Source: Myxococcales bacterium (lineage in GTDB: Bacteria; Myxococcota_A; UBA9042). Taken from it: a DNA stretch of 40,137 nucleotides. Positions within the stretch are counted from its first letter, which is position 1, and each line of letters opens with the position of its first letter. Positions 1 to 40,137 of this stretch are shown one piece after another. The notes beneath the pieces were generated by a model, which did not search any database, was not told where the DNA came from, and worked only from the letters and a program-made list of their open reading frames with translations. The stretch lies in assembly GCA_023954815.1 (NCBI GenBank), contig JAGSHB010000035.1, forward strand, positions 1 through 40,137. The letters are read 5' to 3'. The translations under genes and the position numbers were made by a program.

Positions 1-1280
1 CCGAGCCGTTCCGCTGCAACGCCGCGAATCCGGGCCAAAGCGGCGTTGACCACCGACGGCTTGTCGGCCGAGAACAGGATCAGACCGCCCTCTTCGGCAC
101 CGAGCGCTGTGTTGAGATCGGCACGCAGGGCATCGTCGACACCCTTGGCGACCGGACCGCTCCAAGCTCCGCCAGGCTGTACGCGCGCCCACGCGATACC
201 CTTCGCACCAAATGGCGCCGCCTCAGCCGGGAGGACCTTGTCCAGATCCTTGCGGGAGAAGACCTTGCCATTGGGCAAGTACAGCGCTTTGACGATACCG
301 CCAGCGTCCAGCGCACCCTTGAAGATGCGGAACTCAACGCGACCGGTCAGGGTCTCAGTCAGGTCGGTGAGCGGCAGACCAAAGCGCAAGTCCGGCTTGT
401 CGATGCCGTATTTGTCCATCGCCTCGGCGTAGGTGATCGTCGGCACGGGCGTCGGCACTTCGATGTCGAGCACGTTCTTCCACACCCCGCGGATGTAGCC
501 GTCGAGCAGGTCGCGGATGTCTTCGACCGAGACAAAGCTCATCTCCAGATCGAGCTGGGTGAACTCAGGCTGGCGGTCAGCGCGCAGATCCTCGTCACGG
601 AAGCAACGGCAAATCTGCATGTACCGGTCCATACCGCTCATCATCAGCAGCTGCTTGAACTGCTGGGGCGACTGGGGCAGCGCGTAGAAGCTACCGGGAT
701 GCACGCGCGACGGAACGAGGTAGTCGCGGGCGCCTTCCGGCGTGCTGTTGGCCAGAATCGGCGTCTCGACCTCGATGAAGCCGTGATCGGCGAAGTAGTT
801 GCGCGTCTGCTGGTAGACCTTGGACCGCAGCTGGAAGTTGCGGCTCATCGACGTGCGGCGCAGATCCAGGTAGCGGTACTTGAGCCGCAGCGCTTCCGAG
901 GTGTCCAGATCGTCTTTGATCTCGAAGGGCGGGGTCGGGGACTCGCTCAACACCTCAAGCGTGTCGCACAACACTTCGATCTCACCGGTGGGGATCTTCG
1001 AGTTGATGTTCTCGCCACGACTGATGACCTTGCCGCGCGCACCGATGACCCACTCCGTGCGGAGCGTATCGGCCAGCTTGTGAGAGGCGCCGTCGGTGAC
1101 CCAGGGCTCAAAGCGCAACTGCACGATGCCTGAGCGGTCGCGCACATCGACGAAAATCACGCCGCCGTGGTCCCGGTAGGACTGAACCCACCCATAGACG
1201 GTGACCTCTTCGTCAACGTGGGCGGCGCGGTAATCACCGTTGAGGCGCGTGCGTTTGTGCTGGCTGATGAAGTTGGACAT
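1..1280 (-). CDS. aspS: Aspartyl-tRNA synthetase, C-terminus cut by window edge
   Basis: Class II aminoacyl-tRNA synthetase that charges tRNA(Asp), and possibly tRNA(Asn), with aspartate in the cytoplasm. Translated from the ATG at 1280, the protein opens with the OB-fold anticodon domain (GWVQSYRDHGGVIFVDVRD, about residues 30-48). Class II motif 2 is present as FRDEDLRADRQPEFTQLD, followed by the bacterial insertion domain; about 426 residues are visible and motif 3 lies beyond base 1. Residue His38 sits where Pseudomonas aeruginosa AspRS has His31, a residue linked to relaxed tRNA specificity, whereas E. coli has Leu30. The gene lies 219 bases downstream of the DEAD-box helicase on the same strand. 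The family assignment is secure; the dual specificity is inference. Confidence 0.96.
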   Translation of the reverse strand, partial: MSNFISQHKRTRLNGDYRAAHVDEEVTVYGWVQSYRDHGGVIFVDVRDRSGIVQLRFEPWVTDGASHKLADTLRTEWVIGARGKVISRGENINSKIPTGEIEVLCDTLEVLSESPTPPFEIKDDLDTSEALRLKYRYLDLRRTSMSRNFQLRSKVYQQTRNYFADHGFIEVETPILANSTPEGARDYLVPSRVHPGSFYALPQSPQQFKQLLMMSGMDRYMQICRCFRDEDLRADRQPEFTQLDLEMSFVSVEDIRDLLDGYIRGVWKNVLDIEVPTPVPTITYAEAMDKYGIDKPDLRFGLPLTDLTETLTGRVEFRIFKGALDAGGIVKALYLPNGKVFSRKDLDKVLPAEAAPFGAKGIAWARVQPGGAWSGPVAKGVDDALRADLNTALGAEEGGLILFSADKPSVVNAALARIRGVAAERL

Positions 1281-1344
1281 CTGTGGCTCCAATAGGTCCG
1301 GTTGGGTCCTTCGACGAAGGGGCCGCGGATACTATGCGCGAGCG

Positions 1345-1371
1345 CCGCTCCCGTCTAATGGGCAGGAGCGG
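1345..1371. other. Hairpin in the region upstream of aspS
   Basis: Perfect 7-base inverted repeat, CCGCTCC (1345-1351) with GGAGCGG (1365-1371), loop 13 bases, lying between the helicase stop and the aspS start. There is no T-run on the minus strand after it, so it is not a classic intrinsic terminator; it could be leader structure for aspS. No T-box (a mainly Gram-positive element) is recognisable. Confidence 0.3.
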
Positions 1372-1499
1372 AAATTTGCGGGCAACTCAGAGAGCAACGC
1401 AGCGCGGCGAAAGAACACCGAACAGCCGCCTTACAAGCGGATCATGGCCAATAGAGAAAGCTCAATTCGCACTTTCGCGCTGATCTTTCGGCAAAAACG

Positions 1500-4115
1500 C
1501 TACCGCGGCGGCTTACGACGCTTGAACGGTCGGTCGCCGGGAGCACGCCGCGAGGTCCACCGCGGCGGACCACCGCGCGGATTGTTGCCGTGCGAAGGGG
1601 TGTTGCGGTTGGCGGGATGCGAAGGCCTGTCGCCGCCGCGCTGGCCCTGGTTCTTGTCACGATTCTGATCGTACGGACGACCCTGATCGCGATTGTCCGA
1701 GCGGCCTTGGTCGCGGTTCTGCGAACGATCGCCGTCTCGGTCACCCTTTTGGCGATACGGACGATCGGCGTCACCCTGCTGACCACGGCGACCGTGGCCG
1801 CCGTGCTGACCGCCGCCGCCCTGATGCCCTCCGCCGCGGCGGTCGTTGCCGCGATCTCGCTGCCCCGGCCAGCCGCCACGATTCTGCTGACCATCACGAT
1901 GGGATGGCCCCTGGCCGCCGCCGCGCGGCCCCTGCCCTTGGCCCTGACCCTGACCGCCGGATGGTCGCGCGATCATGACCGGCACCTGCATCCCCCGGAG
2001 CTCGATGGTCTCCCGTTCAGCGACGACCCGCTCGGCGATTGCGCGCGGCATGGACACAAAGCTGACGCGGTCACGAACGGTGATGCGACCGATAGCCGAA
2101 CCCGAAACACCGGCCTCATTGGCGATCGCGCCGACCAAGTCACCCGGACGAATCCGGTGCATCCGGCCGATCGGCAAGAACAGATCGATGTGGTCCTTGT
2201 CGCCGGCGTGCCGGTCACGTTTCTGGAAACGCTCCTGCCCACGGTGGTCGCGATCTTGGTACCTGTCCTCGCGGCCACGGAAATCCCGCTCTTGCCTCGG
2301 ACGGGCCCACTCAGGTAGGCGATCCGACGGCGACTCGACGAGGCCAATGCCACGCTCATTCGACAGCAGCTTGAGCGCCGCGGCGGCGATGGCCTCGGCC
2401 GTCTGCTCGCCGTCTTCCATCAAACGACCGAGCCAAGCCGTCGCCGCGACGGAATCGTCCATCGCAGCGGTCAGCTCTGCGGAGACCGCGTCGAGTTGAC
2501 GTTTGAGGACATCGGCTTCGGTAGGCAACTTGGCGTGATCAGGCTGAACCTTCAGGCGACGCATCATGCCGCGGTACCGCCCACCCTCGTTGGGCGTGAC
2601 CAACGTCAGCGCGCGCCCTTCCCGACCAGCGCGACCGGTCCGACCGATGCGGTGGGTGTAGACTTCGGCGTTGTCGGGGATGTCCAGGTTCACCACGAGG
2701 GTGATGTGCTGAACGTCGATGCCGCGGGCCGCCACGTCGGTTGCGACCACGAAGCGGGTCTGCTGATCGCGCAACCTGGCGACGACCTGCTCACGTGCCG
2801 CCTGGTTGAGATCGCCGTGCAGCGCATCAACGCTCATGCCACAGCGCCGAAGATGCGATGCGATCTGATCGCAGCCCGCTTTCGTGCGAGCGAAAACCAG
2901 CGCCGCGCCCGTCGTTTCGGCCTGCAAGATGCGAAGGAGCGCCTCGGCCTTGAACCGCTGAGGCACCCGCAGCCACGTTTGGCTGATGTGATCGACGCTG
3001 GGTTTGCCACCTTCGGCCTCGATAATCGCCGGCTCACGCAGATGCTTGTCGGCGACACGCCGAATCTCGCGCGGCATGGTCGCTGAGAACAGCGCGACCT
3101 GACGCTTCTGTGGCGTCTCGGCGAGCATGCGCTCCACGTCATCCACAAAGCCCATCCGCAACATTTCGTCGGCTTCGTCGAGGACCACCATCTCCACGTC
3201 GGCAAGAGACAACGCGCCCTTGTCGAGCAGATCGATGAGGCGTCCTGGCGTACCCACGACGATCGGCACACCCTGGCGCAAGGCCTTGAGCTGCGGGCCG
3301 TAGGAGGAGCCGCCGTACACCGTCACGATGGGCAGATTGAGATTGACCGCCAGCGCGCGCAACGCCTCACTGACCTGCAGCGCCAGCTCACGCGTCGGTG
3401 CGAGCACCAGACCACGCACGGCGCCGCGCCCGAGTCCCTGCGCGACGCGGTTGAGCAGCGGCAAGCCAAAGGCTGCGGTTTTGCCCGAACCCGTGCGGGC
3501 GCGACCGATCATGTCCCGACCTTCCAACAGGGGGGGAATCGCCTGGGACTGGATCGGTGTCGGCTTCTCGAAGCCCATCTCACGAAGCGCGCTGAGGATG
3601 CGCGGGTCGAGATCTAGGGCCGCAAAGCCCGCTTTTGACTCGTCCGCAGCAGGTGCAGCATCCGCCTCGGCTGAGACCGGGGCATCTTGGACCGGGCCGC
3701 TCTCTGGCTGATCAACCTTCGCCGGTGTCTCTGTCTTGGCGGCGGTCTTGGCAGCCTTTGCGGCGGCCTTTGCGGCGGCTTTCTTCGCCTTCTTGGCGGC
3801 CTTCGCTGCGGCCTTTTTCGCCTTAGCAGCCGCCTTTTCTGCCTTCGCTGCAGCGATGGCTTCGGCATCCTCGGGCGTTTCAGCCGCGTCAGTCTCCGCA
3901 GGCACAGCCTCTTCTGCCTTCACGGCAGCGATGGCGGCGTCGGACGTCTCGGCTGCTTCGGTGTCACCCGCGATGGCCTCGACTGGCGCAGCAACAGTTT
4001 CAGATGACTCGGCATTTGCGAGATCAGCTGGCGAACTGTCGTTTTGCGCAGTGGTGTCTTTGGTGTCGGTGTTGTTTTCAGAATTCAAATCGTTTTTCTC
4101 GTCGTGCGCGTTCAT
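1500..4115 (-). CDS. deaD: DEAD-box ATP-dependent RNA helicase (DeaD/CsdA type) with disordered ends
   Basis: Unwinds RNA duplexes in ribosome assembly and mRNA turnover. The 871-residue protein has an acidic then Ala/Lys-rich N-terminal extension (about residues 1-160, with KAAAKAKKAAAK-type repeats). The helicase core follows: Q motif (PTPIQSQ), motif I (ARTGSGKT), PTRELALQ, TPGRLIDL, DEAD (near residue 310), SAT, ARGID and HRIGRTGR (near 488). A DbpA-type RNA-binding domain spans about 640-710 (HIDLFLPIGR), and the last ~155 residues are Gly/Arg/Gln/Asp-rich. I chose the ATG at 4115; an in-frame GTG at 4136 would add seven residues. The gene is divergent from the M16 protease. Family members commonly lack such a long N-terminal extension. 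Confidence 0.95.
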   Translation of the reverse strand: MNAHDEKNDLNSENNTDTKDTTAQNDSSPADLANAESSETVAAPVEAIAGDTEAAETSDAAIAAVKAEEAVPAETDAAETPEDAEAIAAAKAEKAAAKAKKAAAKAAKKAKKAAAKAAAKAAKTAAKTETPAKVDQPESGPVQDAPVSAEADAAPAADESKAGFAALDLDPRILSALREMGFEKPTPIQSQAIPPLLEGRDMIGRARTGSGKTAAFGLPLLNRVAQGLGRGAVRGLVLAPTRELALQVSEALRALAVNLNLPIVTVYGGSSYGPQLKALRQGVPIVVGTPGRLIDLLDKGALSLADVEMVVLDEADEMLRMGFVDDVERMLAETPQKRQVALFSATMPREIRRVADKHLREPAIIEAEGGKPSVDHISQTWLRVPQRFKAEALLRILQAETTGAALVFARTKAGCDQIASHLRRCGMSVDALHGDLNQAAREQVVARLRDQQTRFVVATDVAARGIDVQHITLVVNLDIPDNAEVYTHRIGRTGRAGREGRALTLVTPNEGGRYRGMMRRLKVQPDHAKLPTEADVLKRQLDAVSAELTAAMDDSVAATAWLGRLMEDGEQTAEAIAAAALKLLSNERGIGLVESPSDRLPEWARPRQERDFRGREDRYQDRDHRGQERFQKRDRHAGDKDHIDLFLPIGRMHRIRPGDLVGAIANEAGVSGSAIGRITVRDRVSFVSMPRAIAERVVAERETIELRGMQVPVMIARPSGGQGQGQGQGPRGGGQGPSHRDGQQNRGGWPGQRDRGNDRRGGGHQGGGGQHGGHGRRGQQGDADRPYRQKGDRDGDRSQNRDQGRSDNRDQGRPYDQNRDKNQGQRGGDRPSHPANRNTPSHGNNPRGGPPRWTSRRAPGDRPFKRRKPPR

Positions 4116-4313
4116 GGGCGATGGGGGTTGCCCCACCGCGCCGCTACTGTCAATCGAAACTGTCGCCGACGCGTTGCGCGGTGCCGTGGATTCAAGGTGA
4201 ACACGGTGCTAGCCTGCGCCAGTCACGCTGTCTGCGTGGGGACGAGTCGCCGCGGAAAAATGACCGCGTCGCTCCGTCGCCAACCTGCTGAGACCATCAT
4301 GGAGGATGCCCGA

Positions 4314-6113
4314 ATGACGTTCGTTCGTCGTAGTACACGAGGTGTGGCCCCTTACCTGCCCCTCGCTCTTCCGCTGATAGTCGCCGCTGCTCTGATGCAG
4401 CCGATCGCAATCCAGGCTACACCCAAAGCGCCAAAACTGCTCGACGTACATCGGTTCACGATGAGCAACGGGCTGCGTGTCGTGGTGCAGCCTGATCATC
4501 GCGCGCCCGTGATCGCCCTCGGCATCATGGTCGACGTGGGATCTCGCAACGAAGTGAAGGGGCGCTCAGGGCTCGCTCACTTTTTTGAGCACATGATGTT
4601 CCAAGGGTCCAAGCACGTCGGAAAGATGGAGCACTTCACGGGTCTCGAATCTGTCGGGGCGGATCTCAACGCCAACACGTCGTCGGATCGCACCTATTAC
4701 TACGAGGTGATGCCGAAGAACGCGATCGAGTTGGCCCTTTGGATGGAGTCAGACCGATTCGCCCATTTGAAGATCAATCAGAGCAACGTCGAGAACCAGC
4801 GCCAGACCGTGATGGAAGAGCGGCGGCAGCGCTACGACAATCGGCCCTATTCGGCTTCCCAGCTCAAACTGATGCGGATGGTGTTTTCGACCTGGGCGCT
4901 GCAGCACTCGACGATTGGCTCCATGAAGGATCTGAAGAAGGCGCCGCTTTCGGCGTTCGAATCGTTCTGGCGGACCTGGTACACGCCAAATAACTGCGTG
5001 CTCGTCATTGTTGGCGATATCACGGTCCCCCACGCCCGGGCGCTGCTCGACAAGACCATGGGCCGTGTGGAGCGCCGCGCCGATCCGCAGCATCGCAAAC
5101 ACGACGAGGCGCCGCCCAAGGCCCATAACTACGCGACCTACAATGAACCGCTCGGAAAAATGCCGGCGTTCCACCTCGCGTACCGTGTGCCCGACCGAAC
5201 CCACCCACACAGCTGGGCGATCGAAGTGCTCGCCGAGGTGCTCGATGGCGGAGAGGCCAGTCGCCTCAGCCGCAAGTTGACCCACGAAACAGGGCTTGCG
5301 ACGCGGTTTTGGGCTGGAAAGCACGGTCGCCGCGACGCGGACGTCTTTCAGATCGCAGTGGAGGTCTCCCAGGCCAAACCGGCAGCGGTAGCCCGCGCCA
5401 AACGGCTGATCCGGGATGCGCTCTACGATATCGCTACCTACGGGGTGACGCCGGAGGAGCTACGACGCGCCAAAGTTGGGCTGACGTCTGACTACGTTTT
5501 CCGCAACTTGAGTCTCTCCGCACGCGCCAATTTGCTGGCGAAATACGAGACCTATCACGGCGATGCGACGCTGATGAACAAGGCCCTCGGGCAATGGCGC
5601 GCGGTGACAACGCAAGATGTGCAGGCGGTGGCCAAGGAATGGTTTCACTGGGATCGAGAGATCGAGCTAGACGTCCTCCCCAAGGGCTATGCGCCGCCGC
5701 GAGATGGCGGCAAGAAGCCGAGTTATGTGCGTGCCTGGGAAAAGCGCATGGCACGCCAAGAGGCCCGAAAATCCAGGGCAGCAGCGCGCGCAGCGACTGC
5801 AAAGGCTCAGCTTGAGGCCGATCAGGCCAGGCGCAAGGCGGCAGAAGAGACCCGCAAGCAGCGAAAGGCAGCCGCCGCAGCGAAACGGGCAGCGAAGCAG
5901 GCGAAGGAGGCCGCGAAACAGGCGAAAGACGCCGCGAGCAAGAAGCCGAGCGCCCCTCCGGCGGGCGACAAGACCGCGGAGGTCAAGGCTCCTGCGCCAT
6001 CGCCGGTCGACGAGCCTGACGCACCGCCCCCCGAACCTGACGCGCCTGAGCCCGAGCCCCCCGCAGCTCCACCAGAACCGGCGACAGCCAGCGCGGCGCG
6101 AGGTGACAAGTGA
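4314..6113 (+). CDS. M16 family zinc metalloprotease, catalytic subunit, exported
   Basis: Insulinase/pitrilysin-family peptidase (599 residues), probably periplasmic. A signal peptide occupies about residues 1-37. The inverted zinc motif HFFEH is present (His89, Glu92, His93), and the distal Glu ligand fits Glu169 in the VMEERR segment, so it should be active. The peptidase fold runs to about residue 470. It is followed by a strongly basic Ala/Lys/Arg helix and a Pro/Glu/Ala-rich tail (PPPEPDAPEPEPP) that are not part of the family. The ATG at 4314 is chosen because GGAGG (4301-4305) lies 8 bases upstream and a signal peptide follows directly; longer in-frame starts (from 4044) would run through the promoter region. 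The stop TGA overlaps the next start by one base. Confidence 0.93.
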   Translation: MTFVRRSTRGVAPYLPLALPLIVAAALMQPIAIQATPKAPKLLDVHRFTMSNGLRVVVQPDHRAPVIALGIMVDVGSRNEVKGRSGLAHFFEHMMFQGSKHVGKMEHFTGLESVGADLNANTSSDRTYYYEVMPKNAIELALWMESDRFAHLKINQSNVENQRQTVMEERRQRYDNRPYSASQLKLMRMVFSTWALQHSTIGSMKDLKKAPLSAFESFWRTWYTPNNCVLVIVGDITVPHARALLDKTMGRVERRADPQHRKHDEAPPKAHNYATYNEPLGKMPAFHLAYRVPDRTHPHSWAIEVLAEVLDGGEASRLSRKLTHETGLATRFWAGKHGRRDADVFQIAVEVSQAKPAAVARAKRLIRDALYDIATYGVTPEELRRAKVGLTSDYVFRNLSLSARANLLAKYETYHGDATLMNKALGQWRAVTTQDVQAVAKEWFHWDREIELDVLPKGYAPPRDGGKKPSYVRAWEKRMARQEARKSRAAARAATAKAQLEADQARRKAAEETRKQRKAAAAAKRAAKQAKEAAKQAKDAASKKPSAPPAGDKTAEVKAPAPSPVDEPDAPPPEPDAPEPEPPAAPPEPATASAARGDK

Positions 6114-9094
6114 TGGATACACCACGCCCCACATCGCTCACCGTGAGACGAGTGATTGTCCTATTCATCGCAGCGGCGATGGTCTGCAGCGCCTGCGGTA
6201 GTCCTGCGCCGCAGGTGAAGAAGGTCGCTCCTCCGCCTCCCAAGGAAGATCCCTGGGGCAACAAGCCCGACGTCGCGGCGATTCGGGACGCTGGGTTTCC
6301 CAAAGCAACACGGCTGTACGTAGCTGCTGAGACGGCAACACCTGAGAATCCGGGAATTGAGCTCATCGTGGTCCCCAGACACGATAGCCCAGCCGTATTT
6401 TTCAAGTGGGTGATCCCGGGTGGGCGTCGAGTCGAATTTGATGGCGGTTCTCGCACCCGCTGGCCGGAGGGCACCGTCGACGTGATGGCACGAATGCTGA
6501 CGGAGGGTAGTAAGAACTACCGTGGCGGCAGCTTCGCGGCGACTTTGGAGGCCTACGGCGCGCAATTGAGCTTCGATGTCAGCCCGGATGCATTGATCGG
6601 TACTGGCCGCGTGCTCAGTCACCAGCTGGACGCCTGGCTGACGCTGAGCAAGGAGGCGATGCTCGCACCCACGTTCGAATCGCGCCCGCTCCGCAACCTG
6701 CTGACCCGCTATCGCGCGCGGTTGAGCACGCTCGGCACGCGGCCTCGTTCGATCTCACAGCGCGTTTTCAATCGCCTCATCTACGGGCCAAACCACCCCT
6801 ACGGCTCTCCGGGCCCGACAGCGGCTTCGGTCAAGCGAATCAAGGCGAGTCACCTCAAGAAGGCCGCAAAATCAGCGATTCAGCTCAGCGGCAGCACGCT
6901 GGTCGTGGTCGGAGATGTCGATCCGGCGACGATCGCCAAGAAACTGCGCGGCGTGTTCGGCGCGGCCCTCGGTGGCGCTCAGGCGACCCTGAAACGTCCG
7001 GCCCAACCCCAGCCTACGGCACCCGGTTGCCAGGTCGTGGATGTACCCAAGTCGGTGCAGACCATCCTGATCCACGGCAACCTGGGGCCGGCACGCAACG
7101 TACCCTCCTGGCCCCACCTCATCCTCGCCAACCAAGTGTTGGGCGGCTCCGCCAGCTCACGACTGTTCAGCGAACTGCGTGAACGTCGGGGCCTCACCTA
7201 CGGCGTGTACTCCAGCTTTGACGGGCGCCGGTTTGGTGGCGATTGGTCGGTGCAAACATCGGTTCGCACCGCGAAGACAGTCGAGGCCCTCACCGCGCTC
7301 CGCTCACAACTCGCCAGCATGCAGGCAAAGCCGCCGTCGGCAACCGAAGTGGAGTCCGCACGGCGCTTTCTCGTGGGTCAGTTCGTGATGGCACAAGCGT
7401 CTGGCCAAAATGTCGCCGGTCGGCTTGCATCGCTGCGGATTTTCAATCGAAAGGATGATTATTGGCAGCATTGGGTCAAGCGGCTTCACACAGCCAAGAC
7501 TGAGACGTTGATGCGCGCCGCCAAACAGTGGATGAGCACGACCGGCGCCCAGACCCTGTTGGTTGGCAACATCGCCAAGATGCGGCCTGCGCTTGACGCG
7601 CGCTGCCCTCGAATGGTGTTGCGTGACGAGCGGGGCGTGGTCATTCGGCACATCATCGGCACGGACGCCGAGATGACGGAAGCCGACCGGGCAGGCCTCT
7701 TTGCGCTTTGGGCGTCCGATCCTGTGTCCCGCCCGGCGCTGCTTCGGTACGTGAAGAACAACCAGCGGAGCGCGCTCAATCGAGCCCGTGCAGTTCATGC
7801 CCTGCTGACGACCAAGCAAGACGCCGACGCGCCAGCACTCGCGACTCCAGCAAGCGATTGGCCCAAGGTTGCAGCGGCGCTGGTGCCCTTGCTGACGCGC
7901 GAACTCACCGATGTCCAGCCGATTCGGGCTCGTGCCGCGCGACGTTGGCTGCTCGATCTAGCAAGCCCCCTCTCCGGCAGTAGCGTGTTGACGCCGAAGA
8001 TGTGTACGTACGCATTGACCGCCATCGCCACGTGGGCGTTCGCCGGTATCGCGGCGGATGGCGTCCCTGCAGTGGCGAAGCAGCTCGCGACCGCGCGGTT
8101 GCTTGAGTCGGACTTGGCTCGCCTCCAAACCCCTTCCATCACAGGATTGGAGGCGTTGGTTTCGACGGATGTTTGGCGCACGACCGCTGCAAAGGCCCTG
8201 ATCGCCGACGGCGGCAAAGCGGCTGCGGCGAGCCTGGCGCGCGCGTATCGGCGTGCGTTCATCGTCAACCGTGCGCTGCCCAATCAGGCGGACCTCGATC
8301 TACTGGCAAAGTCGCCCAATAAACACGTGGCGCTCCTGCTGTTTGACGTCTACACGCTGCATCGGCTTGGCCACGCCAGCAGCGAGAAGGAGCCCATGTT
8401 GCTGCGCGTCAACAAGACCCTGCAGACCATGGTCAGCGCGCTGGCTGCCCAGCAAGCAAAGGGGAGCCGAGGGAAGATGACCACGGTGCTATCGCGTGAC
8501 TTTGACTTTCTGATGAGTCAGTTCGAGGCGCTGCTGAACTCGCCCGACCCGGATGACCGTTGGTGGGCTGCTGATCATCTCGTGCAGTACCGGGGTGAAA
8601 AGGGCTTGCGGATTGTCATGCTGGGACTCGCGGACGACGCCGCGTATGCCAACTCTCCCCTGGCAGACACGCCAGCGCGGACAGCGTTCACGCGCTTTGC
8701 CCGTAGCCGAATCGTACCGCTGGGCGGCCCCCGTGTGCGACCACTGATGCTCGCGGCCCTGGCGGGTCGTCGACGGGTCAACAAGGTCCTGGCGGTGGTC
8801 GCCCTGCGTTCACTACGCGACGTTGCCTCGCTGACGGTGCTGCGCACGCACAATGACAAGACCGATGTCGGCCCGGTCATCGGGGAGAAGAAGCGCTTCA
8901 CCCTGAGCCAGCTAGCCCGAAGCGCTGTGGCGGTGCGGCGCTACATCGAGCGTATCGACAAAGAGGAGCAAGCAGGTCGCCTCAAGCCATCTGTGGCAAC
9001 CGCCCACCGTGAGCAGGCGTACCGCGAATATACGCTGACCGGGCGCCCACTTGCCGAGAAAATCAGCGCAGAAGTTCAAAAGAGGCTCAAGTAG
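6113..9094 (+). CDS. M16-like lipoprotein lacking the zinc motif, with helical-repeat C-terminus
   Basis: Partner subunit of the upstream protease (993 residues). The N-terminus is a lipoprotein signal ending in CSAC, with Cys28 as the likely lipid site. The M16 domain (about residues 40-480) has no HxxEH where the family has it (TVDVMARMLTEG instead), but keeps the ERRGLTYGVYSSF segment typical of the substrate-holding R/Y subunit of two-subunit M16B peptidases. Residues about 490-990 form an alpha-helical region with HEAT-like short repeats. The ATG at 6113 overlaps the upstream TGA, indicating translational coupling; a GTG at 6110 is possible. I infer a heterodimeric protease anchored to a membrane. 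Confidence 0.88.
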   Translation: MDTPRPTSLTVRRVIVLFIAAAMVCSACGSPAPQVKKVAPPPPKEDPWGNKPDVAAIRDAGFPKATRLYVAAETATPENPGIELIVVPRHDSPAVFFKWVIPGGRRVEFDGGSRTRWPEGTVDVMARMLTEGSKNYRGGSFAATLEAYGAQLSFDVSPDALIGTGRVLSHQLDAWLTLSKEAMLAPTFESRPLRNLLTRYRARLSTLGTRPRSISQRVFNRLIYGPNHPYGSPGPTAASVKRIKASHLKKAAKSAIQLSGSTLVVVGDVDPATIAKKLRGVFGAALGGAQATLKRPAQPQPTAPGCQVVDVPKSVQTILIHGNLGPARNVPSWPHLILANQVLGGSASSRLFSELRERRGLTYGVYSSFDGRRFGGDWSVQTSVRTAKTVEALTALRSQLASMQAKPPSATEVESARRFLVGQFVMAQASGQNVAGRLASLRIFNRKDDYWQHWVKRLHTAKTETLMRAAKQWMSTTGAQTLLVGNIAKMRPALDARCPRMVLRDERGVVIRHIIGTDAEMTEADRAGLFALWASDPVSRPALLRYVKNNQRSALNRARAVHALLTTKQDADAPALATPASDWPKVAAALVPLLTRELTDVQPIRARAARRWLLDLASPLSGSSVLTPKMCTYALTAIATWAFAGIAADGVPAVAKQLATARLLESDLARLQTPSITGLEALVSTDVWRTTAAKALIADGGKAAAASLARAYRRAFIVNRALPNQADLDLLAKSPNKHVALLLFDVYTLHRLGHASSEKEPMLLRVNKTLQTMVSALAAQQAKGSRGKMTTVLSRDFDFLMSQFEALLNSPDPDDRWWAADHLVQYRGEKGLRIVMLGLADDAAYANSPLADTPARTAFTRFARSRIVPLGGPRVRPLMLAALAGRRRVNKVLAVVALRSLRDVASLTVLRTHNDKTDVGPVIGEKKRFTLSQLARSAVAVRRYIERIDKEEQAGRLKPSVATAHREQAYREYTLTGRPLAEKISAEVQKRLK

Positions 9095-9135
9095 GCGACC
9101 GCCACCGGCCAGGGAAAGATCTGCAGGAGACAGTC

Positions 9136-10035
9136 ATGAGTGAGTTCCTATTTGAGGGTACCTACACCGCCCTCGTCACCCCGATGAAAGGGGATGCAGA
9201 GCGCTCGGTAGACATCGCGGCGCTGGAGCGGTTGGTGACGCAGCAGATAGACGGTGGCGTGGACGGCCTCGTGCCCTGCGGTACGACGGGCGAGGCTGCG
9301 ACACTGTCGTTGGACGAATGGAAGACCGTGGTCAGTACGGTCATCCGTGTCGCTAACGGACGCGTGCCGGTGATCGCCGGCACGGGCAGCAACAACACGG
9401 CCCAAACGATCGCCACGACCCAAGCAGCAAAGGCGTTGGGGGTCGATGGCGCACTGGTGGTGGTTCCCTACTACAACAAACCGACCCAAGCCGGGCTCAT
9501 CGCCCACTTTGAGGCCGTACTTGCGGCCGTGAATGTGCCCGTCGTGCTTTATAATGTGCCCGGCCGAACGGTCACCAACATGGCAGCGGAGACGACCGCC
9601 CATCTCGCGGCGCATCCGCAGGTTGCGGCCATCAAGGAAGCCTCGGGAAACCTCGACCAAGTTCAACGCATCATCGAACTGACCGAAGGCCGATTCGCAG
9701 TGCTTAGTGGAGACGACGGACTCTGCGTCCCGATGTACAGCGTGGGTGGTCGCGGTGTTGTATCGGTCGTGTCGAACTGCGCGCCAAGTCTGACGGCAGC
9801 GTTGTACAACGACTTCCGGGCCGGGCGATGTGTGCAGGCTGGTCAAGGCCAGATCGCGCTACGCACGTTGATCGAGGCGTTGTTCTCGGAGGCCAATCCC
9901 CAACCGATCAAGGCTGCCATGGCGGCGCTGGGCTTGATGGAAGCTCACGTGCGACTGCCACTGCTGACCGCAAGCGCTGAAGCCGCTCACAAGGTGACGG
10001 ACGCGATGGGCAAGCTTGGGCTACTGCCTGCCTAG
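9136..10035 (+). CDS. dapA: 4-hydroxy-tetrahydrodipicolinate synthase
   Basis: Condenses pyruvate with aspartate-4-semialdehyde, the first committed step of the diaminopimelate/lysine pathway. At 299 residues it has the usual family length for a TIM-barrel Schiff-base aldolase. The catalytic residues are all visible: PCGTTGEAATL near the N-terminus, YNVPGRT with Tyr139 and Arg144, and the Schiff-base Lys167 in IKEASG. The Tyr-Lys spacing matches E. coli (133/161). The SD AGGAGA (9125-9130) sits 5 bases before the ATG. It follows the M16 pair by 41 bases and may share its transcript. Confidence 0.96.
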   Translation: MSEFLFEGTYTALVTPMKGDAERSVDIAALERLVTQQIDGGVDGLVPCGTTGEAATLSLDEWKTVVSTVIRVANGRVPVIAGTGSNNTAQTIATTQAAKALGVDGALVVVPYYNKPTQAGLIAHFEAVLAAVNVPVVLYNVPGRTVTNMAAETTAHLAAHPQVAAIKEASGNLDQVQRIIELTEGRFAVLSGDDGLCVPMYSVGGRGVVSVVSNCAPSLTAALYNDFRAGRCVQAGQGQIALRTLIEALFSEANPQPIKAAMAALGLMEAHVRLPLLTASAEAAHKVTDAMGKLGLLPA

Positions 10036-10208
10036 CGTGAACCTCTCGCCGTATCGCCCAATCGGGCGCCTTGACCGTCGATACGACCGGTATCCACGGC
10101 CAAAAGATGACTGATGACAGTGAGTGACTGACAATAAATCGAAAGACGGCGCCTTGACGCTCTCCGCGTGCCTTGCTACTCGATTCCCTACGCTTAACCG
10201 TGAGTCTT

Positions 10209-12389
10209 ATGGACGTTTCGACCCCCGATCAGGACACCCACATCGACTCCTATGGGGTCACCGATGTCGGTTTAGAACGCAGCAACAACGAGGACGCTTT
10301 CCAGATCGTGGACAGCGAAGGTCTCTATGTCGTTTGCGATGGCATGGGTGGGCACGCATCCGGCGAGTTGGCGAGTCGACTCGCAGTCGAGGCGATTCAG
10401 ACGTTTGTCTGCGAAACCCTGAAGAAACCGGACTTTCGGTGGCCGTTTAACTCGCCTGCGGCGACGACGATGGAGACTCGGGTTCTCGATAGCGCCGTCC
10501 GTCTAGCCAATCAGGCGGTGTTCGAGGCGGCCAAGGCCGAACCGCGCCACAAAGGCATGGGCACGACGCTCGTTGCGCTGCTCGCGGGCCCAGAGCAGCT
10601 CGGTGGCGTACATGTTGGTGACAGCCGAATCTACAGGTTGCGCGATGGCGCAATCGAGCAACTGACCGATGATCACAGCCTACTCAACCACTACATCAAG
10701 ACTCGCGGGCTAACGGACGAGCAGATCCGCACCTTCCGCGGCAAGAATGTCATCGTGCGGGCTGTTGGTTTGCGCGAGTCGGTTCAGCCGGAAGTACATG
10801 TCTTCGATGTCCGTGCGGGCGATATTCTGTTGCTGTGCACGGACGGCCTGACGGATTTGGTCAACAACGATTTGGTGCGTGAGCAGATGATCGTGGGCCA
10901 GACTGACCTCAAGGCAGGAACAGACCAACTGATTCGTGCGGCGCTGGCGCGAGGCGGCAAAGACAACGTCACGGTCGTGATGCTGCGCGTTGGCGAGATC
11001 CCGGAAGGCGGCCTTGTCGTCCAGTCAGCGAGAAGCAGTGAGAAGCACGACTCCAGCCCGGGTTTTGGAGACACGGCCGGAAACGGCGCATGGGAAGAAG
11101 AGACGCTGCCGTCCTACGAGACCACGGTGCCACCGGTTGACAACGTAACCAACGCAGACACGCCAAAGGCGATGCCTGCCGTATCTGTGGCCGCTACCAA
11201 GGCGTCGGTCACTGCTGCGGTGAGTCAACCTATTCCTCCCCCGCCCGGCGCCGCGACCCCGCCGGCGCCTCCACCGTTACCCAACGACCCCGCGACGGCG
11301 ATCGCACCACCGCCACCACCGCCAATCACGGGGCGCAGCAAGCCGATTCCGCTGCCCCCCAATGCCGGAGCGACCGCGCGCGCGCCGATTCCGCCGCCGC
11401 CGCCCCAATCCAGCGTTCGAACACCGTTGCCGCTGCCCGGCGAAGTCAAGACCACGCAGCGGGCTCCCCTGGCGTTACCCGGCGGTAGAGGGAGCAGCAG
11501 CCCCATCGCGGCATCGAACGGCAGCTTGGACAGCCAAGGCATCCCCATCCCGCCGCCGCCTCCAGCGCAGCCCGCACAACCTGCACCGGCACCGACGAGC
11601 TCGGCCTCGGCGCCGATTGTAGTTCCAGCGCCAGGCCCCAACGCGCCGAAAGCGCGCACCGTCATCGTTGCTCCACCGGACAAAAAGGCGGGCGGCGTCG
11701 ACAGCAACGGGGCCGCGATTCCTCCACCGCCTCCCGCCAGCGGCCCCTCGATTCGCGTTACCGGGTCGAAGCTCGGGCTGAAGCGCCGGCGTCAGAGCAC
11801 CACAGGCCGCTCCACGCGCGTGCCGAAATCCGAGTCTCCCTTTGCGCAGACCCGAGTGGATGGCCGTAGCCCCAGCGCGGCGGTCGTCGGCCCCGCAGTG
11901 ACCCAGCCTGCACCTGGTGATGACAGCGACGACACCCCGCCACCGATGCCTGCTGCCACGAGCGCGCGCAGCACCGCAGCCGAGACGTCCATTGCCACCT
12001 CAAAACCTGATAATTCAGCGGATTTGAGCAATTCTGGCTCGCCGCCGCCACTCCCGACCACAACGCCAGACAACGATCCCACGCAGCCACCTCCCATTCC
12101 ACCGAGCAATCCCGAGATAGCGGTATCGGGCGTACCTGCAGGCGATGTGGGCAACCGCGGCGGCGCGGTCGGCCCCGGACTCCCAACGGTGACCCACGCG
12201 GGCATGCCCACGGCCCCCTATCGGACTGTGAGCGCAGACATGAATCTCGCTGAGGAATCGTCGACCTTCGTGCCTCCACAGATGTCGTCGCCAGCGTCAG
12301 TGCCTGCCGCAGCGGACCTATTCGACATGCCGACGCTCAAGCTCAAGCAGATCCCGCCCGAGGCACCTAATAGCGACGACGAGCCCTAG
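10209..12389 (+). CDS. PP2C-family Ser/Thr protein phosphatase with long Pro-rich tail
   Basis: Mn/Mg-dependent phosphatase of the PrpC/Stp1 group that opposes Hanks-type kinases. Residues about 10-260 carry the metal-binding motifs in order: RSNNEDAF, DGMGGH (Asp44-His49), VGDSRIYRL, DDHSLLN, GLTDLVNN (from about 214) and GKDNVTVV (about 251). Residues about 290-726 are low complexity: Pro, Ala, Ser and Thr with repeated IPPPPP blocks and a short basic patch (LGLKRRRQ). No membrane helix or second domain is visible. I chose the ATG at 10209, just before the domain; a TTG at 10173 would add 12 residues. No kinase gene is nearby. The tail length is unusual for bacterial PP2C proteins. Confidence 0.92.
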   Translation: MDVSTPDQDTHIDSYGVTDVGLERSNNEDAFQIVDSEGLYVVCDGMGGHASGELASRLAVEAIQTFVCETLKKPDFRWPFNSPAATTMETRVLDSAVRLANQAVFEAAKAEPRHKGMGTTLVALLAGPEQLGGVHVGDSRIYRLRDGAIEQLTDDHSLLNHYIKTRGLTDEQIRTFRGKNVIVRAVGLRESVQPEVHVFDVRAGDILLLCTDGLTDLVNNDLVREQMIVGQTDLKAGTDQLIRAALARGGKDNVTVVMLRVGEIPEGGLVVQSARSSEKHDSSPGFGDTAGNGAWEEETLPSYETTVPPVDNVTNADTPKAMPAVSVAATKASVTAAVSQPIPPPPGAATPPAPPPLPNDPATAIAPPPPPPITGRSKPIPLPPNAGATARAPIPPPPPQSSVRTPLPLPGEVKTTQRAPLALPGGRGSSSPIAASNGSLDSQGIPIPPPPPAQPAQPAPAPTSSASAPIVVPAPGPNAPKARTVIVAPPDKKAGGVDSNGAAIPPPPPASGPSIRVTGSKLGLKRRRQSTTGRSTRVPKSESPFAQTRVDGRSPSAAVVGPAVTQPAPGDDSDDTPPPMPAATSARSTAAETSIATSKPDNSADLSNSGSPPPLPTTTPDNDPTQPPPIPPSNPEIAVSGVPAGDVGNRGGAVGPGLPTVTHAGMPTAPYRTVSADMNLAEESSTFVPPQMSSPASVPAAADLFDMPTLKLKQIPPEAPNSDDEP

Positions 12390-12418
12390 GCCGTCAGCAA
12401 AGACCGACAGCTCCTAAA

Positions 12419-12446
12419 TTGACGGGCCCACCGGGCTTTCTACACT
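12419..12446 (+). promoter_or_regulatory. Sigma-70-like promoter for the Cys-rich lipoprotein gene
   Basis: TTGACG (12419-12424), 16-base spacer, TACACT (12441-12446); the ATG is 48 bases further on. The spacer contains GCCC-ACC-GGGC followed by TTTCT, which could also end the upstream phosphatase transcript. Assigned by consensus match only. Confidence 0.45.
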
Positions 12447-12494
12447 GCATGGGTGCGCGCGACGTAACGAATCGGCGCGCGGCGGAGGGGGATC

Positions 12495-15400
12495 ATGACT
12501 GCACGTATGGCAGGTCGTATCAGCGTCATTATCTGGCTCGCGGTGACTGCGGCGGCATGTGGTGATGGAGCAAACAAGTCCGATAGCGCGCCGGCGAACG
12601 CGGACATCATCGATGACGCTGGCGACCTCGATACCGACAACACCGATGACGCTGGCGGCGCGTCCGACACGTTAGAGAGCCAGGATGGTGGCCCTCAGGA
12701 CGGGTCGAGCGACGATGCGCTCGGAACCGATGCCTCGGGGACAATCGCCTGCCCTGGCGGGCCGGGATGCGCGTGCGACGAGAGCGATGACTGCGACAAC
12801 AACCTCTGCATTGATACGCCGACTGGCAAGCAGTGTGGGACAAATTGCATCGAGTCCTGCCCGACCGGGTTTGCCTGCCAAACCGTCTCCCGCGGCGGCG
12901 CCGACGTGGTGCAGATCTGTGTGCCCAAATGGGGCTTTCTCTGTGCTCCCTGCCAAACGGATGAGGCCTGCACCGGGGCGCTCGGTGACCACGGCTCGCG
13001 CTGCATCGACTACGGCGGAGGCAAGGGCAACTTCTGTGGATCGAGCTGCGACGCGGACGCCGACTGCCCGGCAGGGTACGGATGCAAGGAGAGCAAGACA
13101 GTCAGCGGCGAAAGCCGAAAGGCATGCGTAAGAAAAGACCTTGTGTGCCAGTGCTCAGCCCGAGCGGTCGCAAAGAAGCTCTCCACCACATGCGAGGCAA
13201 AATCAGCGCTCGGCAGCTGCCCAGGCACACGGACATGCACCGCGGAAGGGCCCATCGGAGATTGCACCGCCCCGGCCGCGGCGAAGGAGACCTGCGACGG
13301 CGTCGACAATGACTGCAATGGCAAGACGGATGATGGCCTCTGCGACGACGATAACCCCTGTACGACCGACGGATGCGTGGAAGGCGGCACCTCTTGCGGG
13401 CACACACCCGTGAAGACCTCTCCCGCTGTGAAATGCGACGACGGAGACGCTTGTACCAACGGGGACAACTGCGACGAAAAGGGAAAATGCGGTGGCAAGT
13501 CGATTGCATGCGACGACAAGAACCCCTGCACGGACGACAGCTGCAACGTGACCAAGGGCTGCGTCTACAAACCGCACAAGAAACCCTGCAATGACGGTAG
13601 CGCGTGTACGTCCAACGACCTTTGCGACGGGAAAGGCGCCTGTGTCGGCCTCAACATCGACGTGAAGGTGACCTGCGACGACAGCAATGTGTGCACCAAA
13701 GAGGGCTGCGATCCAAAGGCGAAAGGCGGAGGTCTCACAGCAGGCTGCACGCATTCCCCAGCAGCAGGCACGTGCGAAGATGGCAACCCGTGCACCAATG
13801 GCGACGCGTGCGCCGCAGGAAAGTGTGCTGCAGGAAAGAACGTCTGCGCCTGCGAGAAGGATTCTGAGTGCAGTGACAAGGAGGACGGAAACCTCTGCAA
13901 TGGCACGCTGTACTGCAACAAGGCCAAGGCGCCATTTGTATGCGATGTCGACCCCAAGACCCTCGTGACCTGCAACGCCAGCGGCGACACCACCTGCAGC
14001 AAGAGCGTGTGCGCGCCGAAGACTGGAAAATGCAGTCCACAAGCGGCCAAAGATGCGACCGCCTGCGACGCGGATAACTCTGTGTGCACAACGGGTGACG
14101 CTTGCCTCAAAGGCGTCTGTAAGCCCGGAAAATCAGTCGATTGTGATGATAAGAACGTCTGCACAAACGACGCATGCGACCCCACAAAAGGCTGTAAATC
14201 GACCTTCAACGTGGCCAAATGCGAGGACGGCGATTTGTGTACCACCGGCGACATCTGCGCGAGCGGCAAGTGCGCGCCGGGCAAGCTCACAGGGTGCGAC
14301 GACAAGAGCGGCTGCACGAAGGACGCCTGCAACAAAAAGACCGGCAAATGTGAGTTCGATGCGACGCCGTTTGAGGGCAGCGCCTGCAATGCCGACAACT
14401 CGGTGTGTACAAAGGGCGACAAGTGCACGAAAGGCGTCTGCGCCAAGGGCCCTGCGCTCGTGTGTGACGACAAGAAGCTGTGCACAGATGACAGCTGCGA
14501 CAACAAGACCGGCTGCAAGCACCTCAACAACAGTAAATCGTGTGATGCAGACGGCAACGCCTGCACACAGAGCGACGGCTGCAGCAATGGCTTGTGCAAG
14601 AAGGGTCCGCTCAAGACCTGCAACGACAAGAAGAGCTGTACCGTCGATTCTTGCGACACGAAGACCGGCAACTGCGTGTTCAACGCGACGAAACTGCACG
14701 GATCAGGCTGCGACGCGGACGGCAGCAAGTGTACGGTTGCTGATAAATGCGACGCGGGCACGTGCAAGCCGGGCAAGGTGCTGAACTGCGACGATGGCAA
14801 GTTCTGTACTGTCGACTCTTGCGACAAGGCGACCGGCTGCGAGCAGGTGCCGACAGATGGCAAGGCCTGCAACGACGGCGATGACTGCACCAAGAACGAC
14901 GCGTGCAAAGGTGGGGGCTGCTCAGGGCAGAAGTTGGTCTGCTCCGATGGCAACCCATGCACCAACGACAGCTGCGGCAAGGGCGGCTGCAAATTCGTCA
15001 AAAAGACGGATGGATCGGGCTGTGGCGGCGGTAAGTACTGCGTCACGGGCGCCTGCGTGACGCCGTCGTGCGGTGACGGGTTCGTCGGCCAGGGTGAGAC
15101 CTGTGACGACGGCAACAACAAGGTCTGCGACGGCTGCGAAAAATGCGCGCCGCGGGGCAACCTCGTGCTGGGCGGCAAAGGCTGGGCCCAGGTGTCTGCA
15201 GTGAGCCCAACCAAGGGCGGTCTCGTCTCCTCGCTGGGTTTGCACCGGGACATCACGGTCGAGGTGTGGGTGCGCCCAGAAGCGCCATCGGGCACGATTT
15301 TGGCCAAGGCACACAAATCCATGTCGACCACGACGTTCGCGCTGATGTTGAGCGGTGGCCAGCCGGTGTTCATGCACAGCTCACCGTTTGGAACCGAGTA

Positions 15401-17411
15401 CTTCCCCGCCAAGGTGGACGGCAAGGCCAAGAAGATCCCGACAAAGGCCTGGACCCATCTCGCGGTTGTGATCGCAGGCAAGAAGGTGCGCCTGTACGTC
15501 AACGGCAAGCGGGCGGGAGGCGGTACCAGCTACAAAGATCGGCTGGAGGCACCGACTGCGGGCCTCGTGGTCGGTCGGCGGTGGTGGGATACGTCCGGCG
15601 GCGAGTTCATCGGCAAGCTCGATGAGCTGCATGTGGCCAACGCGCCGCTCTATGGTGGAGATTTTGTGCCGTTGCGCAAAGTTCGTGCTGATAGGCGGAC
15701 TGCGGGGCTCTGGCACTTCGATGCACCCGGCGCGAAGACCGCGTCCGATGCTGGCCCGTTTGCGCATCACTTGGCCTTGAAGACAGCGGTCATCGGGTTG
15801 GACGACTGCCTGGGTCGCCCCGTCACCACAGCGGTGTGTGGCGATGGCAAGGTCGACTCGCTCATTGAGAGCTGTGACGACGGCAACGCCAAGCCCTGTG
15901 ACGGCTGTGAGAACTGCCAGCAGGAGCGCAGCTTCCGGGTGGACGAAAAGGGCGCGATGCAGACCGTCGGCTTCCCCACGTGGGCAGCGGATGCGGTGTG
16001 TAAGGACTGCACAATGACCGTCGAGGCCTGGGTTCAGGTCAGCAAAACGACGGGTACTTTCGAGTTTGCTGGTGCCAGCTGCGGCATCTTCTCGCTGATG
16101 TATTCAAGTACGCCCAGCGGCACATTCTTCGGCATGGTGCGCTTTCCATTGCCGCCCCTTTTCGGCTCAACGCCCGTAAAACCAGGGGTTTGGTACCATA
16201 TCGCCGCGGTCATGGGCTTCGACAAGGGCGCGCCCATGCGGCTGTATGTCAATGGCAAACTTGAGAAATCGGTGATCGCCGCCCTGCCGGCAGAGCTCCC
16301 CGGGTGGCAGGTCGCCAAAGAGGTGCTGCTCATGGGCGGCGGCTCCAAGGGCACGGGCCAAGGCTGTGTGTTCAAGCAAGAAAAACCACTGATCGCCAAC
16401 AACGTACCCGGCCGGATCGACGAGGTGCGACTCAGCGCTGGCGCGAGGTACGCGGCGAATTTCAATCCACGTCGGCGTTTGCTGCCCGACGCTCAGACAC
16501 GCGGACTCTGGCACTTTGATGCTGCGGCAGGCCTCAGCACAGACGACGGCGGCCAAGGCGTAGAGACCAAGCTCGTCGCTGGCGTGCCGGTCGCCGATGC
16601 CTGCTACGGAGAGCTGTCGAGCGCTGCGATGTGCGGCGACGGCAAGCAAGCGCGCTGGGAGGCCTGCGATGACGGCGCGGCCAACGGCGGCTACCCGAAG
16701 AAATGCGACCTGCTCTGCGCCGAGACGCAGGTGCCAGACTGTACCAGCCTGCGTCACAAGCCCCCGGTGACCCCAGTCGGCACGGGCGCAGCGGTGTACG
16801 GGAAAGGAGCGTGGACGGTCGAGGGCTGGGTGCGCCTCCCTGCCCTGCCCGTTGGCACCTACGGCGCGATTGTATCTGTCGACGAACCCTCCAGCATCCC
16901 CGGCAAGGGCTGCGGAGCGATGCCGGGCGCGCAAGCGTGGCGGGTCGCGGTCGGCGGAGGTGGACTGGAATCATCGCGCCTTGGCGGCGCAACGGAAAAA
17001 GCGACAGCCGCCTCGTTGGTCTGGCGCAAGGGCATCTGGCAGCACTTCGCGATGCAGTATCACGGTGACACAACTGGCTCACTTTGGGTCGACGGTCGCC
17101 TCGTACGCTCGTTCACCGGCGTAAAGAACGCCTGGGCGGCGAGCTGCCCCCTGCGGGTCGGCAATCACTTCGCCGGCAGCGCTCATCCGCTCGGGGCTGA
17201 GGTCGCCGCGCTTCGGTGGTCAAAAGCTACCCGCTACGGTGAACCGTTCATCCCACCGACCACGTTTGCCCCTGACAAGAACACGGTCTGGCAGTTTAAT
17301 TTGAGCGAGGGCGCAGGCTCCGTCGCCACCGACGTGGTCAAGGGCTTCAAGCTCGCAGTGGCAGGCGTAAGTTGGTCGAAGGCTGCCGGGCCCGGATGCG
17401 CCAAACCGTAA
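12495..17411 (+). CDS. Giant Cys-rich surface lipoprotein with three LamG-like domains
   Basis: Predicted surface-exposed lipoprotein of 1638 residues. The signal ends at TAAAC (Cys22), followed by an Asp/Ser-rich linker to about 80. A Cys-rich region spans about 85-860 and includes a MopE-like DNDCNGKTDDG motif (near 270) and about ten tandem modules of the form C.DG..CT..D.C..G.C with CDD.N.CT.D.CD. Three LamG/concanavalin-like sandwiches follow (about 885-1110, 1145-1370 and 1415-1635), each with VEVWV or VEAWV strands and a GLWHFDA-like close. Each sandwich is preceded by a Myxococcus-type CGDG...CDDG...C motif (near 858, 1114 and 1377). The SD GGAGG (12484-12488) sits 6 bases before the ATG. 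Adhesion or polysaccharide binding is an inference from LamG. Confidence 0.9.
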   Translation: MTARMAGRISVIIWLAVTAAACGDGANKSDSAPANADIIDDAGDLDTDNTDDAGGASDTLESQDGGPQDGSSDDALGTDASGTIACPGGPGCACDESDDCDNNLCIDTPTGKQCGTNCIESCPTGFACQTVSRGGADVVQICVPKWGFLCAPCQTDEACTGALGDHGSRCIDYGGGKGNFCGSSCDADADCPAGYGCKESKTVSGESRKACVRKDLVCQCSARAVAKKLSTTCEAKSALGSCPGTRTCTAEGPIGDCTAPAAAKETCDGVDNDCNGKTDDGLCDDDNPCTTDGCVEGGTSCGHTPVKTSPAVKCDDGDACTNGDNCDEKGKCGGKSIACDDKNPCTDDSCNVTKGCVYKPHKKPCNDGSACTSNDLCDGKGACVGLNIDVKVTCDDSNVCTKEGCDPKAKGGGLTAGCTHSPAAGTCEDGNPCTNGDACAAGKCAAGKNVCACEKDSECSDKEDGNLCNGTLYCNKAKAPFVCDVDPKTLVTCNASGDTTCSKSVCAPKTGKCSPQAAKDATACDADNSVCTTGDACLKGVCKPGKSVDCDDKNVCTNDACDPTKGCKSTFNVAKCEDGDLCTTGDICASGKCAPGKLTGCDDKSGCTKDACNKKTGKCEFDATPFEGSACNADNSVCTKGDKCTKGVCAKGPALVCDDKKLCTDDSCDNKTGCKHLNNSKSCDADGNACTQSDGCSNGLCKKGPLKTCNDKKSCTVDSCDTKTGNCVFNATKLHGSGCDADGSKCTVADKCDAGTCKPGKVLNCDDGKFCTVDSCDKATGCEQVPTDGKACNDGDDCTKNDACKGGGCSGQKLVCSDGNPCTNDSCGKGGCKFVKKTDGSGCGGGKYCVTGACVTPSCGDGFVGQGETCDDGNNKVCDGCEKCAPRGNLVLGGKGWAQVSAVSPTKGGLVSSLGLHRDITVEVWVRPEAPSGTILAKAHKSMSTTTFALMLSGGQPVFMHSSPFGTEYFPAKVDGKAKKIPTKAWTHLAVVIAGKKVRLYVNGKRAGGGTSYKDRLEAPTAGLVVGRRWWDTSGGEFIGKLDELHVANAPLYGGDFVPLRKVRADRRTAGLWHFDAPGAKTASDAGPFAHHLALKTAVIGLDDCLGRPVTTAVCGDGKVDSLIESCDDGNAKPCDGCENCQQERSFRVDEKGAMQTVGFPTWAADAVCKDCTMTVEAWVQVSKTTGTFEFAGASCGIFSLMYSSTPSGTFFGMVRFPLPPLFGSTPVKPGVWYHIAAVMGFDKGAPMRLYVNGKLEKSVIAALPAELPGWQVAKEVLLMGGGSKGTGQGCVFKQEKPLIANNVPGRIDEVRLSAGARYAANFNPRRRLLPDAQTRGLWHFDAAAGLSTDDGGQGVETKLVAGVPVADACYGELSSAAMCGDGKQARWEACDDGAANGGYPKKCDLLCAETQVPDCTSLRHKPPVTPVGTGAAVYGKGAWTVEGWVRLPALPVGTYGAIVSVDEPSSIPGKGCGAMPGAQAWRVAVGGGGLESSRLGGATEKATAASLVWRKGIWQHFAMQYHGDTTGSLWVDGRLVRSFTGVKNAWAASCPLRVGNHFAGSAHPLGAEVAALRWSKATRYGEPFIPPTTFAPDKNTVWQFNLSEGAGSVATDVVKGFKLAVAGVSWSKAAGPGCAKP

Positions 17412-17526
17412 CGCAGACGCCTCTGGCACAATTCGCACGCAATTCGACAACTCTCGGGGGAGGGTTGGGCGCCGCACGCGGCCAATTCAGCACCGCTCTC
17501 AGAATCGACAAGGCCCAAAAAGGAGA

Positions 17527-17552
17527 GCGGCCCCGGTGAAAGCCGGGGCCGC
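17527..17552 (+). terminator. GC-rich hairpin downstream of the giant lipoprotein gene
   Basis: Perfect 10-base stem GCGGCCCCGG (17527-17536) and CCGGGGCCGC (17543-17552) around a 6-base loop. There is no T-run downstream on the plus strand; on the minus strand the stem is followed by CTCTCCTTTTT. It sits 116 bases after the stop at 17411 and is the likeliest 3' end for that transcript. Confidence 0.5.
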
Positions 17553-17586
17553 GAGTCCTTCGAAGCAAGAGTTGGTCAAGATAGGA

Positions 17587-17677
17587 GTCGGTATGGGGTT
17601 ATGGTGTCATCCAACGATGTCCGGCTGTGCACTTCCCAACGATGCACGGTCGACAGGTCACCATATCCATACCCGAC
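17587..17677. repeat. Long-stem inverted repeat, possible structured RNA
   Basis: The outer arms 17587-17606 and 17659-17677 form about 17 pairs, interrupted by one bulged base and a 3/1 internal loop. The inner arms 17619-17631 and 17643-17654 form about 12 pairs with one bulge, closing on an 11-base loop. The 9-mer CCAACGATG occurs twice, once in the internal loop (17611-17619) and once in the apical loop region (17636-17644). No protein is encoded. It could be a small RNA, an attachment-like palindrome or 3'-UTR structure; the strand is unknown. Confidence 0.6.
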
Positions 17678-18337
17678 TTAGATGACGGGCCACCACTGAC
17701 GCGGTGGAAGGATGGGAGGAGTTGATGTGAGGATTTGATGGAACTCATGGGAATTCTGCTTGCTCCGGTTTACGTGGAGATATAACAGCAAGCTCCGTGC
17801 CATTGTTCCGCAAAGCGCTCAACTTTTTTTCAATCATTTGATTTTAAACCGTTTATTTTTATCCGCTCATTTTCCCTGCGTGGCTCCACCGACAATTTAC
17901 GGCGTGAGATGTCTTTTTGTGCGACAACTATATCAGGGTGATGACGAGCATTGGGCACGCCCCCAGCGCCCGGCCTTCTGCCGGTGTGAATCACGCCGAC
18001 CGGCAGCGCAAAAACGAAATAAACACCGTATAATCAGTTTGTTTCGACGTTCTTGGCTATCGATGGGAGCATGAAAATCATCCCACGCCGGTCGCATTTT
18101 TGTCGCACCATGACACACCGCGTCACGCTTACGAACGAGATCTAGTGCGGTCCGTTTTGAGACCCCCCTGCCGGGCACGAATTACCCAAATTGAAACTGT
18201 CTCATATTGACACGCGCCTTCTCCAACTATCCAAGCTGTCTCATGATGCCGTACCTACCGCCACGACGTTACGCACCACCCGTGCGCTGTCATGGATTCA
18301 CGCTTGCGCTGCGGTGTGGTATGTCGCGACGGTCAAC

Positions 18338-18344
18338 AAGGAGG
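18338..18344 (+). promoter_or_regulatory. Strong ribosome binding site fixing the acyl-CoA dehydrogenase start
   Basis: AAGGAGG, 5 bases before the ATG at 18350. It decides against the much longer in-frame start at 18191, whose extra residues look nothing like the family. Confidence 0.8.
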
Positions 18345-18349
18345 CTTTG

Positions 18350-19528
18350 ATGTCAGACCTGTTCAACCCGTCAGAGGAGCACCTCGCGCTGCGGCAGATG
18401 GTCCGTGAGTTCGCAGAGAAAGAGGTGGACCCTCAGGCTGAGGCCCACGACCGCGACGAAAAATTCAACATTGACCTGTTTCGCAAAGCCGGCGAATTGG
18501 GGCTGCTGGGCATCACTGTCGATGAACGCTGGGGGGGTGCGGGGATGGATGCGACCGCGGCCGTCATCGTGCACGAGGAGCTGTCGGCCGCTGACCCAGG
18601 GTTCGCGCTCGCATACCTGGCGCACAGCATGCTCTTCGTCAACAACCTCTCCATCAATGGCAACGACGAGCAGCGCGGTCGCATTTTGCCGGGCGTGTGT
18701 TCCGGCAAGAAGATCGGTGGCATGTGCATGAGCGAGCCCGGCGCTGGTACCGATGTGCTGGGCATGCGCACCAACGCCATACAAGATGGCGAGGACTGGG
18801 TCATCAACGGTGCCAAGATGTGGATTACGAACGGCGCAATCAGCGATACGGAGCTGGGCGACGTCTTTCTGGTCTACGCGAACACGGGTGGCAAGGGCAG
18901 TAAGGCGTTGAGCTTGTTCCTAGTCGAAAAGGGAATGCCAGGCTTCAAGTTGGGGCAGAAAATCAAGGGCAAGCTCGGCATGCGCGCGTCGACGACCGCA
19001 GAACTCGTGTTCGAGAACGTCCGCGTCCCCGCCGCCAACCTGGTTGGCTCACAGGGCAACGCTGTGCGTTCGATGATGCGCAATCTCGAGCTAGAGCGCC
19101 TCACGCTAGCGGCCATGAGCTTGGGAATCGCCCGTCGCTGCGTGGAAGTGATGAACCGCTACGCCAACGAACGGCAAGCGTTCGGTGTGCCGATCAATCG
19201 CTTCGGCCAGATTCAGCGGCACATCGCCGAGTCCTACGCCGAGTTCATGGCTGGTCGGTGCTACGTCTACAATACATCCAATAGCCTCGCACTCGATAGC
19301 TTCGGCAACCGTACCGATAGCGATGGCGTCAAGCTGTACTGCGCTGCCATGGCAAAGAATGTGGCGGATCGCGCGATCCAGGTGCTCGGGGGCTTCGGCT
19401 ACGTGGCTGAGTATCAGGTGGAGCGGCTGTGGCGAGATGCCAAGCTGCTGGAGATTGGCGGCGGCACCAACGAGGCCCATCAAAAGAACATGACCCGAGA
19501 GCTCGTGAGTCGGACCACTATTAAGTAG
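18350..19528 (+). CDS. Acyl-CoA dehydrogenase, isovaleryl-CoA dehydrogenase type
   Basis: FAD-dependent alpha,beta-dehydrogenation of an acyl-CoA (392 residues, normal length). The family signature MSEPGAGTDV, the WITNGA segment, the NERQAFGVPI helix and the C-terminal QVLGGFGY are present. The usual catalytic Glu of short- and medium-chain enzymes (in EIYEGTSE) is replaced by Gly (EIGGGTNE). A Glu is instead found at residue 249 in LELERL, the position used by isovaleryl-CoA dehydrogenases, and also by long-chain enzymes. The enzyme probably acts in leucine degradation and iso-branched precursor metabolism, which would suit a myxobacterium-like host. No other leucine-pathway gene is in the window. 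The start is fixed by AAGGAGG at 18338. Confidence 0.9.
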   Translation: MSDLFNPSEEHLALRQMVREFAEKEVDPQAEAHDRDEKFNIDLFRKAGELGLLGITVDERWGGAGMDATAAVIVHEELSAADPGFALAYLAHSMLFVNNLSINGNDEQRGRILPGVCSGKKIGGMCMSEPGAGTDVLGMRTNAIQDGEDWVINGAKMWITNGAISDTELGDVFLVYANTGGKGSKALSLFLVEKGMPGFKLGQKIKGKLGMRASTTAELVFENVRVPAANLVGSQGNAVRSMMRNLELERLTLAAMSLGIARRCVEVMNRYANERQAFGVPINRFGQIQRHIAESYAEFMAGRCYVYNTSNSLALDSFGNRTDSDGVKLYCAAMAKNVADRAIQVLGGFGYVAEYQVERLWRDAKLLEIGGGTNEAHQKNMTRELVSRTTIK

Positions 19529-19553
19529 AGGCCTGCCGCCCTACCCTATCCCC

Positions 19554-20393
19554 GTGAACCATCTCCAAAGCCAGCGTGCCCCAACGTCTGAGCCGCTCCC
19601 CTACCGGGCGAATAGGCGATGTTGGGTGGTTGCCGCCTTCACGCTGACATGGCTGGTTTCAGGCTATTGCCCCGACATCTCGGCTCAGCAGCCCATTGTG
19701 AACTGCAAATCCACTGGTGACTGCCCCGGAACCGAGACCTGCCGCGACGGGCGCTGTGTGGCGTGCGAGACCTCCTGCCGAGCGGGCTACCTCTGTAGAA
19801 ATCACCGCTGTGTCCGGCACGAATGCGATCGCGATGCGCACTGCGCTGTCCACCGACGCTGCCGCGATGGGGCCTGTGTGGTTCCACCACCACCGGTGTT
19901 GGGCGTCGTACGGCACCCCATCGGCAAACGGGTGGCCATCGATCTGAGCGTGGGGGTGGCCTATCCCGTTGGCATGCTCCTATTTGTAGATGCCCATGTC
20001 AGTGGCGGACGCCGGCTGTCCTTGGCTCTGGGCACCTCTCCGGTCGAAGGTGGGGTCGGCTGGCGTGTCGGCATCCACGGCGCTGAAAGACGACTCGGGC
20101 CGCTTGGCGTCGAATTGTGGACCGCGCTCTATGGCCTCAGCGCAGATGAGGCCACGTCGGAGTCGTGGGCGGAATTGCGCGGCGCAGGTCATGGACTTTT
20201 TCAGGACAAATCCACTGTTTCAGCGGTCTGGGCTGGCCCCGGCGTCAGCGTTGTCTGGCGGCATGGTGAACGCCAGCGTTGGCTCTGGAAGATGGACATT
20301 GGAGCACTGATGCTGCTGGCGGACCGCTACCCGCCAGAGCGCGACTACCCCGTTATACCGAGCGTGACGCTACGTTACGGGTACGCGTGGTAG
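19554..20393 (+). CDS. Exported Cys-rich protein, function unknown
   Basis: Not recognised as a named family. The 279 residues begin at GTG 19554 with a long, basic N-terminal region and a hydrophobic segment (VVAAFTLTWLVSG), with likely cleavage after ISA. A disulfide-type domain with 12 cysteines follows (about residues 48-110; CRDGRC, CRAGYLC, CRDGAC), resembling the short Cys repeats of myxobacterial surface proteins. After a PPPP hinge, the C-terminal ~165 residues alternate hydrophobic and polar residues with many Gly and aromatics, as in small outer-membrane beta-barrels (VGVAYPVG, LRYGYAW at the end). Convergent with the next gene. The barrel assignment is inference. Confidence 0.7.
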   Translation: MNHLQSQRAPTSEPLPYRANRRCWVVAAFTLTWLVSGYCPDISAQQPIVNCKSTGDCPGTETCRDGRCVACETSCRAGYLCRNHRCVRHECDRDAHCAVHRRCRDGACVVPPPPVLGVVRHPIGKRVAIDLSVGVAYPVGMLLFVDAHVSGGRRLSLALGTSPVEGGVGWRVGIHGAERRLGPLGVELWTALYGLSADEATSESWAELRGAGHGLFQDKSTVSAVWAGPGVSVVWRHGERQRWLWKMDIGALMLLADRYPPERDYPVIPSVTLRYGYAW

Positions 20394-20419
20394 CGGGTGA
20401 GTTGGCGGGCCGTGCTACC
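20389..20419. terminator. Inverted repeat between convergent genes, possible bidirectional terminator
   Basis: GGTAGC (20389-20394) and GCTACC (20414-20419) flank 19 bases; each arm contains the TAG stop of one of the two convergent genes. No T-run on either side, so the terminator call is weak. Confidence 0.35.
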
Positions 20420-21977
20420 GAGTCACGTGCAGCAACTTCATCAGCTTGTACCCGGTATCCGTTGTGCCTCCCAAGCGCAGCACAAAATCGCTCGCACTGC
20501 TGCACTGCACAACGACATCGACCACGCGGTGCCCAGATTTGGACGCGCGTACAGGCAAAACACGCCAAATCGTGCAGGGCGCCTTCGCCTTGTGCAGGGC
20601 CAACGCATACGCCTGCTCCTGCTTGCGCGGAATCCATTCGTAGGGGCTACCGTGCATGGCAAATAGCCGCCCGACGACGATGGGGGCGCCGGCGTGAACG
20701 GCACTTGGACCGAGCTCCTTGAGATAGGACGCCCAGTTCGAGCCCGGGCGCTGTAAGGCCGCGCAGGCAGCTTTTCGTGGCAGTCTTTCGCCAATGCGGA
20801 GTTTAGGCACAGTCGAAGTCACATCCAAGCGGACGTACTCAGAAAACTGACCGCAGAGAGACGTCGCATCCTCCTCCGCAAGCGCCCGTGATATCGAGAG
20901 AAAGCTCTTCGCAACCGCTGCGGCATGCGCTTGCGCCACGCCCACAAGTGGCGCCTCCCACCCGCGCTGCTGCCGCCTCGCGATGTCGGCCAAATGTGCG
21001 GCAGAAGCGCGCTGCGCGCTGCGGTTGCGCCGTGACTTGAGATGCCGGCGCGCGGCCTGCCACAGGCCACGCTTGGGCTGATGCTGCACGAGTGCACCGC
21101 CGGAGAGCGCCCAGTGGCTGGCGTCGTCCTGCGCCTGCCGTAGCGGTGCAACCTCAGCGGCGAACCACTCCCCACTCACTCGATAGAACACGGTGATGGC
21201 AGAGCTGTTGAGCTGTCCGGTCCGGCCAAACCACTGGAGAGCAGCCCCCAGATGACGCTGCGCAGTCGATTTCGCCCCAGAGAGCCGCACCGACGCCATG
21301 CCGCGCACGCCGTCGAGGGCGCCGCCGTTGGGCCAACGCAAGTCGAGAGACACTGAGAAGGTGCCGTCGCCATCCATCACAGCGACGCCGCCGTAGTAGA
21401 CCGGGCCAGAGATGACGTCTGCCTCCGGGGGATAGCGGTAGAGGCTCTGCCCCATGACATCCGTGACGTACAAGCCCAAGCTTAGCCATGGCCAGGGGGT
21501 GGCTCGCAACCCGAAATCTAGGCTGTTTAGCGGAGATAGGGCTTGCGGCACGTCGGAAATCCAACGAAGAGCGAGCCCAAGATGCAGCCACGAATCGAGG
21601 GTCGTCGACGCTGCGATCGTGTAGCGATTTGGCACAAGTGCAGGAGATGCCGCGGCGTCGGGAGCAGGCTCCACCACGTGTTCAGCGCCGAGTCCCAACT
21701 GGACTGGCCCCAAAGGCAAGCCACCATGAACGCCCCAGCCGGCGCCGCGATTGGGTCCATTACCGCCCAATGCCGCCCGACCGCCGAGAGACAGCCCCAG
21801 GGGCCCCGTCGCTGGATTGCCGAACCATCCGACCGTACCTGCCGGCAGCGCGACGCTCGTCGTGGGCTGAACGACTTGGCGGGCAATTCGCGGCTTTGCC
21901 GCACCCGGTCGGGCATAGAGGCACGACGCCGCAAGGCCTACACAGATTGCAGCGAGTGTTGGAATGCGACCGCTCAT
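20415..21977 (-). CDS. Exported protein, outer-membrane barrel-like, function unknown
   Basis: 520 residues from the ATG at 21977 (a GTG at 21983 is also in frame). A signal peptide ends near residue 28 (ARPGAA). Residues about 40-290 are Gly- and aromatic-rich beta-strand-like segments (LGLSLGGRAALGG, WLHLGLALRW, WLSLGLYVTD), as in outer-membrane barrels such as FadL/PorV-like proteins. A helical basic linker follows, then a C-terminal alpha/beta domain (about 350-520) with four Cys. No catalytic motif is visible. It diverges from the sugar transferase gene with a shared 128-base spacer. I do not recognise the family. Confidence 0.72.
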   Translation of the reverse strand: MSGRIPTLAAICVGLAASCLYARPGAAKPRIARQVVQPTTSVALPAGTVGWFGNPATGPLGLSLGGRAALGGNGPNRGAGWGVHGGLPLGPVQLGLGAEHVVEPAPDAAASPALVPNRYTIAASTTLDSWLHLGLALRWISDVPQALSPLNSLDFGLRATPWPWLSLGLYVTDVMGQSLYRYPPEADVISGPVYYGGVAVMDGDGTFSVSLDLRWPNGGALDGVRGMASVRLSGAKSTAQRHLGAALQWFGRTGQLNSSAITVFYRVSGEWFAAEVAPLRQAQDDASHWALSGGALVQHQPKRGLWQAARRHLKSRRNRSAQRASAAHLADIARRQQRGWEAPLVGVAQAHAAAVAKSFLSISRALAEEDATSLCGQFSEYVRLDVTSTVPKLRIGERLPRKAACAALQRPGSNWASYLKELGPSAVHAGAPIVVGRLFAMHGSPYEWIPRKQEQAYALALHKAKAPCTIWRVLPVRASKSGHRVVDVVVQCSSASDFVLRLGGTTDTGYKLMKLLHVTR

Positions 21978-22044
21978 GTCCACGATCTAGCACACATAAG
22001 GCCGTCCGCGGGGGCTCAGACGCCTCATGCCACGTTGCCTCGGC

Positions 22045-22073
22045 TTGAACCACGGTCGTCTGACCTCTAAACT
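22045..22073 (+). promoter_or_regulatory. Promoter upstream of the sugar transferase gene
   Basis: TTGAAC (22045-22050), 17-base spacer, TAAACT (22068-22073), 32 bases before the ATG. The same bases read as GAACC...TCTAAA, which resembles ECF-sigma promoters, so the sigma class is uncertain. Confidence 0.45.
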
Positions 22074-22105
22074 ACCCCGCCCACCGGTGTGGGTCCGGAG
22101 AGTTC

Positions 22106-23566
22106 ATGTTCATGGAGCGCCGTCGAACCCTGAGAGGTTCGCATACCCTGCTGGACGTTCTGTGTATCGGAGCGGCGTTTGCGCTCGCCTTTGTGCTGCG
22201 CCAATTCCACATGGAGATTCCGCTGCTCAAACAGATTCCGGCGACCTCCTGGCGCTGGCAGGATGTCTACGGCACGGACTACGCCCTGCTGTTCGCCGTC
22301 AGCGCGGCCGCATGGACCTATGGCCTGCGCAATCGGCGGGGCTATCTCGTGCCCCATCGCGGCACGCTGATGCAGCTCATTTTTCTGCATTTCCGTGGTC
22401 TCGCATGGGCAGTCCTCGCGACCAGCGCGGCTGTGTTTACCGTCAAACTCGCGACCGTCAGTCGCCTATACTTCGGCTACTTCTTCTCTGTCGGGTGCAT
22501 CCTGCTGCTGGGCAAAGACCTCTTCATGCGCAGCTTCATTCGCCGACTGAGCGCGACGCCCCTGTTCTCGCGCCATGCGCTGGTCATCGCCTCAGGTAAA
22601 CCGGCCTCCTGGTTCGGGCAAGCGCTGCACGATGCCTCCGACGCTGGATACACGGCGGTCGGTGTCATCTGGAGCGGCGAGGGCGAACCACCCGAAGACA
22701 TCGGCTCGCTTCCGGTTCTGGGCGGTATCAGCGATCTCGATAGTGTGCTCATCGCTCACCCCGTGGACGAGGTGTTCGTCGTGGGCGGGGCTCATCAGCT
22801 GGCGAGCCTGGCGCCCGTGGTGCAGCGACTCACAGAGCGCGGTCGCGTGGTCTCGATGGTGTCGACCCTGCAAGGCGGCGGCCATGGCGTGCGCGGTCGG
22901 GTCACAGAATTCGAAGGCATCCCCATGTTGTCCTGGGGACCGATGCCCAAAGATGAGGTCGGTGCGACGGTCAAACGGGCGATGGATGTCACGGTCGCAG
23001 CGCTCGCGCTTGTCCTGTTCGCACCAGCCATGGCCATCGTCACCGTCTTGCTGAAGTCCATCGATCCGGGCCCGGTGCTCTTCGCTCAGCATCGTCTGGG
23101 CGTGGGTGGCGAGCACTTCCTTTTGTACAAGTTTCGTTCGATGCGGGTCGACGCAGAAGAGGCCCTCCGCCGCGATCCAGTCTTGTATCAGCGATATGTC
23201 GACAACGACTTCAAGTTGCCCGAGTCCGAGGATCCACGCATCTCGCCACTGGGTAGGTTTCTACGCAAATCGAGCCTCGATGAGTTGCCACAGCTGATCA
23301 ACGTACTGCGAGGCGACATGTCCATGGTGGGCCCGCGCCCCATCGTGCCGGACGAGATCGCCCATTACCGCCCGTATTCCGAGCTATTCTTGTCCGTACG
23401 GCCCGGAATTACGGGGCTTTGGCAGGTAAGCGGCCGCTCCGACGTGCGTTATCCCGAGCGCGCGTTCATGGATTTGGACTACATCGGCAACAACTCCGTG
23501 CTTCAGGACATCATCATCCTAGTCAAGACCGTCCCTGCGGTGCTGGCACGCAAGGGAGCCCACTAG
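22106..23566 (+). CDS. Polyprenyl-phosphate sugar-1-phosphate transferase (WcaJ/EpsZ type)
   Basis: Initiating enzyme of exopolysaccharide or O-antigen repeat-unit synthesis: transfers a sugar phosphate from a nucleotide sugar to undecaprenyl phosphate at the inner membrane. The 486 residues have hydrophobic N-terminal helices (to about 150), a CoA_binding_3/Rossmann-like middle (about 155-280), a re-entrant hydrophobic helix (near 300) and the bacterial sugar transferase domain. Its motifs are KFRSM, SLDELPQL, GDMSMVGPRP and RPGITGLWQVSGR. The SD GGAG (22097-22100) lies 5 bases before the ATG. No other glycan genes follow, which is unusual because the initiating transferase often sits in a polysaccharide cluster. 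TAG at 23564 overlaps the next GTG by one base. Confidence 0.93.
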   Translation: MFMERRRTLRGSHTLLDVLCIGAAFALAFVLRQFHMEIPLLKQIPATSWRWQDVYGTDYALLFAVSAAAWTYGLRNRRGYLVPHRGTLMQLIFLHFRGLAWAVLATSAAVFTVKLATVSRLYFGYFFSVGCILLLGKDLFMRSFIRRLSATPLFSRHALVIASGKPASWFGQALHDASDAGYTAVGVIWSGEGEPPEDIGSLPVLGGISDLDSVLIAHPVDEVFVVGGAHQLASLAPVVQRLTERGRVVSMVSTLQGGGHGVRGRVTEFEGIPMLSWGPMPKDEVGATVKRAMDVTVAALALVLFAPAMAIVTVLLKSIDPGPVLFAQHRLGVGGEHFLLYKFRSMRVDAEEALRRDPVLYQRYVDNDFKLPESEDPRISPLGRFLRKSSLDELPQLINVLRGDMSMVGPRPIVPDEIAHYRPYSELFLSVRPGITGLWQVSGRSDVRYPERAFMDLDYIGNNSVLQDIIILVKTVPAVLARKGAH

Positions 23567-24438
23567 TGAGCAGCAACGCCAAGAACACCCCCCACATGGG
23601 CCCGCTCGCGATGCAGCGTCTCAACGTCGGCGCAGATCACCACCTCGCATTCCACACCGCTGGGGACACGGGGACTCCGGTGCTACTCATCATGGGGTAC
23701 TGCGTGCCCGGTCGTGCGTGGCGCTTTCAGTGGCCCGTTCTCTCACAGCAGCACCGCGTCGCGTTGTTCGACAATCGCGGCACGGGCGGCAGTGGTGCGC
23801 CCAAGGGCCCGTGGCGGATGTCGGATCTCGCCGACGATGCGATCGCGCTGATGGATCATCTCGGCTGGGAGCGGGCGCATGTCGTCGGCGTCTCCATGGG
23901 CGGGATGGTCGCGCAACACCTCAGTCTCAGAGCGCGGCACCGTGTGAGCAGCATGAGCCTCATCGCGACGCAGGCTGGTGGGTTGCGCGCGATGTTGCCC
24001 GGCATCGGAGGCCTGAAGCGCTTTGCGATGGCCAACGTCGGTCCGCGACAAGAGCGCGGTCGTCACCTCGCCTCCCTGCTGTTCCCGCCTTCTTTTGTGG
24101 AAGAGGTCGGCCGTCCGTGGCTGGAGAGCGTGCTGATGGACGATTTTGGCGATCCGATCCCGTCGCGGAGCCGTCGCCTGCAGCTCGGCGCCATCGCTGG
24201 TCACCGGACGAGTCGTCGGCTTGGACAGCTGCACGACTTGCCTTCCCTTATCGTCCGCCCAGGCGCCGATTTGCTGATTGCCCCGAGCCAAAGCGACCGA
24301 CTCGCTCAGCTCCTGCCGCACGCCGATGTGTTGCGTATTGACGATGCGGGCCATGGGGTCATTCGGCAGTCGGCAGCCACCATCAACGCTGCGCTGCTCC
24401 GCCTTTTTGCCCGCGCAGACGGCCTGGCCGCAGGCTAG
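23566..24438 (+). CDS. Alpha/beta hydrolase
   Basis: Serine hydrolase of the alpha/beta fold (290 residues). The nucleophile elbow GVSMGG holds Ser110; Asp235 (GADLLI) and His263 (DAGHG) complete a plausible triad, and the oxyanion strand reads LLIMGYC. The segment FDNRGTGGSG is typical of peroxidase/epoxide-hydrolase-like and proline iminopeptidase-like members; the substrate cannot be told. The GTG at 23566 overlaps the upstream TAG and has GGGAG (23554-23558) 7 bases before it; an ATG at 23596 is an alternative. Translationally coupled to the sugar transferase, and followed after 7 bases by the PQQ-like lipoprotein. Confidence 0.88.
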   Translation: MSSNAKNTPHMGPLAMQRLNVGADHHLAFHTAGDTGTPVLLIMGYCVPGRAWRFQWPVLSQQHRVALFDNRGTGGSGAPKGPWRMSDLADDAIALMDHLGWERAHVVGVSMGGMVAQHLSLRARHRVSSMSLIATQAGGLRAMLPGIGGLKRFAMANVGPRQERGRHLASLLFPPSFVEEVGRPWLESVLMDDFGDPIPSRSRRLQLGAIAGHRTSRRLGQLHDLPSLIVRPGADLLIAPSQSDRLAQLLPHADVLRIDDAGHGVIRQSAATINAALLRLFARADGLAAG

Positions 24439-24445
24439 CTGACAG

Positions 24446-26236
24446 ATGACCTGGAGTCCGAGGCAGGTGACGTTCAATCCAAGACGGGGATGGCTCCTCT
24501 TCGCCATGGCGCTGAGCCTGCTCGTCGGCTGTGGCGCCCCGCAACACGTGACGACGCTGTCGTTCAACGCACCCGCAGACGTCACCGCCAGAATCAAACT
24601 GCCCCCGCCCCATGGGCGCGTTCTCAGTGCCGGCAAGACGGTGGTCGTCGCCACAAGTGGCAACGATACGGTGACGCTCGCAGCCACGCACGGCAACGGC
24701 CGAGTCCGGTGGCAGGAGCGTTTTGGCGGCGGTCAACTCATCCAACTCGTAGCCGCTGGCTCACAACTGCTACTGCCGACCCGGAGCGATCCGCCGGCCT
24801 TGCTGTCCATCGATACCGCATCAGGTAAAGTTCGCTGGCAGGTGGAGCTACCCGAAGCGGCGACGAAGGTAGCGCACATTGCGCCCTACGTAGCTGTGCA
24901 AGCAGGTGACCAGGTGCTGCTGATTCACGGCACGAGTGGCACAGTGGACGCTCGCTGGACCTTCACAGACGCGCGCCTGATCGGTGCCGGAGCGCCCTCC
25001 TGGCTGTGGCTCTATCGTCATTCCCCGGGTGCCGGGGAGGTGCTGGCCATCGACATCCGTCGCGTGCGTTGCGCCAAGGCCGGCTGCACGCCAAAGGTCA
25101 GCTGGCGCACGCCGTTTCAGCGCATGCCAGAGGTGGTCTCAGGGCACCTATGCGGGCCGCCCCTCCCGCGGCTAACGAGCTGTGTCGATGGACGCACTGG
25201 ACAGCGCTTATGGCTTGATTATTCAGCTTTATTGCCCACATTGGTCGCCGGGTCTCAGGGGTTATTTGCCAAGGGGCACGACGCTTGGGGCCATCGGTAT
25301 GTCGCTGCGCTGTCGGCTCAAGCGCGTCGACTGGTTTGGCGCGCACATACATCGCCGGGTCAGGCCACGCTGCGTCCCCGCAATGGCCACTTGCAGCTAC
25401 TGCAACCTGAGCGGCTCAGCGTCTTTCGCGGGAATGATGGCAAGTTGGTCGGGGCCCTGGCCATGCCAACTGCGAAATTGGTCGACGCGGTCGCGACCGG
25501 CAAAGTACTGACGTGGCTATTCGGCAGCGCAGGCACGCTCTCGCCTGGGCGCGATGCGCTGCCGCCAAACGAGCCCCCCAACCGGCGCCCCCAACACGCC
25601 GGCAAACTCCCACCGTGGCTAAAGAAGGGGGTCGTCCTTCACTATGTGGAGGTGCATTTTACTCGCCGAGACCGATTGACCGGTGGGCTGGTGGGGGCCA
25701 AGCCGCCGACTCACATTCGTGTGCGCCTGACACAGCTGGACGCCAAGAAAATCGGCTTCTCTGTGCAATCGCAGGGACACAAGGAGCGTGAAGTCACCGT
25801 GTCGCGCGATGTGCCGACCGAGTTGGTTGCCCTGTTGCCGCGCGCGGCGACCCCCACCCAACAACAGCAGCAGCATCGACCGACGGTGTCCGTCCCACTG
25901 GGCGGCAAACCACTGGCCAACAAGAACAAGCCAGCACGATCGGGGATTCACATCTCAGAGGCGACGTTGACGGCGTTGACGCGCGGCGATCACGTCGCGT
26001 TGACGGCAGAAGATCCGGGTTCAACGCGGGTGGGCACCGGCCTGCATCGCGTAGGATACGTCGGGCGCAACCGCACGCAGCCGCAACCGCGCGACATACT
26101 GGCGATGGTTATTCGCGGCAATGACGCTCGGCGACGCTATTTGGTCGCTCCATGGCCCAGCCTCCCTCTCGTTCTTCGGGTAGATGGCGCCCACCGGTTG
26201 CTCCTGCTGACCGCTATTGTGTCGGACGAGAAGTAG
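24446..26236 (+). CDS. Lipoprotein with PQQ/WD-like propeller repeats
   Basis: 596 residues with a lipoprotein signal ending in LLVGC (Cys29). Residues about 60-370 contain beta-propeller-type repeats with the PQQ signature (LLSIDTASGKVRW, GNGRVRW, FRGNDGKLVG), as in BamB-like or sensor lipoproteins. A Pro-rich hinge (PPNEPPNRRP) leads to a second C-terminal domain (about 400-596) that I do not recognise. It contains a Gln run (QQQQQ) and beta-strand segments. Seven bases after the hydrolase stop, so probably the last gene of the three-gene group. There is no catalytic motif, so it is likely a scaffold or binding protein at the outer membrane. Confidence 0.78.
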   Translation: MTWSPRQVTFNPRRGWLLFAMALSLLVGCGAPQHVTTLSFNAPADVTARIKLPPPHGRVLSAGKTVVVATSGNDTVTLAATHGNGRVRWQERFGGGQLIQLVAAGSQLLLPTRSDPPALLSIDTASGKVRWQVELPEAATKVAHIAPYVAVQAGDQVLLIHGTSGTVDARWTFTDARLIGAGAPSWLWLYRHSPGAGEVLAIDIRRVRCAKAGCTPKVSWRTPFQRMPEVVSGHLCGPPLPRLTSCVDGRTGQRLWLDYSALLPTLVAGSQGLFAKGHDAWGHRYVAALSAQARRLVWRAHTSPGQATLRPRNGHLQLLQPERLSVFRGNDGKLVGALAMPTAKLVDAVATGKVLTWLFGSAGTLSPGRDALPPNEPPNRRPQHAGKLPPWLKKGVVLHYVEVHFTRRDRLTGGLVGAKPPTHIRVRLTQLDAKKIGFSVQSQGHKEREVTVSRDVPTELVALLPRAATPTQQQQQHRPTVSVPLGGKPLANKNKPARSGIHISEATLTALTRGDHVALTAEDPGSTRVGTGLHRVGYVGRNRTQPQPRDILAMVIRGNDARRRYLVAPWPSLPLVLRVDGAHRLLLLTAIVSDEK

Positions 26237-26403
26237 GGTTCGGATCGGCCACCTCCATTCGATGCGTAAATCGCACCTGGGCGGTCGTATTCGCCGCAAT
26301 TTTCAGCCTCATCGCGACATCGAATCGATTGTGCCGCGCCAACGTTGCGCACTCGGCTCGTCAATAGGTAGGTTGCGGCAATGGCGCACAGGAGGTCCCC
26401 ATC

Positions 26404-27444
26404 ATGACACCCAATCGGCTCACTCAGACCAATAAAATCACGGCGGTCGTTCGCCGCTCACGTCAACTCGCGATCGCGCCAGTGGCGGCAGCGCTCATGA
26501 TTGGCCTGCTGGCCACCGGCTGCATCTCGAAGGTCACCGGCAACGAAGGCAACCTGACCTTCCAGTACCCGGCCGACGACCAACTACTCGACTTCAACAA
26601 GGCTATCGCTGTCGGCGCCAAGCTCGACCTCGTCGTCCGTGAAGTGGGCTCCTCCAAGCTCGTCGAGCTCACGGGGGCTACGAGCAGCGACGACAAGGCC
26701 CTGACCGTGGAGAGTTTTCAGGGCAACAAGCTCATTTTGAAAGGCACCGGCAACGGCACCGCGACCATCGAAGTCACAGCCAAGCAGGCCGATGGGACGA
26801 CGGTCACTGACAGCGTCAATATGCGCGCGCGCACCGCTGAAGTGCTGAAAATGCGGCATTATTGCACCAGCGACACGATCGGCCACTACCTCGCCAGCCA
26901 GGATGTGTTGATTCCGTTTGACCTGGAGTTGAAGGATGGCCAGCCCGTCATCGGATACGGCTTTGCGCCGGTGTCCCTCGAGCCCGCGGACGGCGTGACC
27001 TTCGATCAGACCACCAAGGCGCAAGTTCACTTTCATGTCCGCACGTCGGACAAACCGCAGACGGTGACGCTGAGTTCGACGATCGACAGCACCAAGCTCA
27101 AAATGCAGATCCACACCCAGGCCGACATCGACGGGGCGATGATGGACTCCACGTCGGACCAAGCACTCGTCGGGCTGACTCGCTTCGCGCTGGTGCGCCC
27201 CACGATCGGCAAGATTCCCGTCTGCCAAGCCAATGCTGAGTTCACCGCCGAGAGCACGACAGAGGATGTCTGCACGATCAAGGCGCTCACAGCCAAACGC
27301 GCCGGCGTCGATGCGGGCTGGGGCTGGATCGAGATCAAGGGCAAGAAGCCGGGCAAGTGCAACTTCAACGTCAGCCATCCCAAGGGCAAAGACGGCAAAG
27401 GCGTAGTGACCCCGTTCTCACTGTCGATCGTGTCGGCGCCCTAG
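26404..27444 (+). CDS. Lipoprotein with Ig-like beta domains, function unknown
   Basis: 346 residues with a long basic N-terminus and a lipobox LLATGC (Cys40). The body is predicted all-beta: a bacterial Ig-like segment (about 80-145, with the GTGNGTATIEVTA pattern of Big_2-like domains) and two further beta segments to the end. Four cysteines after the lipid Cys may form disulfides. The SD GGAGG (26391-26395) sits 8 bases before the ATG. It has its own 167-base upstream region with several short dyads but no clear promoter. Convergent with the next gene; the two stops lie in the arms of one palindrome. The family is not recognised. Confidence 0.75.
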   Translation: MTPNRLTQTNKITAVVRRSRQLAIAPVAAALMIGLLATGCISKVTGNEGNLTFQYPADDQLLDFNKAIAVGAKLDLVVREVGSSKLVELTGATSSDDKALTVESFQGNKLILKGTGNGTATIEVTAKQADGTTVTDSVNMRARTAEVLKMRHYCTSDTIGHYLASQDVLIPFDLELKDGQPVIGYGFAPVSLEPADGVTFDQTTKAQVHFHVRTSDKPQTVTLSSTIDSTKLKMQIHTQADIDGAMMDSTSDQALVGLTRFALVRPTIGKIPVCQANAEFTAESTTEDVCTIKALTAKRAGVDAGWGWIEIKGKKPGKCNFNVSHPKGKDGKGVVTPFSLSIVSAP

Positions 27445-27488
27445 CAGCGTGCGGCGTCATTAAAATGACTGTCGCAGCACGATGCTAG
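27441..27488. terminator. Bidirectional terminator-like palindrome
   Basis: Nested arms CTAGCA/TGCTAG (27441-27446, 27483-27488), GTGC/GCAC (27449-27452, 27477-27480) and GTCAT/ATGAC (27456-27460, 27465-27469) around the loop TAAA, with small mismatches between. It fills the 40 bases between two convergent genes and includes both TAG stops. T-runs are short, but the symmetric stem suits termination from both sides. Confidence 0.55.
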
Positions 27489-28165
27489 CTGTAACGATCC
27501 TCGCGCCAGGGGTAGGCGGTCATGGAATAGCCGCGTTGCTCCCAGAATCCCGGGCGATCGCCGACCAAGACCTCGATTCGAGAGATCCACTTGCTGCCCT
27601 TCCAAGCGTAGAGTTGCGGCGTGATCATTCGGACCGGACCGCCATGCTCGCTGGGCAGGGGCGCGCCCTCCCACGAATGCACGAGCAAGACGTCGTCCTT
27701 CACGGCCTCGGCCAAAGAGACGTTGGTCGTGTAGCCGTCGTAGCCGTGGCACATCAGATGCGAGGCGTCATCAGCGAGCCCGGCGGCGGTCAGTAGCGTC
27801 GACACGCGAACCCCGCGCCACCGCATGTCGAGTTTTGACCAGGTGGTGACGCAGTGAAAATCGCTGATGTCCTCGACCTGCGGGAGGGCGAGCAAATCGG
27901 CGAATGTCAGGGTGAGCGGCACATCTACGGCGCCGTCGACATGCAGACGCCAGCTGGACTGGTCCACATCGGGTGTGATGCCCAGATCGAGCACCGGCCA
28001 CTTGCGGACGACGCGCTGGCCCTGCGGCACCGTCGGCATGCCATGGCGATTGGTGGGGCCGTTGCCCAAGGGCTCGCCATCGGTGACCGACGGCGTCTGG
28101 GCAGCGCGCGCCTTGTGTCGAGCGATTCGCCGGATGCGAGCCTGAATTTGCGGGCTGTCACTCAC
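27485..28165 (-). CDS. Sulfite-oxidase-fold molybdopterin oxidoreductase, no export signal
   Basis: SUOX/MsrP-like catalytic domain (226 residues). The Mo-coordinating Cys is Cys105 in FHCVTTWS, and the fold markers are LRVDGAV-like (WRLHVDGAV), RWRGV, GYDGYTTN, EHGGPVRMI, YAWKGSKW and GFWEQRGY at the end. Related MsrP proteins carry a Tat signal; here no twin-arginine signal is visible, so it may be cytoplasmic. The start is GTG 28165, whose GTGA overlaps the upstream stop by four bases (coupling); a TTG at 28192 is less likely. Substrate unknown. Coupled to the ArsC/Spx-like gene. Confidence 0.9.
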   Translation of the reverse strand: MSDSPQIQARIRRIARHKARAAQTPSVTDGEPLGNGPTNRHGMPTVPQGQRVVRKWPVLDLGITPDVDQSSWRLHVDGAVDVPLTLTFADLLALPQVEDISDFHCVTTWSKLDMRWRGVRVSTLLTAAGLADDASHLMCHGYDGYTTNVSLAEAVKDDVLLVHSWEGAPLPSEHGGPVRMITPQLYAWKGSKWISRIEVLVGDRPGFWEQRGYSMTAYPWREDRYS

Positions 28166-28527
28166 GAAATCGACTCGAAAAAGGCCGCCCAATCGGGCTC
28201 CTTGAACCCCACGAGCACACCCTGATCAGCAACGAGCAACGGCCGCTTGATGAGCTTACCGTCGGCTGCCAGCGCCGCGAGCTGCGCTGCCTCGCTCATC
28301 GACGGCAGCCTGTCCTTGAAGCCGCCGCCGCGATACGACTGCCCGGAGGTGTTGAAAAAGCGCTTGAGCGGCAATCCGCTCGCCTGCCACGCCTGCTGCA
28401 GCTGGGCCGCGGAAGGAGGCTGCTCGACGATGTGGACCACGTCAGCTTCCACGCCGGCGGCAGTGAGCCACTTGAGGGCTTTGCGACAGGTGCTACATCC
28501 CGGGTACTGGTAGATGGTGGTGGCCAT
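28162..28527 (-). CDS. ArsC/Spx-family thioredoxin-fold protein (YffB-like)
   Basis: 121-residue glutaredoxin-like protein of the ArsC/Spx/YffB superfamily. The CxxC motif is at Cys11-Cys14 (YPGCSTCRKA) and the KRPLLV segment with the following VGFKE is the family hallmark. The family includes arsenate reductases, Spx regulators and uncharacterised reductases; no Ars operon genes are near, so arsenate reduction is not supported over other roles. The ATG at 28527 has AGGAG 5 bases upstream, preferred over the GTG at 28533. Overlaps the following sulfite-oxidase-fold gene by four bases, suggesting a redox link. Confidence 0.9.
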   Translation of the reverse strand: MATTIYQYPGCSTCRKALKWLTAAGVEADVVHIVEQPPSAAQLQQAWQASGLPLKRFFNTSGQSYRGGGFKDRLPSMSEAAQLAALAADGKLIKRPLLVADQGVLVGFKEPDWAAFFESIS

Positions 28528-28594
28528 GAACACTCCTGCTGTGACGTTCGGTTAGGGTGCGCCCCCAGTCATCGTGGGCGCTGGCGCAATCTAG

Positions 28595-29422
28595 CTACCA
28601 CCCGCCGTCTTGTTCGAGGTCATCGAGGGCGTCGAGCACGCGATTACGTTCAGCTTTGGACACGCCGCCATCGCCGGTTGCAGCCGATTGCTCACCATCG
28701 GAGCCGGGCGGCGCGTCACCATGGGTCACAGCGCTCGTCGTGCGCGCCTTGGACCGACGAACCGTACGCGCCAACAGCAAGCCGAGGCCGAAGATCGCGC
28801 CGCCAATCAGCAGCGCGGGCACCATCCAGCCGCGCTTTTTTTGCCGTTTGGGCAGCAACCACTCGCGCTTGATCTGCTCGCGAGCGCTGTGGGTGGCGTT
28901 GTGTTCTGCGTGGTAGTAGTCGATGAGCTCGTCGGTCGAAAACCCCATGGCAAGCCAAATGCGCGCGCGCCGCTTGTAGACGACCGCCGGTGTGCACGAG
29001 AGCTGGCAGTTGGAGAAGTAAACGGTGGCTTTGCACCCCTCACAGGTACAGCGCACGTTCTGCAGGAACCACGTGTAGCGCTTGTTGTCGTAGCGCAGCA
29101 TGCGCTCGTACTCAGGCGACCGGGTAAGAAAGTTCTTTTCCACCGCCAGTGCCAGCTGCGTACGACTCGCCTTCGGTCCCAGCCCAGCGACGGCTGCGCT
29201 CAGGTCCTTGCGCGCGTTGGCCGCGAATGGGCAGTCACAGGACGCGGGCGCCAAGCTGCGAGCCTTGTCGATCGTCAGCTCTGTGCCGTCAAAACACGCA
29301 CACGCCAGCGCTGAATGCAGCGATGCGGCGTCAGCAGCGTACGCACGTCCCCCCAGTGGCCCGACCATCGTGGCAAACACGGTAGCAAACAACAGCGCAT
29401 GACGAACAGACATCACTTTCAT
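28595..29422 (-). CDS. Exported CcmH-like Cys-rich membrane protein
   Basis: 275 residues: signal peptide (cleavage near AYAA, residue 30), then CAC...CDC (Cys41, 43, 62, 64) and a CcmH-like segment. That segment reads RCTCEGC (Cys125, 127, 130), SNC (139), LSC (143), then a helix with LAMGFSTDELIDYY, echoing CcmH's RCxxC...dSN...G.sdeEIldy. A membrane helix (about 201-219, VPALLIGGAIFGLGLLLA) and a charged acidic tail follow. CcmH/NrfF proteins handle apocytochrome thiols; here the RCxxC is changed to RCxC and extra Cys pairs are present, so the role may differ. No other ccm gene is nearby. The SD AAGGAG lies 9 bases before the ATG, partly inside a CCTTG-CAG-CAAGG dyad (29434-29446). Confidence 0.75.
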   Translation of the reverse strand: MKVMSVRHALLFATVFATMVGPLGGRAYAADAASLHSALACACFDGTELTIDKARSLAPASCDCPFAANARKDLSAAVAGLGPKASRTQLALAVEKNFLTRSPEYERMLRYDNKRYTWFLQNVRCTCEGCKATVYFSNCQLSCTPAVVYKRRARIWLAMGFSTDELIDYYHAEHNATHSAREQIKREWLLPKRQKKRGWMVPALLIGGAIFGLGLLLARTVRRSKARTTSAVTHGDAPPGSDGEQSAATGDGGVSKAERNRVLDALDDLEQDGGW

Positions 29423-29471
29423 AGACCGCGACTCCTTGCAGCAAGGGCCGCACCCTACCAGAACGCGCGAA

Positions 29472-29948
29472 TTACGCAGCGAGCTGTAGGCGCTCGTTGC
29501 AGGCGCGCAGGACTGTCACCCGATTCTTGTGCATCTCCTCGTGACGACGCACCTGCTCGACCTGCCAAAGCGACAGCGATGGGAGCGCAGCCACCACATC
29601 GCGCACGTTGAGGCTGTCGTAGCCTTCAATCGCGGGCGTGTTGGCGGCGTCTTTGGTCTTGGCGAGCGACTGCGTCCAGCCGCGCAGCTTCTCCACCACG
29701 CCGTCGGTGCCTTCCTTGCCATCGAGCCGGCGCGACGCTTCGGTCAACGCAGCCGCGCCCGCGTCACAAGCGGCGACCACGGCATCGCTCCGCAGGGCGC
29801 CGCCAGTCACGACAGCACGGCGAATCGCCTGAGATTGTAGGCTTTCAGCGCGCTCAACGAATTCGGTCAGCAGGGCATCGGCCTGGGTTTTCAGGGCGTC
29901 CGCATGGTTCTTGATTTCCGTCGCTTTCGCTGCAATGGCTGGCTTCAT
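29472..29948 (-). CDS. Small helical protein, phasin-like in composition
   Basis: 158 residues, almost entirely alpha-helical and Ala-rich, with no signal and no Cys beyond two. N-terminal heptad-like helices (about 1-100) resemble phasins or granule-associated proteins. The C-terminal segment (about 107-155; GYDSLNVRDVVAALPSLS, then LWQVEQVRRHEEMHKNR and TVLRACNERL) resembles a short helical hairpin I associate with other small helical proteins (YD.L...E....L..LS...L..VR.YE...K.R..VL). The ATG at 29948 with GGAGG 5 bases upstream is better than the in-frame TTG. Divergent from the RiPP locus. Function not assigned. Confidence 0.7.
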   Translation of the reverse strand: MKPAIAAKATEIKNHADALKTQADALLTEFVERAESLQSQAIRRAVVTGGALRSDAVVAACDAGAAALTEASRRLDGKEGTDGVVEKLRGWTQSLAKTKDAANTPAIEGYDSLNVRDVVAALPSLSLWQVEQVRRHEEMHKNRVTVLRACNERLQLAA

Positions 29949-29979
29949 CTTGTCCTCCAAATGCTGATTTCTTCAGCTT

Positions 29980-29994
29980 TGACGCACCGCGTCA
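29980..29994. promoter_or_regulatory. 15-base operator-like palindrome
   Basis: TGACGC-ACC-GCGTCA, a perfect 6-3-6 dyad, 32 bases upstream of the helical-protein start and about 7 bases downstream of its predicted -10 box. A regulator binding here would block that promoter; no regulator gene is adjacent. Confidence 0.5.
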
Positions 29995-30001
29995 TGAGCA
30001 G

Positions 30002-30029
30002 AAGGTAAGATGCGGAACGCTCGCGTCAA
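30002..30029 (-). promoter_or_regulatory. Sigma-70-like promoter for the helical protein gene
   Basis: Minus strand TTGACG (30024-30029), 16-base spacer, TACCTT (30002-30007). It is placed correctly for the gene starting at 29948 and the palindrome just downstream. Confidence 0.4.
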
Positions 30030-30046
30030 GGGATTTTTACACTGGA

Positions 30047-30071
30047 GGTCTGCAGTTTTTTTGCAGAGACC
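30047..30071. repeat. Hairpin with oligo-T loop
   Basis: GGTCTGCA (30047-30054) pairs with TGCA-GA-GACC (30062-30071) with a 2-base bulge, around GTTTTTT. It lies between two divergent genes, so it is not where a terminator is needed for either one; it could be an operator or a leftover structure. Confidence 0.35.
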
Positions 30072-30171
30072 CGACCCTACCCGGACCGATGACATCACCT
30101 TCAATACTTGCTGGTTACGACTACTGACTCACAATTGATCACGAGGCGCGTCTCACGCTGATCGAATATCG

Positions 30172-30198
30172 TTACAACCCAGGCGTTCATGATACGAT
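30172..30198 (+). promoter_or_regulatory. Candidate promoter of the exported Cys-repeat peptide gene
   Basis: TTACAA (30172-30177), 15-base spacer, TACGAT (30193-30198). The spacing is short and the boxes imperfect; an ECF-type promoter is equally possible. Located about 90 bases before the ATG. Confidence 0.22.
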
Positions 30199-30287
30199 CC
30201 ACGTGAGTCCTCAGGGGGAGGGCTGCGTAAAGACGCCAGTATTGGCGAATTCCGAGCTCTGCGCCGGAACGTAGGAGAGGTAGACAT

Positions 30288-30530
30288 ATGAACCGCAAAG
30301 ATATGATGAAGACCTTGGGCATCGCTGTTGTAGGCATCGCTCTCGGCGCTGGAACCGCCTCCGCTCAGTCCCTCGTCGACTCGGCTCCTGCATCGGTCAA
30401 GGCCGGCTGTGGTGGCAAAGGCGGCTGCGGCGGCAAAGGCGGCTGTGGCGGCAAGAAGGCTGCTCCTAAAAAGGACGCCAAGAAAGACGCCAAGAAGGAC
30501 GCCAAGAAGGCAGAAGCCAAAAAGAAGTAG
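30288..30530 (+). CDS. Exported Cys-repeat peptide, probable RiPP precursor (bufferin-like)
   Basis: 80-residue peptide. A basic N-terminus and hydrophobic core form a Sec signal peptide with cleavage expected after TASA (residue 26). The mature part has three consecutive 6-residue repeats GCGGKG/GCGGKG/GCGGKK (Cys41, Cys47, Cys53) and a Lys/Asp/Ala tail of KKDA units. The SD AGGAGAGG (30273-30280) is strong. Directly downstream is a DUF692-DUF2063 protein, the enzyme/partner pair that converts precursor cysteines in bufferins and HvfA peptides. By analogy this is the substrate, with its signal peptide acting as or within the leader. It is not similar at a glance to BufA1 (DUF2282) or to the EGKCG repeats of HvfA. 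The modification itself is inferred. Confidence 0.85.
   Translation: MNRKDMMKTLGIAVVGIALGAGTASAQSLVDSAPASVKAGCGGKGGCGGKGGCGGKKAAPKKDAKKDAKKDAKKAEAKKK
30405..30506 (+). repeat. In-gene tandem repeats of the precursor
   Basis: Three 18-base units (30405-30422, 30423-30440, 30441-30458) encode the GCGGKG/K repeats and differ at only a few bases. Three 12-base units (30471-30482, 30483-30494, 30495-30506) encode KDAK. Such repeats can grow or shrink by slippage, changing the number of cysteines. Confidence 0.85.
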
Positions 30531-30552
30531 CGAATTCGTCGTGTCTCGCGAC

Positions 30553-30595
30553 TAGGATGGGTCGGGTCTGTTGGGCTCGACCCATTCTGCTTTTT
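30553..30595 (+). terminator. Intrinsic terminator/attenuator between precursor and enzyme genes
   Basis: Stem 30553-30568 with 30574-30589 (about 16 pairs including G-U pairs; core ATGGGTCG/CGACCCAT), 5-base loop, then C and TTTTT (30591-30595). It lies 23 bases after the precursor stop and 28 bases before the enzyme start. It would make abundant precursor mRNA with limited read-through into the enzyme. An in-frame ATG at 30557 lies inside the hairpin and is not the enzyme start. Confidence 0.8.
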
Positions 30596-30610
30596 GCCAT
30601 TCTGCGTTTT

Positions 30611-30615
30611 GGAAG
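30611..30615 (+). promoter_or_regulatory. Ribosome binding site fixing the MNIO fusion start
   Basis: GGAAG, 7 bases before the ATG at 30623, just beyond the terminator T-run. Confidence 0.6.
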
Positions 30616-30622
30616 TGCAACA

Positions 30623-32419
30623 ATGACACCACCGCCCGCTAATCGTTGGGGTTTGCCGGACCTGGGCCTGGGTCTCGGGCTACGCACACAACACATCGAG
30701 ACGATTTTGGCGGAGGAACCAGACGTCGGTTGGTTCGAGGTGATCACCGAAAACGCGCTGCATCATCGGGGATGGTACCGGTCGACCCTCGCGCGCCTGC
30801 GGGAGCGATACCCCATCGTGCTGCACGGCGTTTCACTGTCCATCGGGAGCGCCGATCCCCTCGATATGGACTACCTCAAACAAGTCAAAGCGCTAGCGGA
30901 CGAACTCGCTGTGCCGTGGCTGAGCGATCACGTGTGCTGGACGGGGGTGCGCGGGCAAAATAGCCACGACCTGCTGCCGGTTCCCTATGACGAAGCGACC
31001 CTGGCGTGGATGGTGGCGCGCATCCGGCAGGTGCAAGACGTGCTGGAGCGGCCGTTGATGCTGGAAAACCCCTCCAGCTACGCGGAATTCAGCTCGACCA
31101 CCCTGACGGAATGGGATTTTATCGCTGAAATGGCTGAGCGCGCGGATTGCGGGCTGCTGCTCGACGTCAACAACATCTACGTCAGCGCCATCAACCACCA
31201 CTTTGATCCGATGGACTACCTCGCGGCGATTCCCTGGGACCGCGTGACGCAATTTCACGTCGCCGGGCACACCAACCGCACCAGTCACCTATTCGATTCG
31301 CACATTGGCCCTGTCATCGAACCGGTCTGGGAGCTGCTCCGCGTCGCGCTGGCACGTTCCGGTGGTCGGGCGACGATGCTCGAGTGGGACGACGAGATCC
31401 CCGACTTTGATGTGGTGTGGCAGGAGGCCAAGCGGGCGGAGCCATGGATTGCCGAGGTGCGGGCGCACACCTCACAAGGCGCCCCCACAGTGCACAGTCG
31501 CCCATTCTCATCCCCCAGTGGCGACGCCGATCCGAGCGCTGTACACCATCTACAGACATGGTTCTTGGATGCCATCACGGGTCAGACTCAGCCCACTCCG
31601 ACCGAGATCAAGGGCTTTGTGCTGGCCAACGACAAGATGACGGCTCAGATGCGACTGACCGTATATGAACGGATGGTTAGCGCCAGATTGCATGAAGCGA
31701 TGCAGGAGGATTTTCCCGCGACGTTGGCGACCGTTGGCTCAGAGCGGTTCGGTGAGTGGGTGACGGCGTATTTGCGCGCGCATCCGTCGCATCACTGGGC
31801 GTTGGAGCGCTTGGGAGCTGATTTTGCGGGCTGGATCGCCAGATCTGACGCTTCGGACAAAGAGCAACTGAGCGCCTTAGCCGCGTTGGAGTGGCAGCTC
31901 GTCACCACGGGCTGGGAGCCTTGGCAGGCGCCGGTCACCGCTGGTGCCCTGGCCACCGTTCCGCCCGACCGCTACGGCGACCTGATCCTCCACAAGGCGC
32001 AGACCACGTGGTTAGGCACGGCTGACGCCGCCGCTGTGCAGGCCATCGCCAGCGCGTGGGAGAGCCGGGTGGAAGGCGCCCAATCACAGGACGTAGGGTC
32101 GCTAGATGCAGGGTCGCTACATGCAGGGTCGCTAGAACCAGCGGCGTTGGAAGCAACGTCCCTGGGCGACGATTGCGTGCACGTTGTGATCTATCGCGCT
32201 GGATGGACGGTCGATATCCGCACGTTGTCCACGGCCGAAGCTGCGGTGCTGGAGGCGCTGCTCTGTGGCGCGCCCCTCGGCGACGCAGTGGTGAAAGCCA
32301 GCGAGCGGGGTGACGCCATCGCCGCGGAGATTGCCGCGTCTCTCGGCCAATGGACCCAGCGCTGGGTGGCCGATCAAGTGGTGACGGGTCTGTCTCTCGC
32401 GGAACCTACGCCCGCTTGA
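30623..32419 (+). CDS. bufB: DUF692 multinuclear iron oxidase fused to DUF2063 partner (BufB-BufC/HvfB-HvfC type)
   Basis: 598 residues. Residues about 10-285 are a DUF692/MNIO TIM barrel with the conserved metal-site residues: His68 (LHGVSLS), Asp102-His103 (LSDHVCW), Glu148-Asn149 (LENPSSY), Asp181 (DVNNIYV), His192/193, His212 and His216 (FHVAGH), Asp225/His227 (DSH) and Glu254 (EWDDEIP). About 312-598 are DUF2063, the precursor-binding partner, here on the same chain with a repeat linker (GSLDAGSLHAGSLEP). MNIOs convert precursor cysteines (for example to thiooxazole or oxazolone/thioamide groups). Partner proteins are usually separate genes. The ORF overlaps the convergent PhnA-domain gene by 14 bases. 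Chemistry here is inferred from the family. Confidence 0.93.
   Translation: MTPPPANRWGLPDLGLGLGLRTQHIETILAEEPDVGWFEVITENALHHRGWYRSTLARLRERYPIVLHGVSLSIGSADPLDMDYLKQVKALADELAVPWLSDHVCWTGVRGQNSHDLLPVPYDEATLAWMVARIRQVQDVLERPLMLENPSSYAEFSSTTLTEWDFIAEMAERADCGLLLDVNNIYVSAINHHFDPMDYLAAIPWDRVTQFHVAGHTNRTSHLFDSHIGPVIEPVWELLRVALARSGGRATMLEWDDEIPDFDVVWQEAKRAEPWIAEVRAHTSQGAPTVHSRPFSSPSGDADPSAVHHLQTWFLDAITGQTQPTPTEIKGFVLANDKMTAQMRLTVYERMVSARLHEAMQEDFPATLATVGSERFGEWVTAYLRAHPSHHWALERLGADFAGWIARSDASDKEQLSALAALEWQLVTTGWEPWQAPVTAGALATVPPDRYGDLILHKAQTTWLGTADAAAVQAIASAWESRVEGAQSQDVGSLDAGSLHAGSLEPAALEATSLGDDCVHVVIYRAGWTVDIRTLSTAEAAVLEALLCGAPLGDAVVKASERGDAIAAEIAASLGQWTQRWVADQVVTGLSLAEPTPA
32094..32138 (+). repeat. 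Three 15-base tandem repeats in the DUF2063 part
   Basis: Consensus CAGGGTCGCTAGATG, three in-frame copies (32094-32108, 32109-32123, 32124-32138) encoding GSLDA-type units. They form a linker between the folded DUF2063 segment and its C-terminal subdomain. Confidence 0.8.
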
Positions 32420-32963
32420 GAAAGCAGGTCTTCAGTACGATCTGCGTGCCGTTGACCTTGCCCTCGATCAGCGCCGGATCGTCCGTCAGCCGAATACGCC
32501 GCACCATGGTGCCGCGCTTGGCCGTAAACCCGGCGCCTTTGACGTTCAAGTCCTTGATCAGCGTGACCGAATCCCCCTCACTCAGCACGGCGCCGTTGCT
32601 GTCCAGGGTCGGTGCCTCGCCAGCTTGGCCGGTGCCGGTGTCTTGCGCCCATGCCAACACTTCTTCAGGTAGATACAGCTGCTCCAACAACGACGTCGCC
32701 CAGGGCGCATCGAGCCGCCCAAGTAGGCGCCAGCACGTCACTACAACCGCCGGCACCTGACTCCATGCGCTGTCCTGCAGCGCCTTCCAATGGTCTGCGT
32801 CCAACTCAGCGCCGGTTGAAAGCTGACCCTCGCAGGTCGCGCACACCACGAGCCCTGTCTCTAGCGTGAGATCGGTGTGAGGGGCGACCGCCACGGCCGT
32901 CAGATTTTTGGCGGCGCCGCACAATTCACAGGCGCCGCTGGCCCGCTCCATCAACTGTTGCAT
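32406..32963 (-). CDS. PhnA-domain zinc-ribbon protein
   Basis: 185 residues. The N-terminal zinc ribbon has CELC (Cys12, 15) and CATC (Cys41, 44); the C-terminal domain (about 115-185) matches the PhnA/YjdM family (LIKDLNVKG, FTAKRGTMVRRIRL, LKTCFLKRA). A ~65-residue middle insert (about 47-115) is longer than in E. coli. The PhnA name comes from the phosphonate operon, but the function is unknown and no phn genes are here. The ATG at 32963 is preferred (GGAG 6 bases upstream) over the GTG at 32987. It converges on the MNIO fusion gene, overlapping by 14 bases, so the pair may interfere at their ends. Confidence 0.88.
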   Translation of the reverse strand: MQQLMERASGACELCGAAKNLTAVAVAPHTDLTLETGLVVCATCEGQLSTGAELDADHWKALQDSAWSQVPAVVVTCWRLLGRLDAPWATSLLEQLYLPEEVLAWAQDTGTGQAGEAPTLDSNGAVLSEGDSVTLIKDLNVKGAGFTAKRGTMVRRIRLTDDPALIEGKVNGTQIVLKTCFLKRA

Positions 32964-33012
32964 GTCACACTCCACGGGGCTGTCCAACGTGTAGGTCTTG
33001 GACGGGCAGTCA

Positions 33013-33032
33013 GCGATATGGGCGCTTATCGC
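33013..33032. promoter_or_regulatory. Short inverted repeat upstream of the PhnA-domain gene
   Basis: GCGATA (33013-33018) and TATCGC (33027-33032) around 8 bases, 50 bases upstream of the start at 32963; a possible operator. No regulator is adjacent. Confidence 0.3.
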
Positions 33033-33185
33033 CTATAAATCCAGACATCTAGCTGCATTCGCGCTACCATTTTGAATCCACGCTGATGATTCTCAGCGCC
33101 GTTGCCCACGATTGTCGGCGGCGCGGAGCATGGAGGGTCGCCCAGGCAGAGACAAGGGCCACACTGCACGCTACCCTGCCCGTCC

Positions 33186-33995
33186 ATGCCCCTGCCCCTC
33201 GCCCCAGTTCTGTTGCTGACTGCCCTCACCTGCCCTGGTGGAGCGACGCCGACCACCGTGCCCGCGCCCGATGTGGGTGGTACCGGCAAGGTCTGCCTCA
33301 CGGACGGCGAACGGCACGGCCTGCTGTTGGTTCGCCACCCGACGGAGAAGCGTCTGTTGCGGCGAGAGATGTGGCAGCACGGCGAGCGTCACGGGCCATC
33401 GACGACGTGGCACCGCAACGGCAAGGTTTCGGAACACGGGCAGTGGCTCAGAGGGCAACTTCATGGGCTTTGGCGGCACTACGACGCCACCGGCAAGCTC
33501 GATGGGCGAGGACTCTTCGACCACGGTCGCGGGCTGAAAGTGCGCTGGCACCCCAATGGGCTGCGCAAGGCGTGGGGGCATCTCGAGGCTAGTCAACAGC
33601 ATGGGTTGTGGACGTTTTGGCATGACACCGGCAAGCGGGCCCAACAGGTGACCTACGACCACGGTCGCTACCACGGCATGCTGACCGGCTGGCATCGCGA
33701 CGGTACCTTGGCGGTGCGCATGCTGTACGCCCACGGTGTAGAACACGGGGCCGAGGCTCGTTGGTCTGAGTCTGGTGTGCGACTTGTGCAGCGTCGTTGG
33801 CAGATGGGTAAAGCCCACGGCCTCACGCTGTATTGGCACCCTGACGGCCGCTTCAAAGAGGCGCGTTGCTTTGTCTGGCAGCGCCTGCGAGGCATCTGGC
33901 GCGAGCGAGATCTCCGCCACAGCGATGAGACCGGCCCCTTGGATGACAAAGAGTTGGCCAAGCGCGCGCGTCTCCAGCGCTGTGTCGCGAGGTAA
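33186..33995 (+). CDS. Exported MORN/YwqK-type repeat protein
   Basis: 269 residues from the ATG at 33186, where a signal peptide (LPLAPVLLLTALTC) begins; longer starts (from 33102) have no such signal. The body (about 45-245) contains about eight repeats of the form G.RHG....WH.NGK, matching the MORN-like YwqK family (HGPSTTWHRNGKV, HGLWTFWHDTGKR, HGMLTGWHRDGTL). Their usual role is unknown; YwqK-type proteins are sometimes annotated as antitoxins, but nothing here supports that. The last ~25 residues are basic. Adjacent genes face away or converge. Whether the signal ends as a lipoprotein at LTC is unclear. Confidence 0.8.
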   Translation: MPLPLAPVLLLTALTCPGGATPTTVPAPDVGGTGKVCLTDGERHGLLLVRHPTEKRLLRREMWQHGERHGPSTTWHRNGKVSEHGQWLRGQLHGLWRHYDATGKLDGRGLFDHGRGLKVRWHPNGLRKAWGHLEASQQHGLWTFWHDTGKRAQQVTYDHGRYHGMLTGWHRDGTLAVRMLYAHGVEHGAEARWSESGVRLVQRRWQMGKAHGLTLYWHPDGRFKEARCFVWQRLRGIWRERDLRHSDETGPLDDKELAKRARLQRCVAR

Positions 33996-34044
33996 CCCAG
34001 CTGCTGCTGACTCATCTGCCACCGCACCTAGTTGACGATCGCTG

Positions 34045-34656
34045 CTACCCGCCAGCGGTGATCTGATAGACCTTCCACGTATTGGCGCCGTGATTGTGCA
34101 CATGAACCTGCACCATCGTGCCCTTGGGCCACGACTTTGGGGCCGGAAATTCGGGCTTATAGACCTGTTCGAGATGCGGAATGTCGACGTCGAGTCGCCA
34201 CACTTCCTGGCCGCCGATGCGGATGATGAGCACACCCTGAGCCGGCGGATCGGCGTAGAGCGCGAGGTGCCACAACACAATCGTCACGCGCTCGCCCTGG
34301 GCTACGTCACCGGTGAGTTGGGTCTCTGCGGAGATGAAATTGCAGATGCCAGTGTCCATCTCCAGCATCGCGTCTTCGACGATGACCCCGCTCGACACAC
34401 AGCTGGTCACCGCGTCAGGCATCGCCTTAGCGAAGGGGTCAATTTCCCGCGCGATGGGCACCCAAGCGGAACCGTCGACCACCTCTTCGGCCTCAGACCG
34501 TTGCGGGGCTGGGTCGGACGTGGTGCCGCATGATATCGCCAGCCCAAGCAGCAACAGCAACAGCAGCAGCGCAGGTAGACCGCGCACCCGCAGCAACGGG
34601 GGGCGGCGCGTCTCGACGTAAGGCGCGAAGTTGCTCAGGGCGCGGCGAATCACCAT
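34045..34656 (-). CDS. Lipoprotein, function unknown
   Basis: 203 residues from the ATG at 34656; the GTG one codon later (34653) has better spacing from AGGAG. After an unusually long basic N-terminus, a Leu-rich helix ends in LAISC, a lipobox (Cys43). The mature domain has two Cys (TSC, GIC) and, near the C-terminus, VHVHNHG (three His), a beta-strand-rich cupredoxin-like pattern that could bind a metal; this is a guess from residues only. It converges on the MORN-type gene. The family is not recognised. Confidence 0.7.
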   Translation of the reverse strand: MVIRRALSNFAPYVETRRPPLLRVRGLPALLLLLLLLGLAISCGTTSDPAPQRSEAEEVVDGSAWVPIAREIDPFAKAMPDAVTSCVSSGVIVEDAMLEMDTGICNFISAETQLTGDVAQGERVTIVLWHLALYADPPAQGVLIIRIGGQEVWRLDVDIPHLEQVYKPEFPAPKSWPKGTMVQVHVHNHGANTWKVYQITAGG

Positions 34657-34785
34657 CTCTCCTGTTCCATGTGGCCCGACGATTCGCTGCAAGAGTGACC
34701 GACGAACGGCAGGTCTATCTAGCGGCGGCTTGGCACGCTATACCCAAACGCTACGAGGCCCCCGCGTCGTGCACAACCCAGGCTC

Positions 34786-36603
34786 ATGGTATCCCCCACG
34801 TCGATGACTGCTTCCGCCGCCCCATCTGCTGCCACTGCAACCGCGCCTAGTCGCCTGTCGCCTCGGCGGCGGTGGCTCTTGATGGCCTTGGTTATGGCGG
34901 CCTACTTCTATCCGTACCCCTATCACCCGCCGATCAATAACCCAAACGAAAACAGCCGCTTCTACATGACTTCGGCCATCGTGGAAGAGGGTACGTATTG
35001 CATCGACGGACCGCGCAAGCGATGGGGCTGGGTCAACGACGCGGCCCGCTACAAAGGCAAGCACTTCAGCGTCAAAGGCCCAGCGACCAGCCTCTTGGGC
35101 TTGCCCGGATACGCGATCGCGTGGGCATGGGCCGGGATTCAAGGACAGCGCACCGATCGCGATGTCGCCCTGTGGTGGTGTCGCCTCACGGGTAGCCTGC
35201 TGCCCAACCTGCTGTTTCTGTGGTTTTTCCTACCCTGGCTGGGTCGCCGAACGGGCTCTGCCCTGCTGCGGGACGCGACCTGGCTAACCGTGGCAGTGGG
35301 CAGTCTATTTTACGGATACGCGCTCATCTTCGTCAGTCACAGCTTGGCTGCGGCGAGCGGTTTTGCAGCCCTGATGCTGCTGTCCAAAACAGCCGGATCA
35401 GCACCAAAAGCCCGGAAAGACGCGTTCTGGGCCGGGTTTTTCGCTGCTGGTGTCACCGCTGCGGAGTATCCCGGCATCGTCATCACCTTGGCGCTCTGTG
35501 GCCTCGCGCTGACGCGATTGGGCACCTTCAAGCAGCTGGCGCGGTTCGCTGCGGGCGCCATCATTCCGACCGCCGCCGTGATGCACATGCAGTGGATGAG
35601 CTTCGATAACCCGTTCACCCCCGGTCACCTGCACATGGAGAGCGCGGCGTTTCGCGCCTACCACGAACGCGGGCTCTTCGGTGCCGACGCGTTTCATGCA
35701 GACGCGGCCTTTCAGTTGCTCTTCTCCGAGGGGTTCGGGCTGTTTCCCTTGTCGCCGCTGCTGCTCTTTGCCCTGCCCGGCTTGGCCCTGCTGTTGATGC
35801 GCCGGGTCGACCGCAGTGTGGGGATCGCGGCTGTGGTTGCGAGCGTCGGGCTGTGGCTGGAGTGTGCATTTCTCAGTAATTGGCGCGGTGGTTGGACGAT
35901 TGGGCCGCGCTACTTGGCGCCGCTCATTCCGTTCGTGGCCTGGGCTGCGCTGACGGCGATGGACGCCCTGTGGCGCATGCGTCCCCGTTTGACCGAGGCG
36001 ATCGCGGTCGGAGCGATGGCAGTCGGAATGCTGGCCTCGGGCCTGCCGTCGGCTTGGTATCCCCACCTGCCTGAGGACTTCGACCGCCCCCTGCCACAGC
36101 TGTTCTTCCGCCTGCTCGATGGCGCCTTTGTGCCCGAAACGGCGGCCTCGTTGCTGGGCATCCATGGTCTGGCGGCGGCGTTCCCGCTGTTGCTGGTGGC
36201 GATCGGTATCGTGTGGGTGGTGGCGTCGACGAATAGCTGGCCGGAGCTGCCGATGCCTACGAGCCGCAAGCTGTTGATGGCGGGACCGCTGTGGACCCGG
36301 CGCCTGGGCGGCGGTGCCCTGGTCGCGGCGGTGCTGGTCGTGCCGCTGCTACAAGATCCCACCGCAGCGAAGCGCCGCATTCCCCTGGATCGGGCGCGGG
36401 CATTTGTGATGAGTCATTGGTCGCCGCGTGGGCATGACCGTGCGGCCAAACTGCTTGCCAATGGCGAGCGGACCCCGGAGCAGACCGACGCGCTCTCTCG
36501 GCTGCTCATCGATCAGGGGCGCAGGCGGGAAGTGCGGGCGTTGCTGCCCAAGCTGCCGGCCGAGCGCCAATCTGAGATTCGGGCTGAATTGTCGGGCAAA
36601 TAG
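34786..36603 (+). CDS. Polytopic membrane protein, GT-C glycosyltransferase-like
   Basis: 605 residues with about 11 hydrophobic segments. The first periplasmic loop after helix 1 carries NNPNENSRFY, comparable to the acidic catalytic loop of GT-C family transferases (ArnT/PMT-like), and later HFSVKGPATSLLGLPGY and RYLAPLIPFVAW, typical of such membrane transferases. The C-terminal ~120 residues are soluble and helical. A lipid-linked sugar donor would be expected, but the substrate is unknown. The ATG at 34786 has weak upstream signals; an ATG at 34804 is possible. Convergent with the HerA-like ATPase gene. Confidence 0.78.
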   Translation: MVSPTSMTASAAPSAATATAPSRLSPRRRWLLMALVMAAYFYPYPYHPPINNPNENSRFYMTSAIVEEGTYCIDGPRKRWGWVNDAARYKGKHFSVKGPATSLLGLPGYAIAWAWAGIQGQRTDRDVALWWCRLTGSLLPNLLFLWFFLPWLGRRTGSALLRDATWLTVAVGSLFYGYALIFVSHSLAAASGFAALMLLSKTAGSAPKARKDAFWAGFFAAGVTAAEYPGIVITLALCGLALTRLGTFKQLARFAAGAIIPTAAVMHMQWMSFDNPFTPGHLHMESAAFRAYHERGLFGADAFHADAAFQLLFSEGFGLFPLSPLLLFALPGLALLLMRRVDRSVGIAAVVASVGLWLECAFLSNWRGGWTIGPRYLAPLIPFVAWAALTAMDALWRMRPRLTEAIAVGAMAVGMLASGLPSAWYPHLPEDFDRPLPQLFFRLLDGAFVPETAASLLGIHGLAAAFPLLLVAIGIVWVVASTNSWPELPMPTSRKLLMAGPLWTRRLGGGALVAAVLVVPLLQDPTAAKRRIPLDRARAFVMSHWSPRGHDRAAKLLANGERTPEQTDALSRLLIDQGRRREVRALLPKLPAERQSEIRAELSGK

Positions 36604-36699
36604 CGCGCGTTGGGCCTGTCGATTGCGGAATCTAGGTCGCGGCGAAACGTCTGCCAGATGACCCAACGGCTCCCAACGGCGCCCAGCCCAACTACGCGC
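36603..36699. terminator. Inverted repeat across a convergent gene junction
   Basis: GCGCG-C-GTTGGGC (36603-36615) pairs with GCCCAAC-TA-CGCGC (36686-36699), enclosing both TAG stops and a 70-base loop. The loop also contains two more CCCAACGGC units (36662-36670, 36672-36680) that could compete for the GTTGGG arm. Terminator function is likely but unproven. Confidence 0.4.
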
Positions 36700-39178
36700 C
36701 CATCGGCATCCACAACAATCCGATGTGGTCGAGGTGCACCACCGCCTGCCGCTCTACTCGGTGCGTCACAATCGCGCCCGCTTTCGCTAGCCAGGTGCGA
36801 TGGATCTCGCTGAGCTCGGCGCCGAGTTGGTCTTCGAGCCGCGCCAGATCTGCCCAGGCGGCATCGACCCGAGATCGTGCGTTCCGCGCACGATCCAATT
36901 TGGCGCTCGCCACTTCTCGCTTGGCCACCGCAGCCGCGACGTCGCTGGCCCGCATGTGGCCCTTGAGGGTGGCGGCGAGCAGCGTCGCTTGGTCTTCTAA
37001 ACGCTCAGCCACATTCACCGCTGCGACCGCCTCAGCCTCAGCCGCGTCGATCTTGTAGGTGGTGGCGTCGAGCTGCGCCCGCCAAGCGTGCATCTTCTTG
37101 GCGTAGTGCCGGCTGCGCTGTGCCGCCTCGATATCCGCCTGGTGCTCGGCCTGCTTTCGGCATCTCGCAGCAAAGGCTGTGCGCGACTCCGAAATGCGGG
37201 AGACCAGCCCCAACGTGTCATTGCGGGACACATCGACCGTGCGCTGGGCATCGAGGTGGGTCTGCAGGCGCACCCGAACCTCGGCCCACCAATCCGGATC
37301 TTCGATGGGCGCTACCGGCCGCACCGCCCGGCCACGTGTGGGCACGACCGTGCTGAGATCCCGCGCGTCCCAGTCAACAGAGATCGCCTCTGAGGCCGCA
37401 AATTCAAGGTTTAAGGGATGACCCACCGCCTCCCACTGCTCTGCTACGTCGTCGCCAAAGCGCAATTCAACCCGTGCCACGACCGCTGCACGCCAGCTCT
37501 CCCCGTCCGCGTCGACATCGAACAGATCAGCCCACGGCGCTGCCGGGTCGAGGTAATGCACGGGCACGCCCTCAGCCACGGGCGGAAACTCTACGGGCCG
37601 CGCACGTCGACGTTTAGGTGGTGCCGCCTCTTCGGCCGATTCGCTAGGCTCCAGCGGCGGCAGCAGCGTCACTTCCACCGGTGCCGGATTGGCGGCGGTC
37701 GATGTTGCCGATGTCTCCGATCTCGCGGCAACTTGAGTCGCTGTTTCCGGAGGCTGGGTAGACCTCGGCGCGTCGCCGGCGGGCGCACTAGACTTGTCAC
37801 GGCACAACCGCGCGACCTCAGACCGGGTCAGGGGGCCACGTAAAAACGAGAGCGCCCACCGGGTCGTGAACACTGCAGGTTGCGGCTGCCGCGCCCCCAT
37901 CATCACGAACTGCCGCTTGCCGAGCGCGCCGATGAGCTTGTCGATTTCGGCGACGTCGGTATCCCCGGCGGCGGACTTCAGCGCCTCCACAACCCGGGCC
38001 TTGTCGCGCTCGGTCGACAGCCGGCCAATCACCCAGGTACCTGCGTTACTCATCGCCTTATAGTCGAGATCTACGGGGTTTTGGGTGGAAAGCACCATGC
38101 CGACACCGTGTGCACGAGCCTGTTTGAGCAGGGTCAGAATCGGCTTTTTCGACGGCGGATTTTTCGTCGGCGGCGCAAAGCCGAAGACCTCGTCCATGTA
38201 GATCAAGGCTCGCAAGTCCGAGGTGCCCGGCTGCTTGCGCATCCACGTGACGACCTTGGACAGCAGCAGGGTCACCACGAATTGGCGCTGCTCCTCAGCC
38301 AAGTGCGGCAAGTACATCACGCTCGCCCGCGGCCGACCGTCCGGCGCGTACAGCAGGGTCTCGATGTCCAACGCTTCGCCCTGCATCCAGGTCGAGAAAG
38401 ACGGCGAGGCCACCAGCCCATTGAGACGCATCGCCAGCTTTGCCCGCTGCTTCTCCGGGAAGAACTCCTCCAGCTCAAACACCCCGAGGCGGCGAATCGG
38501 CGGCTGCGAGACCTGCCGAATCAGGCCGCCCAAAGTCATGTCACGCCCGGCACGCCACGCCTTCTCGATGAGATGGCACAGCAAGATGTGCTCCCGGCTG
38601 GAGATGGGATCGGCGTCGAGATCGGCGAGGACCAGCAGACTGGAGACGAAACTCTCGATCTCTGCGCGCAGCCCTTCCGCGTCCTCGTCGAAGGGATGCG
38701 CCGGCGCCCGCAGTGAACCGACCACGTTGATCGGATTGCCGGCCGTCGAGCCCGGCGTCCAGATCTGGAGATCTGCCGCGCTACGCAGCGCCTTGATGTC
38801 GTCTGACCCCAGCCCCCATCCGGCGAGCCCTTTTTGCCATTTCTGCGCGGTACTATCGGCCAATTGCGCCGAGGTGACGTCCTTGCGAGCCGCTTCACCT
38901 GCGTCGATCCAGGGTGCGAAGTCAGCTGGCTGCAGCTCTGGAAAGCTCAGCAGCAGGTTCCCCATATCCCCCTTGGGATCGATGATCAGCGCTGGCACGC
39001 CCTGCCGCAGCACCTCTTCGAGCAGCACCACGCCGAGGCCCGTCTTGCCGGAGCCGGTCATACCCGCGATGACACCGTGGGTGGTCAGGTGATGGCGATC
39101 GTAGTGGAGCGGCGCGTCCGTGCGCTGACCATCGGATAGATGCGCGCCGAGATGAAGCTTTCCGCGAGGTGAGGCCAT
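36692..39178 (-). CDS. HerA/DUF853-type P-loop ATPase with coiled-coil C-terminus
   Basis: 828 residues. Walker A GMTGSGKT (Lys45), a Walker B-like IYMDEVFG (near 330) and the ASCE core of the HerA/FtsK-like family, including a DPKGDMGN segment, STQNPVDLD and the arginine-rich strand. Residues about 470-545 are a Pro/Ala/Ser linker; about 550-640 an unrecognised domain; about 640-800 a long charged coiled coil (KKMHAWRAQLD, AEAEAVAAVN). HerA-like ATPases pump DNA or assemble hexamers in repair, conjugation or defence, but no nuclease (NurA) or defence partner is visible. The start ATG 39178 has AGGAGA 9 bases upstream. Confidence 0.9.
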   Translation of the reverse strand: MASPRGKLHLGAHLSDGQRTDAPLHYDRHHLTTHGVIAGMTGSGKTGLGVVLLEEVLRQGVPALIIDPKGDMGNLLLSFPELQPADFAPWIDAGEAARKDVTSAQLADSTAQKWQKGLAGWGLGSDDIKALRSAADLQIWTPGSTAGNPINVVGSLRAPAHPFDEDAEGLRAEIESFVSSLLVLADLDADPISSREHILLCHLIEKAWRAGRDMTLGGLIRQVSQPPIRRLGVFELEEFFPEKQRAKLAMRLNGLVASPSFSTWMQGEALDIETLLYAPDGRPRASVMYLPHLAEEQRQFVVTLLLSKVVTWMRKQPGTSDLRALIYMDEVFGFAPPTKNPPSKKPILTLLKQARAHGVGMVLSTQNPVDLDYKAMSNAGTWVIGRLSTERDKARVVEALKSAAGDTDVAEIDKLIGALGKRQFVMMGARQPQPAVFTTRWALSFLRGPLTRSEVARLCRDKSSAPAGDAPRSTQPPETATQVAARSETSATSTAANPAPVEVTLLPPLEPSESAEEAAPPKRRRARPVEFPPVAEGVPVHYLDPAAPWADLFDVDADGESWRAAVVARVELRFGDDVAEQWEAVGHPLNLEFAASEAISVDWDARDLSTVVPTRGRAVRPVAPIEDPDWWAEVRVRLQTHLDAQRTVDVSRNDTLGLVSRISESRTAFAARCRKQAEHQADIEAAQRSRHYAKKMHAWRAQLDATTYKIDAAEAEAVAAVNVAERLEDQATLLAATLKGHMRASDVAAAVAKREVASAKLDRARNARSRVDAAWADLARLEDQLGAELSEIHRTWLAKAGAIVTHRVERQAVVHLDHIGLLWMPMGA

Positions 39179-39214
39179 GGTCGGTTGTCTCCTAAGCGGA
39201 CAACCCTGTGGCCG

Positions 39215-40135
39215 CTACTTGCTGATCGTCGCCTTCTCGATGAGGACGGCATACTTGTAGCCCGCGCCAAAGTCCTTGCCCAGCACAACCGTGCCCGTCA
39301 CCGTCACGACGTCGCCCACGGCGGCCCGCTCCTGGCTGGTGATGGTGATGTCGTGATCCCCATCGCTGCCCGAACCGTCCTGAATATGCAGCCAGTTGCG
39401 CTCCAAGATGCCAGCGTTGAACTTGACCACCTTGCCACGCACCCGCACGACCTTGCCGCCAAGCGCCGTCTTCGCGGCGTGAACTTCCGCCACCGTGTGA
39501 GCGCCCTCGCCCGTCGCCTTTTCAACTTTCGGGCCGATTTTTGGGGATTTTGGCTTACTCGGCTTCTTGCCGCCAGCAACCTGCACGTGGCCGAACCAGA
39601 CCTCTTTGAAGGTGCGTTTGGTCGCCTTGGAGACGAAATTCTTCATCTTCATCGCGCCGACGATGGCGACCTGCTGGCCCACCTTGACCTTGGCCATCGG
39701 CACGGCGCTCCACTCGTTGCCAATACGCAAGTAGGTGTAGCGCCCGGCGTAGAGCACTTCGGCGACGGGGCCCTTGGGACCATCCATCCCGGGGAGCTTC
39801 TTGGGCTGCGCGGCAACCTGACGCTCCTGGGCCATGCCTTCGATCGGCGGGTGCCCCGGTGGCAGTGTATTTTGGTGGCCGGCAGGCAGGGGCGGCGCCT
39901 TACCCGGGCGGGGTGCCACAGCCTTGGCAGCTTCAGCCGCAGCAGCGACAGCCTTGGCGATCTTGGGATCGGTGCCCTTGTCGCCGATCAGTGTCGACGG
40001 TTTTGCGGTCGTGGCGCTCACCACCTGCACCGTCTTCTTGTCATCACAACCGCTGCCTACCAAAGCAAGCGCGACGAGGGCGCTGGCCAGTGGCAACACC
40101 ATGCGCCGCCGAACGCTGGAATCAGCGACGGACAT
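39215..40135 (-). CDS. Lipoprotein with C-terminal OB-fold domain
   Basis: 306 residues; the lipobox is VGSGC (Cys30). An Ala/Lys/Pro-rich linker (to about 110) is followed by a beta segment with TYLRIGNEWSAVP and, in the last ~95 residues, an OB-fold (VRVRGKVVKF, ERNWLHIQDG, VVTVTGTVV, GAGYKYAVLIE) of the type seen in many proteobacterial nucleic-acid- or ligand-binding periplasmic proteins, often beside cytochromes. Its ligand here is unknown. The ATG at 40135 lies two bases from the window edge, so a longer upstream start cannot be excluded. It precedes the HerA-like ATPase gene on the same strand by 36 bases, and the two may be one transcript. Confidence 0.85.
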   Translation of the reverse strand: MSVADSSVRRRMVLPLASALVALALVGSGCDDKKTVQVVSATTAKPSTLIGDKGTDPKIAKAVAAAAEAAKAVAPRPGKAPPLPAGHQNTLPPGHPPIEGMAQERQVAAQPKKLPGMDGPKGPVAEVLYAGRYTYLRIGNEWSAVPMAKVKVGQQVAIVGAMKMKNFVSKATKRTFKEVWFGHVQVAGGKKPSKPKSPKIGPKVEKATGEGAHTVAEVHAAKTALGGKVVRVRGKVVKFNAGILERNWLHIQDGSGSDGDHDITITSQERAAVGDVVTVTGTVVLGKDFGAGYKYAVLIEKATISK

Positions 40136-40137
40136 CG

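Follow-up and report, generated by a model that had tools for sequence, protein, structure and literature searches.

The inverted repeat at 17587-17677 is, as its promoter, terminator and relatives indicate, the middle domain of a larger RNA gene, predicted on the minus strand with a length of about 260 nt. The window is the whole stretch analysed, 40,137 nucleotides of contig JAGSHB010000035.1 (assembly GCA_023954815.1) from a Myxococcales bacterium. Taken alone, the gene, its minus-strand orientation and its sigma54 promoter are predicted with near certainty. The best explanation of all the observations jointly, which we regard as reasonably probable, is a trans-acting small RNA (sRNA) gene within a circuit of sigma54 and an activator, whose product would pair with Shine-Dalgarno sequences. 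The features are collected in Table 1.

Table 1. Positions in the window of the predicted RNA gene, its structural elements and the candidate activator sites.
Feature	Position	Strand	Basis or remark
sRNA gene body, ~260 nt	17517..17776	-	33 homologous copies; start predicted from promoter
sigma54 promoter TGGCACGGAGCTTGCT (-24/-12)	17787..17802	-	GG and GC elements in 33/33 copies
Intrinsic terminator hairpin and T tract	17517..17552	-	Terminator scan of the window
Closing helix P1, 5' strand CGGAGCAAG	17759..17767	-	Covariation and fold
Closing helix P1, 3' strand CTTGCTTCG	17561..17569	-	87-90% of cells paired, 33 copies
Pseudoknot 5' strand UUCCCA	17748..17753	-	Pairs with 17633-17638
Pseudoknot 3' strand UGGGAA, in P3 loop	17633..17638	-	Covariation; overlaps apical 9-mer
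G-poor unpaired arm with repeated UCC boxes (putative seed region)	17708..17747	-	UCC enrichment
Small variable hairpin CCACCGCGTCAGTGGTGG	17690..17707	-	In minimum-energy fold
Stem P2, 5' strand	17671..17678	-	74-83% of cells paired
Stem P2, 3' strand	17586..17593	-	Covariation
Inner stem P2b, 5' strand	17658..17665	-	56-76% paired
Inner stem P2b, 3' strand	17600..17607	-	Covariation and fold
Hairpin P3, stem GTGCAT/GTGCAC, loop CGUUGGGAA	17627..17647	-	97% of cells paired
Candidate activator site, 11/14	17910..17926	-	124 bp upstream of promoter
Candidate activator site, 12/14	18101..18117	-	Consensus match
Candidate activator site, 12/14	18198..18214	-	Consensus match
Candidate activator site	18237-18253		

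Extent and orientation of the gene

A sequence-only reading of the window had described a nested inverted repeat in an intergenic region. The repeat is there, between an ORF at 12495-17411 and an acyl-CoA dehydrogenase ORF at 18191-19528, both on the plus strand, and its fold is strong: positions 17585-17680 of the plus strand give -42.0 kcal/mol (z -4.67), a value equalled by none of 200 shuffles. The proposal of a structured RNA was right, and the element passes the covariation test that the reading itself had suggested (see below). Its extent and strand need correction: the predicted gene runs to about three times the described length, on the opposite strand. The hairpin of that reading corresponds to stems P2, P2b and P3 viewed from the other strand, and conservation extends well past it, over about 17510-17806.

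The plus strand, implied by the earlier drawing, was at first also taken by us as the sense strand on account of its better hairpin energy; the same hairpin on the minus strand gives -34.2 kcal/mol (z -1.84), with 10 of 200 shuffles as good, and this better folding of the short hairpin alone as plus strand counts against our orientation. The plus-strand reading was dropped because a conserved '3' box' corresponds to a minus-strand sigma54 promoter and a GC-rich hairpin to a minus-strand terminator. In the window the promoter reads TGGCAC-N5-TTGC, near-perfect by what we take to be the sigma54 -24/-12 consensus. The pattern TGGCAY...TGC precedes 32 of the 33 copies; since this stretch forms part of the models by which the copies were detected, the presence of the promoter is partly selected for, but its perfect GG and GC elements are not. 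At the other end of the element a GC-rich hairpin followed by a T tract was detected by script in all 33 copies. The gene start near 17776 was placed about 12 nt past the GC of the -12 element, and its end at the terminator T tract. Over this length (17775-17517) the computed fold of the minus strand reaches -94 kcal/mol (z -4.38, 0/200 shuffles) and contains P1, P2 and most of P3; wobble pairs point the same way (69 G-U cells versus 36 A-C cells, a nearly fixed U-G pair left out). With promoter, terminator, wobble pairs and the fold of the long transcript all indicating the minus strand, a structured RNA on the plus strand is extremely unlikely in spite of its hairpin energy.

A structured RNA whose 3' end is a terminator could also be a minus-strand leader or attenuator that acts in cis on a neighbouring gene. 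The window holds no minus-strand gene past the terminator, its two flanking genes being encoded on the plus strand, and the neighbours vary among the 33 copies, so we consider such a leader very unlikely.

Conserved structure

The 33 copies were aligned to a sequence-only model and tested against a 41-pair structure, with 500 shuffles and a slid control for comparison. Cells of this structure were paired in 85.0% of cases (75.3 +/- 0.6 when shuffled, 40-46% when slid), two-sided changes occurred in 31 pairs (19.1 +/- 1.9 shuffled), and the covariation score was 0.302 compared to 0.146 +/- 0.008 shuffled and 0.07-0.10 slid. None of the 500 shuffles reached any of the observed values; related sequences may exceed shuffles without any structure, and the slid control retains this relatedness. 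RNAalifold on 22 copies also predicted P1, P2, P3 and the terminator, with two-sided changes in 24 of 35 pairs. Comparison of the copies shows a conserved predicted fold of P1, P2, P3 and a pseudoknot. The inner stem P2b is weak across the family and clear in the fold of the window copy, and the small variable hairpin aligns poorly among copies and was left out of the covariation count.

By these comparisons the pseudoknot is the strongest part of the structure. It joins a site near the 5' end to the loop of P3 across a distance of about 110 nt in the window, and its six pairs can form in all 33 copies, with two-sided changes in four of them. Each copy has one of the variants UCCCUA/UAGGGA, UCCCUG/CAGGGA, UCUCUA/UAGAGA or UUCCCA/UGGGAA. 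In the free-energy fold, which omits the pseudoknot, the 5' strand of the pseudoknot is taken up by a small hairpin. Genus g10 (L102-L107) has a second, diverged type of paralogue, in which a GTGGCG/CGCCAC-type pairing stands in place of P1 and the pseudoknot is the same.

The sequence-only reading attached functional meaning to a pair of identical loop motifs. The 9-mer CCAACGATG does occur twice, at 17611 and 17636, inside a 14-nt direct repeat with copies 25 nt apart, but exact doubling is found in only 2 of the 33 copies, those of the window and its genus relative. Judged across the family, the doubling is incidental; the 9-mer of the apical loop matters, as it overlaps one strand of the pseudoknot.

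Distribution and genomic context

Within the genus, blastn found one relative (78% identity over 299 bases), and a second was then found in the family. Of 22 genomes of the order, 16 had the element according to a sequence model built from the window and these two relatives (R1), and 10 of 10 genera were represented. With a second sequence-only model, derived from 22 copies (R2), 20 of the 22 family genomes matched strongly, at E values of 1.3e-8 or below. None of 30 further genomes of the class did so, and five of these matched weakly (E 8.6e-4 to 7.7e-3). A run of R2 across the phylum (282 genomes) recovered these 20 family genomes again, and no convincing copy was seen in the 260 genomes of other families, where there were two weak matches only (E about 9e-4). 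In total there are 33 copies in 20 of the 22 genomes of this family of uncultured 'Myxococcales', with two copies in 13 genomes; those without the RNA are G001 (67% complete) and G007 (88%). The genome of the window has one close copy and one diverged paralogue, its second copy being at G000:C219:30257-30538.

The 12 records from a pattern scan are metagenome-assembled genomes, nine of them labelled (uncultured) Myxococcales bacterium. Two further matches, in Ruminococcus and Spirochaetes, look like chance; L021 is a chance match, apparently within coding sequence. Several candidate distant homologues were rejected: L069 (18.2 bits, weak) has neither the promoter nor the loop motif in its sequence, L158 (18.9 bits, weak) has no sigma54 promoter in its sequence, and L109 and L113 reached at most 11.2 bits with the structured model. 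L066, L067 and L070 scored at most 13.4 bits (L068 was unlisted). The window had no match in Rfam 15 at the gathering threshold, under permissive settings the Rfam matches were confined to the neighbourhood of the terminator hairpin, the best scoring 20.5 bits where the cut-off is 39, and ARAGORN found no tRNA or tmRNA in the window.

The possibility of a palindrome acting at the DNA level, raised earlier as a site-specific recombination palindrome and here taken to include an integron attC site or a dispersed repeat, draws on the length and intergenic position of the inverted repeat. The element is not dispersed, with a single close copy and one diverged paralogue in its genome, and no homologue was found among 72,556 plasmid records. 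It is bracketed by a sigma54 promoter and a terminator, and its long-range covariation includes a pseudoknot, for which a DNA palindrome has no need. We give this explanation practically no weight.

Clustering of the neighbours of the 33 copies, with annotation of 20 proteins, showed that neighbours differ among copies, which fits a free-standing, trans-acting gene. A protein cluster of nine members adjoins 9 of the 33 copies, and a scan of one of its proteins identified a pyruvate phosphate dikinase; the RNA lies directly behind the protein of this cluster in L084, L085, L086, L080, L082, L092, L096, L097 and L099. The RNA might be linked to pyruvate phosphate dikinase metabolism. A PPDK-type kinase/pyrophosphorylase gene precedes the scanned pyruvate phosphate dikinase. 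Another cluster, of eight members, adjoins eight copies, and here the single protein that was scanned proved to be of the Clp-type AAA+ kind. In the window, the ORF at 12495-17411 encodes a large Cys-rich/LamG protein with LamG-like domains, Dicty_CTDC repeats and DUF4215, a relative of which (L095:706-5694) also adjoins the RNA copy of G015. Other features of the window are a PP2C-type protein phosphatase with a long proline-rich tail (10173-12389) and short tandem repeats with periods of 12, 15 and 18 bp (30399-30611 and 32095-32136).

Upstream sites and a candidate activator

The 600 bp upstream of the 33 promoters have in common a dyad, TCTCA-N3-TGAGA, which is perfect in 15 copies. The consensus of the candidate activator site was defined as the palindrome TGTCTCAnnnTGAGACA, and a match as at least 11 of its 14 bases. 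Such sites occur within 300 bp of the promoter in 32 of the 33 copies, and number 57 in 9.9 kb of upstream sequence compared to 12 in 333 kb elsewhere, an enrichment that is partly circular because the consensus was derived from the same upstream regions. Also against the predicted control, the window copy has only one site of this quality within 300 bp and better ones at -315 and -412. Its four candidate sites span the intergenic region toward the acyl-CoA dehydrogenase gene. This neighbouring gene may share the predicted activator control, for example via 18198-18214.

As an independent check, the whole genome of the window was searched for sites with at most two mismatches to the consensus, which gave seven sites, and three in a backwards control. 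Four of the seven precede the two RNA copies of this genome or an activator gene, three being upstream of the RNA copies, and the only site with a single mismatch lies about 70 bp before the start of the activator gene. This gene (G000:C118:5345-6811) encodes a protein of 488 amino acids with receiver, sigma54-interaction and Fis-type helix-turn-helix domains, nearest to NtrC in NCBIfam and below the cut-off of that family. Orthologues were picked by score as the 19 best family matches, at least 424 bits each (the next group reached at most 310), and 18 of the 19 have a site of at least 11/14 within 700 bp upstream, the exception being in G013. Paralogues of the activator had a site in none of the seven loci that the script could read (10 were fetched). 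G015 has one further partial match to the activator. Sigma54 itself is encoded in 21 of the 22 family genomes, and the exception is the 67%-complete genome.

Two genomes speak against the circuit: two copies of the RNA occur in G012, where no activator orthologue stands out clearly, and G007 shows the reverse, an activator gene preceded by its site and no RNA that we could find. Both assemblies are fragmented and incomplete (below 90%). On the evidence of sites and domains, the palindromes are very probably bound by this one NtrC-type enhancer-binding protein, which would drive the RNA. As the same palindrome also stands before the gene of the activator in nearly all orthologues, the simplest reading is that a self-controlling activator probably drives the sRNA.

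Mode of action

The arm between the 5' strand of the pseudoknot and the first hairpin contains 9% G and 40% C. UCC occurs 115 times in the arms of the 33 copies (62.3 +/- 6.0 in composition-matched shuffles), UCCU 55 times (18.1 +/- 4.2) and UCCUU 27 times (5.2 +/- 2.4), and two or more UCC are present in 32 of the 33 arms, as redundant CU-rich boxes in an unpaired stretch. Shine-Dalgarno sequences contain GGA, the complement of UCC. No Hfq was found in the 22 family genomes by a search whose control was positive in 5 of 14 known genomes. Myxococcus xanthus and myxobacteria are likewise reported to be without Hfq (PMC5684412). An unpaired, G-poor 5' arm with repeated UCC boxes leads us to infer an sRNA that pairs with Shine-Dalgarno sequences independently of Hfq.

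A precedent is LhrC of Listeria, an RNA of 111-114 nt under LisRK control, which is described as multicopy, with Hfq dispensable, and as G-poor with redundant CU-rich UCCC sites that block the Shine-Dalgarno sequence (PMC4132741). Our RNA resembles LhrC in being G-poor and multicopy, in its redundant CU-rich boxes and in its presumed independence of Hfq. The two have no homology, and pairing has been shown for LhrC whereas here it is predicted. Redundant unpaired CU-rich boxes, the mark of the anti-Shine-Dalgarno (UCCC/CU-box) class of sRNAs, are thus present. Given the gene, UCC enrichment, absence of Hfq and the LhrC precedent together make anti-Shine-Dalgarno pairing the most likely mode of action, one that we favour with some reserve.

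In the mechanism that we envisage, a signal would act on the activator, which would control itself and, with sigma54 polymerase, switch on the sRNA. Without Hfq, the sRNA would then pair its exposed UCC boxes with the Shine-Dalgarno sequences (GGA) of several mRNAs and so lower their translation, while P1 and the pseudoknot would hold the arm in a fixed loop.

The UCC boxes could instead bind a protein, and protein titration is the main rival to pairing. CrcZ of Pseudomonas is a sigma54-dependent RNA driven by the NtrC-type activator CbrB. A sponge RNA of this kind, comparable to CrcZ or CsrB, would leave the gene and its circuit as described and make the UCC boxes the sites of a titrated RNA-binding protein; it would be in keeping with a short motif repeated along an unpaired arm, with predicted control by sigma54, which CrcZ also has, and with the strong overall fold. 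The known motifs are absent or few, however: the CA motif of CrcZ, presumably AAYAAYAA, occurs in none of the 33 copies, and GGA, which we take to be present many times in hairpin loops of CsrB/RsmZ, occurs 1-8 times per copy (mean 3.6) and by inspection mostly outside loops. RNAs of the CrcZ type have Hfq as their partner, and none of the 22 genomes has it; we know of no partner protein that binds UCC. A sponge is therefore an unlikely alternative, yet one to be taken seriously. The RNA shares with CrcZ its predicted dependence on sigma54, an NtrC-type activator, here a candidate, and a repeated short motif, and differs in lacking the CA motifs and in a host without Hfq.

A wider form of the pairing hypothesis is more speculative, and we put it forward as doubtful. 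The RNA would be a lineage-specific master riboregulator of bacteria without Hfq, in which a dedicated, self-controlling NtrC-type activator drives a pseudoknotted RNA and the UCC arm acts as a multi-site anti-Shine-Dalgarno device gated by the pseudoknot. In the pseudoknot, a UCCC seed would be paired with GGGA, a Shine-Dalgarno-like sequence within a loop of the same RNA, and a target or factor that opens the pseudoknot would switch the RNA between locked and active states.

Comparison with known small RNAs

Two marks of the class of sigma54-dependent sRNAs are present, a -24/-12 promoter directly before the RNA and, as candidate sites with predicted binding, upstream enhancer sites together with a sigma54 activator. 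A myxobacterial member is Pxr of M. xanthus, described as a 108-nt coding region with three stem-loops, located between the activator gene nla19 and a NADH dehydrogenase gene (PMC5568312, PMC5684412). Pxr too is a myxobacterial sRNA with a predicted sigma54 promoter, an upstream enhancer-binding region and paralogues in some species, in an organism without Hfq (PMC5568312, PMC5684412). Unlike Pxr, the RNA reported here is about 260 nt long with a predicted fold of P1, P2, P3 and a pseudoknot, its candidate activator is encoded elsewhere in the genome, and its neighbours are different ones. An activator gene beside the RNA, as in Pxr, was looked for, and among the 20 annotated neighbour proteins there was neither a sigma54 activator nor a NADH dehydrogenase. 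Length, fold and neighbours set it apart from Pxr. R2 gave no strong match in the 260 phylum genomes outside the family, a set that may or may not include Myxococcus.

The Qrr sRNAs of Vibrio are described as multicopy small RNAs driven by the NtrC-type LuxO and sigma54 (PMC10162802). The combination of an NtrC-type activator, sigma54 and a small RNA in more than one copy recurs here; the absence of Hfq, the length, the fold and the lineage differ from Qrr. LuxO sites, which we take to be TTGCA-N3-TGCAA, were not found in the 150 bp upstream of any of the 33 copies.

Because the tested defining features of Qrr, CrcZ and Pxr were lacking and Rfam gave no match, this is apparently a new RNA family among the sigma54-dependent sRNAs, set apart by its long pseudoknotted architecture. 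A word search of the open-access literature found no published description of it, absence there being no proof.

Implications

RNA, promoter, activator and site are all predicted from genomes of uncultured bacteria. To our knowledge, few myxobacterial sRNAs with a known control circuit have been described, and the present analysis contributes a family of RNAs whose structure has strong comparative proof, together with its promoter type and a candidate activator gene and DNA site. The family makes two questions open to concrete test: how an sRNA may act without Hfq, and whether an anti-Shine-Dalgarno seed can be gated by a pseudoknot.

Follow-up and report, generated by a model that had tools for sequence, protein, structure and literature searches.

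All pairs of an MNIO and a DUF2063 protein that are characterised in PMC13097082 install thiooxazole. Such pairs were reported in PMC12452194 and PMC13097082 to form thiooxazoles on Cys in copper-binding peptides, in which a signal peptide replaces the typical leader. For FonBC, one characterised relative, PMC13097082 states that some non-Lys residues before Cys are tolerated and that a small residue after it is preferred. The window analysed here (the whole 40,137-nt stretch from a Myxococcales bacterium) carries a small Cys-containing peptide gene beside a gene for a fused MNIO-DUF2063 protein. We consider it likely that this peptide is matured into a metal-binding RiPP of the bufferin (captophorin) type; its Cys residues would be turned into thiooxazoles and hold copper in the envelope. 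In one family of lake-dwelling myxobacteria, the three-unit precursor seems to represent a lineage-specific bufferin variant that had not been described before.

The precursor ORF (30288..30530, + strand; 80 aa, MNRKDMMKTLGIAVVGIALGAGTASAQ...KAGCGGKGGCGGKGGCGGKKAAPKKDAKKDAKKDAKKAEAKKK; 10 homologues) is preceded by the ribosome-binding-like sequence AGGAGAGG. Its N-terminus, MNRKDMMKTLGIAVVGIALGAGTASA (30288..30365, +), reads as signal-peptide-like, with a basic n-region, a hydrophobic core and an AxA site, and probably serves as leader as well. T9, L10, A13, G16, G20 and A21 in this region are invariant among the 11 homologues. Export may follow the Sec or the Tat route, and the MNRKDMMK of the window peptide could be the remnant of a Tat-like start. 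The precursors of the sister branch (ORFs upstream of the MNIOs of L015 and L016) begin with MNRRDFSK and MTRRDLEK, Tat-like starts that score under the curated cut-off. Such RRDF/RRDL N-termini are unusual, bufferins having been described as Sec-exported.

The core GCGGKGGCGGKGGCGGK (30405..30455, +) contains the proposed modification sites Cys 41, 47 and 53. Tandem Repeats Finder detected two arrays. The first has an 18-base period and spans 30399-30454 with 3.1 copies (89% match); the second, with a 12-base period, covers 30471-30510 with 3.3 copies (92% match) and lies within the Lys-rich low-complexity tail of KKDA repeats (30456..30527, +; net charge +8). Arrays and translation thus agree with the initial annotation, which had described three near-identical 18-base units with Cys six residues apart and a separate 12-base KKDA repeat in the tail. 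Between the three units, the GCGGK parts show synonymous differences only; the third unit ends in KK, vs. KG in the others. A two-unit DNA pattern gave two overlapping matches in the 6.44 Mb genome, at the precursor only, and the reversed-pattern control gave none in the same genome. The chance expectation is about 2e-5 per genome by a zero-order estimate.

The enzyme gene (30623..32419, +) encodes a 598-aa chain in which, judged from profile matches and a structure model, an MNIO is joined to DUF2063 and, at the C-terminus, to an RRE-like domain. The ATG at 30623 was preferred as start because the one at 30557 would overlap a hairpin. The MNIO domain (PF05114; 30668..31441, +) scored 341.6 bits against NCBIfam MNIO_BufB (cut-off 310), with an agreeing fold match, and fell below the cut-offs of HvfB (252 vs. 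360 bits) and MbnB (34 vs. 325 bits). The DUF2063 domain in the same chain (PF09836; 31550..31837, +) was matched over cut-off at 65.6 bits, and this part also gave a partial HvfC match (E 3.5e-8). The AlphaFold2 model reached a mean pLDDT of 90 and a pTM of 0.88, and its MNIO part matched the structures 3bww, TglH and MbnB. The strands and helices modelled after DUF2063 would fit an RRE; the matches listed for the model include no solved RRE. The accessible sections of the two main MNIO papers (PMC12452194, PMC13097082) contain no mention of MNIO and DUF2063 in a single chain that we could find. His68, Asp102, His103, Glu148, Asn149, Asp181, His212, Asp225, His227, Glu254 and Asp256 are invariant among 26 aligned MNIOs and represent the putative metal ligands together with a putative catalytic Asp256.

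A terminator-like hairpin followed by TTTTT lies between the two genes (30553..30589, +; fold z = -3.1). Around the gene pair, we found no sigma-70-type promoter upstream and no inverted repeats, and the Rfam search gave nothing beyond an sX6 match below threshold. Within the operon we saw neither a DoxX gene nor a sigma factor or copper gene. On the opposite strand, window positions 27485-29419 (-) upstream encode an Oxidored_molyb protein, an ArsC-like protein and a CcmH/NrfF-like protein (the last recognised by eye from a CxxC and one transmembrane stretch).

We searched 53 related genomes, including a profile search, and recovered 10 more precursors built from these three units. All eleven come from one Myxococcota family and have exactly three Cys units; in genome G018 the third unit is one Gly short and the three Cys are kept. 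Ten genomes have all 17 codons of the core; variation among them touches 13 codon columns and is synonymous throughout (0 nonsynonymous). The core is under strict purifying selection. Across the 11 precursors, tail length spans 24-87 residues and net tail charge +2 to +8. The initial annotation had suggested copy-number evolution of the modification sites. Since every precursor carries three Cys units, the number of sites is fixed, and it is the Lys/acid tail that varies in length and copy number. The same annotation proposed that the basic tail binds polyanions. An antimicrobial or surface-binding peptide that attaches to LPS or nucleic acids through its tail would suit the +8 of the window peptide, but the other ten tails are mixed-charge repeats (KKDE/KKEEP/KKDDGVA, net +2 to +5) of variable length, often ending in Pro/Ala. 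We regard this role as very improbable.

The two-unit DNA pattern was also scanned across GTDB with one genome per species (84,980 species). The three-unit motif, seen as two overlapping pattern matches, is confined to the one Myxococcota family, and the genomes with it derive from lake metagenomes, as far as their titles tell. Most of the remaining two-unit matches were rejected as wrong frames or as proteins rich in Gly, Cys and His for which the DNA examined showed no MNIO. The sole MNIO precursor among them is that of an Acidobacterial locus (L086). A phosphatidylethanolamine-binding-like protein (by eye) of the Myxococcota genome G007 (L093 / L076) contains, as an insertion, a (CGGK)n, GGCGGKG-rich loop; no MNIO was found in that genome, and the resemblance is probably due to chance.

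The precursor adjoins the MNIO gene only in the window. In the other ten genomes it lies on a different contig, with no MNIO within several kb around it; this holds even in the well-assembled G008 (50 contigs). In genomes of genera g4, g6 and g8 the precursor gene sits upstream of rsm22 (PF09243) in conserved synteny; in G017 the contig breaks at the rsm22 position, and in G011 the neighbours are different. In g6 a second small secreted protein, Lys/Glu-rich and Cys-free (MKLIAKTL...; L044:7289-7576 (-); L118, L119, L120, L121, L122), is encoded between the precursor and rsm22. It resembles the precursor tail without the core.

Among 22 genomes of the family, 11 have both precursor and fused MNIO, two have the enzyme only (G003, G004), nine have neither and none has the precursor only. 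The precursor thus occurs in 11/13 genomes with the fused enzyme vs. 0/9 without it (Fisher p=2e-4, uncorrected for relatedness; the counts are not independent because the genomes are related draft MAGs). Within genus g8, G016, G018 and G021 have both genes, and G010, G013 and G019 have neither; G013 and G019 hold other, more divergent MNIOs. No recognisable precursor was found anywhere in the genomes of G003, the nearest enzyme relative (68% identity), and G004. A candidate from G003 (C576) was rejected as a GCGLKQ minisatellite in an ORF without signal peptide. Searches for Buf1 in the 22 family genomes and for BufA2 in the precursor-bearing ones found no match, which leaves no rival standard substrate.

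The window peptide could instead be an unmodified Cys/Lys-rich peptide, secreted for metal binding or as a structural element, that lies next to an MNIO by accident. Such an accident would fit the 10/10 homologous genomes in which precursor and MNIO are not adjacent and rsm22 or unrelated genes stand beside the precursor where readable. Against it are the complete co-occurrence with the fused MNIO, even within genus g8, Cys repeats and a signal peptide of the MNIO-substrate type, and the Acidobacterial L086, whose Buf2-like precursor contains GCGGKG units and immediately precedes an MNIO. We therefore hold an unmodified peptide to be unlikely. The initial proposal of an MNIO precursor is very probably correct, given the adjacent MNIO in the window and the co-occurrence in ten other genomes. 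The prospect that the motif might be abundant far from MNIO genes, which would have counted against this, was borne out for position (10/10 homologues are non-adjacent) and failed for abundance, the three-unit motif being confined in the GTDB scan to one family and always accompanying the fused MNIO. Unlinked bufferin precursors are known in general, according to PMC12452194.

We placed the enzyme in a maximum-likelihood tree of 26 MNIO domains. The family (13 rows, support 100/98) groups with L086, L015 and L016 at 87/91, and the peptides encoded upstream of these three have CKG-type or CKx motifs. A separate clade (99/95) contains L019, L020, L021, L022, L024 and L031, including enzymes with EGKCG- or SCG-type neighbours. 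It was reported in PMC13097082 that Lys-Cys enzymes are marked by Arg-Arg and Phe250, and that Cys-Lys enzymes have Asp at 250. In the window enzyme, R21-T22 (30683..30688, +) align with FonB R15-R16, Thr22 taking the place of the second Arg, and D256-D257 (31388..31393, +) align with the catalytic base D249 and with F250, so that Asp257 stands at the Phe250 site as in Cys-Lys MNIOs. By tree position and predicted active-site residues, the system belongs within the Buf2 ("Cys-Lys") branch and outside the EGKCG/oxazolin branch. Descent from EGKCG/oxazolin precursors, suggested by the precursors of class relatives, was rejected on the basis of the tree and the Arg16 position.

On pattern and tree, the CGGKGGC unit is best read as the Buf2 unit CKGKGGC with Lys+1 replaced by Gly, a step that we infer because repeats so short cannot be aligned with statistical weight. 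The L086 precursor carries GCGGKGGCGGKDGCSGK, with its GCGGKG units, ahead of Buf2-like CKGxGSC/CKGKGGC repeats, and partially matches BufA2 (46.5 bits, cut-off 60). It is possibly an intermediate. Other Cys-repeat ORFs that look undescribed precede MNIOs in class relatives, namely (GGCPTDAAGGCPAGCPTDA)n and SCGAGSCGGEKK (L021, ORF ending just before 847; L026; L031:1059-1319). At L019:1140-1382 (+) in genome G026, a precursor beside an MNIO-DUF2063 fusion matches the SbtA profile TIGR04081 at its N-terminus (31.5 bits, cut-off 30.5). MNIO-DUF2063 and radical SAM enzymes may share one leader type.

The MNIO might instead modify the window peptide by other chemistry, such as formation of an oxazolone-thioamide or a different oxidation of Cys, and the product might serve a purpose different from copper buffering. 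The Gly-Cys-Gly-Gly context is not among the motifs described in the accessible MNIO literature, and the residue at the F250 site differs within the family (D, F, E, Q), which would leave room for a different product. On the other side, the enzyme is related most closely to BufB-type MNIOs that have DUF2063 partners, a group in which every case characterised in PMC13097082 yields thiooxazole. The GCG context of the core would also be compatible with the FonBC preferences. We judge a different chemistry to be improbable and favour thiooxazole formation. As the initial annotation had supposed, no description of the motif as an MNIO substrate was found in the literature searched.

In the proposed pathway, the RRE-like part of the fusion would bind the N-terminal signal/leader in the cytoplasm, and the multi-iron MNIO domain would take four H per Cys, turning each Gly-Cys into a 5-thiooxazole. 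The peptide would then be exported, and in the envelope its three heterocyclic thiols could capture copper, or a different soft metal, and so lower metal stress. The Lys/Asp/Glu/Pro tail would act as a soluble, unconstrained spacer. The intergenic hairpin may let the precursor be made in excess of the enzyme. In the sister genera the precursor gene, located elsewhere in the genome, is presumably modified in trans. The system would descend from the Buf2 (Cys-Lys) branch by conversion of a CKGxGGC unit to CGGKGGC.

Mining for MNIO products has mostly sought a precursor just before the enzyme gene. Such searches would miss this precursor, which in 10/11 genomes does not share a contig with its probable enzyme. 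It may stand unremarked among the hundreds of unclassified small Cys precursors in Table S2 of PMC12452194. With its three sites, Cys residues that lack a neighbouring Lys and a partner fused to the enzyme, the family is also a natural case for testing which features a bufferin requires.

The bufferin/captophorin class is already known, and the three-unit precursor has those class features that can be read from sequence but fails the BufA2, DUF2282, HvfA and SbtA profiles; no curated precursor profile matched it. Methanobactin is made with an MbnB-type MNIO, and the window enzyme scores far under that cut-off. SbtA thio(seleno)oxazole peptides (TIGR04081) share the predicted product chemistry but are made by the radical SAM enzyme SbtM (PMC11002830), and the SbtA leader profile does not match the window peptide. 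Buf1 bufferins (DUF2282, PF10048) have the enzyme class and the presumed function in common with the window system; DUF2282 is absent from the window peptide and from the 22 family genomes. EGKCG oxazolins and fontiphorin (HvfA, NF050188/NF050137) share tandem short Cys-Gly repeats, secretion and an MNIO with DUF2063. They differ in a Lys-Cys motif with Glu, a five-residue unit and Arg-Arg MNIOs on a separate tree branch, whereas the window enzyme has Arg-Thr; an HvfA match, EGKCG repeats and an Arg-Arg/Phe MNIO are all absent from the window system. From captophorins and bufferins at large, the locus has an MNIO encoded with the precursor, a DUF2063 + RRE partner (PME1; the RRE read from model topology) and a Cys-rich precursor with an N-terminal signal peptide as read from the sequence. 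Closest is Buf2 (BufA2, NF050166; "Cys-Lys" captophorins), with a signal peptide, several Cys at a Cys-x5-Cys pitch (CKGKGGC vs. CGGKGGC), and a BufB-type MNIO with DUF2063 partner, in agreement with the enzyme tree and Asp257. The NF050166 profile gave no match to the window precursor up to E = 10 and none in genome G000. Buf2 precursors have 6 or 12 conserved Cys and Cys-Lys, whereas the window precursor has 3 core Cys, each before Gly; unlike Buf2, the window system has tandem perfect repeats, a Lys/acid tail, an enzyme-partner fusion and a usually unlinked precursor. We tentatively propose, as a reading that is about as open to doubt as to acceptance, that these bufferins form a subfamily of their own, whose synthase, MNIO and DUF2063 in a single chain, acts, usually in trans, on a precursor encoded at another chromosomal site. 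The three fixed Gly-Cys sites of the precursor, at a six-residue pitch, would form one defined metal site, and its dispensable tail would expand and contract freely.
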